Below, piece by piece: positions 1 to 64,000 of a stretch of 64,000 nt of DNA. Every line of letters starts with the position of its first letter. The first letter of the stretch is position 1. The notes beneath the pieces were generated by a model, which did not search any database, had not been told where the DNA came from, and saw nothing but the letters and a program-made list of their open reading frames with translations. The translations under genes were made by a program, and so were the position numbers. This DNA comes from an uncultured Clostridia bacterium. Its GTDB lineage: Bacteria; Bacillota; Clostridia; Oscillospirales; Acutalibacteraceae. The stretch covers positions 1 to 64,000 of the forward strand of contig CAMLSX010000004.1 in the NCBI GenBank assembly GCA_946484175.1, in the 5' to 3' direction.

Positions 1-2
1 GG

Positions 3-884
3 GAATATACCGGCTGTACGGTCAATTTCAAGACCTACACCAACTCTATCTGGGACAAGAAGCAGCGGGACACGCCTCTGGAAAAGCAGGCGGTTTTCTA
101 TGGCACTCACCCGGCAATCATCGAGCAGGAAGTCTTTGACAAGGTTCAGGAAATCCGTCAGCAGCGCCACCGCAGGACGAAAACCGGCAAGAGCAGCCTG
201 TTTTCCGGCATGGTCTACTGTGCCGACTGTGGGGCGAAAATGCGGTACTGCACCACCAGCTATTTTGAGAAGCGGCAGGACCACTTTGTCTGCGCCAACT
301 ACCGCAGCAACACAGGTAGCTGCTCGGCGCACTATATCCGGGCGGTTGTACTGGAAGATTTGGTCTGGATGCACATGAAAGCGGTCATCTCCTATGTGAC
401 CCGGCACGAAAGCTACTTCCGCGCAGTGATGGAGCATAAGCTCCGGCTGTCCAGTGAGGAAGCCATCCGGGCAAACAAGAAGCGGCTTGCACAGGCTGAC
501 AAACGCCTTGTTGAGCTTGACCGGCTGTTCATCCGCATCTATGAGGACAATGTGGCCGGGAAACTCTCGGACGAGCGGTTTGCTATGATGAGCCAGTCTT
601 ACGAGGATGAGCAGACGCAGCTCAAGGCGGAAATCCAGACCTTACAGCAGGATATTGAAGTACAGGAACGACAGATTGAAAATTTGGAGCAGTTCATCCA
701 GCGGGTACACAAGTACGAGGATTTACAGGAGCTGACCCCCTATGCTCTGCGGGAGCTTGTGAAGGCGATCTATATTGAAGCGCCGGACAAGAGCAGCGGC
801 AAACGGCGGCAGGGCATCCGCATTTCCTATGACCTTGTGGGATTTATCCCCGTGGACGAGCTGATGAAACAGGAAACGGCATGA
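3..884 (+). CDS. Large serine recombinase, C-terminal part (partial at window start)
   Basis: The open frame runs from the window edge; the N-terminal catalytic resolvase domain lies outside. What is visible is the end of a recombinase domain (TPLEKQAVFYGTHPAIIE), a zinc ribbon with CADCGAKMRYC followed by further Cys residues, and a long coiled coil (about residues 140-235 of the visible part). This is the layout of TnpX/TndX-like large serine recombinases of clostridial integrative and mobilizable elements, which excise and integrate the element. The listed ATG at 210 is an internal Met. In such elements this gene is usually the last one, so the element boundary is probably just downstream. 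The family call is firm; the element type is inferred. Confidence 0.85.
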   Translation, partial: EYTGCTVNFKTYTNSIWDKKQRDTPLEKQAVFYGTHPAIIEQEVFDKVQEIRQQRHRRTKTGKSSLFSGMVYCADCGAKMRYCTTSYFEKRQDHFVCANYRSNTGSCSAHYIRAVVLEDLVWMHMKAVISYVTRHESYFRAVMEHKLRLSSEEAIRANKKRLAQADKRLVELDRLFIRIYEDNVAGKLSDERFAMMSQSYEDEQTQLKAEIQTLQQDIEVQERQIENLEQFIQRVHKYEDLQELTPYALRELVKAIYIEAPDKSSGKRRQGIRISYDLVGFIPVDELMKQETA

Positions 885-979
885 CCGAAGCCATGCCGTT
901 CCTGCGAAAGGTAAATATTACTTTCTTATGACCCCCGGACCTCACTCCGAGGGCTTTTCATTATTTAACAGAACTCAGG
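885..979. other. Probable end of the upstream integrative element
   Basis: This is the short gap between the recombinase stop and the convergent Cys-rich gene. TnpX-like recombinases act at element ends with a short core (often GA). I cannot identify the exact end without the left boundary or an empty site. The placement is inferred from gene order only. Confidence 0.3.
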
Positions 980-1780
980 TTATCCGCGTTCCCCGCATCC
1001 ACAGCCACAGTCACCGGCTTTGGGCGGGAAGAATTCATCGGTAGGGAACTCGATGCGGCGGAAGAGCTCACAGGGGTTATCGGACGAAGTTTCACATTCT
1101 TTCTCCGGTACACAGAAGTCATAAGCGGGAATCAGCATCTGCACATTGCGCACGATTTGTACAATGATGAACAGGCCAATGGTGGCATAAATTGCGCGTC
1201 CGCAGTTGGTGGTTTCAAAGTCGCCGCCATACCGTTTGCAAATACATTCGGGAATCCGGCAGCAGGGTTCGCAGCAGTGGTGGCCTGCATCACAGATTCT
1301 TGCAGACAGTGCGATCGGCTGTGCGACCTGAACGGTGGCTTTCGGCAGGACTTTACATCCGGTGTTGTCAATTTCCTCGGGCGAGCCGTCGGAAGTGAAC
1401 ATCTTCACATTGCCTTCGCTGCCGTACAGAATCACCTTCTTGCTGAAAATAGAGATACCATGTACTGCAACGGGGCCGGAAGCCGGGGCACGGAACAAAT
1501 CCAGAGACACGTCGAAGAAGAAGGTCATGTCAACGGAATAGAAGCCCTTATTGAACGGAACAGGCTGCAGATCCAGGTAAACGGTAAGCACCTCGACATC
1601 CCGGATGCGGACATTGGTGGCGCAGTTTACCAGTTCCTGCTGTGCTTTGGGGAAGAGGACACGGATATCCTCAAGGCAGTCTTTATCGCTGCAGGAATCA
1701 TAGATTCTCATTGCATCGATACAAACCGCTTCCTTGAAGGTACCTTTGTCGGGTGCCGGGCAGAAATCATGTTCGGCCAT
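980..1780 (-). CDS. Conserved clostridial-type Cys-rich protein, function unknown
   Basis: A 266-aa protein starting MAEHDFCPAPDKG, with an ATG preceded by AAGGAGGAA on the minus strand. It has more than 20 cysteines, clustered in CCEPCCRIPECICKR (about residues 170-184) and at the C-terminus (CGCGCGERG), and no signal peptide. One hydrophobic stretch lies near residue 197 (IYATIGLFIIVQIV). The middle is beta-rich (VEVLTVYLDLQPVPF). Such Cys-rich proteins with a CIDAMRIYDSCSDKDCLEDI-type opening recur in spore-forming Clostridia; a coat or exosporium role is only a guess. It sits between a recombinase and smpB and shows no operon partner. Confidence 0.6.
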   Translation of the reverse strand: MAEHDFCPAPDKGTFKEAVCIDAMRIYDSCSDKDCLEDIRVLFPKAQQELVNCATNVRIRDVEVLTVYLDLQPVPFNKGFYSVDMTFFFDVSLDLFRAPASGPVAVHGISIFSKKVILYGSEGNVKMFTSDGSPEEIDNTGCKVLPKATVQVAQPIALSARICDAGHHCCEPCCRIPECICKRYGGDFETTNCGRAIYATIGLFIIVQIVRNVQMLIPAYDFCVPEKECETSSDNPCELFRRIEFPTDEFFPPKAGDCGCGCGERG

Positions 1781-1902
1781 ATGAAATTCCTCCTTTGCGG
1801 GCAGAATACCCGTGGTTTCCTTCCATAATATGGTGTAAAAAATTCATGGTGCCTGTTCGGCTTGTACATAAAATGATAATAGAGATATTTCAAAATAAAC
1901 AC

Positions 1903-1931
1903 TTGCATTTTTAAAAGATTTATGATAAAAT
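1903..1931 (+). promoter_or_regulatory. Promoter for smpB-ssrA
   Basis: TTGCAT at 1903-1908 and TAAAAT at 1926-1931 are separated by 17 bp. They lie 36 bp upstream of the smpB start in an AT-rich stretch. This is a sigma-A-type match by eye. Confidence 0.5.
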
Positions 1932-1966
1932 AATAAACCACAATTATGAAAGGAAGGTCTTTGAAA

Positions 1967-2431
1967 ATGGAAAAGAAAGCGCTTCGCACGATTGCGCAGA
2001 ATAAAAAGGCCTTTCATGATTACTTTGTGGAAGAAAGCATGGAAGCCGGCATAGAGTTGACTGGTACTGAAGTCAAGTCGCTGCGGCAGGGAAGAGTAAA
2101 TCTGAAAGATTCCTGGTGCTCGGTGGTCAACGGAGAATTGCTGCTCAACGGTGTGCACATCAGCCCTTATGAGCACGGTAATATCTTTAACCGCGACCCG
2201 GTACGGGTTCGGCGTCTGCTGATGCATCGGCGGGAAATCATGCGGCTGTTCGGCCTTGTGAAGCAGGACGGTTATTCCCTGATTCCCCTTTCTCTTTATT
2301 TCAAAGGTTCCCGTGTGAAAGTACAGGTCGGTTTGTGTAAAGGTAAGAAAAATTACGACAAGCGGGCTGATATGGCTGAACGGGCAGCAAAGCGGGATAT
2401 GGAACGCGCTATGAAGGAGCGGAACCGGTAA
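1967..2431 (+). CDS. smpB: SsrA-binding protein SmpB
   Basis: A 154-aa protein with the SmpB signatures: an N-terminal [29 protein letters not shown] barrel, the GRVNLKDSW segment, and a basic C-terminal tail. SmpB binds tmRNA and delivers it with EF-Tu to stalled ribosomes for trans-translation. I chose ATG 1967 because AGGAAGG at 1951-1957 lies 9 nt upstream; the track's ATG at 1946 precedes the ribosome site. The tmRNA gene begins 21 nt after the stop, so the two partners are adjacent and probably co-transcribed. Confidence 0.97.
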
Positions 2432-2452
2432 GGTTTTCTCCTTTTGATACAT

Positions 2453-2801
2453 GGGGATGCAAAGGTTTCGACGGGGGTTGTGAGCCTTCGTAAGCGAGTA
2501 GCGGTGCGGAGCCGCTATAAAATCCGCAAACTTAAAATTAAACGACAACAAAACTGTTGCTGTTGCTGCCTAATTAAGGCGGCCGTCTTTACCGGGAGTA
2601 CCGCGGCCCGGATAAAGGCGTCGATTAGCGGTGAACGTGAACCGGGCTACGCCCTTACCCCGGTCACGGTTTAAGGGCTGCCAAAGCGCAGAGCCTGCCG
2701 ATAGGCGCTGTGCCGCGGGAGATTTAAAATATCGGCTACACTCGTAGAAAGCGTTGGTAAGTGACTTTCGGACAGGGGTTCGACTCCCCTCATCTCCACC
2801 A
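2453..2801 (+). ncRNA. ssrA: tmRNA (transfer-messenger RNA)
   Basis: The 5' end GGGGATG pairs with CATCTCC before the 3' CCA, forming the tRNA-like acceptor. The T-arm GGTTCGACTCCCC is present near the 3' end. The hallmark GCAAAGGTTTCGACGGGG follows the 5' end. A resume codon GCA at 2526 opens a 15-codon tag, ANLKLNDNKTVAVAA, ending in TAA at 2571-2573. The hydrophobic AVAA terminus is the expected proteolysis signal. The gene is 349 nt, normal for a one-piece tmRNA, and sits directly after smpB. Its 3' end is also the integration site of the neighbouring element. Confidence 0.97.
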
Positions 2802-2803
2802 GC

Positions 2804-2857
2804 GAGAGCACAGAAAATTCCAGTATTTATGCGGAGTTTTCGGTGCTCTCTTTTTTT
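2804..2857 (+). terminator. Rho-independent terminator of ssrA, overlapping the integrase 3' end
   Basis: GAGAGCAC at 2804-2811 pairs with GTGCTCTC at 2843-2850, with extra A/T pairing inside, and is followed by seven T. The integrase gene on the opposite strand ends at 2827, so its last codons lie inside this hairpin. Confidence 0.85.
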
Positions 2858-4047
2858 ATGTTTATGGGATTGGTCTTTGTTTGGTCTTTATTATTTTCAA
2901 TTGCACCAGCGATCACGTCAACTGCCGCGGTTTTTAGCTGGTCAATTTCATGGCTATATATGTTGAGAGTGGTGGAAGGCTTTGCGTGGCCAAGCACCGC
3001 CGAAACGGTTCTGACGTCAATCCCAGAGCCGATCATCTGGGTAGCCGCAAAATGCCGGAAGGCATGAAGACCATAAAACGGGATCTGATATGCTTCACAC
3101 CATCGGTTCATCCAGTTATACATAGAGGAGTTTCCATGGAAATCCCCGCCGGAAGAAAAAACACGGTCTCCGGCCTTCCAGGCATCTCCCAGCGCCAGAC
3201 GCTCTTCCGATTGGATTTTCCGAAAACCTCTCAGTTCGCAGAGCAAAGTATCAGGCAGCTTGATCGTTCGGATAGAGGCTTTTGTTTTTGGGGTGTCTGT
3301 GTAGGTTCCGGCCTCCACCGTATGGCCCACAGCCCTCTGTAAATTCCATGTACCGTTGGTAAAGTCAATATCCTGCCATTCCAGCCCCAGTGCTTCTCCT
3401 TTACGGCAGCCGGTATAAGCCAGAAACATGGCAAACAGGCGCCGAACCGGCGGAGCCTCTTCCAGTGTGCGTAAAAGATGCTGCACTTCTTCCAGGGAAT
3501 AACATTTCCGTTCAGACTTGGGCGCTCCCAGCACTCGTATTTCCCTGCATGGGTTAGCCGGGATAAGATCCAGCTCTACCGCATAGGACATGGCAGCAGA
3601 CAGGAAAGAGAGGTAGTGCCGGATGGATTTGGCGGACAGCTTTTTGTCCTCGTTTCGCCCCTTGTCGCTGATACCGTTTTCTGAAAGCCGATAAATAAAC
3701 GCCTGGACATCCCGGTGCGAGATTTTATCTAGGCGCATATGCCCCAAATATTGATAGACCCGCTTTGTCAGCTGGCGGTATTTTGTCCGGGTGCTTTCTT
3801 TAAGAACGTGATCCACCCGCTCTTGAAAAAATCGCTCGATAAACGGTTCCAACTTTATGGAGGATGCAGAACTGCTGCCTTCTTCAAACAGCACAGCCTG
3901 CCGGTTCAGCTCCTTTTCAATTTGCCGTGGTGTCATTCCCGGAGAAGGTCTCCAAGTCATGGAACGGACTTTCTGCTTTCCATGGGCGTCATATCCATCT
4001 GACACACGGATGCGGTAACTCTCGCCACGTTTTGTAATTGTAGCCAT
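2827..4047 (-). CDS. Tyrosine recombinase / phage-type integrase
   Basis: A 406-aa protein. The N-terminal arm-binding part (MATITKRGESYRIRVSDGYDAHGK) is followed by a SAM-like core-binding domain (about 65-165) and a catalytic domain. Visible catalytic residues are Arg in AYTGCRKGEALGLEW, HAFRHFAATQM (HxxR), GHAKPSTT, and the C-terminal Tyr in LNIYSHE. It catalyses site-specific integration and excision. Its stop codon is 26 nt from the tmRNA CCA, the classic position for an integrase that targets ssrA. The start ATG 4047 has AAAGGTGG upstream. The gene looks intact. Confidence 0.93.
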   Translation of the reverse strand: MATITKRGESYRIRVSDGYDAHGKQKVRSMTWRPSPGMTPRQIEKELNRQAVLFEEGSSSASSIKLEPFIERFFQERVDHVLKESTRTKYRQLTKRVYQYLGHMRLDKISHRDVQAFIYRLSENGISDKGRNEDKKLSAKSIRHYLSFLSAAMSYAVELDLIPANPCREIRVLGAPKSERKCYSLEEVQHLLRTLEEAPPVRRLFAMFLAYTGCRKGEALGLEWQDIDFTNGTWNLQRAVGHTVEAGTYTDTPKTKASIRTIKLPDTLLCELRGFRKIQSEERLALGDAWKAGDRVFSSGGDFHGNSSMYNWMNRWCEAYQIPFYGLHAFRHFAATQMIGSGIDVRTVSAVLGHAKPSTTLNIYSHEIDQLKTAAVDVIAGAIENNKDQTKTNPINIKKESTENSA

Positions 4048-4074
4048 AAAAAAATACCACCTTTCAGGTATGAC

Positions 4075-4104
4075 TTGCCAAGCCTACCCCGGAAGTGGTA
4101 TAAT
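4075..4104 (+). promoter_or_regulatory. Promoter-like sequence opposite the exonuclease 3' end
   Basis: TTGCCA (4075-4080), an 18-bp spacer and a perfect TATAAT (4099-4104) lie on the plus strand between two minus-strand genes. There is no plus-strand ORF downstream, but a terminator-like hairpin with a T-run follows at about 4156-4193. Confidence 0.5.
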
Positions 4105-5285
4105 CACATTGGTTTGGATGGGATTATTCCATGATGGAGTAAGCTCGTTCTATTGCCGCTCGTTCCTGCGCCAACAGGAGCGGGCGGTTTTTTATTGTCA
4201 GGTTTATTGTTTAAAGCATTTTCTATCAATAATATAAATTCTTTTTCTGTGATAATCTGCAACTTTCCACCTTTATCAAGAAACTCTTTGGCTTTTAGGT
4301 ATTTTCGTTCCAAAGCCCATTGTGGTAAGTTTGCCAATTCACCAGCTACTAAATAATCAGTATTGCGGTTTACTTGAGGACGAAGGTTAGCACCTACTTT
4401 TTCCAATTCTTCTTGCAACTGATCGCGGTCATTTTCAAAGTCCCCTGTAAATACAAAATTTTTCTCAAGTAGCGGCGACCATTTAAATGCAATTGCTTTT
4501 TCGGCTTTTTTTCGTTCTCTTTCTATTTTGCGCTCCGCAAGTTCTTTTTTGTACGCATCCATAATGGCTATACGACATAATTCAAACAGTTTTGCCGTTA
4601 ATTCAACATCTTCTAGTGCGCGATGAGCTTGAGAGTTCGAAATTTTTAAATTGGTAACAAGGTCTACCAATTTATAACTCGCCAAACCTGGGAAAGCACG
4701 TTTTGACAGAGATACCGTATCAATATATTCGATTACCAAATCTTCCTGTTCTTGTGGGATTGCACATCCCAGAAAGCCTAAGTCAAACGAAACGTTATGG
4801 CCTATAATTAGGTTTCTGTCAATAATACGCAGAACGTCAGACAAAACAGTTTCGATAGTGGGAGCGTTGGCAACATCTTCATTTGTTATGTGATTTACAG
4901 CACTTGCTGCAGGAGATATTGGAATTTGAGGATTTATCAGAGAACTAAACCTGTTTATTTCTTTTCCGTCCCTATAGTGAATAACTGCAATCTCGATAAT
5001 TCGATCATTACTACGGCTGAAACCAGTGGTTTCAACATCCAAAACAACATATTCTCTTATTGTTTCTAAATCTTTTGCCGTAAAAATTTTTTTAGGAGTT
5101 GCCTCGATTTTACTATGTGTAATTTTGGCAGACGAAGTATCCGCAGGACTGTTTGCAATAGATATTACACGAAGGGTTTCCTCAAGAAGTTTGTTTCCCT
5201 TGGTAGTTGTTTCGATTTTATTGCATATAGGTCTTACGGAAGGAAGTTTTTCTTTTTTGCCAAATAATCGTTTTAGAAAATTCAT
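4104..5285 (-). CDS. DEDDh 3'-5' exonuclease with C-terminal BRCT domain
   Basis: A 393-aa protein. The N-terminal 70 residues are low-complexity. An exonuclease domain of the DnaQ/PolC epsilon type follows: YVVLDVETTGF (ExoI, about residue 77), GHNVSFDLGFL (ExoII) and AHRALEDVELT (ExoIII, DEDDh). A basic coiled segment (AERKIERERKKAEKA) leads to a BRCT domain (NFVFTGDFENDRDQLQEELEKVGA). Its likely role is DNA repair or processing in the mobile element. The start at 5285 (MNFLKRLFG) has GAGGGA 5 nt upstream. It lies between the integrase and the repressor and shares their strand. Confidence 0.8.
   Translation of the reverse strand: MNFLKRLFGKKEKLPSVRPICNKIETTTKGNKLLEETLRVISIANSPADTSSAKITHSKIEATPKKIFTAKDLETIREYVVLDVETTGFSRSNDRIIEIAVIHYRDGKEINRFSSLINPQIPISPAASAVNHITNEDVANAPTIETVLSDVLRIIDRNLIIGHNVSFDLGFLGCAIPQEQEDLVIEYIDTVSLSKRAFPGLASYKLVDLVTNLKISNSQAHRALEDVELTAKLFELCRIAIMDAYKKELAERKIERERKKAEKAIAFKWSPLLEKNFVFTGDFENDRDQLQEELEKVGANLRPQVNRNTDYLVAGELANLPQWALERKYLKAKEFLDKGGKLQIITEKEFILLIENALNNKPDNKKPPAPVGAGTSGNRTSLLHHGIIPSKPM
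4110..4193 (+). ncRNA. Candidate small RNA antisense to the exonuclease 3' end
   Basis: This lies between the TATAAT at 4099 and a GC-rich hairpin (CCGCTCGTTCCTG against CAGGAGCGGGCGG) followed by TTTTTT. The predicted transcript is about 80-85 nt, noncoding, and overlaps the last 30 codons of the exonuclease-BRCT gene on the other strand. The promoter and terminator are seen; transcription is inferred. Confidence 0.35.
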
Positions 5286-5322
5286 TATATTCCCTCGTTT
5301 CAATTGGTTGTTTCAAGATGAA

Positions 5323-5697
5323 TCAACCTACCTCTGTTTCCCCCTCGGAAACGGGATCACATTTTTTATATTTGGGCATATATGTAAGGCTTTCCGCCTG
5401 ATCTGCCAGTTGCTGCTGGCCGGCCTCGTTCAACTGGTGATAGTTTTCTATAATATCATCCAGCCGCTTGTCCCCTGTATCCGCTTCGGCGGGTGCGGGG
5501 GATTTTTCTATTCCCAGTATGTAGTCGGTGGTCACGTTGTAATATTTGGCCAACGCAACAATAGAATCTGACCCCGGCTCTCGACTTCCAGTTTCATACC
5601 CATAATATGTGGTGTATTTCATTCCCATTTCTTCCGCAAATTTTCGTGCGCTCATACCGTTTTTTTCACGGAGCGCTCGGATTCTATCACAAATCAC
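5323..5697 (-). CDS. XRE-family repressor of the integrative element
   Basis: A 124-aa protein with an N-terminal Cro/C1-type HTH (ICDRIRALREKNGMSARKFAEEMGMKYTTYYGYETGSREP, residues 2-41) and a charged C-terminal region. I chose the GTG at 5697 because AAAGGAGGG lies 5 nt upstream; the track start (5727) precedes the ribosome site. It diverges from a second XRE gene across an interval with three matching 17-bp operator-like palindromes, the architecture of a phage-type CI/Cro switch. It probably represses both promoters. Confidence 0.85.
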   Translation of the reverse strand: MICDRIRALREKNGMSARKFAEEMGMKYTTYYGYETGSREPGSDSIVALAKYYNVTTDYILGIEKSPAPAEADTGDKRLDDIIENYHQLNEAGQQQLADQAESLTYMPKYKKCDPVSEGETEVG

Positions 5698-5754
5698 GGT
5701 ATCCCTCCTTTTGAAATTATTATACATCTTGTTTCCTTTTCAGTCAATAGAAAT

Positions 5755-5771
5755 ATTCGCAAAATGCGTAA
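5755..5771. promoter_or_regulatory. Operator-like site O1 (ATTCGCAAAATGCGTAA)
   Basis: An imperfect 17-bp palindrome in the divergent interval between the two XRE genes. It lies closest to the minus-strand repressor and is related in sequence to O2 and O3. Confidence 0.6.
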
Positions 5772-5789
5772 ATTGCTTTTCAAAAAGGC

Positions 5790-5818
5790 TTGATATATAC
5801 GCAAAACGAGAATATAAT
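5790..5818 (+). promoter_or_regulatory. Rightward promoter with operator O2 in the spacer
   Basis: TTGATA at 5790-5795 and TATAAT at 5813-5818 are separated by 17 bp. The spacer holds O2 (ATACGCAAAACGAGAAT, 5797-5813), so repressor binding would occlude RNA polymerase. Confidence 0.65.
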
Positions 5819-5829
5819 ATAGTCACAAC

Positions 5830-5846
5830 ATTCGCGATACGCGAAT
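5830..5846. promoter_or_regulatory. Operator-like site O3 (ATTCGCGATACGCGAAT)
   Basis: A perfect 17-bp palindrome just downstream of the rightward -10 box and 18 bp upstream of the Cro-like start codon. It is the best copy of the three repeats. Confidence 0.65.
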
Positions 5847-5863
5847 ATATTGGAGGTGACACG

Positions 5864-6079
5864 ATGAAATACCCTAATATCGAAGCAGAGAGAGCCCGTT
5901 ATAACCTTACACAGGCAGAGTTAGCGGAAAGCCTTTCTGTGTCCAGAGCCACCTATAAGAACTGGCAGAGTGGCAGAAGCGAAATTCCCGGTTCACAAAT
6001 TATCGCCATGACCAAGCTCTTCGGTGTGTCGTCCGATTACCTGCTTGGCCTCACCCAACATGAGCCGAAGCCGGCGTAA
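5864..6079 (+). CDS. Small XRE-family (Cro-like) regulator
   Basis: 71 aa, essentially one HTH domain (RYNLTQAELAESLSVSRATYKNWQSGRSEIP) plus the common tail ITKLFGVSSDYLLGLT-like (here MTKLFGVSSDYLLGLT). The ATG at 5864 has TGGAGGTGAC upstream, which excludes the longer track ORF from 5609. Divergent from the larger repressor, it is probably the Cro-like partner or excision activator of the element. Confidence 0.85.
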   Translation: MKYPNIEAERARYNLTQAELAESLSVSRATYKNWQSGRSEIPGSQIIAMTKLFGVSSDYLLGLTQHEPKPA

Positions 6080-6095
6080 GAAAGGAGGAATAACC

Positions 6096-6284
6096 ATGTG
6101 GGTTTCAAGGAAAAGGTTTAAGGCCTTAGAGCAGCGCGTGGAGAAGCTGGAAGAGGATACATCTCGTCCGCATTTCGTGTTAACTTCCGAACACGGACCG
6201 AAAACAGTTGCGTGGTACATCAGGTTTTTTTCCGCAAACATAAAAGACGACCCCAGCAAAAAACTGAGGTCGTGGGGGGGTTAG
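6096..6284 (+). CDS. Small element-encoded protein, unknown
   Basis: A 62-aa protein, MWVSRKRFKALEQRVEKLEED..., with a short predicted coiled coil at residues 7-20. The ATG at 6096 has AAAGGAGGA upstream and lies 16 nt after the Cro-like gene, so it is probably in the same operon. It is the kind of short ORF found early in phage and ICE operons. Its stop overlaps the stop of the convergent 6281-6463 gene by 4 nt. Confidence 0.55.
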   Translation: MWVSRKRFKALEQRVEKLEEDTSRPHFVLTSEHGPKTVAWYIRFFSANIKDDPSKKLRSWGG

Positions 6285-6463
6285 TCAAGTGCTTCCTCTA
6301 TGATTTTTGCCAGTTCCGAAATAGCGTAAAAAGTCATAGTGGAAAGCCTTGAGAGATCAGCAACTGTGGCAGGCTGTGTCGAATCATCCTCAAAGATGGC
6401 CATATCTTTTCGATAGTTTTCAACAAGCTGTGCCAACTGAGCTGAACATTCAGGTTTTTTCAA
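6281..6463 (-). CDS. Small hypothetical protein, TTG start
   Basis: 60 aa, mostly helical (AQLAQLVENYRKDMAIF; TMTFYAISELAKIIEEALD). The TTG start has an excellent AAGGAGGTGATGAT upstream on the minus strand. No function is recognised. It is convergent with the preceding small gene inside the element. Confidence 0.5.
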   Translation of the reverse strand: MKKPECSAQLAQLVENYRKDMAIFEDDSTQPATVADLSRLSTMTFYAISELAKIIEEALD

Positions 6464-6579
6464 ATCATCACCTCCTTCCTGTCTTATTATAACGCGTACA
6501 TAGTGGGAAGGAAAGCGTAAACACCCCGAGCCGAAACCAGCATAACAACCGCCGTATGGCGGGGAAAGGAGAAGAAGAT

Positions 6580-6855
6580 ATGGGAAGATTTTTTGCCCCC
6601 GATTTTGGGGAACTGGAAATTACGCCTTTTTATTCAGATAATGAGATCTATTGCCAAGAAGTACGGTTTTCTGTTCCGTATGACCGATGGCCTGAATTTG
6701 AAAGGTCACCGGAGTTCCAGCGGATAAAGGAATTGGCCGCTGAGTTAAAAGCTCAATATAAAAAATTTCAGTATCCCGAGCCGGAACGCGAATTGGCAGA
6801 CGAGCAGATATGCTGTACAGCGGAACCTACATCACAAGCGGCACTTGCAAAATGA
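6580..6855 (+). CDS. Element-encoded small protein whose 3' end is fused out of frame to ATPase DNA
   Basis: The predicted start is ATG 6580 (MGRFFAPDFGELEITPFYSD) behind AAAGGAGAAG, giving 91 aa. The first roughly 72 residues look like a genuine element protein ending FQYPEPERELADE. From about nt 6795 the DNA encodes a P-type ATPase in another frame, so the last 20 residues (ICCTAEPTSQAALAK) are a read-through of foreign sequence. It is therefore probably truncated. It marks a deletion junction. Confidence 0.5.
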   Translation: MGRFFAPDFGELEITPFYSDNEIYCQEVRFSVPYDRWPEFERSPEFQRIKELAAELKAQYKKFQYPEPERELADEQICCTAEPTSQAALAK

Positions 6856-8864
6856 TTGTTACATCTGTCGGCGGCGCAACCGAATTTGGCACGATTGCAA
6901 ACAGCCTGTCCGGTGAAGAAACCGCACAAACACCGCTGCAGGAAAAGCTGGCCAAACTGGGAAAGAATATCACGATTCTTGGCGTGATTGCGGCGGCGAT
7001 TGTCTTTATCTCCCAGCTGATTTCTTTTGCTCTTCACGATGGACTCATTCTGGATGAGATTATCGAGGCATTTGTCACCAGCATCGTGCTGATTGTTGCG
7101 GCTGTCCCTGAAGGGCTTCCCACCATCGTGGCTGTTTCCCTCTCTATCAATATCATCAAACTGTCCAAAAAGAACGCGTTGGTGAAAAAGATGATCGCTT
7201 CCGAGACGGTTGGCTGCATCAATGTTATTTGTTCGGATAAAACTGGAACGCTGACGGAAAATAAAATGAAAGTCCAGGCTTTCTACGACGGGCAATTTCA
7301 CAAGGATTGTTCTGAACTGTCCGATCAATATTTTATCCAAAACATCTGTATCAACGCTACGGCAGATTTGGGCGCAGAAGGACAATTCATCGGGAACCCC
7401 ACGGAATGTGCCATGCTGCGGTTTTATGAAGAATCCGGCGTATGTAAGACAAGCGGGAAATCATACAAACAAGAGCGGGAGAGCTATCCGGTCATTCAGA
7501 CATTCCCCTTTAATTCCGACCTGAAGCACATGACCACCATAGCGGAAATCGGCGGCAAAATGGTAGCCTTTACCAAGGGCAGCCCCGAAGCAATCCTCTC
7601 CATGTGCGCTGTTTCAAAGGAAAGGCGGAAAGAAGCAGAAGAATATATCGTTTCAGTACAGCAGCAGGCCATGCAGGTCATTGCCTTTTCCCATAAAGAG
7701 CTTTCAGAACAACAGGATTATGAAGCTGAGCACCATCACCAGGCCATGGAAAGCGGCATGATCTTTGACGGCTTTGTGGCCATTGCCGACCCGCTGCGCA
7801 AAGAGGTGTACGATGCAGTCCGAACTTGCGAAGCAGCCGGGATTGAATTGAAAATCCTCACCGGCGACAATATTGTCACCGCTGCCGCCATTGCCAACGA
7901 ACTGAATCTGCTGGAAAACGGCAAATTCGCAGTTGAAGCCCGGGAAATCGCGGAAATGACCGATGAAGAACTCAGCCGCAGATTAGATTCTATTTGTGTT
8001 ATTGCCCGCAGTACGCCCAGCATTAAAATGCGTGTGGTGCGGCTCTTGAAGGCAAAAGGAAATGTAGTTGCCGTTACCGGCGACGGAATCAACGATGCAC
8101 CTGCTCTGAAAAATGCGGATGTGGGGATAGCCATGGGCATTTCCGGAACCGAAGTATCCAAAGAGGCCAGCGATATTGTCCTTCTGGATGATTCTTTTGC
8201 TACAATCGTAAAAGCAGTGGAATGGGGCCGTAATATCTACGAAAATTTCAAACGTTTTATCAGTTTCCAGCTGACGGTGAACTTCGCTTCAGTCGTGGTG
8301 GTATTTGTATCCATTCTGATGGGTCTTAAAGCACCGTTTACAGCTTTGGAGCTTTTATGGATCAACATTATCATGGACGGTCCGCCGGCACTCACTCTGG
8401 GGCTGGGACCGAACTATAAAGACCTGATGAAACGCAAGCCCACCCGTAGAGAAGAAAGTATCATTTCAAAGGCAATACTTTTGCGGATCGGGTTGACCGG
8501 CACTTATATTTCCGTTGTATTCATATGTCAGTATGTGTTTAATTTTCTGGGTGCAGCTCTCGATGAACAGGCTACCGTTCTGTTTACACTGTTTGTCCTT
8601 TTCCAACTGTTCAACTCGTTTAACTGCCGGGAATTGCACAGCGAAAGCATTTTAAAGCATCTGCTGCGAAACAAAATCATACTCTGGGTGGTTGGAGCAA
8701 CCTTTGTCTTGCAGATCGTGTTCATCCAATTTGCGGGAGCATTTTTCGGAACGGTTCCGCTGGGAATCACCATGTGGCTTAAACTGTTCGGGGTTGCTTT
8801 TAGTATCATTGTTCTTTCAGAAATTGTTAAGCTGGCATATCGTACTGCAAAGAAAAAAACATGA
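6801..8864 (+). pseudogene. Calcium-type P-type ATPase lacking its N-terminal third
   Basis: The residual ORF (684 aa from ATG 6810) starts MLYSGTYITSGTCKM, which in full-length PMCA/SERCA-like pumps (about 880 aa) lies at the end of the actuator domain. TM1-2 and the TGES loop are missing. Still present are ICSDKTGTLTENKM (phosphorylated Asp, about residue 142), FTKGSPEAIL (nucleotide site), TGDGINDAPALKNADVGIAMG, and the C-terminal membrane helices including NIIMDGPPALTLG. Without the actuator domain it cannot cycle, so it is probably nonfunctional. There is no good ribosome site before 6810. The 5' side is joined to element DNA, suggesting deletion after integration. Confidence 0.85.
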
Positions 8865-9304
8865 ATATGTATATGTTCTATTCACTCGGTATTCTATGCA
8901 GATAAAGATCACCAAATCAGCAGAATTCATAATATTGTTATTCTAATGCCCCCCTAAAGCTTAGTACATTGTATCAAAAAGGGTTATTTGCCAGATGGAC
9001 ATTACACGAACACCTGTTTTTCAAAGGCGGCTTTGCCGTAAGGGTGTGACTGTGATATCAAAACAGAAAACGAGGGTCAAGGTACATGTGTGCCTTGGCT
9101 CTCGTTTTTTCTTTCTGTATGTGCCTTTTATGTCAGGAATTGATTTTGTCGGATTTGTAGTTTGTATATAGCTGCAAATAGTACAGGTCACCCCCGACAG
9201 CATCTCAACGGAAATGCACAGGGAACGAGCAGGTCCAATGGAGGGAAGCTCTGCGCAGCTTTGCTTCTAGTTTACTCTATATAGAAATGTAAGTGTCAAC
9301 TTAC
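8865..9304. other. Intergenic region with one terminator
   Basis: I find no convincing gene here. It holds a terminator at 9070-9110 and remnants of AT-rich sequence after the ATPase. The 3' end of the minus-strand HxlR gene follows. Confidence 0.5.
9070..9110 (+). terminator. Rho-independent terminator
   Basis: ACGAGGGTCAAGG pairs with CCTTGGCTCTCGT (one G-U pair) around a short loop, followed by TTTTTT. It lies downstream of the ATPase remnant. Confidence 0.75.
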
Positions 9305-9670
9305 TTAAGGAATATATTTCATGCCCCACTGAGAGATGGCATAGAAAACCGGCAGCAGATCCCTGCCTTTTTCTGTCAGAGAATATTCTACTCGGGGTGG
9401 GATCTCGTTGTACTGCTCCCGATGCACCAGTCCGTCCTCTTCCAACTCTTTCAGGGCATTGGTGAGCATCGTGTTCGTGATGGGCTTGAGCATTTTCTTG
9501 AGTTCTCCAAAACGCATGGGGGACTGTATGCACAGTTCATAGATGATTTGGAGTTTCCATTTCCCCTGGAGCATTTGAATGACTGGGGTGACCGGACAAT
9601 TCCCGCTTTCTGTTAGAATTATGTCACTGACCTTTTCCTGGAATTCTTCATAAGTCATATCTTTATTCAT
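9305..9670 (-). CDS. HxlR-family winged-helix transcriptional regulator
   Basis: A 121-aa protein with the HxlR signature: CPVTPVIQMLQGKWKLQIIYEL, RFGELKKMLKPITNTMLTNALKELEEDGLVHREQYNEIPPRVEYSLTEKG. HxlR proteins are small redox- or electrophile-responsive dimers that often control adjacent oxidoreductases. The conserved Cys (CPV) near the N-terminus is the usual sensor position. The start 9670 (MNKDMTYEEF) is supported by AAGGAGAAGG; the track Met at 9721 lacks one. It is divergent from the flavin reductase gene and presumably controls it through the repeats at 9708-9757. Confidence 0.92.
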   Translation of the reverse strand: MNKDMTYEEFQEKVSDIILTESGNCPVTPVIQMLQGKWKLQIIYELCIQSPMRFGELKKMLKPITNTMLTNALKELEEDGLVHREQYNEIPPRVEYSLTEKGRDLLPVFYAISQWGMKYIP

Positions 9671-9707
9671 AAAAACATCCTTCTCCTTATCGGTATGATT
9701 TTTCATA

Positions 9708-9717
9708 CTAAGTATAA
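9708..9717. promoter_or_regulatory. HxlR operator half, copy 1 (CTAAGTATAA)
   Basis: CTAAGTATAA occurs here and again at 9748-9757, exactly 40 bp apart (about four helical turns), in the divergent interval. The second copy overlaps the flavin reductase -10 box. Confidence 0.5.
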
Positions 9718-9730
9718 ACATTCTGCGTAC

Positions 9731-9758
9731 TTGAACCTTTTTTTATTCTAAGTATAAT
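9731..9758 (+). promoter_or_regulatory. Promoter of the flavin reductase operon with operator copy 2
   Basis: TTGAAC at 9731-9736 and TATAAT at 9753-9758 have a 16-bp spacer. CTAAGTATAA (9748-9757) overlaps the -10 element, so HxlR binding would block initiation. Confidence 0.65.
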
Positions 9759-9821
9759 AATTATATCGACAGAAAACTCCTCTGTCAATTACAGTAATCC
9801 CAGAAAGTGAGGTTTTGAATT

Positions 9822-10325
9822 ATGAAAGAACGGAATATCATGGAGGCCACCGCACTGACATCCCCCAACCCCCTGACCCTGATCTGCTCCCAGAACGAGG
9901 ACGGCACCACGAATCTGGCGCCAATTTGTTTCGTATCCTACCTGTCCTTTAATCCACCGATGATCGGTTTTGCCGCCGGAAAGCAGTCCCACACCGGAAA
10001 ACGGGTTCGGGAAACCGGTAAAGTCATCGTGACCGTTCCGGGTGAGAGCCTGGCCCAGGCTGTGATGGCCTGCGGCAGTTCCACAGGTGCCGCCAGCCAC
10101 AAGGTGGAGGAAAACCACATTGAGATGACTTCTGTAGAGGGCAGTCACATTCAGATTCCTGCAGACACCCGTCTTGCAATGGTTGCGACTTTGCAGCAGT
10201 CCCTGGAAGTGGGCGACCACATCCTGCATATCTGCCAAGTGGACAAGTTCCTGGGGGACGAGAACAAGAAGGGACTCTATGCATGGAACGGATTCGGCAA
10301 AGTGGCCCCGGCTGTGGAAGGCTGA
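9822..10325 (+). CDS. Flavin reductase-like (FMN-binding split-barrel) protein
   Basis: A 167-aa protein. NPLTLICSQNEDGTTNLAPICFVSYLSFNPPMIGFAAGKQSHTGKRVRETGKVIVTVP matches the flavoredoxin/flavin reductase fold that binds FMN. It probably reduces flavin or a small redox substrate in the cytoplasm. The ATG at 9822 has a weak site (AGTGAGG). It is divergent from the HxlR regulator and followed 26 nt later by the radical SAM pair, so it may supply reduced flavin or electrons to them. That coupling is inference. Confidence 0.88.
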   Translation: MKERNIMEATALTSPNPLTLICSQNEDGTTNLAPICFVSYLSFNPPMIGFAAGKQSHTGKRVRETGKVIVTVPGESLAQAVMACGSSTGAASHKVEENHIEMTSVEGSHIQIPADTRLAMVATLQQSLEVGDHILHICQVDKFLGDENKKGLYAWNGFGKVAPAVEG

Positions 10326-10351
10326 GCCAGAAAATGACTGGGGGGATTCCA

Positions 10352-11041
10352 ATGGCGGTGTGCATCAAATCTCAGATTCAAAACATGAATCTGGTCATCG
10401 GCTGTACGATCGGCTGTAGTTACTGCTATGCCAGAAATAATGTACGGCGGTTTCACATGATTGATGACTTTGAAAAGCCAGAATACTTCCCAGGAAAACT
10501 GCGGCTGATGGAGAAAGCCCGGCCACAGATTTTTTTGCTCACGGGTATGAGTGATTTTTCCGGTTGGAGGCCAGAGTGGCGGGACGAGGTGTTCGCCAAG
10601 ATGGAGGAAAATCCTCAGCACCAGTATCTGTTTTTGACCAAACAGCCAGAAAAAATCGATTTCTCCACTCATCTGGACAACGCCTGGTTCGGCGTGACCG
10701 TTACTTCCAGCAAAGAAAAGCATCGAATTGAGACACTGCGGGAGCATATTCGCGGGGGACATTATCATGTCACATTTGAGCCTATGTTCGATGACATCGG
10801 TTCGATAGATCTTGCTGGAATAGAATGGATGGTTATCGGTACCGAAACCGGACGCCGAAAAGGAAAATCCGTATCAAAACCGGAATGGGTGAGAAACTTG
10901 ACAAAGCAGGCCCATGATTTAGGTATTCCGGTCTTTATGAAAGAAGATCTGCTTCCCATTATGGGAGAGGAGCAGATGATACAGGAATTGCTCATAGCGT
11001 TTCACAAGGTATTGGAGGAGCAGCGCAAATGGCAGAAATGA
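10352..11041 (+). CDS. Radical SAM protein, mobile-pair type A (DUF5131/Gp37-like)
   Basis: A 229-aa protein with a near N-terminal GCTIGCSYCYARN, a CX3CX2C radical SAM cluster motif for the [4Fe-4S]-SAM site. Downstream it has IFLLTGMSDFSGWRPEWRDEVF and QYLFLTKQPEKIDF, typical of phage Gp37/Gp68-related radical SAM proteins. NCBIfam, as I recall, describes such adjacent genes as radical SAM mobile pair proteins A and B. The substrate is unknown. The start 10352 (MAVCIKSQ) follows CTGGGGGGATTCC. The 3' end overlaps the next gene by 13 nt, implying translational coupling and joint function. Confidence 0.85.
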   Translation: MAVCIKSQIQNMNLVIGCTIGCSYCYARNNVRRFHMIDDFEKPEYFPGKLRLMEKARPQIFLLTGMSDFSGWRPEWRDEVFAKMEENPQHQYLFLTKQPEKIDFSTHLDNAWFGVTVTSSKEKHRIETLREHIRGGHYHVTFEPMFDDIGSIDLAGIEWMVIGTETGRRKGKSVSKPEWVRNLTKQAHDLGIPVFMKEDLLPIMGEEQMIQELLIAFHKVLEEQRKWQK

Positions 11042-11970
11042 TAGAAAACGGCATCTTGATCCGGGATGTGGAGACAAAAAATATCATGACAAAATCAAGC
11101 CTGCCGGTTGGCGGGTACTCGGTAAACCCCTATGTAGGCTGCACCCACGGCTGCAGGTACTGCTATGCCTCTTTTATGAAGCGTTTTACCGGCCATACGG
11201 AGCTATGGGGCACGTTTCTGGATGTGAAACACTGGCCAGAGATCAGAAATCCCCGGAAATATCAGGGACAGCGGGTGGTCATCGGTTCGGTGACTGATGG
11301 GTATCTGCCGCAGGAGGCGCAGTTTCAAAATACCCGCAAGCTGCTGATGCAGCTGAAAGGCAGCGGGGCAGAGATCCTCATCTGTACGAAGTCTGACCTG
11401 GTCGTGCGGGATATTGACCTGCTCAAAGAAATGGGGAAGGTGACGGTCTCCTGGTCCATCAACACGCTGGACGAGGAATTCCGGGCGGAGATGGACAACG
11501 CTGTGAGTATAGAGCGGAGACTGTCCGCTATGAAGCGGGTCTACGACGCAGGAATTCGCACCGTCTGCTTTATTGCACCGGTGTTCCCCGGTATTACGGA
11601 TTGTGAGGCGATTTTCCAGCGGGTCAAAAATCAGTGTGATTTGGTCTGGCTCGAAAACTTAAATCTTCGGGGCGGTTTCAAGCAGGAGATTCTGGACTGC
11701 ATCGGCCAAAAATATCCCCACCTGATTTCTCTCTACGATGCCATTTACCATAAGGGAGATCGAAGCTATTTTCACTCTCTGGAAGAGCGGGCAGAACAAT
11801 TAGCCCAAGAAAACGGATGTCTGTTTGTGGATAATGAGCTGCCTTACGGTCGGGCACAGCCTGGCCATCCGGTGATCGTGGATTACTTCTACCACGAAGA
11901 GATCCGAGGGTCGGAGAATACCGGAAAACGCAAAAAAGTTTGTTGTGAGAAAAGCCCGGCGACTCAATAA
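11029..11970 (+). CDS. Radical SAM protein, mobile-pair type B (SplB-like)
   Basis: A 313-aa protein. NPYVGCTHGCRYCYASFMKRFTGH carries the CX3CX2C cluster motif in the form seen in spore-photolyase-like radical SAM proteins. GSVTDGYLPQEAQFQNTRKLLM and EILICTKSDLVVRDIDLLKEM are also characteristic of that branch. The reaction is unknown; the SplB similarity could mean nucleic-acid repair, but the catalytic Cys of spore photolyase cannot be assigned by eye. It overlaps protein A by 13 nt. The C-terminal 12 residues (RKKVCCEKSPATQ) are basic and Cys-containing. Confidence 0.85.
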   Translation: MAEMIENGILIRDVETKNIMTKSSLPVGGYSVNPYVGCTHGCRYCYASFMKRFTGHTELWGTFLDVKHWPEIRNPRKYQGQRVVIGSVTDGYLPQEAQFQNTRKLLMQLKGSGAEILICTKSDLVVRDIDLLKEMGKVTVSWSINTLDEEFRAEMDNAVSIERRLSAMKRVYDAGIRTVCFIAPVFPGITDCEAIFQRVKNQCDLVWLENLNLRGGFKQEILDCIGQKYPHLISLYDAIYHKGDRSYFHSLEERAEQLAQENGCLFVDNELPYGRAQPGHPVIVDYFYHEEIRGSENTGKRKKVCCEKSPATQ

Positions 11971-12022
11971 TATATAAGAATGCTGTTATAGCGTTATAAG
12001 TGCAAAGTCGCTGTGGTGCAGC

Positions 12023-12067
12023 AGAGCTGATATTTGTGACGAATGTCATCAATGTCAGCTCTTTTTT
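12023..12067 (+). terminator. Rho-independent terminator after the radical SAM pair
   Basis: AGAGCTGATATT pairs with AATGTCAGCTCT (one G-U) and is followed by TTTTTTC. It closes the HxlR-regulated operon. Confidence 0.8.
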
Positions 12068-12184
12068 CTTGGGATTGCTTCCATGCAACAGCAGAATGAA
12101 AGAAGAGTCATCAAATTGCGAAAGTACTTTACAAATATTTTTACAATGGTTATAATAATACTTGTAAGAAAAAGGGGGGAGCTT

Positions 12185-13177
12185 GTGAAGGACTCGGCAA
12201 GTATTAAAAGAGAAAATAAAGCGCAGATTCGAAAACTTTTGGTCTGTGGGAAATCTTACACCAAACAGCAAATCGCTTTGCAAACCGGCCTTAGTGTGGC
12301 TAGCTGCAACACTTACCTGAACGAAATGGAAATGACCGGTGAGGTAATCGGAGAAAAACAAAAACTCCACGATGTAGGTCGTAACGCGGTAGCCTATAAG
12401 CTCAATGAGGATTTTGAAAGCATCCTTTGTATTTATTTTGAATTGATTCAGGGCATCAAATCCATTGAAGCAGCGGTATTCTCCCCTATAGGAAGGCTGC
12501 TCAGTCAACAAACACGCCAATATGAAATCTTGGATTACACGGTCATTGAGCGGGAAGTCGCTGAGCTTTTCGAGCAATTCCCCAATGCAAGCCGGATCAT
12601 GGTGGGGACCCCCAGTATTGCGGAAAACGGAGTGATTCGTCACAGTGATATTCTGGAATTGGAAAATGTACCGTTGAAAGCCCGACTGGAGGAAAAATTC
12701 AGACTGCCGGTTTTCCTTGCCAATGATATGCACTATAAGGTGTACGGGTACTATCGTCAGGAACAAATTTCCGACAAGATCGTTACGCTCATCAATTATC
12801 CTGCTGGCGTACTGCCTGGAACCGCTACCGTTCACAAAGGTGTTTTGCTGACCGGGAAAAATTTGTTTGCCGGTATGGTTGGTTTTATGGATTACGGGAT
12901 GAGCCGGGAGCAGCAGGTAAAACGACTGCATCGCCCCACAGCGGAGGCTTTGATCATTCAAGCTGCGATTGCACTGATTTCCATTTTGAACCCTCATAAG
13001 CTGCTGTTTACTGGCGATCTTTTGCAGAAAGACGATTTACAGCGAATTCATACAGCCTGCGAAAAGTACATTCCGAAAGAGTATATGCCTGACTTTGTGT
13101 TCCTTCCCAGCACCGAGCAGTATTATCTAAAAGGAATGTACTGGACAGCAATGGACAGAAAGGAGAACGAAGAATGA
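12185..13177 (+). CDS. ROK-family transcriptional regulator
   Basis: A 330-aa protein. An N-terminal winged helix (IKRENKAQIRKLLVCGKSYTKQQIALQTGLSVASCNTYLNEME) is followed by a ROK/actin-like ATPase-fold domain. The Walker-like sugar-kinase DxGxT motif is not evident, so it is probably a sugar-responsive regulator of the NagC/XylR type and not a kinase. The GTG at 12185 is chosen because AAAGGGGGGA ends 4 nt upstream; the longer track ORF reads through the promoter. Its stop overlaps the next start (ATGA), so it heads a coupled three-gene operon and probably regulates it. Confidence 0.8.
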   Translation: MKDSASIKRENKAQIRKLLVCGKSYTKQQIALQTGLSVASCNTYLNEMEMTGEVIGEKQKLHDVGRNAVAYKLNEDFESILCIYFELIQGIKSIEAAVFSPIGRLLSQQTRQYEILDYTVIEREVAELFEQFPNASRIMVGTPSIAENGVIRHSDILELENVPLKARLEEKFRLPVFLANDMHYKVYGYYRQEQISDKIVTLINYPAGVLPGTATVHKGVLLTGKNLFAGMVGFMDYGMSREQQVKRLHRPTAEALIIQAAIALISILNPHKLLFTGDLLQKDDLQRIHTACEKYIPKEYMPDFVFLPSTEQYYLKGMYWTAMDRKENEE

Positions 13178-13767
13178 CCGAGCGTGAAAAAATGGAGCAA
13201 GGACTGCTCTACGACGCAAATTATGACAAGGAATTGCTTGAAGCGAGGGCACGGTGCAAAGATCTGTGTTTCTCGTATAATCAGCTGAAGCCTTCTCTTG
13301 TTTCGGAACAGGAGGGAATGATCCGCCAGCTTTTTGGGAAAACGGGGAAGCAATTTTGCATCACCGCACCCTTCTGGTGTGACTACGGATGCAATATAGA
13401 AATCGGAGAAAATTTTTATACCAATCACAACTGCATTATTCTGGATGGGGCCAAAGTCACCTTTGGTGACAATGTTTTTATTGCGCCCAACTGCACTTTT
13501 TCCACGGCGGGACATCCTCTGGACACTGAGCAGCGGAATCAGGGCCTGGAATACGCCTATCCCATTCAGGTGGGGGATAATGTTTGGTTCGGCGCATCGG
13601 TGACGGTGCTGCCCGGTGTCACAATAGGAAGCAATACGGTGATCGGGGCAGGAAGTGTTGTCAATCGGGATATACCGGATGGAGTGGTCGCCGTGGGCAA
13701 TCCCTGCCGTGTGCTGCGAAAAATTACAGAAGAGGACAAGAAGAAATATTGGAGGGAAGAAAAATGA
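13174..13767 (+). CDS. Sugar O-acetyltransferase (maltose/galactoside type)
   Basis: A 197-aa protein with the Maa/LacA pattern: an N-terminal EREKMEQGLLYDANYDKELLEARARCKDLC helix, then left-handed beta-helix hexapeptide repeats (IEIGENFYTNHNCIILDGAKVTFGDNVFIAPNC), the active-site region TAGHP, and VIGAGSVVNRDIPDGVVAVGNPCRVLR. It acetylates sugars with acetyl-CoA, often to divert excess sugars. It overlaps the ROK gene (13174-13177) and the next gene (13764-13767), both by ATGA. Confidence 0.92.
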   Translation: MTEREKMEQGLLYDANYDKELLEARARCKDLCFSYNQLKPSLVSEQEGMIRQLFGKTGKQFCITAPFWCDYGCNIEIGENFYTNHNCIILDGAKVTFGDNVFIAPNCTFSTAGHPLDTEQRNQGLEYAYPIQVGDNVWFGASVTVLPGVTIGSNTVIGAGSVVNRDIPDGVVAVGNPCRVLRKITEEDKKKYWREEK

Positions 13768-14378
13768 AATTCGATGTAAACAACCTGCAATGGACAAGAC
13801 AGCCGAAAAGCTGTACCATCTCTCAAGATCGAATTGAGATTGTGACCCAGCCGCATACGGATTTGTGGCAAAGAACCTATTATCATTTCCGAAACGATAA
13901 CGCTCCGGTGCTTCAAATGGATACCGAGGAAAAATTCTTTTCCTTTGTGGTCAAAACGGATTTTCCTGAAAGCCACCACCGTTTCGACCAGTGCGGCGTG
14001 GTTTTGTATCTGGATGCAGAAAACTGGCTGAAAGGGTCGATTGAATATGAAAACGAACGCTTCCAGCATTTGGGCAGCGTTGTAACCAATCACGGCTACT
14101 CGGACTGGGCAACCACCCAAATCCCCGCCGGTATAAAATCCATGTGGTACCGCCTGAGCCGCAGAGAGGATGATTTCTGTATCGAGTGTTCCGAGGACGG
14201 GGTGGTTTTCCGCCAGATGCGTGTTTGCCATCTGCATGAAGCGAAGGGGAAAATTCGTTTTGGCGTTTATGCCTGCAGCCCGGAGGATTCTTCTTTCCGC
14301 GCGGTTTTCACAAATATGGAATTGACTGAATGCAAGTGGCTGGCACATGACGGGCAAGCGCCGGACAAAGAATGCTGA
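13764..14378 (+). CDS. DUF1349 domain protein (concanavalin-like fold)
   Basis: A 204-aa protein with the DUF1349 pattern: WTRQPKSCTISQDRIEIVTQPHTDLWQRTYYHFRNDNAPVL, then FDQCGVVLYLDAENWLKGSIEYEN and SRREDDFCIECSEDGVVFRQMRVCHL. Members resemble yeast/bacterial regulator-of-chromosome-segregation-like lectin-fold proteins and probably bind carbohydrate. The ATG at 13764 overlaps the acetyltransferase stop, so expression is coupled. The track's 13584 start is an out-of-gene extension. Confidence 0.85.
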   Translation: MKFDVNNLQWTRQPKSCTISQDRIEIVTQPHTDLWQRTYYHFRNDNAPVLQMDTEEKFFSFVVKTDFPESHHRFDQCGVVLYLDAENWLKGSIEYENERFQHLGSVVTNHGYSDWATTQIPAGIKSMWYRLSRREDDFCIECSEDGVVFRQMRVCHLHEAKGKIRFGVYACSPEDSSFRAVFTNMELTECKWLAHDGQAPDKEC

Positions 14379-14509
14379 TGCTTTTGGAGTGTTTTGCAAG
14401 AAAAGCAAAGAAATTTTAGGCGGTCAGCCTTGACGGTAAGAGTATCTGTTAAGGCAACAGCCGTCTATGGCGTAATTGCATATCGAGTTAAAATATAATG
14501 TGTTATTCT

Positions 14510-14547
14510 GTGCCCCCTGTATGGCAGCTATGCCATACAGGGGGCAC
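14510..14547. repeat. Perfect 17-bp inverted repeat with 4-nt loop
   Basis: GTGCCCCCTGTATGGCA, loop GCTA, then its exact reverse complement. No proper T-run follows (CTTGTGTGG), so it is either an atypical bidirectional terminator or a structural/binding element. Confidence 0.75.
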
Positions 14548-14615
14548 TTGTGTGGTATTGGTTGTATTGAGAAATTGTTTGATGTTTTTATTTCTATTTA
14601 AGCTACAGCGTTTAT

Positions 14616-14623
14616 GCTATAAT
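14616..14623 (+). promoter_or_regulatory. Extended -10 promoter (TGcTATAAT region) for the two-component system
   Basis: TATAAT at 14618-14623 is preceded by TGC, in an AT-rich stretch 62 bp upstream of the response regulator start. No clear -35 is visible. Confidence 0.5.
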
Positions 14624-14684
14624 TACTCTAGAAAAATGAATTGTTTTCTTTTGAATAATTAAGGTGTAAAGAGGAGCGGATGAT

Positions 14685-15358
14685 ATGAGACTTTTGCTGG
14701 CAGAAGATGAACAGGCGCTGTCAAAGGCGCTTACAGCAATATTGGAAAGGAATAATTATTCAGTAGATACAGCTTATGATGGACAGGAAGCCCTGGAATA
14801 TCTGGAGGCAGACAATTATGACGGCGTAATTCTTGACATCATGATGCCTAAGGTGGATGGAATTACAGTATTGCAGGAGATTCAAAAAAAGGAAACCTGA
14901 TCCCAGTCCTGCTGCTGACGGCAAAGTCTGAGGTGGATGATAAAGTTTTAGGGCTTGATGCCGGTGCGAACGATTATCTGACAAAACCCTTTAATTCCCG
15001 TGAATTATTGGCGCGCATTCGCGCCATGACCCGAACCCAGACTACTCACGCAAATTCAGAGCTGCAAGTGGGCAATGTAAAGTTGGATCGCGCGACCTAT
15101 GAGTTGTCTACTGCGTCAGGAACTTACCGGCTGGCCAACAAAGAATTTCAGATGATGGAAATGCTGATGAGCAATCCGAAACATCTGATTTCCTCTGAGC
15201 GGTTTATGGAAAAAATATGGGGATATGACAGTGAGGCAGAGATCAATGTGGTATGGGTATATATTTCCTATCTTCGAAAAAAACTGGCAGCACTTCATGC
15301 AAATATCCAGATTAAGGCCATTCGGAACGCCGGGTACACGTTGGAGGAAATCGTATGA
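14685..15358 (+). pseudogene. OmpR-family response regulator interrupted by a -1 frameshift at A AAA AAG
   Basis: The first ORF (14685-14900) encodes a receiver N-terminus (MRLLLAEDEQALS, phospho-Asp in GVILDIMMPKVDG) and stops after IQKKET. The -1 frame continues as GNLIPVLLLTAKSEVDDKVLGLDAGANDYLTKPF and then a winged-helix DNA-binding domain (to AGYTLEEIV, 15358). The break is at CAA AAA AAG, where seven A follow C; eight would restore the frame. The sequence is also a classical A AAA AAG slippery heptamer in the correct phase. It may be a mutation, an assembly error or a recoding site. The SD before ATG 14685 is AGAGGAGCGG. The downstream kinase overlaps by ATGA. Confidence 0.85.
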
Positions 15359-16599
15359 TACGAAAATTGCGGATGAAGCTGGTCATTGCTTCATTATTAT
15401 CTTTGCTCCTGGTTCTGTTTGTCCTGTTCTGTGCTGTCGGGATTCTGAATTACAGAAAGACAGTGACAGATGCGGACAGCATTCTAGCAATTCTGCAGGA
15501 GAATGACGGCAGTTTCCCCATAAAAGATCACGCAAATGATGGATTTCCTGCAAATGAACCTCCCAGAAAAGCGCCTGTTTTTTCTGCTGAATTGCCCTAT
15601 GAGTCACGGTATTTTTCCGTATTCCTGACAGCGGACGGAGAGATAATTTCTGTCAATACAGGAAAAATAGCGGCAGTTGATACGACAACAGCCATTGAAT
15701 ATGCTCAGTCAGTGGTTCAGGATGGGCGCACACAGGGATTTTTACAGGACTACCGTTATACGGTCTATACCGTGGGAGATGAAACCCATGTGATTTTTCT
15801 GGATTATGGACGGGAAATGAGTTCTTTCCGGACGTTTCTTTTTACCAGCGCAGGAGTTTCCATAACCGGGCTTGTGGCTGTAATGCTTCTTCTGATCTTC
15901 CTTTCCGGACGTATTGTCAAACCATTTTCAGAAAACTATGAAAAACAGAAGCAGTTTATTACGGATGCTGGGCATGAGCTGAAAACGCCGCTGACGATTA
16001 TTGATGCTGATGCCGAGGTGCTGGAAATGGATATCGGAGAAAATGAATGGCTGACAGATATCCGGATGCAGACAAAGCGTCTGGCACAGCTGACCAACAG
16101 CCTGATTCAGCTGTCCCGGATGGAGGAGCAGCCGCAATTAGAGAAAATCGAGTTTCCGCTTTCGGATTTGCTGGAAGAAACGGTGGAGGCTTTTCAGGCA
16201 TTGGCAAAAACTCAAAACAAAAATTTTTCCGGAAGAATTCAGCCTATGCTTTCCATGAACGGAGACGAAAAAGCGATCCGCCAGCTGGTCACAATCCTGC
16301 TGGATAATGCCGTCAAGCATTCCGATGACGGAGGCAGAATCGAGATAGCCTTGGAAAAACAGAAAAATTCTATTCAACTGAGCGTGTTTAACACGGCAGG
16401 GTATATCTCCAAAGAAAATCTGCCGCATTTTTTTGATCGTTTTTATCGGGCAGATCCATCCAGAAATTCGCAAACAGGAGGATACGGACTTGGACTCTCC
16501 ATTGCTTCCGCAATTGTTGCTGCGCACAAAGGAAAGATTGGGGCAACTACGCAGGATGAAAAGTCCTCGCTGATTATCGTTACATTCCCCATAAATTGA
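15355..16599 (+). CDS. Sensor histidine kinase
   Basis: A 414-aa protein. TM1 is at residues 10-30 (LVIASLLSLLLVLFVLFCAVG), followed by an extracytoplasmic sensor of about 130 residues and TM2 near 165-187. The H-box TDAGHELKTPLTII holds the phosphorylated His. An N-box (LLDNAVKHSDDG) and G2-box (GGYGLGLSIASAIVAAHKG) complete the HATPase. No HAMP is evident. It starts on the regulator's last codons (ATGA overlap), so the pair is co-translated. Clostridial gene neighbourhoods link such systems with polyphosphate polymerase/DUF4956/CotH operons, whose remnants follow here. Confidence 0.93.
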   Translation: MIRKLRMKLVIASLLSLLLVLFVLFCAVGILNYRKTVTDADSILAILQENDGSFPIKDHANDGFPANEPPRKAPVFSAELPYESRYFSVFLTADGEIISVNTGKIAAVDTTTAIEYAQSVVQDGRTQGFLQDYRYTVYTVGDETHVIFLDYGREMSSFRTFLFTSAGVSITGLVAVMLLLIFLSGRIVKPFSENYEKQKQFITDAGHELKTPLTIIDADAEVLEMDIGENEWLTDIRMQTKRLAQLTNSLIQLSRMEEQPQLEKIEFPLSDLLEETVEAFQALAKTQNKNFSGRIQPMLSMNGDEKAIRQLVTILLDNAVKHSDDGGRIEIALEKQKNSIQLSVFNTAGYISKENLPHFFDRFYRADPSRNSQTGGYGLGLSIASAIVAAHKGKIGATTQDEKSSLIIVTFPIN

Positions 16600-16628
16600 A
16601 TAAATACAAAAAACAAATCAACAGTTCT

Positions 16629-16662
16629 AAAGTGCTATTCTCTGACGAATAGCACTTTTTTT
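16629..16662 (+). terminator. Rho-independent terminator of the two-component operon
   Basis: AAAGTGCTATTC / GAATAGCACTTT is a perfect 12-bp stem with a 6-nt loop, followed by TTTT. Confidence 0.92.
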
Positions 16663-16802
16663 GTAATTTTATAGTCGAGAATGGATTTTAAGTTGAATTA
16701 AGGTTCTGTTTTAAGTTCAGCTAAGCGTCGAACATTATACTTTGATCATAGCAAGAAGATATCCCATAATAAACGGGTAAATGTTTGAAAGGAGCGTAGG
16801 TT

Positions 16803-16946
16803 ATGTATAACGAACAAAAAAACAGAACCATGGACTATATGCCAGAAGTTGCTCGATCGGTATCCAGAATCTCCACGACAAGAAAGCAAGGGAAAGGTGT
16901 TTTTTTCAGAAAGGCAGCTGCGTTTGCTTTAAGTGCTGCTGACTGA
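16803..16946 (+). CDS. Small hypothetical ORF (47 aa)
   Basis: ATG TAT AAC GAA CAA... encodes MYNEQKNRTMDYMPEVARS and ends KAAAFALSAAD. GAAAGGAGCG lies 7 nt upstream. It is too short for the track. It is basic in the middle with a short hydrophobic end. It may be the N-terminal remnant of a membrane or secreted protein (a CotH-like gene would fit the locus), since adjacent genes are broken. The function is unknown. Confidence 0.4.
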   Translation: MYNEQKNRTMDYMPEVARSVSRISTTRKQGKGVFFRKAAAFALSAAD

Positions 16947-16973
16947 ATAAGTACGTGAGGAAGGAGAAAAAAG

Positions 16974-17685
16974 ATGGCATATCAGGCAACCTTTAAGCGA
17001 TATGAAATCAAATATCTGCTGACACGGCAGCAAAAACAGGCTGTTTTGCAGGCGATGCAGCCGTATATGAAGCTTGACCAGTATGGACGTACCACGATCC
17101 GAAATATCTACTATGATACGGATACCTACCGGCTGATCCGGCGCTCCCTGGAAAAGCCGGTCTACAAGGAGAAGCTCCGTATCCGCAGCTATCAGGCAGC
17201 AGCGCCGGAGGATCTGGTGTTTGTGGAGCTGAAAAAGAAGTACAAATCAGTGGTCTATAAACGCCGGCTGACTCTGCCGGAAATACAGGTCAGAGATAGC
17301 TTTCAGACCGACTCTCCCTTTCCAGTTCGCTCACAGATCGCGCAAGAAATCGAATATTTCCGTTCCTATTACGAGCGGCTGCATCCGACAGTGTTTCTGT
17401 CATATGAGCGGGAGGCATTTTATGCACTGGACGGCGGTGATTTTCGTGTGACATTCGACGAGAACATCCTTTATCGGACATACGATGTATGGGACGCCGC
17501 TGTTAAACCAAGGGGAAACTTTGATGGAAATCAAGACGGCAGGAGGCCTCCCGCTTTGGATGAGCCATGAACTGAACCGGCTCAGGGTTTTCAAAACGCC
17601 TTTTTCCAAATACGGATTAGCCTATCTGGACTTGATGGCAAAATCCGAGTCAGAAAATCAAAGGGGGATTTCACATGCTTGCTGA
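16974..17685 (+). pseudogene. VTC-domain polyphosphate polymerase, frameshifted near the 3' end
   Basis: The first frame (16974-17480) reads like a bacterial VTC/polyphosphate polymerase domain: FKRYEIKYLLTRQQK, IRNIYYDTDTYRLIRRSLEKPVYKEKLRIRSY, VFVELKKKYKSVVYKRR, FDENILYRT. The conserved ending (IYGTPLLNQGETLMEIKTAGGLPLWMSHEL...FSKYG) appears in the +1 frame from about 17485. The original frame instead ends in nonsense (WDAAVKPRGNFDG...). A small deletion near 17480 explains this. The intact family makes or senses polyphosphate or polymerises nucleotide-derived substrates; this copy is probably inactive. The SD GAGGAAGGAG is intact. Confidence 0.85.
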
Positions 17686-18025
17686 TATTTTTAAAGGGAT
17701 TTTTGATACGGATATGACAAGCGTCATTGCGCCATCGGATTTTCTGCTCTGTGTGGCCAGCGCTTTGGTGATTGGTTTGATTTTAGCTGGATTTTATATG
17801 TACCGCACCCGATATACCAAAAGTTTCGTTGCAACGCTCGCTTTGCTCCCAGCAGTGGTTTGTGTAGTAATTATGATGGTCAATGGAAATGTGGGAGCGG
17901 GCGTCGCAGTTGCTAAATTCAGGAGAGCAAAACGTGAAAAAAGAAATGAAAACCCAGCCGTAAAAACGGCTGGGTACATCTGTTTTAGAAAAATGTATAA
18001 TCAGAATACGGATAGTCTGAGATAA
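17675..18025 (+). pseudogene. DUF4956 membrane protein, C-terminally truncated
   Basis: Residues 1-80 match the N-terminus of DUF4956 proteins (MLADIFKGIFDTDM, then two membrane helices and the conserved MYRTRYTKSFVATLALLPAVVCVVIMMVNGNVGAGVAVA). Intact homologues continue AGAFSLVRFRSVPG and total about 220 aa. Here the sequence jumps to KFRRAKREKRNENPAVKTAGY and runs through a terminator, so a deletion has removed the rest. It overlaps the end of the VTC frame, preserving the usual gene order of that operon. Confidence 0.82.
17952..17975 (+). terminator. Hairpin terminator inside the truncated DUF4956 ORF
   Basis: ACCCAGCCGT / ACGGCTGGGT, a 10-bp stem with a 4-nt loop, with TGTTTT a few bases later. 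Its position inside the chimeric tail suggests it originally ended another transcript. Confidence 0.65.
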
Positions 18026-18037
18026 AGATGCCCATAA

Positions 18038-18940
18038 TTATATCCCGGCAGATATCGACAGGACATCCTCCAATTCTCTCAAAAAATAATCGGCAGCTTT
18101 TGAAAAAACCTGATAGCGTTTCCATATAATTGATGCCTCAGCCTCCATTTTCGGAGACAAGGGTCTGAAACACAGATTGCTGTCTCCAGTGACATTGATC
18201 AGTTTGTCAAAACAGATAGCATACCCCAGTCCTTCCTCCACCAGCAACGACGCATTAAACACCAGATTATATGTGGCTACTACATTCAGCTTGGCGATAT
18301 CCTGCCCAAACCAGTTGGACATGGGCCAGGAATCTGTTTTTTGTGCCGACAGGATCAACGGTTTATCCCACAGATCCTGGGGCAGGATTCGTTCCTTCTG
18401 CGCCAGCGGAGAATCTTTGCGCATCAAAACGCCCCAGGTATCGCGGATTGGAACTTTGATGGAACTGTAAACATTCGTGTCCACGGGGCTGTACACGACT
18501 CCGAAATCAATCAATCCCCGGTCTAAATGCTCTTGCACAAAAGCAGCATTTCCGCTGAGGATATGGTAATGAATATCGGGGTATTTTTCTTGTATGCTTT
18601 TGGCAGCTCTTGCAAAGATACGAATCATATCGGATTCACCCGTACCAATATAGACATCTCCGGCGATTACTTCATTGGATAGAGAGATCTCGCTTTCCGT
18701 CATGCGGACCAACTCCATAATCTCTTCTGCCCGTTTTCGCAAAAGCATCCCTTCCTCGGTCAAAAGTACTTTGCGCGAGCCTTTTGTTCCACGGATTAAA
18801 AGCTGTTTTCCAAGTTCTTGCTCCAAGGCTTTTAACTGTGTAGAAAGAGTCGGCTGAGAAAGATGCAGCGATTCTGCCGCAGAGGAAATATTCTGCTCTC
18901 TGGCCACTGCTAAAAAATACTGCAGCACACGCAATTCCAT
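18038..18940 (-). CDS. LysR-family transcriptional regulator (copy 1)
   Basis: A 300-aa protein with the N-terminal HTH MELRVLQYFLAVAREQNISSAAESLHLSQPTLSTQLKALEQELGK and a periplasmic-binding-fold effector domain (GDVYIGTGESDMIRIFARAAKSIQEKYPDIHYHILSGN). ATG 18940 is preferred (AGGAGG 8 nt upstream); the upstream ATG at 18946 is only 2 nt away. It is divergent from the SDR operon and so is its likely regulator. The protein is clearly paralogous to the LysR at 30622-31512, and both share an upstream motif of identical geometry. Confidence 0.93.
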   Translation of the reverse strand: MELRVLQYFLAVAREQNISSAAESLHLSQPTLSTQLKALEQELGKQLLIRGTKGSRKVLLTEEGMLLRKRAEEIMELVRMTESEISLSNEVIAGDVYIGTGESDMIRIFARAAKSIQEKYPDIHYHILSGNAAFVQEHLDRGLIDFGVVYSPVDTNVYSSIKVPIRDTWGVLMRKDSPLAQKERILPQDLWDKPLILSAQKTDSWPMSNWFGQDIAKLNVVATYNLVFNASLLVEEGLGYAICFDKLINVTGDSNLCFRPLSPKMEAEASIIWKRYQVFSKAADYFLRELEDVLSISAGI

Positions 18941-18989
18941 ATCCATCGCCTCCTACTTAAAAGAATATCACAAATACAAATAGGTTTCA

Positions 18990-19019
18990 ACTATGAAAGA
19001 GTATTATTTATAAGTATTT
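18990..19019. promoter_or_regulatory. LysR operator candidate, copy 1
   Basis: ACTATGAA (18990-18997), N9, TTTATAAGTATTT (19007-19019), in the divergent interval. The same pair of blocks with the same 9-bp gap occurs upstream of the second LysR/CyuA pair at 31565-31594. Confidence 0.6.
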
Positions 19020-19083
19020 GATATGATTATTCTTTCCGGCTATAATAAATGTAGAAAGCGAACGGCAAAAGGAGGTTTTTATC

Positions 19084-19854
19084 ATGGAAAAAGAAATGCT
19101 GAAAGGGAAGGTTGCCATCATCACCGGCGCAAGTTATGGGATGGGACAAACCATGGCGGAGTTGTTTGCAGAGGAAGGCGCTGCCGTGGTCCTTACGGCC
19201 AGAGGACAGGAAAAACTTGACCGGGTCGTGGAAGGGATCCGTGCCAAAGGTGGCCGTGCAGTGGGCGTTGTTGCAGACGTTTGCTCTACCGAAGATACCC
19301 AGCGGGTGTTTAAAACCGCTCTGCAAGAGTTTGGCGATGTGGATATTCTGATCAACAATGCAGGCATTGGTGAGCAAAAAATGATCGATGAAACCGACGA
19401 TAATTGGATGCTGTATGTGATGAACACCAACTTGGGAGGTCCCATGCGGTATATCCGTGAGGCACTGAAAATCTTTATGCCCAAGAATGACGGCGTCATT
19501 ATCAATATTTCTTCCGTCAACGGGGAGCGGCCCTTCTGCGGCGCAACCTACACTTCCACCAAGGGAGCCCTGAATACACTAACTAAGAACGTGGCTATGC
19601 GGTTGATCGATACCAACATCCGGTGTAACGCAGTGGCTCCAGGTGCAACGGTCACACCGGCCCATATTGCCAACAAGGCCGGAGAGCAGCCCGGCGGCGC
19701 GAAAATGCTGGAGCACAGCGGCCATTTTGTGTACTTCCCCGGTCCGGAGTGTGATCCCATGGATCAGGCGTATGCCTGTCTGTTCCTGGCCAGCAAAATG
19801 GGGCGTCACGTCAAGGGGCAGGTAATCCAAGTATGTAACGGCGCATTCCTGTAA
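19084..19854 (+). CDS. Short-chain dehydrogenase/reductase (SDR)
   Basis: A 256-aa classical SDR: TGASYGMGQ (NAD(P) binding, residues 15-23), NNAGIGEQ, catalytic INISSVNGERPFCGATYTSTKG (Ser, Tyr and Lys of YxxxK). The substrate is unknown. A longer loop (HIANKAGEQPGGAKMLEHSGHFVYFPGPECDPMD) replaces the standard lid. The SD AAAGGAGG lies 8 nt before the ATG. It is the first gene of a five- to six-gene operon under the divergent LysR, all redox or hydrolytic enzymes, suggesting degradation of one organic substrate. Confidence 0.93.
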   Translation: MEKEMLKGKVAIITGASYGMGQTMAELFAEEGAAVVLTARGQEKLDRVVEGIRAKGGRAVGVVADVCSTEDTQRVFKTALQEFGDVDILINNAGIGEQKMIDETDDNWMLYVMNTNLGGPMRYIREALKIFMPKNDGVIINISSVNGERPFCGATYTSTKGALNTLTKNVAMRLIDTNIRCNAVAPGATVTPAHIANKAGEQPGGAKMLEHSGHFVYFPGPECDPMDQAYACLFLASKMGRHVKGQVIQVCNGAFL

Positions 19855-19869
19855 GGAATCAGGGGGGAT

Positions 19870-20112
19870 ATGAGACGTATGGTACAGACCATTACGGAAC
19901 AGGATCTGATTCTGAATTTGAAAGCAGCTGGATTTGAGGGAACATTGATACAGAAGTTTCTGGATTGCTGGAAAGCCGGAGAAACGACAGAGCAGCTGCG
20001 GCTATTGTCTCAAAAACGAGAAGGGCTGTTGGATCAGGTCCATCAGGAAGAAAAACAAATCCATTGCCTGGACTATTTGGTCTACCAAATTGAGAAGGGG
20101 AAAAATATTTGA
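19870..20112 (+). CDS. Small conserved hypothetical protein
   Basis: 80 aa, helical (TITEQDLILNLKAAGFEGTLIQKFLDCWKAGETTEQLRLLSQKREGLLDQVHQEEKQIHCLDYLVYQIEKG), with no membrane segment. The C-terminal half resembles the coiled helix of small regulators or carriers, and no family is recognised. The start is ambiguous: ATG 19870 is 2 nt after AGGGGGG, ATG 19879 is 11 nt after. It lies inside the SDR operon, 15 nt after the SDR stop. Confidence 0.6.
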   Translation: MRRMVQTITEQDLILNLKAAGFEGTLIQKFLDCWKAGETTEQLRLLSQKREGLLDQVHQEEKQIHCLDYLVYQIEKGKNI

Positions 20113-20153
20113 CTTTCGATAAATGTATGATATAGAAGCGGAGGAAGAAGCGC

Positions 20154-20879
20154 ATGATGAAACAAACTGCTGGCAGAACAGGGCTGGGAGATCTGGCGCC
20201 TAAGTTTGCCCAATTGAACGACGATGTCCTGTTTGGCGAGGTCTGGTCCAGAGAAGATAAACTGCCGCTGCGAGATCGGTGTATGATCACGGTAGTTGCT
20301 CTTATTTCCAAGGGCATTACCGACAGCTCTTTGGAATACCACATCCGCAACGCCAAAAATCATGGCGTTACCAAGACGGAAATGGTAGAAATCATTACGC
20401 ACATTGCCTTTTATGTGGGTTGGCCCAATGCTTGGGCGGTATTTCCGATGGTTCGGGAGATATATTCTCAGGAAACACAGGGTTCATCGGACCCCCTGTT
20501 CGGTCTGGGCGAACCCAATGCAGCGTATGCGCAATATTTTATTGGAAACAGCTATCTGAAGCCCCTGAACATCAGCGGTGCTGGGGTATACAATGTGACC
20601 TTTGAACCGAAGTGCCGCAACAATTGGCACATCCACCATAAGGGTGGGCAGATCCTGCTCTGCACCGACGGCGAGGGCTGGTATCAGGAATGGCAGCAGC
20701 CGGCCAGAAAACTGCATCCTGGCGACGTGGTATACATTGCCCCAGAGGTAAAGCACTGGCACGGCGCGGGAAGCGACGAATGGTTTACGCATATCGCCAT
20801 CGAAATTCCGGCAGAAGGTGCGTCCAACGAGTGGTTGGAACCTGTGACTGACGAACAGTATGATGCACTTGTCAAATGA
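20154..20879 (+). CDS. Carboxymuconolactone decarboxylase-like domain fused to cupin
   Basis: A 241-aa protein. Residues 1-105 form a CMD/AhpD-like domain (PLRDRCMITVVALISKGITDSSLEYHIRNAKNHGVTKTEMVEIITHIAFYVGWPNAWA). The usual AhpD CxxC is absent, so a lactone or aromatic-type substrate is more likely than peroxidase activity. Residues 140-235 form a cupin with NWHIHHKGGQILLCTDGEG and GDVVYIAPEVKHWHGAG, carrying His metal ligands. The CMD-cupin fusion occurs in catabolic operons alongside SDRs and hydrolases, as here. Its stop overlaps an in-frame ATG of the next gene. Confidence 0.88.
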   Translation: MMKQTAGRTGLGDLAPKFAQLNDDVLFGEVWSREDKLPLRDRCMITVVALISKGITDSSLEYHIRNAKNHGVTKTEMVEIITHIAFYVGWPNAWAVFPMVREIYSQETQGSSDPLFGLGEPNAAYAQYFIGNSYLKPLNISGAGVYNVTFEPKCRNNWHIHHKGGQILLCTDGEGWYQEWQQPARKLHPGDVVYIAPEVKHWHGAGSDEWFTHIAIEIPAEGASNEWLEPVTDEQYDALVK

Positions 20880-20893
20880 AAGGAGAAGAAACC

Positions 20894-21838
20894 ATGAGCG
20901 AGTATATCTGTGCTTTGAGTGAGAATGTAGAAAGAATCCATGTCCGTTATCCCAACCGATACGGCCTGATGTTGGCTGGTGATCTGTACATGGCAAAGGA
21001 CATGGACAAAGCAAAACCTCAGATGGCACTGATCGTGGGCGCACCCTATGGCGGTGTCAAAGAGCAGGGTCCCTGTGTCTATGCCAACGAACTTGCTCAG
21101 CGGGGCTTTGTCGTGCTGACCTTTGATCCCTGCTATATGGGAGAAAGCGCAGGCGAGCCCCGTCATGTTTCGTCCCCGGAGTTGTTCACCGAAAATTTCA
21201 GCGCAGGAGTAGACTTTTTGGGACTCCAGCCTTTTGTGGATCGGGAAAAAATCGCGGTTCTGGGTATTTGCGGCAGCGGTGGTTTTGCGCTGGCAGCAGC
21301 TCAGGTGGATACCCGAATCCGTGCAGTGGTTACCACCAGTATGTATGATATGAGCGTGGCAGCCAGACTGGGGCAGACGCCGGAACAGCTTCTGGCGGCC
21401 AAACAGGCCTTGGCTGAGCAGCGTTGGAAGGATGCGGAAAATGGATATATGCCGGAGTATATTCCTTTCTTCCCTGAGACCCCCATAGAGCAGGTGCCCG
21501 AAGGCATGGAGGAGCCTACCGCCGAGTGGTTCCGGTTCTACGCTGTAAAACGCGGCCATCATGTGCGTGCGCGGGGCGGTTTCACAACGACCAGTAATAT
21601 TCCCCTGATCAACTTTGATCTGCTCAGCCACCTGGATGAAATCAGCCCCCGCCCCATTCTGTTTGTGGTGGGTGACCGGGCACACTCCCGCTTCTTCAGC
21701 GAGGAGGCATACGCCAGGGCACAGGAGCCGAAGGAGCTGTATGTGGTGGAAGATGCAGAGCATATCGATCTGTATGACCGCACAGACCGCATTCCCTTTG
21801 AGAAAATCGAGGCGTTTCTCAAAAGCAATCTGAAATAA
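20894..21838 (+). CDS. Alpha/beta hydrolase (dienelactone hydrolase/YcjY-like)
   Basis: A 314-aa protein with an alpha/beta hydrolase core: IVGAPYGGVKEQGP (oxyanion strand), FVVLTFDPCYMGES, nucleophile elbow LGICGSGGFALAAAQ with a Cys in the GxC position (Ser next but one), PRPILFVVGDRAHSR (Asp) and EDAEHIDLYD (His). A Cys nucleophile is typical of the dienelactone hydrolase/YcjY branch, which fits the neighbouring CMD-domain protein. ATG 20894 is preferred because AAAGGAGAAG precedes it; ATG 20876 overlaps the previous stop. Confidence 0.88.
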   Translation: MSEYICALSENVERIHVRYPNRYGLMLAGDLYMAKDMDKAKPQMALIVGAPYGGVKEQGPCVYANELAQRGFVVLTFDPCYMGESAGEPRHVSSPELFTENFSAGVDFLGLQPFVDREKIAVLGICGSGGFALAAAQVDTRIRAVVTTSMYDMSVAARLGQTPEQLLAAKQALAEQRWKDAENGYMPEYIPFFPETPIEQVPEGMEEPTAEWFRFYAVKRGHHVRARGGFTTTSNIPLINFDLLSHLDEISPRPILFVVGDRAHSRFFSEEAYARAQEPKELYVVEDAEHIDLYDRTDRIPFEKIEAFLKSNLK

Positions 21839-21854
21839 CAGGAGGAAATAGATT

Positions 21855-23024
21855 ATGTTGGGAAATTTCACCTATTGCAATCCTACCAAGCTGTATTTTG
21901 GAGAAAATTCCCTGAAAGGGCTCTATCAGGAGCTGCCGAAGTATGGCCAGAATGTGCTGCTGGTTTACGGCGGCGGTTCCATCAAGAAAAACGGTATCTA
22001 TGATGATGTCATGGCGATCCTCAAGGAATGCGGCAAGACGGTTGTAGAGGACAGCGGCGTAATGCCCAACCCCACCGTAGAAAAGCTGTATGAAGGCTGC
22101 CGGAGAGCACAGGAAGGCAAGGCAGATCTGATCCTCGCAGTTGGCGGCGGCTCTGTCTGTGACTACGCCAAAGCCGTTTCGGTGTCTGCCCACTGCAAAG
22201 AAGATCCCTGGGAAAAGTATTATCTGCGTATGGAAGATGTGGATAACGAAATTATTCCGGTGGGCTGTGTGCTGACGATGGTGGGCACCGGCTCGGAGAT
22301 GAACGGCGGTTCGGTCATCACAAATCCTGCCCAGAAGCTGAAAATCGGTCATGTGTTTGGTGAAAATGTCATGCCCAGATTCTCCATTCTGAATCCTGTG
22401 TACACCTTCACTCTCCCGAAAGAGCAGATGGTGGCCGGTTTCTTTGATATTATGAGCCACATTCTGGAGCAGTATTTTTCCGGCGAGGACGACAACACTT
22501 CCGACTATGTGATGGAGGGGCTGCTGCGCTCTCTGATCCACAGCTCCCGCATTGCGGTCAAGAACCCCGCCGATTACGAGGCACGCAGCAATATCATGTG
22601 GATCGCAACCTGGGCGCTGAATACCTTTGTAGCGAAGGGAAAATCCACCGACTGGGAAGTGCATATGATTGGTCAGTCCATCGGCGCTTATACCAATGCC
22701 ACGCATGGAATGACGCTTTCCGCAGTATCCATTCCCTATTATCGGTTTATCATGCCCTACGGTCTGCAAAAGTTCAAGCGCTTTGCTGTGAATGTATGGG
22801 ATGTAAGCCCGGAAGAGAAAACCGATGAGCAGATCGCAGGGGAAGGACTTTCTGCCATGGAAGCATGGATGCGGGAAATCGGGCTGGTAATGAACGCACG
22901 GGAGCTGGGCGTCACAGAGGAGATGCTGGACGGAATCGCCCAGGGTACCTTCCTTCTGCAGGGCGGCTACAAGGTGCTGAGCCGTGAAGACGTTGTCCGC
23001 ATTGTAAAGGAAAGCATGCAGTAA
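21855..23024 (+). CDS. Iron-containing alcohol dehydrogenase (butanol dehydrogenase-like)
   Basis: A 389-aa group III ADH: NFTYCNPTKLYFGENSL N-terminus, GGGSIKKNGIYDDV, NPTVEKLYEG, ILAVGGGSVCDYAKAVS (NAD(P) binding), and metal-site segments FFDIMSHILEQYFSG and MIGQSIGAYTNATHGMTLS, with His at the expected positions. It oxidises or reduces short alcohols/aldehydes with NAD(P)H and Fe2+. The SD AGGAGGAAA precedes it. It continues the operon (16-nt gap) and would serve as the redox step for products of the hydrolase. Confidence 0.94.
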   Translation: MLGNFTYCNPTKLYFGENSLKGLYQELPKYGQNVLLVYGGGSIKKNGIYDDVMAILKECGKTVVEDSGVMPNPTVEKLYEGCRRAQEGKADLILAVGGGSVCDYAKAVSVSAHCKEDPWEKYYLRMEDVDNEIIPVGCVLTMVGTGSEMNGGSVITNPAQKLKIGHVFGENVMPRFSILNPVYTFTLPKEQMVAGFFDIMSHILEQYFSGEDDNTSDYVMEGLLRSLIHSSRIAVKNPADYEARSNIMWIATWALNTFVAKGKSTDWEVHMIGQSIGAYTNATHGMTLSAVSIPYYRFIMPYGLQKFKRFAVNVWDVSPEEKTDEQIAGEGLSAMEAWMREIGLVMNARELGVTEEMLDGIAQGTFLLQGGYKVLSREDVVRIVKESMQ

Positions 23025-23040
23025 AAGGAAGGAATTGCCC

Positions 23041-24078
23041 ATGAATATTTTGGTGCTGAATGGAAGTCCCCGAGCAAGCGGTAACACAGCTGCCATGGTA
23101 AATGCCTTTTCTGAGGGTGCACAGCAAAGCGGTCATCAGGTAGAGGTAGTCAATGTCTGTCAAAAGAAAATAGCCGGCTGTCTGGCCTGCGAGTATTGCC
23201 ATACCAAGGGCGATGGCCGGTGCATTCAGCAGGATGATATGCAGCAGGTCTACCCGCTGCTTCAGGAAGCCGAGATGATCGTATTGGCGTCCCCTATTTA
23301 CTATCACAGCTTTACGGGTCAGCTGCAATGCGCCATCAATCGCATCTATGCTTTGGATAAGCCGAAAAAACTCAAAAAAGCTGCGCTGATCATGAGCTCC
23401 GGCAGCAACCATGTCTACTGCGGTGCGATCTATGAATACCAGAATTCCTTCCTGAATTATCTGAAGCTGGAGGATAGAATCAAACTTTGCGGCCTTTCCC
23501 GTGCCTGCGACATCGAGATGGCCAACCAGTTAAGCCCTGAGTATATCGGATTCGTTTTTACCCCCAAGAGCAAACGATATATACCGCCCGAAAAGGCCGC
23601 CGGTTTAAAAGAGCTGCTCAACCCGGGTATTAAAGCAGTCGGCGTATTTGTAGATGAATCCCCCGAAACAATTGCTCATCTGTTAAACAGCGGTCTTGTT
23701 GACATTGCCCAGCTTCACGGCAGGGAAGATGAATCTTACATTGATCAGCTTCGGCGGCTGACCGACAAGCCTGTTATCAAAGCATTCCGCATCAAATCGG
23801 CAGACGATATGGCGGCCGCCGAACACTGCACCGCTGATTCAGTTCTCCTTGACTCCGGCGCCGGTACCGGAACGGTGTTTGACTGGAAGCTGGTACAAAA
23901 TATTACCAGACTGTATTTTCTTGCCGGAGGTCTTTCTCCCGACAATGTGAAAAATGCTGTCGATGTACTCCATCCTTTCGCCGTCGATGTGAGTTCAGGA
24001 ATTGAATCCGGCGGCGTAAAAGATCCGGTAAAAATGGCGGCATTTGTTGCCGCTGTCAGAAAGGAAGGAAAAGTATGA
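23041..24078 (+). CDS. Chimeric protein: NADPH-dependent FMN reductase N-terminus fused in frame to TrpF
   Basis: A 345-aa protein. Residues 1 to about 144 are an iron-sulfur-flavoprotein/FMN-reductase-type flavodoxin fold ([47 protein letters not shown]), cut short before its usual last 25-30 residues. At [14 protein letters not shown] (nt about 23475) it switches to phosphoribosylanthranilate isomerase lacking only its initiator region. The catalytic Cys (KLCGLS) and Asp (LLDSGAGTG) are present, as are [11 protein letters not shown] and [10 protein letters not shown]. The frame is open throughout. It is the last gene of the redox operon and overlaps trpB by ATGA. The SD AAGGAAGG precedes ATG 23041. 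Confidence 0.9.
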
Positions 24079-25265
24079 CCAATCCCAATGGACGCTTCGG
24101 CATTCACGGAGGGCAGTATATTCCCGAAACCCTGATGAATGCAGTCATCGAATTGGAAGAAGCCTATCAGCACTATAAAAACGACCCCGAATTCAACCGG
24201 GAACTTACCGAACTTTTCAATGAATATGCCGGCAGGCCTTCCCGCCTGTATTATGCCGAAAAAATGACAAAAGACCTGGCAGGCGCAAAAATATACCTCA
24301 AACGCGAAGATCTGAACCACACAGGGGCACATAAGATCAACAATGTATTGGGGCAGGCATTGCTGGCCAAAAAAATGGGAAAAACCCGGCTGATTGCGGA
24401 AACAGGTGCCGGACAGCACGGTGTGGCTACCGCCACCGCGGCTGCTCTGATGGGGATGGAATGTGTTGTTTTTATGGGAGAAGAAGACACCATCCGTCAG
24501 GCGCTCAATGTATATCGCATGCGTTTGCTCGGCGCAGAGGTTATCCCCGTAAAAACCGGTACTGCAACCCTGAAAGACGCTGTTTCCGAAGCCATGCGCG
24601 AGTGGACTTCCCGTATTTCCGATACCCATTACTGTCTGGGTTCCGTTATGGGTCCTCATCCTTTTCCCAGCATTGTCCGTGATTTTCAGGCTGTTATTTC
24701 CAAAGAGATCAAGGAACAGCTTTTTGCAAAAGAAGGGTGCTTGCCCGATGTTGTAATCGCCTGCGTGGGCGGCGGCTCTAATGCCATCGGCAGCTTCTAC
24801 CATTTCATCGAGGAGAAAAGTGTACGGCTGATTGGCTGCGAAGCGGCCGGCCGGGGAATTGATACCTTTGAAACAGCCGCTACCGTAAATACCGGACGTG
24901 TGGGGATTTTCCACGGCATGAAGTCTTATTTCTGTCAGGATAAATACGGTCAAATTGCCCCCGTTTACTCCATTTCCGCAGGCCTTGATTATCCTGGTAT
25001 TGGCCCGGAACACGCCTATCTCCACGATATCGGAAGGGCCGAATATGTACCCGTAACCGACGACGAAGCTGTCTGTGCTTTTGAATATCTGGCAAAAACC
25101 GAGGGCATTATTCCGGCTATTGAATCGGCGCATGCAGTTGCCCATGCTATCAAGCTTGCCCCCACCATGGATAAGGACAACATCATCGTAATTACCATAT
25201 CCGGCAGAGGCGACAAGGATTGCGCCGCTATTGCCCGCTACAGAGGGGAGGATCTCCATGAGTAA
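24075..25265 (+). CDS. trpB: Tryptophan synthase beta subunit
   Basis: A 396-aa full-length TrpB1: [24 protein letters not shown], the PLP lysine in [14 protein letters not shown], catalytic Glu in ETGAGQHG, phosphate loop [12 protein letters not shown], and SGRGDKD near the C-terminus. It joins indole and serine to make tryptophan. The ATG overlaps the trpF stop. TrpA is reduced to 17 residues just downstream, and no other trp gene is in the window, so this copy may work on free indole. That is inference; a second trp locus elsewhere is possible. Confidence 0.97.
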
Positions 25266-25401
25266 AATTGGAAAAGCGTTTGAAAATGGAAAAGCTTTTA
25301 TTGCATTTGCCAAACGTCCAGAGAACAAAGGAAAGGTTATTGTTGCCCTTCTCCCAGATTCGGGTGACCGCTATTATTCTACGCCGTTGTTTACCGAGTA
25401 A
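25258..25401 (+). pseudogene. Chimeric 47-codon remnant: TrpA N-terminus joined to CysK C-terminus
   Basis: The ATG overlaps the trpB stop region exactly as trpA normally does. The first 17 residues [17 protein letters not shown] are the TrpA start. They continue in frame as [28 protein letters not shown], the C-terminal strand and helix region of O-acetylserine sulfhydrylase (CysK), to a normal CysK-like end. About 240 TrpA residues and 270 CysK residues are gone. Too short for the track, and very unlikely to be an enzyme. It marks the second fusion scar of this locus. Confidence 0.85.
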
Positions 25402-25527
25402 TGTCATAATATAAAGAAAGCTTTGCAAAAAAACGCATGCATGTGCAAAATAGCAAGATATTTCAGGAAGATTGTTTTTGTGCAGTATTTTGCCGCTGAT
25501 ATACGAACCTTTCTGATTAACCGCAAA

Positions 25528-25579
25528 AAATTCCCCTTCTGTTATTCAGTCACAGTACTGTCTAACAGAAGGGGAATTT
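25528..25579. terminator. Bidirectional terminator between the trp remnant and the lipoprotein gene
   Basis: AAATTCCCCTTCTGTTA and TAACAGAAGGGGAATTT form a perfect 17-bp stem with an 18-nt loop. T-rich sequence follows on the plus strand and A-rich sequence precedes it, so it serves both convergent genes. Confidence 0.88.
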
Positions 25580-25602
25580 AATAATTTTTTATTGCAGCTG
25601 TA

Positions 25603-26325
25603 TTAGCCGTAACATTTTTTACAGGGTTCCCGGCCGCTGGCAATTGCTTCATCCAAAGTCGATTCAATGGGGTTTTTCATATTGCCGCAATTCGGGTTAT
25701 TGTGATATTTCTCACCTGTTCTGGAAAGCCAAACAACATTGCTTTGCGATGCCGGTTCTTCAGTTGGCTGTGGAGTAGGCTTTGGTGTGGGGTTAGCCGT
25801 AGGTTTTATGGTTGGCTTGGTTGTAGCCGTAGGTTTTGGGGTAAAAGATGTACTTTCATCAGCGGAAGAGACGGAAGCTTCTGTATTGCTCTCTGCTTTC
25901 TCAATATTTAGTATTTCACAGTCTTCAAGTTCAATATCGGCAAACCCATTGTCAAGAATTCCCTCAACTGTGACGACATCACCCTTTTTCAGCTGGTCAA
26001 GCTGGGGATCATCAGAATCTTCCAGCTCACATACCACACTTTTTGAGATTGCTCCGCAATCCATGTGAATTTTATCAAACAAAGACACATAGCTGCAGAT
26101 GCCGGTAATGGTAATTTTTTGGTTCTCGTATTCTTCGGCCGCTTCTTTATCGGATTTATATAGATCAGCCAGTTCCTCAGCTGTAAAATCTCTTTTTTCA
26201 GCCGAGGTATCCCGAGAGCTGGCTGGTGTGCTGCTTTCGCTGGATTCCAACAGGCTATCTGTTGAACAGGCAGTGCTTCCCAGACAAAAAACTGCTGCAA
26301 AAATCAATGCAAGGACTTTTTTCAT
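25603..26325 (-). CDS. Lipoprotein with OB-fold-like domain and C-terminal metal-binding motif
   Basis: A 240-aa protein. A signal peptide with lipobox LGSTAC (Cys about residue 20) is followed by a Ser-rich linker, then a tRNA_anti-like OB-fold domain (NQKITITGICSYVSLFDKIHMDCG...KKGDVVTVEGILDNG). A Pro/Thr-rich stretch (PKPTATTKPTIKPT) leads to a C-terminal YHNNPNCGNMKNP...PCKKCYG, the Cys/His pattern seen at the end of nucleases and secreted clostridial proteins. It is probably anchored outside the membrane. ATG 26325 is chosen because GAGAGG is 7 nt upstream. The function is unknown. Confidence 0.8.
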   Translation of the reverse strand: MKKVLALIFAAVFCLGSTACSTDSLLESSESSTPASSRDTSAEKRDFTAEELADLYKSDKEAAEEYENQKITITGICSYVSLFDKIHMDCGAISKSVVCELEDSDDPQLDQLKKGDVVTVEGILDNGFADIELEDCEILNIEKAESNTEASVSSADESTSFTPKPTATTKPTIKPTANPTPKPTPQPTEEPASQSNVVWLSRTGEKYHNNPNCGNMKNPIESTLDEAIASGREPCKKCYG

Positions 26326-26534
26326 GTTCATGCCTCTCTTTTGCTTTTTTTAATATCTATTTTATTATAGTATTATAAAAATAAAAATCAATAATAAACC
26401 ATCTGATTTTTTAAAAAGGATTGATAACAGATTTGAGTTCTTCTGGGGCAATCCCGGTTTTTCTTTGAATTTTGGAACCAAAACCTTTCAACTAGAATAT
26501 CATGTAGTATTCCACTTGAAAGGAGATTTTTATC

Positions 26535-26867
26535 TTGGAAAATATGCCAATCATGGAGGACCAGACCTGTCCAACTGTGGGATACCAGTCTGCTTCTATT
26601 TGTGTACCAGTAACAGTGAATCCGTTTGCCAAAACCGGCGCAACCTTTACCAAATGCTGCGGAGCACCTTTGGTTGTGCCTGGAAAGGTTACCTGTGAAG
26701 GTGAGCGCAACGGTGCCTGCGTTTTTACAATTTCTCAGGATATTTGTGTAGCAGTTCCCGTTGAGTTCGGTGCAACCGCAACGGTGGGAGATGCATTTGT
26801 CAGCTGCAATACTGCTTCTGCCGATGACATCTGTACCGACTGCGGCAAACCCCAGCCCTTGGAGTAA
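26535..26867 (+). CDS. Cys-containing conserved protein, unknown function (TTG start)
   Basis: A 110-aa protein. The TTG at 26535 is supported by AAAGGAGATTTTTATC; an ATG follows at codon 4. It holds ten cysteines in pairs (TKCCGAPL, CTDCGKP) and beta-rich segments (ASICVPVTVNPFAKTG; ISQDICVAVPVEFGAT). The style resembles small clostridial spore or surface proteins with VPV repeats and is similar in spirit to the 980-1780 protein; no family was recognised. It is a single gene with its own terminator. Confidence 0.6.
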   Translation: MENMPIMEDQTCPTVGYQSASICVPVTVNPFAKTGATFTKCCGAPLVVPGKVTCEGERNGACVFTISQDICVAVPVEFGATATVGDAFVSCNTASADDICTDCGKPQPLE

Positions 26868-26885
26868 TTTTCAAGGCCTGAAAAA

Positions 26886-26928
26886 TGAATCCCCAGAATC
26901 TTTGAATCCTGGGAATTCAAATTTTTTG
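26886..26928 (+). terminator. Rho-independent terminator
   Basis: TGAATCCCCAG pairs with CTGGGAATTCA (one mismatch) and is followed by AATTTTTTG. Confidence 0.85.
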
Positions 26929-27001
26929 TTGTTTTGCTGCATCCAGACTCATTCGCAAAGCCGCTCTGTAAGCAGCGGTTCCGAAAATTTTAAAAATGCT
27001 A

Positions 27002-27030
27002 TTGACAAAGGCGGGAAAGTGCTTTATACT
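27002..27030 (+). promoter_or_regulatory. Consensus promoter of feoAB
   Basis: TTGACA (27002-27007), 17 bp, TATACT (27025-27030). A metal-regulator palindrome lies immediately downstream. Confidence 0.85.
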
Positions 27031-27037
27031 ATCACAT

Positions 27038-27055
27038 GGTTAGCTTTTGCTAACC
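27038..27055. promoter_or_regulatory. Metalloregulator operator 1 (GGTTAGC-TTTT-GCTAACC)
   Basis: A perfect 7-4-7 inverted repeat at the expected transcription start of feoA. The TTAGC/GCTAA core resembles DtxR/IdeR-type boxes. Two further related copies lie at 27073 and 27387. Confidence 0.75.
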
Positions 27056-27072
27056 AATTTTAAAATCTGTAG

Positions 27073-27088
27073 GTTAGCATGAACTAAC
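27073..27088. promoter_or_regulatory. Metalloregulator operator 2 (GTTAG-N6-CTAAC)
   Basis: A second related inverted repeat, 35 bp downstream of the first, before the feoA ribosome site. Confidence 0.6.
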
Positions 27089-27134
27089 ATCATAAAATCA
27101 ATCGTCCCTTATGAGGAAGACTGAGGTGAAGAAG

Positions 27135-27347
27135 ATGACTTTAAAAGAAGCCGTTGAAGGAAAAGAGTATATCATCAGGCAAATCGAAACCGATGATGAA
27201 GAAATGGATGCATTCCTGTTTTCTCTGGGCTGCTATACCGGTGAATCGATTACCGTAGTATCCCATCTGAAAGGCGGATGTGTTGTTTCCATCAAAGATG
27301 GAAGATATAACATCGACAATCAGCTTGCCTGTGCTATCGTTGTCTGA
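27135..27347 (+). CDS. feoA: Ferrous iron transport protein A (FeoA, SH3-like)
   Basis: A 70-aa protein MTLKEAVEGKEYIIRQIETDDEEMDAFLFSLGCYTGESITVVSHLKGGCVVSIKDGRYNIDNQLACAIVV with the FeoA SH3-like barrel pattern (GCYTGE...I.DGRY.I). It is a cytoplasmic partner of FeoB. ATG 27135 is chosen because GAGGTG lies 6 nt upstream; the track Met at 27111 has no site. It is first in the feo operon behind a consensus promoter with palindromic operators. Confidence 0.93.
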   Translation: MTLKEAVEGKEYIIRQIETDDEEMDAFLFSLGCYTGESITVVSHLKGGCVVSIKDGRYNIDNQLACAIVV

Positions 27348-27386
27348 CAGCGATAGCAGAAAATTCTTTTATTTTTTGTTTGTTGG

Positions 27387-27400
27387 TTAGCGTAAGCTAA
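27387..27400. promoter_or_regulatory. Metalloregulator operator 3 (TTAGC-GTAA-GCTAA)
   Basis: A third related palindrome, in the 96-bp feoA-feoB interval. This suggests a second iron-responsive promoter or an internal roadblock. Confidence 0.6.
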
Positions 27401-27443
27401 TTAGATAAAATATCCGCACATACCATTTCGAGGAGGAATGATT

Positions 27444-29474
27444 ATGAGAATTGCTTTAACAGGCAACCCGAATTCGGGAAAGACCACCATGTACAACGCT
27501 CTTACAGGCCGAAACGAAAAGGTAGGCAACTGGGCAGGCGTTACGGTGGAGAAAAAAGAGCATCCGATCAAAAAGGCATATTATGCGGGCAGTGAACAGC
27601 TGATTGCGGTTGATTTGCCGGGTGCTTATTCCATGTCGCCATTTACAAGCGAAGAAAGCATTACCAGTTCTTATGTAAAAAAAGAAAATCCCGATGTCAT
27701 CATCAATATCGTGGACTCGACCAATTTAAGCCGAAGCCTGTTCTTTACCACACAGCTTTTGGAGCTCGGTATTCCGGTGGTTGTGGCGCTGAATAAAAGC
27801 GATGTCAACAAAAAGAAGGAAACCAAGATTGATGCGGCAAAGCTGTCTGAAAAGCTGGGCTGCCCAGTAGTGGAAACCGTTTCCACCTCCGCTGATGGCT
27901 TACATACGGTTGTAGAACAGGCGGCAGCGCGGGTGAACACCACGCAAAGCGCTCCCTATCATCAGGGGGATATTGATTTAACCGATAAAAAATCGGTGGA
28001 GGCTGCCGACCGCAAGCGTTTTGATTTTGTCAACGGAATCGTAAAAGAAGTAGAGACCCGTAAGGTGCTGACGAAAGACAAGAGTATCAATGATAAAATT
28101 GATGCCGTGCTGACGAACAAGTGGCTGGGAATCCCGATTTTTGCCATTGTCATGTTCCTCGTTTTCCAGATTTCTCAGGTCTGGGTGGGTACACCCATTG
28201 CAGATTGGCTGGTTGCGTGGATTGATATGTTTAAGAGCTGGGTAGGCAGTCTGCTGGAAAATGCAAATCCGCTGCTTTCTGCGCTTTTGGTGGATGGTGT
28301 TATTGGAGGCGTAGGTGCCGTTGTGGGCTTTTTGCCTCTGGTTATGGTTCTTTATTTCCTCATTGCCTTACTGGAAGACTGCGGATATATGTCCCGCGTT
28401 TCGGTGGTTCTTGATCCGATTTTCAAAAAGGTTGGCTTATCCGGCAAATCTGTGATTCCTTTTGTTATCGGAATTGGCTGCGGTGTGCCCGGTATTATGG
28501 CAAGCCGTACCATCCGCAACGAGCGTGAACGCAGAGCAACCGCCATGCTGACTCCCATGATGCCCTGCGGCGCCAAAATCCCGGTAATTTCGCTGTTTGC
28601 AGGTGCGTTTTTTGCCGATGCCGGCTGGGTCAGTACCCTGATGTATTTTACCGGTATCCTGCTGATTTTCTTTGGTGCGCTGATTATCAATAAGATTGCC
28701 GGGTACAAGTCCAGAAAATCCTTCTTTATCATCGAGCTTCCCGAGTACAAGCTGCCGTCTCTTTGGGGTGCGTTTAAATCAATGTGTGCCCGCGGCTGGG
28801 CATATATTGTAAAGGCCGCGACGATTATCCTGCTGTGCAATACCATTGTCCAAATCATGCAGACCTTTGATTGGAGCTTCCGCGTTGCTGAAACATCTGA
28901 TTCCTCGATTCTGGCCTCTGTGGCAGGGCCGTTTGCGTATCTTCTGGTTCCCATCGTGGGTGTCCTTTCCTGGCAGCTCGCAGCCGCTGCTGTTACCGGT
29001 TTCATCGCAAAAGAAAACGTCGTCGGTACGCTGGCCGTGTGCTTTGTGGGCCTTGAAAATCTGATTGATACCGATGAGCTTGCCTTGCTGGAAGGCGCCG
29101 GCACCGAAGTTGCAGGAATTCTGGCGATTACCAAAATTGCGGCACTTGCATACCTGATGTTTAACCTCTATACACCGCCCTGCTTTGCGGCGTTGGGTGC
29201 TATGAACAGCGAAATGAAGAGCCGTAAATGGTTCTGGGCAGGTGTTGGCTTCCTGATGGGAACCGGCTATACGGTTGGTTACCTTGTTTACACAATCGGC
29301 ACGCTGGTAACCGCACCCGAAACCCTGAATGTTGGTGCGGCAATCGGCGGGCTTGCAGCGGTTCTTGTTTTTGTTGCGATTCTTGTGGGGCTGATCAACC
29401 ACACCAATAAAAAGTTAAAGGCAGAATACGCGTTGGATAATGCGAAGAAAGCCTATGCGGTGAGCAGATCCTGA
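27444..29474 (+). CDS. feoB: Ferrous iron transporter FeoB
   Basis: A 676-aa protein with an N-terminal G domain: GNPNSGKTT (G1), VGNWAGVTVEKK (G2), VDLPGAYSM (G3), ALNKSD (G4). A helical GDI-like region precedes a polytopic membrane domain with two Gate motifs, including the conserved Cys in GCGVPGIMASRT and the PPCFAALG region. It imports Fe2+. ATG 27444 is preferred (AGGAGG 7 nt upstream; ATG 27438 only 1 nt). The stop shares a base with the following Cys-rich gene. Confidence 0.97.
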   Translation: MRIALTGNPNSGKTTMYNALTGRNEKVGNWAGVTVEKKEHPIKKAYYAGSEQLIAVDLPGAYSMSPFTSEESITSSYVKKENPDVIINIVDSTNLSRSLFFTTQLLELGIPVVVALNKSDVNKKKETKIDAAKLSEKLGCPVVETVSTSADGLHTVVEQAAARVNTTQSAPYHQGDIDLTDKKSVEAADRKRFDFVNGIVKEVETRKVLTKDKSINDKIDAVLTNKWLGIPIFAIVMFLVFQISQVWVGTPIADWLVAWIDMFKSWVGSLLENANPLLSALLVDGVIGGVGAVVGFLPLVMVLYFLIALLEDCGYMSRVSVVLDPIFKKVGLSGKSVIPFVIGIGCGVPGIMASRTIRNERERRATAMLTPMMPCGAKIPVISLFAGAFFADAGWVSTLMYFTGILLIFFGALIINKIAGYKSRKSFFIIELPEYKLPSLWGAFKSMCARGWAYIVKAATIILLCNTIVQIMQTFDWSFRVAETSDSSILASVAGPFAYLLVPIVGVLSWQLAAAAVTGFIAKENVVGTLAVCFVGLENLIDTDELALLEGAGTEVAGILAITKIAALAYLMFNLYTPPCFAALGAMNSEMKSRKWFWAGVGFLMGTGYTVGYLVYTIGTLVTAPETLNVGAAIGGLAAVLVFVAILVGLINHTNKKLKAEYALDNAKKAYAVSRS

Positions 29475-29638
29475 TGGAAAATATCCTGATTATCATAATC
29501 CTTATTTGTATCCTTGGCGGTGTTGTACTTTATCTTTACAGGTCCAAAAAGAGGGGAGAAACGTGCATTGGCTGCCCTTCCTGCAAAAAGTGCGCCGGTA
29601 AAGGAGCATGCAGCCATCATAAAAAAGAATCGCGATAA
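29474..29638 (+). CDS. FeoB-associated Cys-rich membrane protein
   Basis: A 54-aa gene missed by the track. It has a single N-terminal membrane helix (NILIIIILICILGGVVLYLY), a basic stretch, and then CIGCPSCKKCAGKGACSHH with five Cys. It is translationally coupled to feoB (TGATG). Such small proteins are known next to feoB in Clostridia and are thought to act with the transporter, possibly in metal handling. Confidence 0.88.
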   Translation: MENILIIIILICILGGVVLYLYRSKKRGETCIGCPSCKKCAGKGACSHHKKESR

Positions 29639-29650
29639 TCCATAACGATG

Positions 29651-29684
29651 GGGGAGTGCGGGTATAAAAACCGCACTCCTTTTT
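29651..29684 (+). terminator. Rho-independent terminator of feoAB
   Basis: GGAGTGCGG / CCGCACTCC with a 9-nt A-rich loop, followed by TTTTT. Confidence 0.9.
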
Positions 29685-29731
29685 CCATGCAAAGATCACA
29701 GGATATGCTTTAAAAATTTCTTCGAAGATGC

Positions 29732-29760
29732 TTGACACCGGACCTGTTTTTGGGTATCAT
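29732..29760 (+). promoter_or_regulatory. Promoter of pnuC
   Basis: TTGACA (29732-29737), a 17-bp spacer, TATCAT (29755-29760). Transcription would begin about 110 nt before the start codon. Confidence 0.75.
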
Positions 29761-29766
29761 ATTTTT

Positions 29767-29876
29767 CGTGAATTGAATCAGCTGCCACCGGGTAGCAGAA
29801 TGTAAGAAGCATTCGTTTACACATCGTTAGGTCTTAGAAGATGTGTAGCGGATGCTTTTTTTGGAGGCGTTATCAA
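29767..29876 (+). promoter_or_regulatory. Structured leader of pnuC with terminator and antiterminator (riboswitch candidate)
   Basis: After the promoter, the leader contains a CTGCC-ACC-GGGTAGCAG region that can pair with itself, then GAATG at 29799-29803, which can pair with CATTC at 29810-29814. CATTC is also part of the left arm of a two-part terminator hairpin (AGCATTCG/CGGATGCT and ACACATC/GATGTGT) with TTTTTTT just before the ribosome site. The mutually exclusive pairing and the transporter downstream suggest a metabolite switch. The class is not recognised. Confidence 0.55.
29808..29862 (+). terminator. Attenuator terminator in the pnuC leader
   Basis: AGCATTCG pairs with CGGATGCT and, inside, ACACATC with GATGTGT; then TTTTTTT, directly followed by GGAGG of the pnuC ribosome site. 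Confidence 0.8.
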
Positions 29877-30572
29877 ATGAAAAATCCATTTGCAGAGCTG
29901 TCCCGATTTGAGCTGGGACTGTGGCTCACATCCGTTATTGTCATTGCAGGCTCATTCCTTTTGTCGGGCGGGGGAGACATCCTGACCATTATAGCGTCAT
30001 TGATTGGCGTTACAGCGCTGATTTTTGTTGCCAAGGGCTATGTGCTCGGACAGGTGCTTACCGTAGTTTTTTCAGTGTTTTACGGTGTGATTTCCTTCTT
30101 TTTTCAATATTACGGAGAAGTCATCACCTATCTGTGCATGACTGCTCCCATGGCGGTTTTCAGTATTGTTTCATGGCTGCGTCACCCATACGAAGGCACC
30201 AAAGAGGTAGAGGTCAACCGGCTTTCCATCAAGCAGATGGTGGTTTTGGCGTGCAGTGCGATTGTCACAACGGTTGCGTTTTACTTTATTTTGGCAGCGC
30301 TGGGAAATGCCAACCTGCTGTTCAGCACAATTTCGGTAACCACCAGCTTTGCGGCTTCCGGCCTGACTTTCTTGCGCAGCCCGTACTATGCGGTGGGCTA
30401 TGCTGCCAATGATTTGGTGCTCATCGTATTGTGGGGAATGGCCACCATGGAAAATGTTTCCTATTTGCCGATGGTTTTGTGCTTTGTCATGTTCTTCGCG
30501 AATGACCTGTATGGCTTTTACAGCTGGCAGCAAATGCAGAAACGGCAGACTGCACGCAGCGTGCTTTCCTGA
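29877..30572 (+). CDS. pnuC: Nicotinamide riboside transporter PnuC-like
   Basis: A 231-aa membrane protein, MKNPFAELSRFELGLWLTSV, with seven predicted helices. Family motifs include GVTALIFVAKGYVLGQVLTVVFSVFYGVISFFFQYYGEV, AVFSIVSWLRHPYEG, NRL, and C-terminal FANDLYGFYSW. It is likely a facilitator for nicotinamide riboside or a related vitamin. The start 29877 has TTGGAGG upstream; the track start at 29841 lies inside the attenuator. Expression is probably controlled by the leader. It stands alone between terminators. Confidence 0.92.
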   Translation: MKNPFAELSRFELGLWLTSVIVIAGSFLLSGGGDILTIIASLIGVTALIFVAKGYVLGQVLTVVFSVFYGVISFFFQYYGEVITYLCMTAPMAVFSIVSWLRHPYEGTKEVEVNRLSIKQMVVLACSAIVTTVAFYFILAALGNANLLFSTISVTTSFAASGLTFLRSPYYAVGYAANDLVLIVLWGMATMENVSYLPMVLCFVMFFANDLYGFYSWQQMQKRQTARSVLS

Positions 30573-30576
30573 AAAT

Positions 30577-30623
30577 CAAAACAGTCTGGCTCCGGAAAGT
30601 TTCCGGCAGTCAGGCTGTTTTTT
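30577..30623. terminator. Bidirectional terminator between pnuC and the convergent LysR gene
   Basis: AAAACAGTCTGGCTCCGGAAA pairs with TTTCCGG...CAGGCTGTTTTTT with small mismatches. T-runs are readable in both directions. Confidence 0.8.
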
Positions 30624-31512
30624 ATAGAGAGTTCCCCGCAATTTCCTGATGCAAAACTTCCAGGAATTTTTCAGCGGCTTTTGAAAAAGCCCGATGTTTC
30701 TTCCAGGCGATCACTATGCCGGCTGTCATTTGCGGTTCCAGTGGGCGAAAGCAAAGCGGGCTGTTACCCGAAGTGTTTACCAGCCCGTCAATCGCCAGAG
30801 CACATCCCAATCCTTCCTCTACCAGCAAGGCTGCATTATAAATCAGGTTATAAGTGCCGATGATATGCAGATTTTCGGTAGAATGTCCCAGCCAGCCCGC
30901 CAGTTCATTTTGAATCAATGCCTGTCGGGAACACAAAAGCAGCACGTTTTCAAGTTCTTTAGGCGAAATGCTTGAGCAGGATGCCAGTGGATGATCTTTC
31001 CGCATCAAAAGGCCCCAGTGAACCACATTAGGAAGCAGCAGATAATCATACTTTTTTAAATCTGCTCTCCCCACGAACAAGGCAAAATCAATCAGCCCTT
31101 TATCCAGCTTCTCCGCTGAATCTTCGCCGTTTCCGCTGTACAGGTGAAAATGGATGTTGGGATATTGTTTTCGCAGCCGTTCCAGTGTTCTGGCAATATG
31201 ACGTGTGGCATCGGTTTCACCGCCGCCAATCAGGATATCTCCGCCCACCATATCGTCCTGCATGTGAAAATCCCGCTCCGTTTTGTCCGCAAGCTCTACA
31301 ATCTCCTGTGCGCGTTTTTGCAGAAATAAGCCTTCTTCTGTCAATGTGATTTTCCGTTTTCCACGGTCAAACAATTTCTTTCCCAGCTCGTCTTCCAGTT
31401 CCATCAGCTGCTTCGAAAGAGTCGGCTGTGTAATGTTGAGCTTTTCAGCGGCTGCGGTAATTTTTCCTTCTCTTGCAACCGCCAGAAAATATCGCAGTAC
31501 ACGCAGTTCCAT
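30622..31512 (-). CDS. LysR-family transcriptional regulator (copy 2)
   Basis: A 296-aa paralogue of the 18038 protein, with shared HTH MELRVLRYFLAVAREGKITAAAEKLNITQPTLSKQLMELEDELGK, a GDILIGGGETDATRHIART effector domain, and the common region GLLMRKDHPLAS and AALLVEEGLGCALAIDGLV. The start may be ATG 31521 (1 nt after AGGAGG) or ATG 31512 (10 nt after); alignment with copy 1 favours 31512. It is divergent from the cysteine desulfidase gene, its likely target. Confidence 0.92.
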   Translation of the reverse strand: MELRVLRYFLAVAREGKITAAAEKLNITQPTLSKQLMELEDELGKKLFDRGKRKITLTEEGLFLQKRAQEIVELADKTERDFHMQDDMVGGDILIGGGETDATRHIARTLERLRKQYPNIHFHLYSGNGEDSAEKLDKGLIDFALFVGRADLKKYDYLLLPNVVHWGLLMRKDHPLASCSSISPKELENVLLLCSRQALIQNELAGWLGHSTENLHIIGTYNLIYNAALLVEEGLGCALAIDGLVNTSGNSPLCFRPLEPQMTAGIVIAWKKHRAFSKAAEKFLEVLHQEIAGNSL

Positions 31513-31564
31513 CTGAATCATGCCTCCTTTTTTATTATTATAGCGATTTTATACATGCCTGTAA

Positions 31565-31594
31565 ACTATGAATGACAATATTTTATAAGTATTT
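31565..31594. promoter_or_regulatory. LysR operator candidate, copy 2
   Basis: ACTATGAA (31565-31572), N9, TTTATAAGTATTT (31582-31594): the same blocks and spacing as at 18990-19019, in the LysR/CyuA divergent interval. Confidence 0.6.
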
Positions 31595-31715
31595 ACTATT
31601 TAATTTTTCTTATGGTTGTGCGATCTTAAAAATCCCCTGACTTGTATTTTGGAGGTTGCTATGGTATATTTGATATCGAAGAATGTCGAAATTTGTGCAA
31701 TAAAGAAGGGGTATC

Positions 31716-33005
31716 ATGGAAAAGACGGATCAGCGATATGAAATGTATACGGCGATTCTAAAAGAAGAAATGCTGCTGGCGATGGGCTGTACCGAACCGA
31801 TTGCAGTTGCTTATGCGGCAGCCGCTGCCCGAAGTGTACTGCAAACCCCTTCTGCGATCAAACGCTGTGCAATGCATATCAGCGGGAATATCATCAAAAA
31901 TGCCAAAAGTGTGGTGGTTCCCAACACCAGCGGAATGAAAGGCCTTGAAACAGCGGCCGCCGCCGGAATTGCAGCAGGCAATGAATGTGCGGGGCTTCAA
32001 GTGCTTTCTTGTGTAGGAGAGGCGGAGAAGCAGGCTATCAGCAGCTTGCTGCATGACTGTCATTTTCAGGTTTTTCCGGCCAAAAGCCCTAAAATTTTTT
32101 ATATCGAAATTTGTTTGTACACGCCGGACGAAACCGCCCGAGCTGTGATAGAAGATTTTCATACCAATCTGACCGTTTTGGAGCATAACGGCCAGCCGGA
32201 AAAATGGACGGCATCGGGGTGCTCTGCACAATGCGAGCAGCCGCAGACCGACCGTTCCCGGATGAATGTGGAAGATATTCTTGATTTCGCGTCAACGGTT
32301 GATTTGCAGGACGTGCGCGACTTGATTGAACGGCAGATCCGCTGCAATACGGCGATTTCAGAAGAGGGGCTGCATCATCCCTGGGGCGCACAGGTGGGAA
32401 GAACCATGCTCAAAGCAGATGCAGTGGATGTGTATACCCGCGCTGCCGCTGCTGCCGCTGCGGGAAGTGATGCCCGTATGAGCGGGTGCGAGCTGCCGGT
32501 GGCGATTGTTTCGGGCAGCGGAAATCAGGGTCTGACTGCCTCCATGCCGGTCATCGTCTATGCAAAAGAGACCGGGGCTTCAGAGGAGAAGCTGTTCCGT
32601 GCGCTGCTCATCTCCAACCTGATTACGATCCACCAGAAAACGAGTATCGGCAGATTGTCGGCTTTTTGCGGAGCAACCAGCGCCGGAGTAGGAGCCGCCT
32701 GCGGCATTGCCTATCTGGACGGCGGCGGGTATGAAGAGATCTCGCATACGATTGTAAACGCGCTGGCTGTGCTTTCCGGCATGGTGTGCGATGGTGCAAA
32801 GCCTTCTTGTGCAGCCAAAATTGCCACCGCGGTCAATAACGGAATTTTCGGGTACCGGCTGTTCCGGCAGGGGCTGCAATTTTATGCAGGTGAAGGAATC
32901 GTCACCAAAGGGGTCGAAAATACCATCGCCAATGTAGGGCGTCTGGCCAACCAGGGAATGCGCGATACCGACTGCGAAATTCTCGACATCATGGTAGGCG
33001 AATAA
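31716..33005 (+). CDS. L-cysteine desulfidase / serine dehydratase-like protein (CyuA/YhaM family)
   Basis: A 429-aa UPF0597/CyuA family protein. It shows MGCTEPIAVAYAAA (Fe-S cluster Cys), VPNTSGMKGLETAAAAG, VSGSGNQGLTASMP, GATSAGVGAACGIAYL and NAVLAVLSGMVCDGAKPSCA-like (here NALAVLSGMVCDGAKPSCA), the expected cluster cysteines. The family breaks cysteine into pyruvate, ammonia and sulfide. The SD AAAGAAGGGG precedes the ATG. It is divergent from a LysR gene, in the same arrangement as cyuR-cyuA regulation, although E. coli CyuR is of another family. The cytoplasmic role is cysteine catabolism or detoxification. Confidence 0.9.
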   Translation: MEKTDQRYEMYTAILKEEMLLAMGCTEPIAVAYAAAAARSVLQTPSAIKRCAMHISGNIIKNAKSVVVPNTSGMKGLETAAAAGIAAGNECAGLQVLSCVGEAEKQAISSLLHDCHFQVFPAKSPKIFYIEICLYTPDETARAVIEDFHTNLTVLEHNGQPEKWTASGCSAQCEQPQTDRSRMNVEDILDFASTVDLQDVRDLIERQIRCNTAISEEGLHHPWGAQVGRTMLKADAVDVYTRAAAAAAAGSDARMSGCELPVAIVSGSGNQGLTASMPVIVYAKETGASEEKLFRALLISNLITIHQKTSIGRLSAFCGATSAGVGAACGIAYLDGGGYEEISHTIVNALAVLSGMVCDGAKPSCAAKIATAVNNGIFGYRLFRQGLQFYAGEGIVTKGVENTIANVGRLANQGMRDTDCEILDIMVGE

Positions 33006-33017
33006 TAGAATCAAACG

Positions 33018-33060
33018 AAAAACGGCAGAGGAGAGCAGTGTGCATCCTTTGCCGTTTTTA
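33018..33060 (+). terminator. Rho-independent terminator of the desulfidase gene
   Basis: AAAACGGCA..AGG pairs with CCT.TGCCGTTTTT around a loop; a T-run follows. Confidence 0.85.
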
Positions 33061-33114
33061 TAATGTATGAAAAAAGTTCGCATGGAACGATAGCCTGATT
33101 TTATTAGAGCCATC

Positions 33115-33462
33115 TTATGACTGTTTTTTACACTGTACGATTTTGACAATATTGTATATTTGGTAGGGGATATACGAGAAGACTCCAACATAGACAACAC
33201 AGAAGAATGTAATCGGCCACAGCAGCGCTGCAACCGTTTTAAACACTGTGCTTTTCTTTTTAAAAAAGCGGACTGCTAACAGAATACTCGACAGCATCAT
33301 ACTGAATCCAATACCGCCTAAAAGTCCCCAGTAAACAAATTTCTGTAATTTAGTCCAGTCTCTTATGGGAAGAGTCGAACCCAAAAAGCCATAAATGATA
33401 AATCCTGTAACAGCAACGCATAGAGTGGAAATCAGATATTCAATACGTTCTTTTCTTTCCAT
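33115..33462 (-). CDS. Small membrane protein, unknown function
   Basis: A 115-aa protein with three hydrophobic helices (LISTLCVAVTGFIIYGFLG; VYWGLLGGIGFSMMLSSILLAV; VAALLWPITFFCVVYVGVFSYI) and a basic C-terminus KIVQCKKQS. ATG 33462 (MERKERIEYL) has GGGGGCAG upstream; the track start lies 40 codons earlier with no ribosome site. No family is recognised and it appears monocistronic. Confidence 0.65.
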   Translation of the reverse strand: MERKERIEYLISTLCVAVTGFIIYGFLGSTLPIRDWTKLQKFVYWGLLGGIGFSMMLSSILLAVRFFKKKSTVFKTVAALLWPITFFCVVYVGVFSYIPYQIYNIVKIVQCKKQS

Positions 33463-33575
33463 ATAACTGCCCCCAAAAAATAACGATTTTAAGATAACCA
33501 TATCATATTCATTTACATGTTTCAATATATGAAGTCTGTTTTTATTCTTCAAGAAAGCAAAATTGCATAAATAAA

Positions 33576-33604
33576 GAGACACCTATCAAAATGACAGGTG
33601 TCTC
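33576..33604 (-). terminator. Terminator of the rubrerythrin gene
   Basis: GAGACACCT.TCA / TGA.AGGTGTCTC hairpin; on the minus strand it is followed by TTTATTTAT. Confidence 0.8.
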
Positions 33605-33630
33605 GAAAAATTCAGGCTATCAGTCGTTTC

Positions 33631-34176
33631 TTATTTGCCGAAGTAACGAGCCAGCAGGCCAGCGAAAGCCTTGCCATGACGTGCTTCGTCGCGAGCCATC
33701 TCGTGAACGGTGTCGTGGATAGCGTCCAGGTTAGCAGCCTTGGCGCGCTTTGCCAGATCGAACTTACCAGCGGTAGCGCCGTTCTCAGCCTCTACGCGCA
33801 TCTCCAGGTTTTTCTTGGTGCTGTCGGTGACAACTTCGCCCAGCAGCTCAGCGAATTTAGCAGCATGCTCAGCCTCTTCCCAGGCAGCCTTCTCCCAGTA
33901 CAGGCCGATCTCCGGATAGCCCTCTCTGTGAGCAACTCTTGCCATTGCCAGGTACATACCAACCTCGGTGCACTCGCCCTGGAAGTTAGCGCGCAGGTCA
34001 GCCATGATGTCCTCGCTGGAACCCTGTGCCACGCCGACAACATGCTCAGCTGCCCAGCTCATCTCGCCGGACTGCTCCACGAACTTCTCGCGGGGAGCCT
34101 TGCACTGGGGGCAGAACTCGGGAGCCTCGGTGCCTTCGAAAACATAACCACAAACAGAACATACGAACTTTTTCAT
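33631..34176 (-). CDS. Reverse rubrerythrin (N-terminal rubredoxin domain)
   Basis: A 181-aa protein. The N-terminal rubredoxin-like knuckles CSVCG and CPQCK (residues 6-9 and 22-25) precede a ferritin-like diiron domain with helix motifs [43 protein letters not shown] and [21 protein letters not shown]. This reversed order is typical of clostridial oxygen-reactive NADH peroxidases that scavenge H2O2 and O2. The SD is GGAGGT. It lies next to a Fur/PerR-type repressor, so peroxide control is likely. Confidence 0.95.
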
Positions 34177-34230
34177 TTGTCAGTACCTCCAAAATAATTT
34201 TTCATTCTTATATTTTCGGAATCAGCGGAG

Positions 34231-34650
34231 TTACGCTCCGGCTAAATCCGGTTCCGAACTTTGGTGCGAAAGACAATCATGGCAAACACCATAGAAAGTC
34301 AGTTCGTGGGAATCTACCTGCACGCCGTATTTTTCAGACAGCATCTGATGCAGGGAAGAGGGGAGATAACGTTCTTTCAAATCCAGGATCGCTCCGCACT
34401 TTGTACAGACAAAGTGATTGTGCGGATGTGTATCTGCATCAAAACGTTCCTGCCCATTGACAACGCCCACGCTTACAATAACGCCTTCCTCTTTAAATTT
34501 CGAGAGGTTCCGGTAAACAGTGCCAAGACTTAAATCAGGATATTCCGGTTTAACAGCCTGATAAATCCATTCTGCGGTGGGATGAGTAGTCGTGCTTTGA
34601 ATGGCTTCCAAAATTGCAAACCGTTTCCGACTGAAGTTTTGCCGTTTCAT
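34231..34650 (-). CDS. Fur-family repressor, probably PerR
   Basis: A 139-aa protein with winged helix KRFAILEAIQSTTTHPTAEWIYQAVKPEYPDLSLGTVYRNLSKFKEEGVIV, a metal/dimer domain with DADTHPHNHFVCTKCGAILDL, and C-terminal YGVCHDC. Both CxxC structural zinc sites are present, the PerR/Fur layout. ATG 34650 (MKRQNF) has AGGAGG 6 nt upstream. It is next to rubrerythrin and preceded by a PerR-box-like repeat, which favours peroxide sensing over iron sensing. Confidence 0.88.
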   Translation of the reverse strand: MKRQNFSRKRFAILEAIQSTTTHPTAEWIYQAVKPEYPDLSLGTVYRNLSKFKEEGVIVSVGVVNGQERFDADTHPHNHFVCTKCGAILDLKERYLPSSLHQMLSEKYGVQVDSHELTFYGVCHDCLSHQSSEPDLAGA

Positions 34651-34677
34651 GAAGAACCTCCTTTGCAAAGAAATTGA

Positions 34678-34694
34678 AAATAAGAATTATTATC
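34678..34694. promoter_or_regulatory. PerR-box-like inverted repeat upstream of the Fur/PerR gene
   Basis: AAATAAGAATTATTATC in the 5' region; AATAA/TTATT arms resemble the TTATAATnATTATAA consensus. Autoregulation is inferred. Confidence 0.45.
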
Positions 34695-34749
34695 GATTGA
34701 CTATATGATACCAGAGAGAGAAAGCATTGTCAATAGCTTTTTATAGAAT

Positions 34750-35451
34750 TTATATTTTATTCAAATCACTGGAATCAAACCGTAACTTTAACTTTTGCAG
34801 TGCTTTTTTTTCGATACGCGATACATAGCTGCGGCTGATGTGAAGCCGGCCAGCCACTTCGCGCTGTGCCAGCGGTTTTCCTCCAGAAAGCCCGTAGCGT
34901 AAAAGTACGATCATACGTTCACGCGGAGAAAGGCATTCTTCAATATAATGCCGCAGCTGTTCCGACTTGATTTTCCCGTCCAGTGTTTCCAGAATATCCT
35001 CCTCAGAGGCCATGGTGTCAATAAGTGTAAGCGTGTTTCCATCCCGGTCTGTTTCAATCGGTTCGTTTAAAGAAATATCCTGTGCATTTTTCTTGCCGCT
35101 GCGAAAAAACATCAGGATTTCATTTTCTATGCATCTGGAGGCATAGCTAGAAAATCGGATATTCTTTTCAGGATCGAAGTTATCGACTGCTTTGATCAAT
35201 CCGATGGTGCCGATAGAGATCAGATCGTCCTGGTCGTTGTTTCCTGCATAATACTTTTTAATAATATGGGCTACCAGCCTCAAATTCCGTTCAACAAGTA
35301 AAGAACGGGCATCAGCATCCCCGTTATGCATTCTTTGCAGGCAGTCCCGTTCCTCCTGTGCAGAAAGCGGTTTGGGAAAAGAGCCTGCCCCTGTAACATG
35401 CAGAATGGAAAAAAACAGGTTAGAGAGCAGTTCTAATAACATCGAAAACAT
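34750..35451 (-). CDS. sigK: Sporulation sigma factor SigK (uninterrupted)
   Basis: A 233-aa protein. A hydrophobic N-terminal pro-like stretch (MFSMLLELLSNLFFSILHVTGAGSFPKPLS) precedes region 2 (NLRLVAHIIKKYYAG, DLISIGTIGLIKAVDNFDPEKNIRFSSYASRCIENEILMFFRSGKK) and region 4 with a C-terminal HTH (GGKPLAQREVAGRLHISRSYVSRIEKKALQKL). This matches SigK (or SigE-like) mother-cell sigma factors; the SFPKPLS...EERDCL context favours SigK. It is full length and not split by a skin-type element. ATG 35451 has AGAGGGA 6 nt upstream. Confidence 0.88.
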   Translation of the reverse strand: MFSMLLELLSNLFFSILHVTGAGSFPKPLSAQEERDCLQRMHNGDADARSLLVERNLRLVAHIIKKYYAGNNDQDDLISIGTIGLIKAVDNFDPEKNIRFSSYASRCIENEILMFFRSGKKNAQDISLNEPIETDRDGNTLTLIDTMASEEDILETLDGKIKSEQLRHYIEECLSPRERMIVLLRYGLSGGKPLAQREVAGRLHISRSYVSRIEKKALQKLKLRFDSSDLNKI

Positions 35452-36030
35452 AACGATTCCCTCTTTCATGAGTGATTTTTGTTTGATGCTATCACTATAT
35501 GAAATCGGACAGGACGCTTACCACCTTTCCTAATAATAAGGAATAAAAAATTTATTACAATACAGAAGATGGAATTTTGAATTTTTGCAATATAACAAAA
35601 GATAAAAGAAACAACAATGAAAACAAACTTATTGTGCATTAAATAAATTAAAACTAAATTCAAAATATATTTTACAAAAAACCCAAAATAATAGTATTGA
35701 GTTTTTATTTATTTTTTTAATAAATAATTTTATACAATTAATAAAATTCAAATTATAATTCCATGTTTTTCCATAAATGTTTAAAAATTAGTGTTGAAAT
35801 CAAAAAATATCGATGTTATAATATGGATAACAAAGAAAAATTTGTTCTTTTTTTGAGTAGAAAAACTAAATTTATAAATTCAATCGAAATACTAATAAAA
35901 ATTATGACAAATTTTTAATAATTTGTTGTAATTTGTTGCAGTATTATATAATAAAAGATTTTTACCACTTTTTTTGATTCATACAATCCTAAATATTTGA
36001 CCAGTTTATCAGAAATTTTGCGATATTGAT

Positions 36031-36046
36031 ATCTGTTATAACAGAT
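36031..36046. promoter_or_regulatory. Perfect 16-bp palindrome (ATCTGTTATAACAGAT)
   Basis: An exact dyad without a loop, as expected for a dimeric protein-binding site, 77 bp upstream of the -35 box of the next gene. Confidence 0.55.
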
Positions 36047-36122
36047 CTTTTTTGAGTTATTGGACTTCTGCAAGATTCATAAAAAACTGGATAAAAACAA
36101 TAAGAATTATGTTTTTGCACAA

Positions 36123-36151
36123 TTGACAAAACAGAAACATGTGATTATACT
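36123..36151 (+). promoter_or_regulatory. Consensus promoter upstream of the novel regulator-like gene
   Basis: TTGACA (36123-36128), a 17-bp spacer, TATACT (36146-36151), with TATAAT overlapping right after. The leader is about 125 nt. Confidence 0.75.
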
Positions 36152-36225
36152 ATAATACGATGTAATATTAAAGAGAATAGGTCTGAAGTGTTTTTCAAAA
36201 AATATTTTTTAATTAGCGTTTGAGC

Positions 36226-36252
36226 ATCTGATAAGGTAAAATCTTGTCAGAT
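36226..36252 (+). promoter_or_regulatory. Hairpin in the leader of the novel regulator-like gene
   Basis: ATCTGATAAG / CTTGTCAGAT, a 10-bp stem with one G-U pair and a 7-nt loop, 30 nt before the start codon. GCATCTGACAA recurs just inside the coding region. Confidence 0.5.
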
Positions 36253-36281
36253 ACACAATAAACGGTCAGGATTGGAGTATT

Positions 36282-37799
36282 ATGGAGCCGAAGAACAGAT
36301 TCAGCAGTTTGTTGGAGCATCTGACAACGGTAACCGCAGTGAAACATTATATATTAGCACAGTATTTGCAGTATGATGTTTCTTACATAAGCAAGTGGAT
36401 TGGAGGCAAAGTCCTTCCCTCTGAAAAGCTGGCAGGTGCGATTTCACAGCAAATCAGCCGATGTATAGTAGAAGAAGGAAGCCAGGAAGGCTTGGTTCAG
36501 CTGATTAGTGATTATCAAGTGCAGGATGAGAATGAGCTGCAGCAGGCCATGTATGACAATCTGATTGCAGAATATGATTATGTAAGAGACCTGCAGCAGA
36601 ATAATGGAACAATAGTTGCTCCAGATGTTTCGTTTTATCCGGAACTTGCGCTGAAAGCCTTTATTGATAAAATGCACCATCCTGTGCTGAGACGTGTGAA
36701 GTCGCTGCATATTATGGCAGCTATCGACCTGTTTTCAATGGCTCACGAACATCGTCTTCATGCTTTGCGCATTGAAAAGGGAAGCTTTGTCAATCAGCAT
36801 ATGTACCCGGATGTTCATTTCTCCCTTCTTCTCAATCTGAGGGATTCGGATGAAAACGAATTGATTTATAATGCGATGTTTCTTAACAGCGTGCTTACGG
36901 CTCTTACACCGATTGATTTTCGGTTATACAGCAGTGATTTCGCTTATGGAAAAGCACTGTTTGTGGTACAGAATGATTTTGCAATTTCAGGAATGCTTAT
37001 TCGGCCGGATGCCTGTGCGGCGGTAACGGTTTGTGAAGGTGCAGATAATTCTGCGCCTCTGTATAATACGATTCAGTCTCTTTGTATGAGAGAAGCACTC
37101 CTTTTTCGAAAGATTACAATGCCGGAGCTCGTAATGGGCAGTAAGGTTTATGTTCATTCCCTGCTGTCGCCAAATCCGCGATGGTTTTTGGGGCATATTA
37201 CAGAGCATCTGTTGCCGGACGACCTTTTTGAAGAAGCCATACAAATGGCAGGGGAGACAGCAGAAAGGTTAGGAAAAGACACATTGCGGGAGATTCATAA
37301 ACTGACGGTTGCAGTAATGAAGCAAAGTCAGGTTCGAGTGCTGCTTTATGAATCTGCTATTACAGAGGCAATGATCACCGGCAATATAGACTTCTTTAAT
37401 TTTCGAATACAGTTTAATTTTGAACAGCGTGCAAGGCTGCTGCAGCATCTTCTTTCTGTGTGCTGTTCACAAGAAGGCGAATTACAGGTCCGATTGATTC
37501 ACGGACAGCTGGTAGCCGACTTTCATAATATCATCAATCCCTGCATCTTCCTTTCCAGTATGATTTCATATTTTCGTTTATATAACAGTAATGGAAACTG
37601 GAAGCTCATGTGCATCAATCTGCCGGAGATTCAATCCGTTTATGATACTTTTTTTGAAGATGTGTGGGATGGGAAAAACTGTAATATTGTGCACGACATC
37701 TCACAGATTGATCTTTATATCAATCACCTGCTCCATGGCGTTGAGCTGCTTTCCGGTACGAGACCACAGGAAACAGCTGACATGGATGTGCAGGCATAA
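36282..37799 (+). CDS. Large HTH-like protein of unknown family, possible regulator of the dockerin/cohesin genes
   Basis: A 505-aa protein. Residues 1-60 look like a Cro/C1-type HTH: SSLLEHLTTVTAVKHYILAQYLQYDVSYISKWIGGKVLPSEKLAGAIS, with YDVSYISKWIGGKVLP as recognition helix and turn. The remaining 440 residues are helical and soluble, with no recognised domain; YPELALKAFIDKMHHPVLRRVKSLHIMAAIDLF and NFRIQFNFEQRARLLQHLLSV are typical segments. No signal peptide or membrane helix is seen. It is 118 bp upstream of the secreted dockerin protein and on the same strand, behind an AT-rich promoter region. The function is unknown. Confidence 0.7.
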   Translation: MEPKNRFSSLLEHLTTVTAVKHYILAQYLQYDVSYISKWIGGKVLPSEKLAGAISQQISRCIVEEGSQEGLVQLISDYQVQDENELQQAMYDNLIAEYDYVRDLQQNNGTIVAPDVSFYPELALKAFIDKMHHPVLRRVKSLHIMAAIDLFSMAHEHRLHALRIEKGSFVNQHMYPDVHFSLLLNLRDSDENELIYNAMFLNSVLTALTPIDFRLYSSDFAYGKALFVVQNDFAISGMLIRPDACAAVTVCEGADNSAPLYNTIQSLCMREALLFRKITMPELVMGSKVYVHSLLSPNPRWFLGHITEHLLPDDLFEEAIQMAGETAERLGKDTLREIHKLTVAVMKQSQVRVLLYESAITEAMITGNIDFFNFRIQFNFEQRARLLQHLLSVCCSQEGELQVRLIHGQLVADFHNIINPCIFLSSMISYFRLYNSNGNWKLMCINLPEIQSVYDTFFEDVWDGKNCNIVHDISQIDLYINHLLHGVELLSGTRPQETADMDVQA

Positions 37800-37917
37800 G
37801 GATGTGTAAAACTGAGCGGCTGCCTGAAAAGGTGTTGCCAGTTTTATATAAAAATATTCTAAAACCGTGCGGAAACGTGCGGGCAGAGAATGCGAAAACG
37901 AAACGAGGAGGATCCAA

Positions 37918-40900
37918 ATGAACCAATACGTCAAACGGGTTGTGTCAATCGCATTGGCTGCGGCCCTGTCGGTGCAGGTTTGTGCCCTGTGTGCCTGGTC
38001 TTCTCCGGTAAAGGGCGAAGAAACGGTTTCTGTTTCGGGCATGCATCCCTTTACCGGCACTCCTGACCTGATCCAAAGCGCCATCGAAGATTTGAAGGCG
38101 CAAGGTCAGACTGTCACAGAGGACAAACCGGATGCAAAACTGGTGAACCGTGTTGAAAAATCCAGCGGCATGTCCTTTGATACGGTAAAGTCCACTCTGA
38201 CCACTGCCCTGACAGAAGAGCGCGATGCCGGCGTGATTGATGTCGAAGAGCTGGGGCTGAGCAAAGAGGATATGGCAAAAGTGATGCAGGATGCACTGTA
38301 TGACACTTACATGAATAATGCCATTTCCAATGTAAGCTACACAACCTCCGACGGTAAAGTAACCGAAATCTCTTATGAGATGAGCGAAGGTTATGCAGCT
38401 GCCCTGGATGCTGTAGAGGAAGAAGCAGATCCTGAAATCATGGAGAACGCTGATGAAGCTGTACAGGAAGAGGCTGTAAATCAGGCTGCAGAGCAGGCTG
38501 CTTACAGAGTTTCTGTTATGGCAGAGGACGCCGAGGGTTCTGCCTGCACCAACCATACCGTCGGCGGCACTTCCCTGAGAGGCGACTGCAATGGTGATGG
38601 CAGTGTGGATATTTTTGATGTTGTTGAAATCCGCAATATGGTGCTGGGCGAAGCAGAGGAAAAAGACGTTGCTGATTGCAATGAGGATGGCGTTGTAGAC
38701 CTTTACGACGTAGTTAAGGCCCGGAATATTGCCAGCGGCGTTGAGGAAGCTCCCAGCATGGGCGATGGCACCATAGAATTCACTTGGACTGAGTACGTCG
38801 ATATCACTCCTATTACCGATGGAGAGGGCAATGTGCTTAACGGCGGCCTGATCTATAATGCTGAGACCAAGCAGATTGAGCAGGGTATCCTGCCGAATTA
38901 CTACTGGACTCTCACCAAGATCAGCTTCCAGTGCGCAGAGTGTGGGGAAGAGGTTGTCATTGATGATCCCGACGTTTTGCAGAACTTCGTCTCCACCTAT
39001 GACATCTATGTCAATGTCAATACTGGCGCTGTTGTGCAGTGCGAACCCGGTCAGAAGCCTACTTTGGGTGAGGGCGAAACAGAGGATGATTATCTTCTGT
39101 ATACCGATATGAACGTGGCCACCTATATGGACGATACCTTCACAAATACTCAGGATGAAGAAGGTAACTATATTGGCTTGTATGTTGACAGCCGCGATAA
39201 CGGCTCTTTGGAAGTAGAGCGTTATTATGGCATGATGAGTGCTTTTAACGCAGATAATGCGGAGTATTTTGGCGTTTCTGCCGATTACTGGACTTCCAAG
39301 AACACGGAAGGCAACCCCATGGGCGCTGTAAAGTCAATGTGCAACCTTGACCCGAATCAGGATGTGCCTCCGGCACAGATGATTCAGATGGTACAGATGC
39401 TGCCCCAGGCATTCATGGCTTACGTCATGTACTATGGCCCTGAGCTGCTGGCAATGCGTGACCAGGCAATGGCAACTGTAAACGCTCTGCCCGAAGGTAC
39501 TACCGAAGAGCAGAAGCTGCTGGTGCTGCACGACTGGCTGGCAGAAAATGCAACCTTTGATATGGGTGCCATGACTACCATCAACCAGTCTGGCGGTACT
39601 CCCGAAACTGACCCCATCCAGATGACTACTTTCGGTTGCCTGCTGAGCAACCAGCTGAGTGAGATGCCCACTTATGCTGATGAAAATGGTCAGCAGAAGA
39701 AGTACTATGGTGCTATCTGCTTGGGCTATGCAGCAGGATATTCCTATCTCGTGCAGAACATGCATCCCGAGATTTATAAGACTGAAAAGACTGTAACCGA
39801 CGAAGAAGGCAATGAGACCACTGAGCTGGTTTGGTGCACGCCTGAGGAAGTTGATGCCAATGGCGGCGATGTCGTTGACTTCGTGCAGGTTATGTTCTAT
39901 GCCGATACAGCCGACACCAGTGTGGCTGGCGAGGGCTTTGGCGGCGGCGCTTTCAACAACGTTCACTATATGAATGCAGTCCGTTTGCCCGATGCTCCCA
40001 ATGCCGATACCGACGGCGAATGGTTCTTTGTAGATGCCTGCTATGATGACATCTATGTTGAATGCATGACCCAGTATCGCGGCGAAGCCGACGGCAGCGT
40101 CTACCATATGTATTTCCTGGTTTCTCCCGAAACGATGGGAAATCTCTATGAAGGTTCCATTGACTATATTGACAGCCAGTATGATGGCGTCACCTATGTC
40201 CCGCAGGTGGACGAGAACGGTAATGTGCTCGTTCCTTCCGACAATATTCCCGAAGACAGCGAGAGTTACGATCCGAATCATCCCAAGTATGAAAAAGTTG
40301 AAAATCCGGATGAAATCAAGAGCAATAATGTCTGCTACGAAGACAGCTGGTTCAGCGGCGCTATCAGTAAGATCTATAACGACGGTACCAACTGGTATTA
40401 TGTAGATGGCGGCACGACGCTGGCTTCCTACCGCCAGATGATGGAGCAGGGAGACGATTCCGGCAGCAGCGGTGAAGATTACAATATCGATATAGATGCA
40501 ATGATGCACAGTAATCGTGTGGACCGCGAAAACGGCGACAAGATGAAGATGCGTGCAATGACAGACCCCGATTATTGGGAGGACAGCAGCTCCGGCAGTT
40601 CCGGCTTTATGGACAGCGCTAAAGAAGATACCTATGCAGAGATCCTGTTCGATTATGGTACTGGCGAATTCCCGAACGACGATGTTGAAGGCTTGGAACT
40701 GGCTGACGAAGTGAAACTGGACTTCACCTTCAACGAGCAGTATCCTGCACTGACCCACAGCCTGGGCCTGTACGGCAATCAGTTGTATTTCAACCTGAAT
40801 AATACGATTTATACCTACAATCTGGCTGCTGAAGACGGTGTCAGCCCGCTGGGTGTTCTGAAGGAATATAACGACGTCACCTACAGCGGCGATGGACGCG

Positions 40901-42402
40901 CCTTTACCGCTACTTCCTATTATGTAGACCCCGAGGGCGATAAGACGGTTTCCAACAAGCCGATCGCAGCTCTGTGCGTGTACAACGATTACGATTTTGC
41001 AAACAGCTATGATCCGATTATGCAGGACGGTCAAGTTGTCGGCTTGCAGTTTAATCCTGAAAAGCTGAAGGCTGTCCCCACTATGACGGTCAATATTGCA
41101 ACCAATTACACCTTCTCTTATCCGAATATGGACGAGTCCTATACGAAGGAAGCAATTAACTACAACCCGGATTATCAGCTCCGGCTCAGCGATGAAAATG
41201 ATAACGCCAACGAAGAATTCCTGTGGTGTGCCAATATCCGCGAGGATATGCCCATGGAAGCAATGCTGGCTGACCTGAGCGGCGAGGCTTCCGATGTGAG
41301 CGTGGATGCTACCTGCTATTCCCCCGCCTTTACCCAGAAGCGTACCAATGCATATGGCTTGGTTGCTGGTGATAAGGTGATTGCAGAGGGTGCAGAGGCT
41401 ACCGGACACAACTATGTGTATAATGCAGAAGAGCAGGCTTATATCTGCGAAAACTGCAGCCTGCATGCAGCTGTCGTAATGAATGTTGGTGAAAATGGAA
41501 CTGCTACCATGACTTCTCTGGCCGATTCCGGTATGGGCGACCTGGGCGGAATCATGGGCGGTGATTCCGAAGTAACCCCTGTGGATCCTGAGCGTGAGGC
41601 TGCTACCAAGGCAGAAGGCGGCATGATCCAGTTGAATATCACCCCGGACGAAGGATATCAGATTGGCTCCGTTTATTATGTGGCCGAAACTCCGGCAGCC
41701 GAGGAAGAAACCCCCGATGAGCCCGAAACCGCAGCAGAAACCGATGAAACAGTCAATAAGGTTGAGATTGCTCAGAACGGAGAAGGCGTTTATGAATTCA
41801 CCAAGCCCGCTGAGTGCGTAACAGTCTATGTTGAGTTTGAAGAGGTTGTTGTAGAGCCGGAAACTTATACAGTTACCGCTGCTGCAGCAGAAAATGGCAC
41901 TGTAGAGGTTTCCCCCGAAGAGGCAAAAGCCGATGACACTGTAAAGATCACCGCAACTCCTGCTGAGGGATATAAAATCGCAGAAGTAACATACACCTAT
42001 ACGGATGCTGCTTCCAGCGAACAAAAAACAGAGACCATCACCGCTGCTGAGGATGGAACCTATACCTTTACTATGCCGGCAGCTGACGTAACAGTTTCTG
42101 TTAAATTTGAGCAGGATGTTACAGAGCCGGAAACCACTTATTTGGTAAACGTTACTGCAGAAAATGGTACTGTAGAAGTTTCTCCGAAAGAAGCCAAAGC
42201 TGACGAAACCGTAACGGTTACTGCAACTCCTAATGATGGATTCAAAATTGCAGCAGTAACGTACGCTTATACAGATGCAGACGGCGGAGTGCAAAAAGGG
42301 GAACTCACTCCTGCAGAGGATGGAACCTATACCTTTACTATGCCGAAAGCTGAAGTTACGGTAACGGTTATGTTTGAACCAGTGGGGGAAACTGGTGAAT
42401 AA
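37918..42402 (+). CDS. Secreted dockerin protein with transglutaminase-like domain and C-terminal repeats
   Basis: A 1494-aa protein. A signal peptide (MNQYVKRVVSIALAAALSVQVCALCA) is followed by a type I dockerin at about 220-282 with two Ca-binding repeats (GDCNGDGSVDIFDVVEIRNMVLG; ADCNEDGVVDLYDVVKARNIASG). A papain-like/transglutaminase-like domain at about 530-715 shows LHDWLAENATF, ICLGYAAGYSYL (Cys), NVHYMNAVRL (His) and WFFVDACYDD (Asp). A beta-rich region of unknown type follows. At least two C-terminal VTAENGTVEVSPKEAKADETVTVTA-type bacterial repeats (about 1317-1400, 1408-1490) end the protein. ATG 37918 follows GAGGAGGATCC. It is extracellular and should dock on the cohesin protein encoded just downstream. 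Confidence 0.92.
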   Translation: MNQYVKRVVSIALAAALSVQVCALCAWSSPVKGEETVSVSGMHPFTGTPDLIQSAIEDLKAQGQTVTEDKPDAKLVNRVEKSSGMSFDTVKSTLTTALTEERDAGVIDVEELGLSKEDMAKVMQDALYDTYMNNAISNVSYTTSDGKVTEISYEMSEGYAAALDAVEEEADPEIMENADEAVQEEAVNQAAEQAAYRVSVMAEDAEGSACTNHTVGGTSLRGDCNGDGSVDIFDVVEIRNMVLGEAEEKDVADCNEDGVVDLYDVVKARNIASGVEEAPSMGDGTIEFTWTEYVDITPITDGEGNVLNGGLIYNAETKQIEQGILPNYYWTLTKISFQCAECGEEVVIDDPDVLQNFVSTYDIYVNVNTGAVVQCEPGQKPTLGEGETEDDYLLYTDMNVATYMDDTFTNTQDEEGNYIGLYVDSRDNGSLEVERYYGMMSAFNADNAEYFGVSADYWTSKNTEGNPMGAVKSMCNLDPNQDVPPAQMIQMVQMLPQAFMAYVMYYGPELLAMRDQAMATVNALPEGTTEEQKLLVLHDWLAENATFDMGAMTTINQSGGTPETDPIQMTTFGCLLSNQLSEMPTYADENGQQKKYYGAICLGYAAGYSYLVQNMHPEIYKTEKTVTDEEGNETTELVWCTPEEVDANGGDVVDFVQVMFYADTADTSVAGEGFGGGAFNNVHYMNAVRLPDAPNADTDGEWFFVDACYDDIYVECMTQYRGEADGSVYHMYFLVSPETMGNLYEGSIDYIDSQYDGVTYVPQVDENGNVLVPSDNIPEDSESYDPNHPKYEKVENPDEIKSNNVCYEDSWFSGAISKIYNDGTNWYYVDGGTTLASYRQMMEQGDDSGSSGEDYNIDIDAMMHSNRVDRENGDKMKMRAMTDPDYWEDSSSGSSGFMDSAKEDTYAEILFDYGTGEFPNDDVEGLELADEVKLDFTFNEQYPALTHSLGLYGNQLYFNLNNTIYTYNLAAEDGVSPLGVLKEYNDVTYSGDGRAFTATSYYVDPEGDKTVSNKPIAALCVYNDYDFANSYDPIMQDGQVVGLQFNPEKLKAVPTMTVNIATNYTFSYPNMDESYTKEAINYNPDYQLRLSDENDNANEEFLWCANIREDMPMEAMLADLSGEASDVSVDATCYSPAFTQKRTNAYGLVAGDKVIAEGAEATGHNYVYNAEEQAYICENCSLHAAVVMNVGENGTATMTSLADSGMGDLGGIMGGDSEVTPVDPEREAATKAEGGMIQLNITPDEGYQIGSVYYVAETPAAEEETPDEPETAAETDETVNKVEIAQNGEGVYEFTKPAECVTVYVEFEEVVVEPETYTVTAAAAENGTVEVSPEEAKADDTVKITATPAEGYKIAEVTYTYTDAASSEQKTETITAAEDGTYTFTMPAADVTVSVKFEQDVTEPETTYLVNVTAENGTVEVSPKEAKADETVTVTATPNDGFKIAAVTYAYTDADGGVQKGELTPAEDGTYTFTMPKAEVTVTVMFEPVGETGE

Positions 42403-42604
42403 TACCAGCGGCCTTACTGAAGCAGGGTTTTCTGTGCAGCAGAAAATCCCATTATAACCACACAGAATCCTGTGTATTCTGTGCAGTTATTCTCTCTTGT
42501 ATCCAATGCAGGAAATGCTTTATAGATTTTCCCGGGCTTTCAAAGCGCGGGAAAATCTTGCAGCATCTTTCTGTTTGGGAAAATATTAAGGAGGTATCAT
42601 AACC
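42403..42604. other. Intergenic region between dockerin and cohesin genes
   Basis: This contains a long hairpin, GATTTTCCCG...CGGGAAAATC, at about 42524-42556 with further pairing GCTTT/AAAGC inside, and an AAGGAGG site before the cohesin gene. The hairpin could attenuate between the two genes or protect the downstream message; no T-run follows. Confidence 0.55.
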
Positions 42605-43444
42605 ATGAAAAAGAAAATCATTTCTTTTCTGTGCGTGCTGTGCCTGGCAGTGACTATGTGCACAACTGTTTTTGCGGCTGAAGGCGACACAGAAAAGGGT
42701 AACACCAAGCTTTCTCTGACCGCAGCTCTGAGCGCGGACAAGGCAAAAATTGATGTTACAATCAGCCTTACTGAAACTACCCCCATTAAAGGTATTCAGT
42801 TTGATCTGGCCTATGAGGGAGAGAAAGTAGACCCGGTTGAAACTGCAGATGTCGCAACCAACATTTTTGATAGTGCTCTGACCAGTTTCCCCAAGAACGT
42901 TCCGGATACTTGCAGATATCTGGGCGATAACGGAACTGCTATTACCACTACCGGTCGTTTGGTTACCTTTAGCTTTAACGTTAAGGCAGGCGTGACTGGA
43001 GATATTTCCTTTAATGTGAATGGCTTGAAGGTTGCTGATAAGGATGCTAAGCCTGTAGATGCTACCATTACTCCCAGCGAAATTACCGTGACCATTCCGG
43101 CTGTGCAGCCGACCGCAACTCCCGAGCCGACCGCAGAGCCTACTGCAGAGCCGACCGCAGAGCCTACTGCAGAGCCGACCGCAGAGCCTACTGCTGATCC
43201 GACCACCGATCCGACTACCGATCCTAGCACTGATCCGACCGATAAGCCCACTACTGAGCCGACCACTGCTCCCGGTTCTTCCGAAAGCAGCACCAGCTCT
43301 CAGGCTCCCAACGCTACCACCAATCCCGATAAATCTCCTTCTACGGGAGATGCCACCAATGTAACTCTGTACATTGTTCTGGCACTGGTTTGCGTAGCTG
43401 CTATGGGCGGCGTGGTTGTTTATCGCCGTAAGGTAAGCCACTAA
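42605..43444 (+). CDS. Cell-wall-anchored cohesin protein (mini-scaffoldin)
   Basis: A 279-aa protein. The signal peptide ends near VFAAEG. A single cohesin-like domain at about 32-165 (LTAALSADKAKIDVTISLTETTPIKGIQFDLAYEGEKVDP...GRLVTFSFNVKAG...ISFNVNGLKVADKDAKPVD) is followed by a Pro/Thr/Glu linker of AEPT repeats (172-225). A C-terminal SPSTGD sortase-type motif, a membrane helix (LYIVLALVCVAAMGGVVVY) and the tail RRKVSH anchor it to the wall. It should hold the dockerin protein encoded 200 bp upstream on the cell surface. SD AAGGAGG. Confidence 0.9.
   Translation: MKKKIISFLCVLCLAVTMCTTVFAAEGDTEKGNTKLSLTAALSADKAKIDVTISLTETTPIKGIQFDLAYEGEKVDPVETADVATNIFDSALTSFPKNVPDTCRYLGDNGTAITTTGRLVTFSFNVKAGVTGDISFNVNGLKVADKDAKPVDATITPSEITVTIPAVQPTATPEPTAEPTAEPTAEPTAEPTAEPTADPTTDPTTDPSTDPTDKPTTEPTTAPGSSESSTSSQAPNATTNPDKSPSTGDATNVTLYIVLALVCVAAMGGVVVYRRKVSH
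43128..43200 (+). repeat. Tandem 24-nt coding repeat (PTAEPTAE linker)
   Basis: Units of the form GAGCCGACCGCAGAGCCTACTGCA repeat about three times and then degenerate into ACC GAT CCG units. They encode the proline/threonine linker of the cohesin protein and may vary in number between strains. Confidence 0.85.
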
Positions 43445-43470
43445 TCCATAAATACTTATAATGAATTTCA

Positions 43471-43506
43471 GGAGACGCTGTCGTAATGGCAGCGTCTCTG
43501 TTTTTG
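43471..43506 (+). terminator. Rho-independent terminator of the cohesin gene
   Basis: GGAGACGCTG / CAGCGTCTCT around TCGTAATGG, followed by TTTTT. Confidence 0.9.
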
Positions 43507-43789
43507 TATAAACAGCAAACAAAGAAAAGTATATTTTTCTAAATGAAGATAAAATTTGAATAAAATTTAGACATAAGAATATTAAATATCGAATTGAATA
43601 AACACAACAGGAAAATCAGCACATTTTGTCAACTTGAATCACAAGACTTCATGATTGAAATATGGTATCGTTAATACCGTCAGCCAAACTTTGGAAGTTT
43701 TAAGCAAAATGCGGTAAATGCTGACGTGCTAACAATATTGTAAAAAATACAACACTCATTTCTTAGTGTCGAGGAGGAAAATCAATTTT
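43507..43789. other. AT-rich upstream region of the AMP-forming ligase gene
   Basis: About 280 bp with no ORF. It includes GGTATCGTTAATACC at about 43663-43677, a short palindrome (GGTAT/ATACC), likely an operator or promoter region for the ligase. No further feature is clear. Confidence 0.45.
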
Positions 43790-45535
43790 ATGGAAAAGAC
43801 TGTTTTAACTGGTAAGCCTAGTGTTGATCGTCCTTGGATGAAATTTTATCCCCCGCAGATGATTGCCAATCTACAGGTTCCCCGCTGCACTTTGCGGGAA
43901 TATCTGGAAAAAAATATGCCCGGCTTGGATGTAGTTGCGCTGCATTACTATGGTGACGATATTACCTGGCGTACTTTCTGGGAAAACACAGACGCTGTCG
44001 CCCGTTCTCTTCGTGCAATCGGCTTTGGTGAAGGCGATCAGATTCCGGTTTTTCTCCGTTCTGTGCCGGAATTCCTCTATTTGCTGCTGGCTGCTGAAAA
44101 AATCGGTGCTGCACTGTTGTGCCGCGATAACACCCTGGCAGAAAATGTAGAAGCTGTTGTCCGTTCCGGTGCTAAAACCATTATTGCCCATACTTTCCTC
44201 TCTAAAGAAGAGATGGACGCTTATGTGAATGATGGTAAAGTTGAGAAAATCGTTCTGGTAGATCCTTGCGTTTCCTGCAATTATGATAATCTTCGCGACA
44301 ATGTTCGTGAGACTCTCGATAGCCTCTATCCCGAAGAGTGTGCCAGCGGCGAGCACACCATGAGCTGGGATGAATTCCTTGCTCAGGGTGAGAGCTACAC
44401 CGGCACTGTTGAAGCTGATGTTAACGTAGATCGCCCGTTGTTTTGTGCTTATACCAGTGGTTCTACCGGCCCTTCCAAGCAGGTCATCCATTCTTCCAAT
44501 ACAATGATCGGCATTGTCCATCAGATGAATTTTTATGGTGCTTCTGATGCCTTCCGTCCTACTTGGCTGGTCACTGCGCTGCCGCCCTGTCTGATAGCTG
44601 TCGTGGTTGCCATGTTGATTCTGCCTCTGGCTTCCAATAAGCTGCTGATTCTCGATCCTTTCTGCGATGTAAATGACATCGATATTGAGATGATGCATTA
44701 TAAGCCTAACTGCTGGCCCCTGATCCCCATGTTCATGGAGATTGTTATGAACAGCAAGCGTGTACCGGATGATTATGACATGTCTCACCTCTTCTCTGCT
44801 GGCGCTGGCAGTGAAGCAAGTAATAATAAGCAGCTACGTCGTGCTCAGCAGTATCTGATTGACCATAACTGCAAAGCTACTTATACCACCGGTTATGGCT
44901 GCAGTGAAGCAGGGTCTAGTGTTTCTCTCCCCATGTCTCCCGAGCCAATCCGCAATGGTAATGTAGGCATTCCCATGCCTTTGACTACCATCAGTATTTT
45001 CAAACCCGGCACCCATGAAGAATTGGGGTATAATCAGATAGGCGAAATCTGCAAGACAGGCCCTGGCAATATGCTGGGCTATGATAATCCCGAGGCTACG
45101 GCAAAAGCATTGCAGCTGCACGAAGACGGTAATGTCTGGCTGCATTTGGGCGATTTGGGTTATATGACCGAAAACGGTGTAATTTATACCCTAACCCGTG
45201 GCGAATCCCCCCGTTTTGGCGGCGGCGAGCTGTGCATCCTGCCCATGGAAAACCTGATTGCCGATGCTGAAATCGAGGGTATGAAGGACGAGTTCTTTGT
45301 CTTGATTCCCGATGACGAGCACGAGGGCTTCTTCCTGCCGTATCTGTATGTGGTGCTTGAAGACGGTTATACAGTAGACGATATTCGTGATGCTGTTAAT
45401 GCAGTCCTCGAACCCCATATGATGCCCGTTGAGATTCTGACTTTGCCCGAGCGTCCTTTCTTCCACTTCAAGACGAACCGTATCGGTCTTTCTAAGGAAC
45501 TGATTGCAGCACGCGCCGCAAAGAAGAATCAGTAA
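43790..45535 (+). CDS. AMP-dependent acyl/aryl-CoA synthetase-like ligase
   Basis: A 581-aa ANL superfamily protein. The ATP site YTSGSTGPSKQVIHSS (A3), TTGYGCSEAGSSVSLP (A5), NGNVGIPMP, and the C-terminal hinge LHLGDLGYMTENGVIYTLTRGES (A7-A8) are present. A C-terminal segment FFHFKTNRIGLSKE sits where the catalytic A10 Lys (PxGK) is expected, so the motif is divergent. It probably activates a carboxylic acid as an adenylate or CoA ester; the substrate is unknown. The ATG is 12 nt after AGGAGG, and the GTG at 43766 precedes the site. It is monocistronic with a strong terminator. Confidence 0.88.
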   Translation: MEKTVLTGKPSVDRPWMKFYPPQMIANLQVPRCTLREYLEKNMPGLDVVALHYYGDDITWRTFWENTDAVARSLRAIGFGEGDQIPVFLRSVPEFLYLLLAAEKIGAALLCRDNTLAENVEAVVRSGAKTIIAHTFLSKEEMDAYVNDGKVEKIVLVDPCVSCNYDNLRDNVRETLDSLYPEECASGEHTMSWDEFLAQGESYTGTVEADVNVDRPLFCAYTSGSTGPSKQVIHSSNTMIGIVHQMNFYGASDAFRPTWLVTALPPCLIAVVVAMLILPLASNKLLILDPFCDVNDIDIEMMHYKPNCWPLIPMFMEIVMNSKRVPDDYDMSHLFSAGAGSEASNNKQLRRAQQYLIDHNCKATYTTGYGCSEAGSSVSLPMSPEPIRNGNVGIPMPLTTISIFKPGTHEELGYNQIGEICKTGPGNMLGYDNPEATAKALQLHEDGNVWLHLGDLGYMTENGVIYTLTRGESPRFGGGELCILPMENLIADAEIEGMKDEFFVLIPDDEHEGFFLPYLYVVLEDGYTVDDIRDAVNAVLEPHMMPVEILTLPERPFFHFKTNRIGLSKELIAARAAKKNQ

Positions 45536-45617
45536 GAAATCTTACGACGGATATTTTGCCTTGAATTTTAAAATTCAAATGTGAATTCATCTTGATTCAC
45601 AAGTGCGATCCGATAAC

Positions 45618-45666
45618 AAAATCCTCACAGATTCCTGTAAAAGGGAATTTGTGAGGATTTTTGTTT
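45618..45666 (+). terminator. Rho-independent terminator of the ligase gene
   Basis: AAAATCCTCACA.ATTCC / GGAAT.TGTGAGGATTTTT, a long stem followed by a T-run. Confidence 0.9.
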
Positions 45667-45817
45667 TGGAAACTTATTTTGCTATACAGCGTACGATTTT
45701 TTATAAGTCGCTTTCTAAATGTATGAAAAATAAATAAAATTTTCTTCTAAAGTATTGGTATCATTCCCAATTTCTGCTATACTATAAATGCAAGAAGTGA
45801 GTGGGAGGAAAAAAAGC

Positions 45818-46330
45818 ATGCGGTTATTTATCGCCATACGTTTTTCACCTGAAGTCCGGCGCAGCCTGCTTGATTCGGTCGCACAGCTGAAGCAGCAGAG
45901 CCTTTCGGGAAACTTTACGCACCCTGAGAATCTTCATCTGACACTGGCTTTTATTGGAGAGACCAACCGTCTGCGCGAGGTGCAGCAGGCAATGGAATCA
46001 ATCGATTTCCGGCCCTTTTCCCTCACGCTTTCGGGTACAGGGAATTTTGGAGATCTGTGGTGGGCCGGAATTTGCCGCTCGTCAGAGCTGGAAGTATTGG
46101 TGCGGCAGCTGCGCGATGCGCTGGAAAAACAGGGGCTGCCATTTGACCGCAAGCCTTTTCGCGCTCATATTACATTGGCCCGGCGCGTTGAATTGCCCGC
46201 CCCGCCAACCTTTTCCGCACAGCCCGTATCCATGACAGTGGAATCGATTTCACTGATGCAATCAGAACGGGTGAGAGGAAAGCTGATTTATCGGGAACGT
46301 TTTGTCAAACGGGCAGCACAAAACCCGTAA
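45818..46330 (+). CDS. thpR: RNA 2',3'-cyclic phosphodiesterase (2H family)
   Basis: A 170-aa 2H phosphoesterase with the two HxTx motifs, HLTLAFIG (residues about 46-53) and HITLARRV (about 123-130), and the MRLFIAIRFSPEVRRSLLDSV start typical of LigT/ThpR. It opens 2',3'-cyclic phosphates on RNA. ATG 45818 is chosen because GGGAGGAAAAAAAGC precedes it. It is followed 23 nt later by a PfkB kinase, suggesting one transcript. Confidence 0.93.
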   Translation: MRLFIAIRFSPEVRRSLLDSVAQLKQQSLSGNFTHPENLHLTLAFIGETNRLREVQQAMESIDFRPFSLTLSGTGNFGDLWWAGICRSSELEVLVRQLRDALEKQGLPFDRKPFRAHITLARRVELPAPPTFSAQPVSMTVESISLMQSERVRGKLIYRERFVKRAAQNP

Positions 46331-46353
46331 ACGAAGAAGGAGTTGTCATTTTC

Positions 46354-47256
46354 ATGCAGCGCAGAATTCTCAATTTTGGTTCGATGAATATCGACCACGT
46401 GTATACAGTCGAACACTTTGTCCGGCCGGGAGAAACCATCTCCTCGCTGGAAATGGAGGTTTTCCCCGGAGGAAAGGGGCTGAACCAATCGGTTGCACTG
46501 GCGAAAGCTGGAGCTGAGGTCTATCATGCCGGTAAAATCGGCAAAGATGGAAAATTTCTGCTCCAGCTGCTGCAATCCGCAGGGGTAGATGTCTCTTTTG
46601 TTGAAACAATCAATGGTTATACCGGAAAAGCGATCATTCAGGTGGAGGCCGAATCCGGGCAGAACTGTATTTTGCTGTACAACGGCGCCAACTGGCAGAT
46701 GACCGAGCTGTTTATCGATCAGGTGTTGTCGGGCTTTTCCGGCGAAGAAATTCTGGTGCTGCAAAATGAAATCAACCATGTTGATTACCTGATTGAAAAA
46801 GCGGCGAAAAAGGGGATGAATATCGCGTTGAATCCCTCTCCGGTGCGGGATGACCTGAAGAACTGCAATTTGAACTGCATCACCTGGTTGATTCTCAATG
46901 AGATTGAAGGCGAAGCCCTGACAGGCGAAAAAGAGCCCAACCGCATTGCTGATACCCTGCTGGCCCGATATCCGCATATGAAGGTGGTGCTGACATTGGG
47001 CAGCCAGGGAGTCCTGTACCGTGACAGCGAGAAAAATTTCCGTCATGGCGTGTACAAAACGCAGATTGTAGATACCACCGCTGCTGGCGATACCTTTGCC
47101 GGATATTTTCTGGCCTGTACCGCACGCGGCATGACGCAGGAAGAGGCGGTTGCAGAAGCTTCCAAAGCCTCCGCCATTGCAATTTCCCGTTCGGGTGCCG
47201 CTGTCTCCATTCCCACCCGCGAAGAAGTGCTGAATTCCAAGTTGGAATTGGCTTGA
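46354..47256 (+). CDS. Ribokinase-like PfkB carbohydrate kinase
   Basis: A 300-aa PfkB protein: ILNFGSMNIDHVYTVEHFVRPGET, FPGGKGLNQSVALAKAGAEV (substrate GGKG motif), NPSPVRDDL, LTLGSQGVLY, and DTTAAGDTFAGYFLA with the catalytic Asp (GAGD appears as AAGD). The MNIDHVY and PGET pattern favours ribokinase or a related nucleoside/sugar kinase. The SD GAAGGAG precedes it. The terminator follows. The neighbour is thpR. Confidence 0.9.
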   Translation: MQRRILNFGSMNIDHVYTVEHFVRPGETISSLEMEVFPGGKGLNQSVALAKAGAEVYHAGKIGKDGKFLLQLLQSAGVDVSFVETINGYTGKAIIQVEAESGQNCILLYNGANWQMTELFIDQVLSGFSGEEILVLQNEINHVDYLIEKAAKKGMNIALNPSPVRDDLKNCNLNCITWLILNEIEGEALTGEKEPNRIADTLLARYPHMKVVLTLGSQGVLYRDSEKNFRHGVYKTQIVDTTAAGDTFAGYFLACTARGMTQEEAVAEASKASAIAISRSGAAVSIPTREEVLNSKLELA

Positions 47257-47269
47257 ATCAAGTAAAAAA

Positions 47270-47310
47270 TGATCCCCCGGACTGCGCTGACGCATTCCGG
47301 GGGATTTTTC
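47270..47310. terminator. Terminator after the kinase gene, convergent with DUF4250
   Basis: ATCCCCCGGA / TCCGGGGGAT with TTTTTC downstream on the plus strand. A-rich sequence on the other side allows bidirectional use. Confidence 0.88.
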
Positions 47311-47313
47311 TGT

Positions 47314-47490
47314 TTATACAAAGCGGTTCAGCTTTGCATCATATTCATAGCCGATACCGGCAAGCTTGCTTGTTACATCTTCCGGGTCAACCTGCAAGGT
47401 TTTGCAAAGGTCATCAAGGGAAGAATGAAAATCGCGCAGCTTGGTGTTAACAAAGCTCAGAAGAATAACCGGATCGCTGGGAATAGGCAT
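47314..47490 (-). CDS. DUF4250 domain protein
   Basis: A 58-aa protein, MPIPSDPVILLSFVNTKLRDFHSSLDDLCKTLQVDPEDVTSKLAGIGYEYDAKLNRFV, a close match in length and pattern to the small DUF4250 family of Clostridia. ATG 47490 has AAGGAGCGG upstream; the 92-aa track ORF overextends into the AraC gene. The function is unknown. Confidence 0.9.
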   Translation of the reverse strand: MPIPSDPVILLSFVNTKLRDFHSSLDDLCKTLQVDPEDVTSKLAGIGYEYDAKLNRFV

Positions 47491-47548
47491 GAACACCGCT
47501 CCTTTTATTTTTTTCTGTGCTTCATGATACCCTTTTTTTCGCAGAAAG

Positions 47549-48487
47549 TCAACGATTCTGCCCCGTCGGAAAGGAGAAAATTTCCCCTTCATGCGGCGGG
47601 CCTTCGTATATTTCTTCCTGCATGCGCGAGAGTGTTTCGTTTTTCAGCGGGCGCGTTGTACCCTGCGGGGAAAAGAGGCGTTGACGGTCTTCGGAGGGGG
47701 AACAGCCCAAAATTTTGCGATATGTCCGAAAGAAAACCGAATAGTCGTGAAAACCGCATAAGACGGCAGCCTGAGCGGCAGGTTCTCCCGAAAGAATATA
47801 CTGTCTTGCCAGAGAGATGCGTTTGTGATTGATATACTGCAAAATCGTGGTGCCGGTAGCCGTGCGGAACAATCGGTTTAAATGGTCGCGGCTGATGAAA
47901 AAATGTGCAGAAAGATCTTCCAGCCGAATTGGCTCCGTCAAATGCTCGTTGAGATATTGCAATACGCGTGCAATTACCGGCGAAACGGCTTCCTCGGCAG
48001 AAGCCCGCGGTTCTCCCGCACTCATACGCACCAACTGTAAAAGGACATTTTGCAGTGCAATATGTTCGCCCGTTGTTTTGAATTCCGGCGGAAGCTGGGC
48101 GCAGGCAATGAGGTTTTCAAACTGTTCCTGCATGTGTACCTCCTGCGCATGCAGAAAATAAATTTCCCCCCGTGCTGTTTTGCGGTAAAAAGGAGCCAGC
48201 AGAAAAGAGCGTGTTTCAGCGGGCAGTGCCTGCTCTGTAAAATGCAGCACATACCGCTCATACTCACAGTCGTTTTCAAATTTAATGCCGTGCAGCACAT
48301 TGGGGGCCATCAATAACAGGCTGTGCGGCTGCGGCTGATATTGGCGGCCTTCCACCCGGTACAGCACATCCCCGCGAAGAAAATAGTACAGCTCAAAAAA
48401 ACTGTGGCAGTGAATGTCATAACTCGATCGCCGCTGCCTGTCCAGCGTATGCTTGTACATGAGAAAATCAGGCAAAGTTCCTTCCAT
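47549..48487 (-). CDS. AraC-family transcriptional regulator
   Basis: A 312-aa protein with an N-terminal AraC-type cupin (HCHSFFELYYFLRGDVLYRVEGRQY; SLLLMAPNVLHGIKF) and C-terminal double HTH (LTEPIRLEDLSAHFFISRDHLNRLFRTATGTTILQYINHKRISLARQYIL; VLCGFHDYSVFFRTYRKILGCSPSEDR). ATG 48487 (MEGTLPDF) has AAGGAGG 6 nt upstream. It is divergent from the 48.76-55.8 kb sugar-acid operon, so it is the likely activator responding to an internal sugar. The C-terminal extension (about 30 aa) is unusually long. Confidence 0.93.
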   Translation of the reverse strand: MEGTLPDFLMYKHTLDRQRRSSYDIHCHSFFELYYFLRGDVLYRVEGRQYQPQPHSLLLMAPNVLHGIKFENDCEYERYVLHFTEQALPAETRSFLLAPFYRKTARGEIYFLHAQEVHMQEQFENLIACAQLPPEFKTTGEHIALQNVLLQLVRMSAGEPRASAEEAVSPVIARVLQYLNEHLTEPIRLEDLSAHFFISRDHLNRLFRTATGTTILQYINHKRISLARQYILSGEPAAQAAVLCGFHDYSVFFRTYRKILGCSPSEDRQRLFSPQGTTRPLKNETLSRMQEEIYEGPPHEGEIFSFPTGQNR

Positions 48488-48761
48488 ACACTGCCTCCTT
48501 ACCAAAAACGTTCATCAAATCTGCTTCTGCATCCCCAAAAAAGAACTTGTTTGCTGAAAAAAAGAAAATGTTCTTTGAAATACTGGGATATTATTATAAA
48601 TCAAAACATCGTTTTTTGCAATGTTTTTCCCTGCTTTCGCAATGTTTCCCGGGCAAAGGCGTGCTATACTGAGGGTAACCAAAACCCGTGGAAATTTTCC
48701 CCGGAAATAAAAGAGCCGTGAAAAAATACAAAGCTAATTTGTAAGGGAGGAATTCGCAATG

Positions 48762-49520
48762 ATGATCGGCGCACAATTGTATACACTTCGCAATTACCTG
48801 CAAAACGAAAAAGATTTTCGCTTCACCATGAAAAAGGTAGCTGAAATCGGCTATAAAAGCGTGCAGCTTTCTGCAATCGGCCCCATCCGTCCGGAATTCA
48901 TCCGTGAAACCTGCGACGAATTTGGTCTGAAAATCGTGTTGACACACAGCAAACCAGACCGCATCCTGAATGACACCGACGCCCTGATTAAAGAGCACGA
49001 TATTTTGGGCTGCGATTATATTGGTATCGGCATGATGCCCGATAAATACCGCACCAAAGAGTGGCTGGAACACTTTGCCATGGACTATAAGGAGCCGGCA
49101 AAGAAAATTGCAGCAGCAGGCAAGAAGTTCATGTACCATAACCACAACGTCGAGTTTGAAAAGTTCGACGGCAAGCGTATTATTGAAACGCTGATGGAGG
49201 ACTTTACCGCAGAAGAAATGGGCTTCACGCTGGATACCTATTGGGTACAGGCCGGAGGCGCTGACATTTATTACTGGATCGATGCTTTGAAAGACCGGAT
49301 TCCCTGCGTGCACCTGAAAGATATGAGCGTAAAAGGCTGGGAATACCGTATGGCCGCAGTAGGCAGCGGAAATATGAACTTCCCCAAAATCATGGAAGCC
49401 TTTGAAAAAACCGGTTGTGTCAAATATGCACTGGTAGAGCAGGACGACTGCTATGGGGAAAGCCCCTTTGACTGCCTGAAGAGCAGCTATGACTATCTGA
49501 ATACCCTTGGCTATCGCTGA
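48762..49520 (+). CDS. Sugar phosphate isomerase/epimerase-like TIM-barrel protein (1)
   Basis: A 252-aa AP-endonuclease-2-like xylose isomerase barrel: IGAQLYTLRNYLQNEKDFRFTMKKVAEIGYKSVQLSA, metal ligands in YHNHNVEFEKFDG, LDTYWVQAGG, CVHLKDM and ALVEQDD. It probably isomerises a hexuronate- or keto-sugar-type intermediate or acts with the oxidoreductases below. ATG 48759 or 48762 follows GGGAGGAATTCGCA. First gene of the AraC-divergent operon. Confidence 0.9.
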   Translation: MIGAQLYTLRNYLQNEKDFRFTMKKVAEIGYKSVQLSAIGPIRPEFIRETCDEFGLKIVLTHSKPDRILNDTDALIKEHDILGCDYIGIGMMPDKYRTKEWLEHFAMDYKEPAKKIAAAGKKFMYHNHNVEFEKFDGKRIIETLMEDFTAEEMGFTLDTYWVQAGGADIYYWIDALKDRIPCVHLKDMSVKGWEYRMAAVGSGNMNFPKIMEAFEKTGCVKYALVEQDDCYGESPFDCLKSSYDYLNTLGYR

Positions 49521-49545
49521 GCGGATGAACTGGGAGGAAATGACA

Positions 49546-50718
49546 ATGGAACAGGTTAAAATTGGAATTATTGGCGTAGGTAATATGGGCTCCGACCATT
49601 CCAAACGGATTACAAACGGTGATGTACCGGAACTGAAGCTGGTAGCTGTCGCTGACCGCGCACAGTCCCGCCGGGATTGGGCAAAAGAAAATCTGCCGGA
49701 TGACGTGAAGATTTTCACCGAGGGCGACGACCTGATTGACAGCGGTATCTGCGATGCTGTGCTGATTGCCGTGCCGCATTACCAGCACCCCATATTGGCG
49801 ATGCGTGCGTTTGAAAAGGGACTGCATGTCATGTGCGAAAAGCCCGCAGGTGTTTATACCAAAATCGTGCGCGAGATGAATGAAGCTGCTAAAAAGAGCG
49901 GCAAGGTTTTTGGCATGATGTTCAACCAGCGCACCAACTGTGTCTACCGCAAAATGCACGAGCTGGTACATAGCGGAGAGCTGGGCGCTATCAAGCGTGT
50001 GAACTGGATTATCACCGACTGGTATCGCACCCAGTCCTATTATGATTCCGGTTCCTGGCGTGCTACCTGGGACGGTGAAGGCGGCGGCGTGCTGCTGAAC
50101 CAGTGCCCCCACAATCTGGACCTGATCCAGTGGATCTGCGGTATGCCCAGCCGCGTGCGCGCTTTCTGCCATGAGGGCAAGTGGCACAATATCGAAGTAG
50201 AAGACGACGTGACCGCCTATCTGGAGTACCCCAACGGCGCAACTGGTGTATTTGTCACCACCACCGGCGACGCTCCCGGCACCAACCGTTTTGAAGTTGC
50301 GCTGGAGATGGGCAAGCTGGTCTGCGAGAATGATAAGCTCACTCTGTATAAACTGGCACAGAACGAGCGCGAATTCTGCTACACCTGCCCGCAGGGCTTC
50401 GATAAGCCGAAGATGGAAGTCATCGAGGTGGAAACCGACGGACAGAATCCGCAGCATAACGGTGTGCTCAAGGCCTTTGCCGCCAATATCCTGCGCGGCG
50501 AGCCGCTGGTGGCCGGTGGAGAAGAGGGCATCAATGGATTGACCCTTTCCAATGCGATGCACCTGTCTTCCTGGCTGGATGAGACAGTGGAGCTGCCGCT
50601 GGATGAAGAGCGCTTCCTGGAAGAACTGAATAAACGCCGTGCAAATTCCAAAAAGAAAGAGGAAAAAGAGGCCGTTACCTTTGATGTAGACGGCACCTAC
50701 GGTTCTGAAAGAAAATAA
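49546..50718 (+). CDS. Gfo/Idh/MocA family oxidoreductase (1)
   Basis: A 390-aa protein with the N-terminal Rossmann motif GIIGVGNMGSDHSKR, AVLIAVPHYQHPI, EKPAGVYTKIVREM (the family EKP), and the C-terminal domain with GSWRATWDGEGGGVLLNQCPHNLDL. It probably oxidises a sugar with NAD(P). ATG 49546 (MEQVKIG) is preferred because GGGAGGAAATGACA precedes it; the track start overlaps the previous stop. Its C-terminus has an added KKKEEKEAVTFDVDGTYGSERK tail. Confidence 0.92.
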   Translation: MEQVKIGIIGVGNMGSDHSKRITNGDVPELKLVAVADRAQSRRDWAKENLPDDVKIFTEGDDLIDSGICDAVLIAVPHYQHPILAMRAFEKGLHVMCEKPAGVYTKIVREMNEAAKKSGKVFGMMFNQRTNCVYRKMHELVHSGELGAIKRVNWIITDWYRTQSYYDSGSWRATWDGEGGGVLLNQCPHNLDLIQWICGMPSRVRAFCHEGKWHNIEVEDDVTAYLEYPNGATGVFVTTTGDAPGTNRFEVALEMGKLVCENDKLTLYKLAQNEREFCYTCPQGFDKPKMEVIEVETDGQNPQHNGVLKAFAANILRGEPLVAGGEEGINGLTLSNAMHLSSWLDETVELPLDEERFLEELNKRRANSKKKEEKEAVTFDVDGTYGSERK

Positions 50719-50813
50719 AGAGTATGTAAAACGAGGCAGGGGGAACTCGGAAACGGGATTTCCCCTACCGGTTTCTCTGCTGATTTGCAAGAGTTGGGAA
50801 GGAGGGCTCGTTT

Positions 50814-51821
50814 GTGAAACGGGTTGGAATTGTTGGCTGCGGCGGCATTGCCCATGTGCATGCAGAAGTGCTGCACCATATGGAAACGATTGAGCTGGCA
50901 GCCTTTGCCGATATCCGTCCGGAGCGGGCGGAAGAATTTGCAGGCAGGCTGGGCGGAAATGCTTATGCCAGCCTGGAAGAAATGCTGGAAAAAGAGAAGC
51001 TGGACGCGCTGCACATCTGCACGCCGCACTATCTGCATGTGCCCATGGCGATAGAAGCGCTGGAAAAAGGACTGGATGTGGTGATGGAAAAGCCCCCGGC
51101 TATTTCTAAAGAACAGCAGGCGCAGCTTCGGGCAGTGCTGGCACAGCACCCGGAGCGTCAGCTGGGCGTGAGCTTCCAGAACCGGTATAATCCCGGCACG
51201 CAGGTTGTGCGCCGTTTCCTGACAGAAAATACTTTTGGCAAAGTGTTGGGCGCAAGAGCTTTTGTTACCTGGAAGCGCGACGTGCCTTACTACACGGAAA
51301 GCGGCTGGCGCGGCACCTGGAAGACAGAGGGCGGCGGCGTGCTGATTAACCAGTCCATCCATACGCTGGATTTGCTGCGGTATTTGCTGGGCGAACCGAA
51401 GAGCGTGGAGGGGCGGGTAGTCAACCATCACCTGAAAGAGGTCATCGAGGTGGAGGACACCGCCGAAGCCTATATCGAATTCCCGAATTGCAATGCCCTG
51501 TTTTATGCAACCACCGCCTATTGTACCGATTCCCCAGTAGTAGTGGAGATCGTGTGTGAAAAGGCCGTGCTGCGTATCGAAGGCGACGAAGTGACTGTAG
51601 CGGAAAATGGGAAAAAGCCGGTAAAACAGGAATTCCCGGCTCTGCCTCATGCGGGAAAAGATTGTTGGGGCGCCAGCCATCAGGCATTGATCGGAGATTT
51701 CTACCGGTGTCTGGAAGACGGCGAGCATTTCGCCATTGATTTTGACGAAGCCTGCCGAACGTTGAATCTGATGCTGGGTATTTACGAATCCAACGAGAGC
51801 AAAACGCCCGCTCTGCTGTAA
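50814..51821 (+). CDS. Gfo/Idh/MocA family oxidoreductase (2)
   Basis: A 335-aa second member: VGIVGCGGIAHVHAEVLHHM, ADIRPERAEEFAGR, ALHICTPHYLHVPMAIEALEKGLDVVMEKPPA, TYYTESGWRGTWKTEGGGVLINQSIHTLDL-like (here YYTESGWRGTWKTEGGGVLINQSIHTL). GTG 50814 has GGAAGGAGGG upstream. It is similar in layout to the preceding paralogue, so the two may act on successive or alternative substrates. The operon context points to sugar acids. Confidence 0.92.
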   Translation: MKRVGIVGCGGIAHVHAEVLHHMETIELAAFADIRPERAEEFAGRLGGNAYASLEEMLEKEKLDALHICTPHYLHVPMAIEALEKGLDVVMEKPPAISKEQQAQLRAVLAQHPERQLGVSFQNRYNPGTQVVRRFLTENTFGKVLGARAFVTWKRDVPYYTESGWRGTWKTEGGGVLINQSIHTLDLLRYLLGEPKSVEGRVVNHHLKEVIEVEDTAEAYIEFPNCNALFYATTAYCTDSPVVVEIVCEKAVLRIEGDEVTVAENGKKPVKQEFPALPHAGKDCWGASHQALIGDFYRCLEDGEHFAIDFDEACRTLNLMLGIYESNESKTPALL

Positions 51822-52263
51822 CTCTTGTTTCGCGGGGAGAAAGCTGAAAGTGAGAGCTTGTTTTCCCGCGACTATAAAGTTTTCGTCAACCTTTTTCAAA
51901 AGGGCGCCGTGTGCCCGTGGCACACAAACAGGGCGCCGACCGTAGCGGCAGCGAAGACTGCGGGGAATCCAAAGGGGCAGCGCCCCTTTGAGTCGCCCGT
52001 CGCAACGGACGAAATACCTAAACCTGAAAGGCGCATTTTTGGTGGTGAATTGAAAAATATCCCGGTGGGATATTTTTCAAGAGGCCCCTTTTTGAAAGAA
52101 AAAAAGGGGCTTTCTTTGTTTCTGATGAAATCTTCCTCTGTTCCCAAAAAGGGGAATCAGAATCGACAAAGATGTTGCCCACCAACTACATTTGTATGAA
52201 AGATGAAAGTTTCGGGCGCATACTATGCGCCCCACACACCATACAGAAAGGAATAACTGTTTT
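51822..52263. repeat. Hairpin-rich intergenic repeat element
   Basis: 440 bp without a gene. It has a series of stem-loops: GTGTGCC/GGCACAC, CAAAGGGGC/GCCCCTTTG, GAAAAATATCCC/GGGATATTTTTC, and GGCCCCTTTTT/AAAAAGGGGC. The sequence style (AAAGTTTTCGTCAACCTTTTTCAAAAGGG) resembles dispersed intergenic repeats of Ruminococcaceae genomes. The last hairpin may act as a terminator. It splits the operon into two transcripts or carries a processing site. Confidence 0.65.
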
Positions 52264-53130
52264 ATGGAAATGAAATATCGCGTTACTATTTCCGGTTTCG
52301 CCGATGAGATTGACCCTTCTCTGGATGAGCAGCTTCGGGTGCTCCGGGATCTGCATATCCCCCAGATGGAAATCCGCGGAGCAGACGGAAAAAATATTAC
52401 CGAATACACCTTGGACGAAACCAAGGAAATCGCCCATCGTCTGGAAGAAGCTGGAATCGGCGTTTCCGCTGTGGGTTCTCCTATCGGAAAAATCAAGATT
52501 ACCGATGATTTTGAGCCCCATATGGAGTTGTTCCGCCATGTTGTGGAGCAGGCCAAAATTCTCGGCATCCATTATATCCGCATGTTCAGCTTCTATATTC
52601 CCGAAGGGGAAGACCCGGCTGCATATCGGGAAGAGGTGCTCCGCCGCCTGAGATGCTTTATCGAGTGCGCACGGGAAAACGATATTGTTCTGCTCCATGA
52701 GAACGAAAAGGGAATTTATGGCGATAATGCCGCCCGGTGCCTGGATTTGTTCCAGGAGCTGTTCGGTGCCCACTTCCGCTGTACTTTCGATTTTGCCAAC
52801 TTCGTGCAGTGTAAGCAGGATACACTGGAAGCCTTTGAGATGCTCAAGCCTTACATCGACTATGTCCACGTGAAAGATGCCCTGTGGGAGGGCGGTAAAG
52901 TGGTTCCCGCCGGCCAAGGCGATGGCCATCTGCTCGAAATCCTCTCTCAGCTGGATGAAAGAGGCTATGCCGGTGTGCTGAGTCTGGAACCCCATCTGGT
53001 GGACTTTTCCGGACTGGCTGCACTCGAAAATGGCCATCGGGAAGAAAAAGAAGCCGCCAGTAAGGGCGAAGCTGCATTCCGTCTGGCGTTTGCTTCCCTG
53101 AAAGAAGTTCTGGAAAAGGAGGCCGTCTGA
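52264..53130 (+). CDS. Sugar phosphate isomerase/epimerase-like TIM-barrel protein (2)
   Basis: A 288-aa barrel with [66 protein letters not shown] and [22 protein letters not shown], the metal/substrate residues of the family. The ATG at 52264 follows AAAGGAAT; MEMKYRV could also begin at the third codon. Its stop and the uxuA start share a base (TGATG). It fits with mannonate metabolism; the precise substrate is unknown. Confidence 0.88.
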
Positions 53131-54179
53131 TGAAACTCTCCTTCCGTTGGTATGGCGCGCATGACCCCGTGACGCTGGAAAAAATCCGCCAGATTCCCAA
53201 TATGCGCAGTATCGTCACCGCCGTGTATGACGTGCCGGTAGGCGAGGTGTGGAGCCGTGAGAGCATCCAGGCCCTGAAACAGCAGGTGGAGGACGCCGGT
53301 CTGGTATTCGATGTCATCGAGAGCGTGCCTGTGCACGAGGATATCAAGCTGGGCAAGCCTACCCGCGACCGCTATATCGCTAATTATCAGGAAAATATCC
53401 GCCGTCTGGGCGAAGCCGGGGTAAAGTGTATCTGCTACAACTTCATGCCCGTGTTTGACTGGACTCGTACCCAGCTGGATAAGGTGCTGGCCGACGGCTC
53501 CAATGCGCTGGTTTATTATAAAGACCAGCTGGAAAAGATGGATCCCCTCACTGGGGAGCTCTCATTGCCCGGCTGGGACAGCAGCTACCGCAAAGAGGAT
53601 TTGAAAGCGCTGTTTGAAGAATACAGCCATGTTTCCGAAGAAAAACTGTGGGAGAATCTCCAGTATTTCCTCGAGGCTGTCATCCCCGTGGCCGAAGAAT
53701 CCGGCGTGAATATGGCCATCCATCCCGATGATCCGCCGTGGAATATTTTCGGCCTGCCCCGCATCATCACCTGCAAAGAAAACCTCGACCGCTTTTTGAA
53801 GTTGGTGGACAGCCCCGCCAATGGTCTGACCTTCTGCACCGGTTCTCTGGGCTGCACCAAGGCCAACGATATCTATTCCATGATCGACGAATACAGCAAA
53901 ATGGGCCGCATCCACTTTATGCACGTGCGCAATGTGAAGATTCTGGACGACGGCAGTTTTGAGGAATCCGCTCATTTCTCCGCCTGCGGTTCGCTGGATA
54001 TCCCCCGTATCATGAAGATTCTGCACGACAACGGCTTTACAGGTTATGTCCGCCCCGACCACGGGCGCATGATCTGGGGGGAGACAGGCCGCGCAGGTTA
54101 TGGATTGTATGACCGGGCTTTGGGCGCTGCCTACCTCAACGGTATTTGGGAAACACTGGATAAATATGCAAAGGAGTAA
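53130..54179 (+). CDS. uxuA: Mannonate dehydratase
   Basis: A 349-aa Uxu[21 protein letters not shown] at the N-terminus, [43 protein letters not shown] (metal His/Asp), [19 protein letters not shown] and [14 protein letters not shown]. It dehydrates D-mannonate to 2-keto-3-deoxygluconate in hexuronate catabolism. It overlaps the preceding isomerase by one base, so the genes are co-translated. It anchors the assignment of this operon. Confidence 0.96.
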
Positions 54180-54184
54180 GTACC

Positions 54185-55036
54185 ATGAATCTGCCTTTTT
54201 CCATTGATTTAAGCGGCAAGACCGCCGTTGTCACCGGTGCAGGCGGCGTGCTGTGCAGCATGTTCGCCAAGGCGCTGGCTGCCTGCGGTGCAAAGGTTGC
54301 CCTGCTGGATAAAAACGGCGAAGCTGCTGAAAGAGAAGCGCAGGCTATCCGCGACGAGGGTGGCTGTGCATTGGCCGTTCCATGCGATGTTCTCAGCAAA
54401 GAGAGCATGGAGCAGGCTCATCAGACCGTGCTCCGGGAACTGGGAAGCTGCGATATTCTGCTCAATGGTGCCGGCGGCAATAATCCCCGCGCCACCACCG
54501 ATAAGGAGTACTGCGAGGACGGCGACGTAGACCGCACCGACATCAAGACCTTTTTCAATCTGGATCCCGAGGGTGTACAGTTTGTGTTTAACCTGAATTT
54601 TCTGGGAACGCTCATTCCGACCCAGGTTTTCGCCCCTGACCTCATCGGCAAGGACGATGCCTGCATCCTGAATGTTTCCTCCATGAACGCCTTTACGCCT
54701 CTGACCAAGATCCCCGCCTATTCCGGCGCAAAAGCGGCTGTCAGTAACTTTACCCAGTGGCTGGCTGTCCACTTTGCTCCGCAGGGCATCCGCGTGAACG
54801 CCATCGCACCGGGCTTCTTTGTCACCAACCAGAACCGCGCTTTGCTGTTCAACGAGGCCGGAGAGCCTACCCCCCGTACCGATAAGATTCTGCGCGGTAC
54901 GCCGATGAACCGTTTCGGCGAGGCGGAAGAACTGGTAGGCGCCCTGCTGTTCCTGGTCTCCAAAAAGGCTGCAGGGTTTGTTACCGGCGTAGTGCTGCCG
55001 GTAGACGGCGGGTTCGCTGCGTATTCCGGCGTGTAA
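54185..55036 (+). CDS. SDR oxidoreductase, probably D-mannonate oxidoreductase (UxuB-like SDR)
   Basis: A 283-aa SDR: IDLSGKTAVVTGAGGVLCSMFAKAL, CDVLSKESMEQ, NGAGGNNPRATTDKEYCEDGDV, NVSSMNAFTPLTKIPAYSGAKAAV (Ser, Tyr, Lys), NAIAPGFFVTNQNRALLF. This SDR branch is found next to uxuA and reduces fructuronate to mannonate. The 5-nt gap after uxuA and shared direction support the role. The substrate is assigned by context. Confidence 0.82.
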   Translation: MNLPFSIDLSGKTAVVTGAGGVLCSMFAKALAACGAKVALLDKNGEAAEREAQAIRDEGGCALAVPCDVLSKESMEQAHQTVLRELGSCDILLNGAGGNNPRATTDKEYCEDGDVDRTDIKTFFNLDPEGVQFVFNLNFLGTLIPTQVFAPDLIGKDDACILNVSSMNAFTPLTKIPAYSGAKAAVSNFTQWLAVHFAPQGIRVNAIAPGFFVTNQNRALLFNEAGEPTPRTDKILRGTPMNRFGEAEELVGALLFLVSKKAAGFVTGVVLPVDGGFAAYSGV

Positions 55037-55059
55037 AAATCCATTTGGGAGGAATTGTT

Positions 55060-55827
55060 ATGCAGATCGGTTTTTGCGGAGGGTTCGAACAGGCAGAGCT
55101 GGCAAAAAGCTGCGGTTTTGATTATCTCGAATCGGGTATCGCACCTATTTGTGCTATGAGCGAAGAAGAATTTGCAGCAAATCTAGCTCATTTGCAAAAG
55201 GTGGGTTTTCCCATGCTGGCGGCAAACCTGTTTTTGCCGGGTGACTGGCCGCTGGGCCATGCTCCGCTGGACGAAGAACGCAACCGGGCGTATCTGAAAA
55301 CCGCAGCCGAGCGTCTTTCTGCGCTGGGTGTGAAAGCAGCTGTGCTGGGTTCCGGCGGCGCACGCGAGCTAAACGATGATTTTGGCCGGGAAAAGGGAAA
55401 AGAGCAGTTCAAAATCTTTTACCGCCAGGCAGCAGAAATACTGGGGGAAAAGGGAATTGCTGTGGCAATCGAGCCGCTGTGCAAAAAGGAGTGCAGCTTT
55501 CTGAATACGGTGGGCGAGTCGCTTGACCTGCTGGAAAGCCTGCCGGAAGGCCCCAAAGCTGTGCTCTGCGATTTCTATCATGCCGGTCAGGAAAACGAAC
55601 CGCTTTCTGTGCTGAAACGAGCGGGCGACCTGCTGCGTCACTGCCATATTGCGCACCCCATTACCCGAAAAGCCCCGTACCCCGGGGATGGCGCCGATTA
55701 TGAGGCGATTTTCCGTGCGCTGAAAGAATGTGGATATGACGGAACCATCAGCTTTGAAGGCGACTGGGAAAATAACCCCGAACGGCTGCAAGAAACCGCC
55801 GCTTATCTGAAATCGCTGGCAACATAA
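55060..55827 (+). CDS. Sugar phosphate isomerase/epimerase-like TIM-barrel protein (3)
   Basis: A 255-aa barrel: MQIGFCGGFEQAELAKSCGFDYLESGIAP, VLGSGGARELNDDFGREKGKEQF, AIEPLCKKECSFLNTVGESLDLL, LCDFYHAGQENEP, HCHIAHPITRKAPYPGDGADYEAIFRALKECGYDGTISFEGDW. Metal-binding residues lie in these segments. ATG 55060 follows TGGGAGGAA. Third barrel of the operon, so three related isomerases work on sugar acids or keto-sugars here. Confidence 0.88.
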   Translation: MQIGFCGGFEQAELAKSCGFDYLESGIAPICAMSEEEFAANLAHLQKVGFPMLAANLFLPGDWPLGHAPLDEERNRAYLKTAAERLSALGVKAAVLGSGGARELNDDFGREKGKEQFKIFYRQAAEILGEKGIAVAIEPLCKKECSFLNTVGESLDLLESLPEGPKAVLCDFYHAGQENEPLSVLKRAGDLLRHCHIAHPITRKAPYPGDGADYEAIFRALKECGYDGTISFEGDWENNPERLQETAAYLKSLAT

Positions 55828-55910
55828 GCTTTGAATCTTTTCGAAACACACATTTACAAACAAAAACGGAGCTACTCTTTAGCTCAGATGTGATAACAAA
55901 GTCTTTATTA

Positions 55911-55943
55911 AACGGTGGAAAGGTTACTTTTTCACCGTTTATA
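55911..55943 (+). terminator. Terminator-like hairpin before the APH-like gene
   Basis: AAACGGTGG...CACCGTTTATA with a T-run just before the right arm. It may end the sugar-acid operon or be the start of the AT-rich insertion. Confidence 0.45.
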
Positions 55944-55976
55944 TGTTTATTTTTATATATAGGAAAGAGCTGACAA

Positions 55977-56618
55977 ATGAAGTATTCTATAGAGCAAGCA
56001 AAAGATATCATCTCAAAGTCAATTCGAGTAAAATCTATAGAGTTTATCGGATGTGGAAATCATTCAGAAGTTTTTTGTGTTAATAAAGAGATGGTCATGA
56101 AACTCCCGAAGCATCGCAAAGCAAGCGACTGCTTAAAAGTTGAAATGCAGGTGTTGCAAGGATTGAAACAAAAAGTACCATTAGATATTCCGAATGTTCT
56201 TTTTAGCGGTACATTCTCTGCTGGTCATGAAGAATTCGTGTACTTTGTTTCCAAACGATTAAATGGCAAAAATTTATCTAAAGCAGAGTTTTTAATGTTG
56301 GATGAAAGAACTCTTTTTCAAAATGCAGAAATTATAGCAAAATTCTTATATTGTCTGCATAACAAAAAAGATGTTTTTCCAATCAAAAGAAAAGATTTGG
56401 TTTTGCTACATGGTGACTTCAGCCTTAACCACATATTGTTTAATGATGAAAATGTGGTATGCGGAATTCTTGATTTTGCAGATAGTAGAATTGGAAAACC
56501 CAAAAGCGATTTTTCTTATTTACTTGATGATGAAGATGACGAAGAGTTCGGCGCAAATTTTGGAAGAATGGTTCTTAGCATATATGAAAGTTACAGGTAT
56601 TCTGATATCGGAAAATAA
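55977..56618 (+). CDS. Aminoglycoside phosphotransferase-like kinase
   Basis: A 213-aa APH-fold protein: GCGNHSEVFCVNKEMVMKLPKHRKASDCLKVE (nucleotide-binding lobe), Brenner motif LLHGDFSLNHILF (catalytic Asp/Asn), GILDFADSRIGKPKSDFSYLL (metal Asp). It is shorter than typical APH enzymes (about 260-300 aa), ending soon after the metal motif. The gene is markedly AT-rich compared with its neighbours, suggesting recent acquisition. The substrate could be an antibiotic, choline or another small molecule. The SD AGGAAAGAGC precedes ATG 55977. Confidence 0.85.
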   Translation: MKYSIEQAKDIISKSIRVKSIEFIGCGNHSEVFCVNKEMVMKLPKHRKASDCLKVEMQVLQGLKQKVPLDIPNVLFSGTFSAGHEEFVYFVSKRLNGKNLSKAEFLMLDERTLFQNAEIIAKFLYCLHNKKDVFPIKRKDLVLLHGDFSLNHILFNDENVVCGILDFADSRIGKPKSDFSYLLDDEDDEEFGANFGRMVLSIYESYRYSDIGK

Positions 56619-56628
56619 ATATATAGCA

Positions 56629-56667
56629 AAAACCGATGTGTAGTCAACAGACCCCACATCGGTTTTT
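56629..56667. terminator. Bidirectional terminator between APH-like and nrdD loci
   Basis: AAAACCGATGTG / CACATCGGTTTTT with T-runs readable on both strands. Confidence 0.9.
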
Positions 56668-56677
56668 AATTTTCATT

Positions 56678-56709
56678 ACGGAGCCGCTCTTTTGAACGGC
56701 TCCGTTTTT
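56678..56709 (+). terminator. Second terminator
   Basis: ACGGAGCCG / CGGCTCCGT around a short TTTT-containing loop, with TTTT following. Confidence 0.8.
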
Positions 56710-56731
56710 CTGTATTGTGATCTCTGTCACA

Positions 56732-56899
56732 TTATTTGCTGATGGTGTGCTTTACGCGGTCACGCTCTTCAGCACGCTTTGCGTTGTTCCAACGGTCGGT
56801 GGTGCCAACCAGATATCCGGTGATGCGGCGGATACGCTCAAATCCTACGCCCTCGCCAATTGCCTTTTCTTCGTTGTGGTTTCTCATCTCAGTCATCAT
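56732..56899 (-). CDS. Separate glycyl-radical C-terminal peptide of class III ribonucleotide reductase
   Basis: A 55-aa gene not in the track: MMTEMRNHNEEKAIGEGVGF, ERIRRITGYLVGTTDRWNNA, KRAEERDRVKHTISK. In full-length NrdD proteins this sequence is the C-terminal end, with the glycyl radical Gly inside RRITGYLVGT. The preceding nrdD ORF (56956-59271) ends in QYHCDC and lacks it. A strong AGGAGGAAACG precedes ATG 56899, and the frame differs from nrdD, so this is an independently translated gene 56 nt downstream. It is the missing radical module of the enzyme, by inference an associating subunit. Confidence 0.88.
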   Translation of the reverse strand: MMTEMRNHNEEKAIGEGVGFERIRRITGYLVGTTDRWNNAKRAEERDRVKHTISK

Positions 56900-56955
56900 C
56901 GTTTCCTCCTTGGCATTTTTTATTTCAAAAGTTTATCATACAAGTTATTGTGTTC

Positions 56956-59271
56956 TCAGCAGTCACAATGATACTGCGGAACATTGGGGTATTTCTTGCG
57001 CAGCTCATCCAGCTTTTCGCGGCTGACGGACTCTCCTGCACGGCGTCCGCAGCGGGGGCATACCTCACCGATAATACCGTTGTAACCGCAAATCGGGTCG
57101 CGGTCTACCGGATGGTTCACGGAACCATAACCGATTCCGGCTTCCTTCATGCAGCGGATGACGCTCTCAAATGCCTCCAGATTCTTGCAGGCATCGCCGT
57201 CCATTTCAACATAGCTGATGTGGCCAGCGTTGGTCAGAGCATGATAGGGGGCTTCCAGCTGAATCTTGCGGTATGCACTGATGGGGTAATATACCGGAAC
57301 ATGGAAAGAGTTGGTGTAGTATTCGCGGTCGGTTACGCCGGGAATCTTGCCGTATTTTTCTGCGTCAATCCGGACAAACCGTCCGCTCAGACCCTCGGCA
57401 GGAGTTGCCAGCAGGCTCCAGTTCAGGCGGGTCTTTTCAGATTCATCGTCCATGCGCTTGCGCATGTGTCCGATAATCTCCAGGCCCAGCTTCTGGCTTT
57501 CAGCGCTCTCGCCGTGGTGCTTGCCGGTGAGCGCTTTCAGCGTCTCTGCCAGGCCGATAAATCCGATGCTGAGTGTACCGTGCTTCAGCACTTCAGCCAC
57601 CGTATCCTCGCGGCCCAGCTTTTCAGAGTCAATCCACACGCCCTGTCCCATCAGGAAGGGATAGTTGTAGACCTTCTTGCTGCACTGAATCTTAAAGCGG
57701 TGCAGCAGCTGTTCGATTACCAGATCAATCCGGCTGTCAAGCAGCTCGTAGAATTTTTTAATATCGCCCTTGGCTTCAATTCCAAGGCGGGGCAGGTTAA
57801 TAGAAGTAAAGCTCAGGTTGCCGCGGCCACAGGTAACTTCGCGGTTGGGGTCATAGGTGTTGCCCATCACGCGGGTACGGCATCCCATATAAGCGACTTC
57901 GCTGTCATAGTCGCCGGGCTTGTAGTATTGCAGGTTAAAGGGAGCATCCAGAAAACTGAAGTTGGGGAAGAGTCGCTTGGCAGAAACCCGAATTGCCAGC
58001 TTGAACAAATCATAGTTGGGGTCTCCGGGATTGTAGTTGATGCCTTCCTTGACCTTGAAAATCTGCACCGGGAAAATGGGGGTTTCACCGTCGCCCAGAC
58101 CGGCCTCGGTAGCCAGCAGCAGATTACGGATGACTATTCTGGCTTCGTCGCTGGTGTCGGTGCCATAGTTCAAAGAGCTGAACGGTACCTGTGCACCGGC
58201 GCGGGAGTTCATAGTGTTCAGGTTGTGTACCAGTGCTTCCATTGCCTGATACGTGGCGTTGTCGGTCTCATCCCAGGCAGTATCGCAGGCATAGCGGTGT
58301 GCTGCCTCAGCAGTCTGTGCATAAATCGGCTGATAGCCGCCCTGCTGCTGGTGAAGCGGCAGGTACTGTACCAGACGCTTGCCGTATTCTTTGGAATCCT
58401 TCAGAGTGATATCGGTTCCCAGATCGTTTTTAATGGCCTCTACCAGCGCTTTGGCATCGCTTGCAGAAAGAGCTTCGTGCAGCTGCAAATACTGTGCCAG
58501 TGCCTTAAAGTATAGCTTGCGGTAGGTTTTTGCCACACCGGGAGCCATACAGCAATCGAAATTGGGGATACTCTGGCCGCCGTGCATTTCGTTCTGGTTC
58601 GCCTGAATGGCGATACAGGCCAACGCCGAATAGCTGCGGATGTCATTGGGCTCACGCAGATAACCATGACCGGTTGAAAAACCGTTGTGGAACAGCTTGA
58701 GCAGGTTGATCTGGCAGCAGGTCTCGGTCAGTGCATAAAAGTCCTTGTCGTGAATATGGATGTCACCATTCTGATGTGCTTCTGCAATCTCTTTGGGGAT
58801 GACATATTCATCATAGAAAGCCTTGGCGCCCTCAGAGCCGTACTTGAGCATGGTACCCATAGCGGTGTCTGCGTCAATGTTGGCGTTTTCGCGCTTCAAA
58901 TCCACATCGGCGCTGGGACGGAAGGTCAGGTGCTCATAAATCTTCATCAGGTTGGCGTCCATCTCGCGCATCTTCTGATGTTCGGCGCGATACAGGATAT
59001 AGGCCTTGGCGGTTTTGGGAAGGTCAAATTCAATGAGCTTTTCCTCTACCGTATCCTGTACCTGTTCTACCGTGGGAATAATTCCGGCTTCATCGTATAC
59101 CGCTACCACCAGCAGGGTGATCTCATCCAGCTGTTCGTCAGAAATCTTCTCGCCGCTGATGTGGGAATTTGCCTTGAAAATTGCATTGCGGATCTTATTG
59201 GAATCAAACGGGACTTGCGTTCCGTTCCGTTTGATAATGGTTTTTACATGACTTTTTTTCTGCTGAACCAA
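56956..59271 (-). CDS. nrdD: Anaerobic ribonucleoside-triphosphate reductase NrdD, main part (no glycyl-radical tail)
   Basis: A 771-aa protein. N-terminal ATP-cone (VKTIIKRNGTQVPFDSNKIRNAIFKANSHISGE) is followed by the catalytic barrel (QNEMHGGQSIPNFDCCMAP; RAGAQVPFSSLNYGTDTSDEARIV; AYMGCRTRVMGNTYDPNREVTCGRGNLSFTSINLPRLG). It ends with a zinc region GYNGIIGEVCPRCGRRAG and tail REKLDELRKKYPNVPQYHCDC. The usual C-terminal RRITGYLVGT glycyl-radical segment is absent and is encoded separately downstream. It reduces NTPs anaerobically. TTG 59271 is the start, 10 nt after AGGAGG. No nrdG activase is in the window. Confidence 0.93.
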   Translation of the reverse strand: MVQQKKSHVKTIIKRNGTQVPFDSNKIRNAIFKANSHISGEKISDEQLDEITLLVVAVYDEAGIIPTVEQVQDTVEEKLIEFDLPKTAKAYILYRAEHQKMREMDANLMKIYEHLTFRPSADVDLKRENANIDADTAMGTMLKYGSEGAKAFYDEYVIPKEIAEAHQNGDIHIHDKDFYALTETCCQINLLKLFHNGFSTGHGYLREPNDIRSYSALACIAIQANQNEMHGGQSIPNFDCCMAPGVAKTYRKLYFKALAQYLQLHEALSASDAKALVEAIKNDLGTDITLKDSKEYGKRLVQYLPLHQQQGGYQPIYAQTAEAAHRYACDTAWDETDNATYQAMEALVHNLNTMNSRAGAQVPFSSLNYGTDTSDEARIVIRNLLLATEAGLGDGETPIFPVQIFKVKEGINYNPGDPNYDLFKLAIRVSAKRLFPNFSFLDAPFNLQYYKPGDYDSEVAYMGCRTRVMGNTYDPNREVTCGRGNLSFTSINLPRLGIEAKGDIKKFYELLDSRIDLVIEQLLHRFKIQCSKKVYNYPFLMGQGVWIDSEKLGREDTVAEVLKHGTLSIGFIGLAETLKALTGKHHGESAESQKLGLEIIGHMRKRMDDESEKTRLNWSLLATPAEGLSGRFVRIDAEKYGKIPGVTDREYYTNSFHVPVYYPISAYRKIQLEAPYHALTNAGHISYVEMDGDACKNLEAFESVIRCMKEAGIGYGSVNHPVDRDPICGYNGIIGEVCPRCGRRAGESVSREKLDELRKKYPNVPQYHCDC

Positions 59272-59400
59272 TTCCGGCAGCCTCCTTGATTACTCCTTGA
59301 TTCAGAAAGTGCCGCACCAATCCATGTGGGGCCCGGCCGGCAGCTTTCCAGCGTTCCGAGTCCCGTCGATATGATTACGGCGCAATCGGAGAACGACTTC
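59272..59400 (-). promoter_or_regulatory. Structured 5' leader of nrdD
   Basis: The minus-strand leader (about 125 nt) has CCGA..CCGT / ACGG..TCGG pairing and a GC-rich stem UGCCG/CGGCA. The octamer GCTGCCGG occurs twice, in the leader (59337-59344) and overlapping the ribosome-site/start region (59274-59281). The single CGGCA at 59310-59314 could pair with either. This is a possible switch masking translation initiation; no known class was recognised. Confidence 0.4.
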
Positions 59401-59401
59401 T

Positions 59402-59430
59402 ATTATAATACAACATCTTGTGCCTGTAAA
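59402..59430 (-). promoter_or_regulatory. Promoter of nrdD with NrdR-like box
   Basis: On the minus strand TTTACA (59430-59425), a 17-bp spacer, TATAAT (59407-59402). The spacer contains GCACAAGATGTTGTAT (59423-59408), similar to the ACACAATATATTGTGT-like NrdR box consensus. Confidence 0.6.
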
Positions 59431-59522
59431 GAGCATCTTTCACTAATTGTAGAAATCTCCGAAAATTTTTGCTGGCTTTGTGTTTTTTTCTGGCATCGTT
59501 TTTGGTACAGAAATGGTGTGTT

Positions 59523-60299
59523 TCAGGGCCGCATCCAGCGCAAAATCTGACGTAAATACCGGTCCCAAAAATCCCATTCGTGGTTACCGGCGCCCTCCTC
59601 GTACTCCAGGAAAACCCCTTTTTCCTGTGCTTTTTTCACAAAACGGCGGTTATCGGCAAGAAAACGGTCGTCCAGACCGCAGCAGGCGTACAGCCGGGGC
59701 AGGTCTTCCGGGCGATGGCGGCCCAGCAGTGCAAACAGGTCGTCGTCCGTCCCTTCCAGCGTCCGGTCTTTTAAAAAGATACCGGTGAAGTCAATCTGGG
59801 TTACCGACTCGCCGGGGTAGGGGTGACAGGTGCGCCGCACAATATCCAGTACACCGGACATGGAAGCCGCTGCAGCAAAGCGCTCAGGATAGGTGAGTGC
59901 CATTTTAAATGCGCCGTACCCGCCCATCGAGAGGCCCGCGACAAAGGTGTCCTCCCGCTTGTCAGAGAGAGGGAAGATTGCGCGAACCAGCTGCGGAAGT
60001 TCTTCGGCCACAAAGGTGAACCAGGCGCGCCCGTTGCCGGCGTCGGTGTAGTAGCTGTTTCCCACCGAGGGCAGCACAACCGCCAGCCCGTTTTCCTCTG
60101 CATAACGCTCCACGTTGGTTTTGCGCAGCCAGCAGCTGCCGTCATCATAGCCGCCGTGATACAGGTATACCGTAGGGAATGATTGTTCCCGGGCAGAAAG
60201 AAGCTGGCCGGATTCGGACCGTTTCAGCCCCGGAAGAAGAACAAATACCCGCACAGCAGTGTGCAGAAGTTCAGAAGTAAGCTCACACTGGAATAACAT
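59523..60299 (-). CDS. Esterase family alpha/beta hydrolase (EstA/Fes-like)
   Basis: A 258-aa protein: AREQSFPTVYLYHGGYDDGSCWLRKTNVERYAEENGLAVVLPSVGNSYYTD, nucleophile elbow FVAGLSMGGYGAFKMALTYPERF (Ser), CGLDDRFLADNRRF (Asp), GAGNHEWDFWDRYL (His). This is the enterochelin/S-formylglutathione-type carboxylesterase family; the substrate is unknown. ATG 60299 (MLFQCELT) is preferred with GAGGAGGGA 7 nt upstream; the track ORF overextends 59 codons. It is divergent from birA. Confidence 0.9.
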   Translation of the reverse strand: MLFQCELTSELLHTAVRVFVLLPGLKRSESGQLLSAREQSFPTVYLYHGGYDDGSCWLRKTNVERYAEENGLAVVLPSVGNSYYTDAGNGRAWFTFVAEELPQLVRAIFPLSDKREDTFVAGLSMGGYGAFKMALTYPERFAAAASMSGVLDIVRRTCHPYPGESVTQIDFTGIFLKDRTLEGTDDDLFALLGRHRPEDLPRLYACCGLDDRFLADNRRFVKKAQEKGVFLEYEEGAGNHEWDFWDRYLRQILRWMRP

Positions 60300-60520
60300 A
60301 ATAAAATCCCTCCTCATGTAATATGTGGGAAGTTCCCACAAGCCGCAAAAATCACTGAGAGATAGTTTACCTCTTCCCGGCGTTTGATGCAACGGTTTAA
60401 AAGAATTATAAAAAATTTTTTTGCTGCGAGTCTCCCCACAATTGACGGCAGAAAAGCAGTTGCCTTTTTGATGCAAAACAGGCTATAATAACAAAGAATG
60501 TAGAAAGGACGTGGAAAACC

Positions 60521-61498
60521 ATGCGGACAAAAGAGAAAGTGCTGCAATCTTTACAGCAGGCAGAAGGATTCCTCTCCGGAGAAGCGCTCAGCGAGCAGCT
60601 GGGGGTTTCACGGGCAGCAGTGTGGAAAGCGATTACTTCCCTGCGGGAACAGGGCTATGTCATTGATTCCGTTACCAATAAGGGGTATTGCCTGCTTTCT
60701 TCGCCCGATATCCTCACAGAAGAAAGCATCCGCAGCGGTTTGAAAGGCTCACTGGTGACGGAAATCCATACGCTGGAGGTTGTAGACTCCACGAATAACG
60801 AGGCCAAACGCTGGGCGCAGAAGGGCGCGCCGCACGGGAGTGTGTTTGTAGCCGATGAGCAGACCGGCGGCAAGGGAAGATTGGGCCGTGTGTGGAAATC
60901 TCCGCCTAAAACCGGGCTGTGGTTCACGCTGCTGCTTCGCCCCCAGGCAGCCCCCGAGCAGGTAACAAACCTGACGCTGTTTGCCGGGCTGGCGGTAGCC
61001 AGAGCAATTCGCAGCCTTACCGGCTGTGACGCCCGCATCAAATGGCCCAACGACGTAGTGATTGGCAGCCAGAAAGTCTGCGGTATTTTGACAGAGATGG
61101 CCGCAGAAATGGAGAGCGTTGAATATGTAATTCCGGGAATCGGCGTCAATGTGAATACCGAGGGCTTTCCGGAAGAAATTGCCTACAAGGCGACTTCACT
61201 TTATCTTGCCACAGGGAAAAAATGGTCGCGGGCAGCGGTTTTGCAGGCCATTTTGCTGGAAATGGAAGAACTGCTGAACCGTCAGCAGGAGCAGGGTACA
61301 GAATCGGTGCTTTCAGAGTATCGCGAAAACTGCGTGACCATTGGACGGCAGGTAAGCACCCAGCGCGGGAATATCCGCCTTTCCGGTATTGCAGAAGATA
61401 TCACCGAAGAGGGAGAACTCGTTGTGCGGCAGTCTAACGGCTCTTTGCTGACCATCAATTCCGGAGAAGTCTCGGTACAGGGAATTTACGGGGAATAA
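60521..61498 (+). CDS. birA: Bifunctional biotin ligase / biotin operon repressor
   Basis: A 325-aa protein. An N-terminal HTH (EKVLQSLQQAEGFLSGEALSEQLGVSRAAVWKAITSLREQGYVIDSVTNKGYCL) precedes a biotin ligase catalytic domain with STNNEAKRW, GGKGRLGRVWKSPPKTGLWFTLLLRP (GxGRxGR-type ATP/biotin loop), IKWPNDVVIGSQKVCGILTEM and VIPGIGVNVN, then the SH3-like C-terminal domain. It biotinylates carriers such as the acetyl-CoA carboxylase BCCP and represses biotin genes. The SD AAAGGACG precedes it. Its last bases overlap the convergent SLOG gene. Confidence 0.96.
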   Translation: MRTKEKVLQSLQQAEGFLSGEALSEQLGVSRAAVWKAITSLREQGYVIDSVTNKGYCLLSSPDILTEESIRSGLKGSLVTEIHTLEVVDSTNNEAKRWAQKGAPHGSVFVADEQTGGKGRLGRVWKSPPKTGLWFTLLLRPQAAPEQVTNLTLFAGLAVARAIRSLTGCDARIKWPNDVVIGSQKVCGILTEMAAEMESVEYVIPGIGVNVNTEGFPEEIAYKATSLYLATGKKWSRAAVLQAILLEMEELLNRQQEQGTESVLSEYRENCVTIGRQVSTQRGNIRLSGIAEDITEEGELVVRQSNGSLLTINSGEVSVQGIYGE

Positions 61499-62046
61499 AC
61501 CATCAATTTCATAGAAAAGCCGCCCGGCAGGGAAGATTCCCCGTCGGGCGCTTTGTTTTCATTCGAAAGCCTGCCTGCCAGATTGATGACAGACAGGCCT
61601 TTTTGTTTGGCATAGGCGACTGTATAGGCAGTGCCGCCGCTGGGCTTGATGCAATAAGCCACACAAACACTGCTGCAATCCACCAGATGGCGGTTCCGCC
61701 GATGCATACAGCCGCGCGTATAGTTTGGTGAGAGAAAAACCACTTTGTCAGCGCGGTTCATGATATCGCGGTAGATTTTTTGATCCTGTAAATTCCAGTA
61801 CCTATCCTGTTGTGGGCAGGGAAGGACGAGAATCAGGCGAATTTGGGGCATTTCTTCCCGCAAGCGCAGCACAGTACGCGCGGCCAACGTATCGAATCCC
61901 AAAGCTCCGCCAGCTCCATAATACAGCACACCTTGCCGAATCAATCCGCGAAGGGTTTCTTCCAGAGCTTTTGTGAGAGCGGGGTACAAATGCGCGGGGA
62001 TTTCCCGATGACCGGTGAAGCAGCAGGTTTTTTCTTTTATCGTCAT
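61486..62046 (-). CDS. SLOG-fold protein (DUF1273/YpsA-like)
   Basis: A 186-aa protein: CCFTGHREIPAHL, YYGAGGALGFDTLAARTVL (GxxG-type nucleotide loop), ILVLPCPQQDRYWNLQDQKIYRDIM, ADKVVFLSPNYTRGCMHRRNRHLVDCSSVCVAYCIKPSGGTAYTVAYA. The SLOG superfamily binds nucleotide-like ligands; this branch includes YpsA, of uncertain function. Its start faces the XRE gene across an 18-bp inverted repeat. The 3' end overlaps the birA end by 13 nt. Confidence 0.85.
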   Translation of the reverse strand: MTIKEKTCCFTGHREIPAHLYPALTKALEETLRGLIRQGVLYYGAGGALGFDTLAARTVLRLREEMPQIRLILVLPCPQQDRYWNLQDQKIYRDIMNRADKVVFLSPNYTRGCMHRRNRHLVDCSSVCVAYCIKPSGGTAYTVAYAKQKGLSVINLAGRLSNENKAPDGESSLPGGFSMKLMVYSP

Positions 62047-62067
62047 AACAACACCCTCAAAAAAATA

Positions 62068-62111
62068 ATTCCTTTAAAATTGCACTTATATGGGTGCAAT
62101 TTTAAAGGAAT
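62068..62111. repeat. Perfect 18-bp inverted repeat between SLOG and XRE genes
   Basis: ATTCCTTTAAAATTGCAC, loop TTATATGG, then the exact complement GTGCAATTTTAAAGGAAT. It sits in the divergent interval and could be an operator for the XRE protein or a hairpin in either leader. Confidence 0.85.
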
Positions 62112-62165
62112 ATATAGATAAAATCAACACATAATTTTTCCTATTGGTATGGAGGTGTGTTGAAT

Positions 62166-62393
62166 ATGGATATAACCTATGAGAAAGCAATGGGGCAAAA
62201 AATTCGCGCTTTGCGAAAAAAGGCGGGACTTTCACAAGAACAACTGGCAGCACAGCTTCAAGTGCGCGGATGTGATATCACTCGAAGCGCTCTTGCCAAA
62301 ATAGAAGTTGGTCAGCGGCATATTTATCCAGATGAAATCAGACTATTACATTTGATTTTACAAGTACCATATGAGGAGATTTTCATAGATTAG
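62166..62393 (+). CDS. Small XRE-family HTH regulator
   Basis: A 75-aa single HTH protein: MGQKIRALRKKAGLSQEQLAAQLQVRGCDITRSALAKIEVGQRHIYPDEIRLLHLIL. The ATG at 62166 lies 10 nt after GGAGG; GTG and TTG codons closer to it are alternative starts. The upstream inverted repeat is its likely binding site. It is divergent from the SLOG gene and may regulate it. Confidence 0.82.
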   Translation: MDITYEKAMGQKIRALRKKAGLSQEQLAAQLQVRGCDITRSALAKIEVGQRHIYPDEIRLLHLILQVPYEEIFID

Positions 62394-62399
62394 TAGAGA

Positions 62400-62760
62400 A
62401 AAAGTTTGTAGGGGTGCGCCTATGTGTGTCTAAACTCCCCCAGTCTGCTCCGCAGACAGCCCCCTCAAAGAGGGGGCCAAAAAAGCCTCCCTCTTTGAGG
62501 GAGGTGGCACGGCGTAGCCGTGACGGAGGGAGTAATAAAAGCAGTATTTTCTGTTTCTTTGTGCCTCTTTCTTCTCGCAGAAGAAAGGGCAATCCCTTGT
62601 CCTCGCCGGGGCATCGGAAAAATATTTCGGGCAGTTGGTAACTGCCTGCTGAATAAAAAGTTATGGTCTATATATCACTAATTATAACCTTTATTTGAAT
62701 TAGTGACAAGTCACTAATTTGATAAATCGGGATATTCTATCATAAAGATGTAATTTATCT
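62400..62760. repeat. Intergenic repeat (CCCTCTTTGAGGGAGG family)
   Basis: 360 bp without a gene. At 62430-62540: AGTCTGCTCCGCAGACAG hairpin, CCCCCTCAAAGAGGGGG hairpin and GCCTCCCTCTTTGAGGGAGGTGGCACGGCGTAGCCGTGACGGAGGGAGT. The latter resembles a dispersed repeat common in intergenic regions of gut Clostridia. The rest is AT-rich sequence before the next gene's promoter. Confidence 0.6.
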
Positions 62761-62781
62761 TTAATGAGAGGATATCTTTGT

Positions 62782-63024
62782 ATGAATACACAACAAGCGG
62801 TTGCGGCTCGTATCCGTCAATTATGTAAAGAACGCGGTTTAACACCAAATGGATTGAGTTATCTTGCGGCTGTACCGCAATCCACCATTAAAAGCATTTT
62901 GAATGGTGAAAGCCAGAATCCGGGAGTTATCACGATCAAAAAATTGTGTGACGCATTAGAAATCACTTTAGGTGACTTTTTCTCTTCACCGGAGTTTGAT
63001 GAACTGGAACAGGAGATCAAATAA
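62782..63024 (+). CDS. Small XRE-family HTH regulator
   Basis: An 80-aa protein with a single HTH: VAARIRQLCKERGLTPNGLSYLAAVPQSTIKSILNGESQNPGVITIKKLCDALEITLGDFFSS. ATG 62782 (MNTQQA) has GAGAGGA upstream. It is a stand-alone regulator of the type found near mobile DNA; the target is unknown. Confidence 0.85.
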   Translation: MNTQQAVAARIRQLCKERGLTPNGLSYLAAVPQSTIKSILNGESQNPGVITIKKLCDALEITLGDFFSSPEFDELEQEIK

Positions 63025-63162
63025 ACAAAGATTTAGTTTGTCGCTCAAGTGCCGCGAAGAATATCATGCCTGCAATGGCGTTCTCGAAAAAGCTCGGCCT
63101 TAACAGTGATAAGGAAGTAAATGACATATCAACCGTTAGCTGACGCATTTCTGGTAAATACG

Positions 63163-63207
63163 AAACTCCCGTCCAATTCCGGTTAGGAACCAGGCGGGAG
63201 TTTTTTA
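63163..63207 (+). terminator. Rho-independent terminator downstream of XRE gene
   Basis: AACTCCCG / CGGGAGTT around a long loop, then TTTTTTATT. The 130 bp before it contain no convincing gene; a possible fragment reads MPAMAFSKKLGLNSDKEVND. Confidence 0.75.
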
Positions 63208-63399
63208 TTGATAAAGATATGTGGGATTGTTCGTAATACCGTCTGCTTTTCGCACGGAAAAAAGCTCCGCTGAGGCTGTGAGATGCTCTTCGTCGGTATT
63301 CCTCCACAGGTGTTTAAAAATATATAAGAGTTCTGCTTTTTCATGAACTCTTACTTCCAAACAAGATAAAATCAAAGTAATTTTTAAGGATAAATTGGA

Positions 63400-63807
63400 T
63401 TAGATTCTTTCCAAAAGGACCATTCCATAGTTGTACAGCAGACAGCCATCCACTGTTATGGGAATTTCTGTAAATGGGTCGACTTTCTCTCCGAAAACTT
63501 CTCCCTCAACTTTTGTGTTGTAGTAGAATTTTCCGTTTTCTTCCTTCCATGTTGTGCTCTCAACAACAGTATAGCCGTCCTCACGAACAACAGCCCCATG
63601 CTTTGCTGCCTCGGCTTTCATTTCCTCCGGCACAAACATAAGCGTGTTGAGCACACCATCATCGGCAAATTCAGTCTGGAACCGCATCAGTTCGGAACAT
63701 CCTTCAAACCGGTCGTCATCCGGCAGATTATCGGGCGTAAAGACCTGTTCACCCTCGGGTGTTGGCATACGGATTTCTTTCACTTTCCAGATCCCGCGAA
63801 TGTCCAT
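63400..63807 (-). CDS. Small conserved protein, unknown (lipocalin-like size and pattern)
   Basis: A 135-aa protein, MDIRGIWKVKEIRMPTPEGEQVFTPDNLPDDD..., beta-rich with WKEENGKFYYNTKVEGEVFGEKVDPFTEIPITVDGCLLYNYGMVLLERI. The pattern IRGIWKVKE and DGCLLYNYGMVLLER resembles small calycin-like proteins, but no family can be assigned. AAGGAGGAACAAAG precedes ATG 63807. It is next to the partial membrane gene on the same strand. Confidence 0.65.
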   Translation of the reverse strand: MDIRGIWKVKEIRMPTPEGEQVFTPDNLPDDDRFEGCSELMRFQTEFADDGVLNTLMFVPEEMKAEAAKHGAVVREDGYTVVESTTWKEENGKFYYNTKVEGEVFGEKVDPFTEIPITVDGCLLYNYGMVLLERI

Positions 63808-63842
63808 CTTTGTTCCTCCTTACTCTGATCCAGCATATTTTG

Positions 63843-63872
63843 GAAAAAGGCTTGCCGAAGCAAGCCTCCTCC
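63843..63872 (-). terminator. Hairpin between the partial membrane gene and the small gene
   Basis: AGGCTTGC / GCAAGCCT with a CGAA loop (tetraloop). On the minus strand TTTTTCC follows, so it may end the membrane-gene transcript. Confidence 0.7.
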
Positions 63873-63886
63873 AAGTTATGGATGTA

Positions 63887-64000
63887 TTATGCAATGCACT
63901 CTCTCTTGTTGAACACAGCGCCGATGATGTAGAGAATCGGCAGGACAAGGCCGAGCATCAAAGAAAACACACTGAAAGAACCGCCGCCGATGGAGTTCAG
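63887..64000 (-). CDS. C-terminal end of a membrane protein (partial at window end)
   Basis: 37 visible residues in the minus frame: LNSIGGGSFSVFSLMLGLVL, PILYIIGAVFNKRECIA and a TAA at 63887-63889. A single hydrophobic helix ends in a basic tail. The family cannot be assigned from this fragment. Confidence 0.6.
   Translation of the reverse strand: MNSIGGGSFSVFSLMLGLVLPILYIIGAVFNKRECIA

Follow-up and report, generated by a model that had tools for sequence, protein, structure and literature searches.

Can a class III ribonucleotide reductase (RNR) keep its radical glycine on a separately encoded protein? RNR is essential, and in the textbook class III enzyme the radical glycine is part of the catalytic chain. 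RNR reviews and phylogenies, in the portions accessible to us, likewise place it within the NrdD chain. The window, which is the whole 64,000-nucleotide stretch of DNA that was analysed, has a different arrangement: a large NrdD reading frame (hereafter the body) without a glycyl-radical loop, and a short reading frame (the peptide) that encodes such a loop on its own.

Genome organization of the nrdD locus

The features of the locus are collected in Table 1. Pfam matches the body to positions 1–537 of the 562 in PF13597 (NRDD; E = 6.9e-191) in addition to the ATP cone, and the NCBIfam model PRK07111 matches it with 1073 bits against a cut-off of 764. The TTG start is taken from the ORF list, and where translation really begins is uncertain. 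Modelled with AF2 from an alignment of 47 split bodies, the body has a mean pLDDT of 84.9 and falls below 50 only at both ends and in one loop; in a Foldseek search with this model the top solved match is the Prevotella copri (P. copri) NrdD 8p23 (E = 1.9e-48).

Table 1. Positions of features at the split nrdD locus in the window.
Feature	Position	Strand	Basis or remark
Promoter-like TTTACA-17-TATAAT, upstream of body	59402..59430	-	Consensus match only
NrdD body, 771 aa	56956..59271	-	ATP cone, 10-stranded barrel, zinc finger; without glycyl-radical loop
ATP-cone domain	58975..59241	-	Body residues 11–99; PF03477, E = 2.8e-21
Cys464 codon (MGCRTR)	57880..57882	-	Aligned to thiyl-radical Cys416 of P. 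copri NrdD
Zinc-finger segment HPVDRDPICGYNGIIGEVCPRCGR	57043..57114	-	Body residues 720–743
28-residue body tail RAGESVSREKLDELRKKYPNVPQYHCDC, replacing radical loop	56959..57042	-	ORF translation
Shine-Dalgarno AGGAGG of peptide gene	56905..56910	-	5 nt upstream of ATG
Glycyl-radical peptide gene, 55 aa	56732..56899	-	Pfam, 8p23 alignment, purifying selection
Gly28 codon, expected radical glycine	56816..56818	-	Aligned to P. copri Gly711

In the P. copri enzyme, Cys416 is the thiyl-radical residue and Gly711 the radical glycine (PMC11226230, accessible in part). Cys464 of the body is invariant in 47 split bodies (alignment A2, from which L074 was excluded), as are the zinc-finger residues C728, C738 and C741; the motif CPxCGR is present in all 88 of 88 split bodies, from which zinc binding is inferred on sequence alone. 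The body therefore meets the class III RNR criteria of an NRDD family match, a barrel thiyl cysteine and a C-terminal zinc finger, but not that of a radical glycine on the barrel chain, this glycine being on the separate ORF.

The first-pass annotation had claimed that the large protein ends without the glycyl-radical sequence, and that a radical glycine of its own would refute the split. The translation, which ends in KKYPNVPQYHCDC, and the Pfam match, which stops at 537 of 562, both agree with the claim, and neither gives the body a glycyl-radical loop. No further NrdD match was found in the genome of the window (G000), which is 61.5% complete. The same annotation placed the radical sequence in a short downstream ORF, in a different frame and with a Shine-Dalgarno (SD) site of its own, and this is confirmed: the peptide ATG is 56 nt from the body stop with a frame offset of 2, an AGGAGG precedes it, and the translation includes FERIRRITGYLVGTTDRWNNAKRAEERDRVKH.

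Pfam assigns the peptide to positions 533–562 of PF13597 with a score above the gathering threshold (E = 1.4e-8). Body and peptide thus jointly span the whole family, a complementarity that no chance ORF would show. The peptide profile matches the C-terminus of the solved 8p23 structure (E = 5.4e-14) and, weakly, the T4 NrdD 1h78 (E = 0.24). Gly28 of the peptide falls on the radical Gly711 in the 8p23 alignment, where an offset of 4 between the 8p23 chain and the numbering of the paper was counted by hand. Only PF13597 is reported for the peptide by Pfam at E up to 1, without a match to the PFL-type Gly_radical family PF01228.

The spacer between the ORFs consists of 56 nt with an SD, is variable in relatives, and includes no intron, intein or endonuclease; within the genus the SD of the peptide is retained while the spacer length varies. 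A scan for terminators at the locus gave nothing above chance. By eye, there is a near-perfect inverted repeat, AAAAACCGATGTG...CACATCGGTTTTT, at 56625–56670, between the peptide gene and a converging gene on the plus strand; it is a possible two-way terminator, with a loop that exceeds what the terminator scan allows.

Conservation of the two genes in relatives

A PF13597 search of 60 relatives finds the same split in 4/4 same-genus genomes (G001–G004) and in G006, G010, G015, G035, G039, G048 and G052. Laboratory-grown species with a split NrdD include Agathobaculum massiliense (L037) and Scatolibacter rhodanostii (L060). In the split relatives the body match stops at 531–542, and a separate match to 533–562 is found in a nearby short frame; in G003, body and peptide are on different contigs, both at contig ends. 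A peptide scan of genome contigs, in which 80 loci of 559 relatives were kept, gives the peptide as a short stand-alone ORF in all 80/80, in most of them directly after a body without a radical loop. Since these loci were retrieved with the window peptide including its own N-terminus, the short form is over-represented among them. The check put forward in the first-pass annotation, that relatives should have RRITGYLVGT-type peptides in short ORFs downstream of a main NrdD that lacks them, is thus passed widely.

Body–peptide pairs numbered 87 from the 97 loci tested; five loci have no pair within the locus or contig (L036, L054, L106, L115, L116) and the search pattern missed five others (L062, L096, L100, L109, L111). 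The peptide is in relative frame 0, 1 or 2 in 34, 36 and 17 pairs, respectively, and the gap ranges from 0 to 284 nt with a median of 29. An SD match of at least 4 nt is present upstream of the peptide in 86/87 pairs, compared with 1458/11351 background ATGs, although picking the best-SD start among in-frame candidates favours the former count. In the nearest relative, Candidatus Gallacutalibacter pullistercoris (L033), the peptide is 100% identical, with an identical CDS, and the spacer is 54 nt rather than 56 nt, which alters the relative frame between two strains that are nearly identical. The peptide core has dN values of 0.012–0.063 and dS values of 0.76–1.31 within the genus, and both body and peptide are, judged by their substitutions, under purifying selection.

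Could an ordinary NrdD simply have been halved by a recent frameshift mutation, by decay into a pseudogene or by an assembly error? The initial sighting of the split was in a single bin, 61.5% complete, but it recurs in many independent assemblies and genera, and a broken gene fits neither the SD in 86/87 pairs, nor the purifying selection on both pieces, nor the unlinked pieces in a single-contig genome and the repeated fused/split changes on the NrdD tree described below. We give this explanation practically no chance and reject it, the conservation data having already refuted it; the argument of the first-pass annotation against a simple frameshift mutation stands, on the independent assemblies and the SD count. 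A second possibility is that programmed frameshifting or stop readthrough fuses both ORFs into one chain, as the distance of just 56 nt in the window could allow. Frame and gap vary freely, however, the spacer shifts by 2 nt between near-identical relatives with the peptide unchanged, the SD of the peptide would serve no purpose in a joined chain, and unlinked genes cannot be joined at all; with the variable frame and gap, the SD and the unlinked cases against them, frameshifting and readthrough are rejected as highly improbable.

Ribonucleotide reductase repertoire and gene linkage

A class I/II large subunit (PF02867) went undetected in 12/12 split genomes searched and in 13/22 further genomes, 11/14 controls being positive; the 9/22 further genomes that do have a match imply that the split enzyme is not the sole RNR everywhere. 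When the PF13597 and PF02867 results are combined, split NrdD is the sole RNR found in nine genomes, each at least 95% complete (G035, G039, G052, G204, G218, G277, G344, G483, G500), and there, barring an RNR of an unknown kind, the task has to fall to the pair. The single contig of G483 has the body at 1467010 and the radical protein at 1038106, approximately 430 kb apart.

The gene order nrdD–peptide–nrdG is found in G006, G010, G035, G048 and G052, and nrdG directly follows the peptide also in L169, L170, L173, L190 and L195–L197. In the genome of the window (61.5% complete) no NrdG scores above the cut-off; NrdG is present in G001–G004 (in G004 just below the cut-off), where its gene adjoins a dead NrdD paralog and not the peptide. 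This second NrdD-like gene adjoins nrdG in 4/4 same-genus genomes, G001–G004 (L130, L279–L282); its product has lost the thiyl cysteine (MGCR to QGNN or QGND), is without zinc finger and radical loop, and has a pN/pS of about 0.16–0.22. This conserved pseudo-NrdD beside the activase, whose role is unknown, might assist the split enzyme as a partner or regulate it.

That the split body retains its catalytic residues, and together with a separate radical protein is the sole RNR found in nine genomes at least 95% complete, also weighs against a reading in which the peptide is merely a repair spare part or regulator and the body a pseudoenzyme or one that uses another radical residue. We consider this reading unlikely, while acknowledging that the genus has its dead NrdD paralog, that stand-alone radical proteins are found beside intact fused NrdD (L164, and 11/67 genomes of the order by hand count; see below), and that non-glycine radical enzymes exist in the GRE family (PMC11528403, accessible in part).

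A proposed two-chain class III RNR

We favor the interpretation that body and peptide form a functional, obligate two-chain class III RNR, with a probability of about 0.9; the complex, the radical and the activity are inferred, and there are no expression data. The split, its conservation, the selection on it, its status as sole RNR found in several genomes and the unlinked cases are read directly from genome sequences, which support split NrdD well, and the enzyme is untested at the bench.

The 771-aa chain would supply nucleotide regulation, the substrate site, the thiyl-radical cysteine and the zinc finger, and the 55-aa chain would be the radical subunit, with its FERIRRITGYLVG loop entering the barrel beside Cys464 like the C-terminus of an ordinary NrdD. 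NrdG is predicted to take a hydrogen from Gly28 of the peptide, either free or bound, after which the radical would move from Gly28 to Cys464 as in fused NrdD. Such a model, with the radical on a peptide that docks in the barrel, is the simplest given a body without a radical store, a peptide without a catalytic site, the conservation of both, and their being the sole RNR found. O2 cleaves glycyl radical enzymes at the glycyl radical (PMC3019208, PMC8683613, both accessible in part). Because the O2-cleavable glycine is on a peptide that costs little and is not covalently attached, damage by O2 should be confined to that peptide, and the body should then accept a new copy, the exchange being inferred.

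If the enzyme is obligately two-chain, the glycyl radical could be generated, examined and exchanged on a peptide of 55 residues, and the two-chain form suggests a route for strict anaerobes to survive brief O2 exposure. An essential enzyme for anaerobic DNA building blocks is apparently in two pieces in many related gut bacteria, with the oxygen-fragile part in principle replaceable alone. Annotation of these loci requires caution, as split bodies can be labelled as complete NrdD, or the peptide overlooked.

Relation to known systems

The literature searched, which included an exact-phrase search without hits and sources accessible only in part, and which left most subscription papers out of scope, did not describe an NrdD split in this way. 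The scanned family libraries have fused NrdD models only, and each piece matches these partially. ATP-cone class III NrdD (P. copri 8p23; PRK07111) shares with the split enzyme the ATP cone, the barrel, the MGCR cysteine, the zinc finger and the sequence of the radical loop, but there the loop and C-terminal tail are covalently attached, whereas the window has a separate 55-aa chain.

The parallel drawn in the first-pass annotation, to GrcA/YfiD of E. coli, holds as a functional analogy, and in some relatives an intact NrdD is even accompanied by a separate radical protein of the NrdD type, which is how a genuine spare part would be arranged. GrcA/YfiD and Y06I of phage T4 are small stand-alone glycyl-radical proteins for a large barrel enzyme and, like the NrdD peptide, are encoded by hosts and phages (PMC8683613, accessible portion). 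GrcA/YfiD differs in belonging to the PFL family rather than the NrdD family, in repairing a fused enzyme after damage where the window peptide is the only copy, and in its length of 127 aa, compared with about 55 aa and a short variable N-terminus in the peptide. Supplementing an enzyme that has a glycyl-radical domain of its own, as GrcA does, is a criterion that the window peptide fails, since the body lacks such a domain and the incomplete genome shows no further NrdD match, and that other stand-alone proteins, such as L164 and L126, satisfy. According to the available text of PMC8683613, YfiD and Y06I are the only validated spare parts, and further ones may exist for other enzymes of the glycyl radical type.

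The class II RNR NrdJa/NrdJb of Pseudomonas aeruginosa also has its catalytic chain as two proteins, but it is of a different class, and its second chain is an IscU-like plus zinc-finger region and not the radical site (PMC4520616 and PMC9669993, as far as accessible). In phages phiAS4 and 949, nrdD occupies more than one ORF; the breaks are sporadic and due to introns, inteins, homing endonucleases or unknown events, and the accessible part of the source describes no conserved boundary before the radical loop (PMC3653736).

Stand-alone radical proteins and evolution of the split

In the order to which the window belongs, 67/147 genomes have this type of radical domain, with 32 having stand-alone forms only, 11 both forms and 24 fused forms only. 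These counts were made by hand with frames shorter than 200 aa taken as stand-alone, and thus possibly include a few contig-edge fragments (e.g. G273). The short stand-alone form, that of the window, comes after a body with an odd tail. A longer form of about 85–110 aa has an N-terminal domain of its own, predicted as a beta-alpha-beta-beta domain with a model pLDDT of about 85, the radical part being at about 50; low values for the lone radical part would fit folding upon contact with the body, though a shallow alignment could by itself cause them. A PDB fold search with the model of the longer protein gave no significant match (best E = 0.16).

The longer form is found in genomes with intact fused NrdD, at L164 (nrdD–radical protein–nrdG) and L125–L128, and such proteins are candidate spare parts; in G287, G306, G320, G344, G378, G483 and G502 it provides the radical domain that the body lacks. 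Some bodies paired with the longer form end almost precisely at the radical glycine, for example L188 in CPHCGRSENEVEFERIHRITE and L187 in CERIPRIKV, each directly before the stop, and look like a genetic copy of the O2-cleaved enzyme. A single body can be accompanied by several radical peptides, with two each in G204, G218 and G251 and three in G255.

Several other arrangements are seen. In L106, from an Anaerostipes MAG (G513), a short radical peptide is directly before nrdG with no NrdD body nearby, and two fused NrdD of about 724–732 aa are elsewhere in that genome. L129 (G023:C17) has, in an apparent mobile element, an NrdD-type radical loop within a 192-aa frame, followed by an unrelated C-terminal part. 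Genomes with another NrdD subtype also encode stand-alone radical proteins (L177–L182), here with RVRRITGYLSTVDRFNDAK-type loops, which suggests that NrdD spare parts are not confined to this lineage.

Compared with natural peptides, 44/105 tails of relatives' bodies are similar at p < 0.05, as are 21/105 compared with natural fused domains; these tests are not independent, as the tails are mutually related. The tail of the window body has no detectable similarity to the radical domain by either comparison (p = 0.51 and 0.945, respectively). Sequence similarity thus supports the tail as a putative decayed radical domain in some lineages (L111, L119, L188 and others), and not in the window.

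The NrdD-body tree (131 rows) requires nine fused/split changes, seven of them forced by supported branches, and the nesting of the fused L009 in a split clade makes re-fusion likely. A single clade of split bodies, and with it a single origin of the split, is rejected (AU p = 1.2e-54, under the model used). The trees are quick ones (LG+G4) with bodies of at least 700 aa, or at least 440 aa for the fused/split changes and the AU test, and some long branches meet, so that the number of events is approximate. As to origin, we infer that lineages with a separate NrdD radical protein, kept as a spare part, would repeatedly have lost the built-in copy or let it decay, with occasional re-fusion; this account of spare parts and exchange has about even odds of being correct.

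Searches of phage and plasmid sequences

The repeated origin or reversion of the split, its unlinked cases and the presence of the peptide in phages all go beyond the first-pass annotation. An IMG/VR scan with the peptide kept 80 of 99 relatives, and these loci comprise 49 short stand-alone forms, 27 fused forms and four missed by the pattern; 41/49 of the stand-alone loci have neither an NrdD body nor nrdG in the available stretch. Neighboring genes (10 proteins, five loci) code for DnaB helicase, primase, DNA polymerase, dCTP deaminase, endolysin and integrase, and by such neighbors at least L209, L212, L237 and L244 look like phages or prophages. Some IMG/VR loci may be host DNA, and L210 looks like host.

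By analogy with T4 Y06I and PFL, we infer that phage peptides may recharge the host enzyme, and the peptide is a very small phage-borne candidate for an auxiliary gene in nucleotide supply. More broadly, the class III RNR of anaerobic Bacillota in the gut may be modular, with an exchangeable radical peptide, hosts having between one and three peptide genes for each body, related lineages in which stand-alone NrdD radical proteins serve intact NrdD as spare parts, repeated capture of a spare part with loss of the built-in copy so that it becomes an obligate subunit, and phage peptides that recharge or boost the host body; we could as readily be wrong as right about this broader scheme.

A plasmid search returned 26 records and, among the matches listed, these are mostly from C. 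difficile and annotated as anaerobic ribonucleoside triphosphate reductase. In Eggerthella phage EL753P1 (OP172808; L278), nrdD at 3700–7130 has an apparent intein at the catalytic cysteine; the body is without a radical loop, and there is a separate downstream radical piece, with the frame broken between FERIRRI and TTGYLTG.
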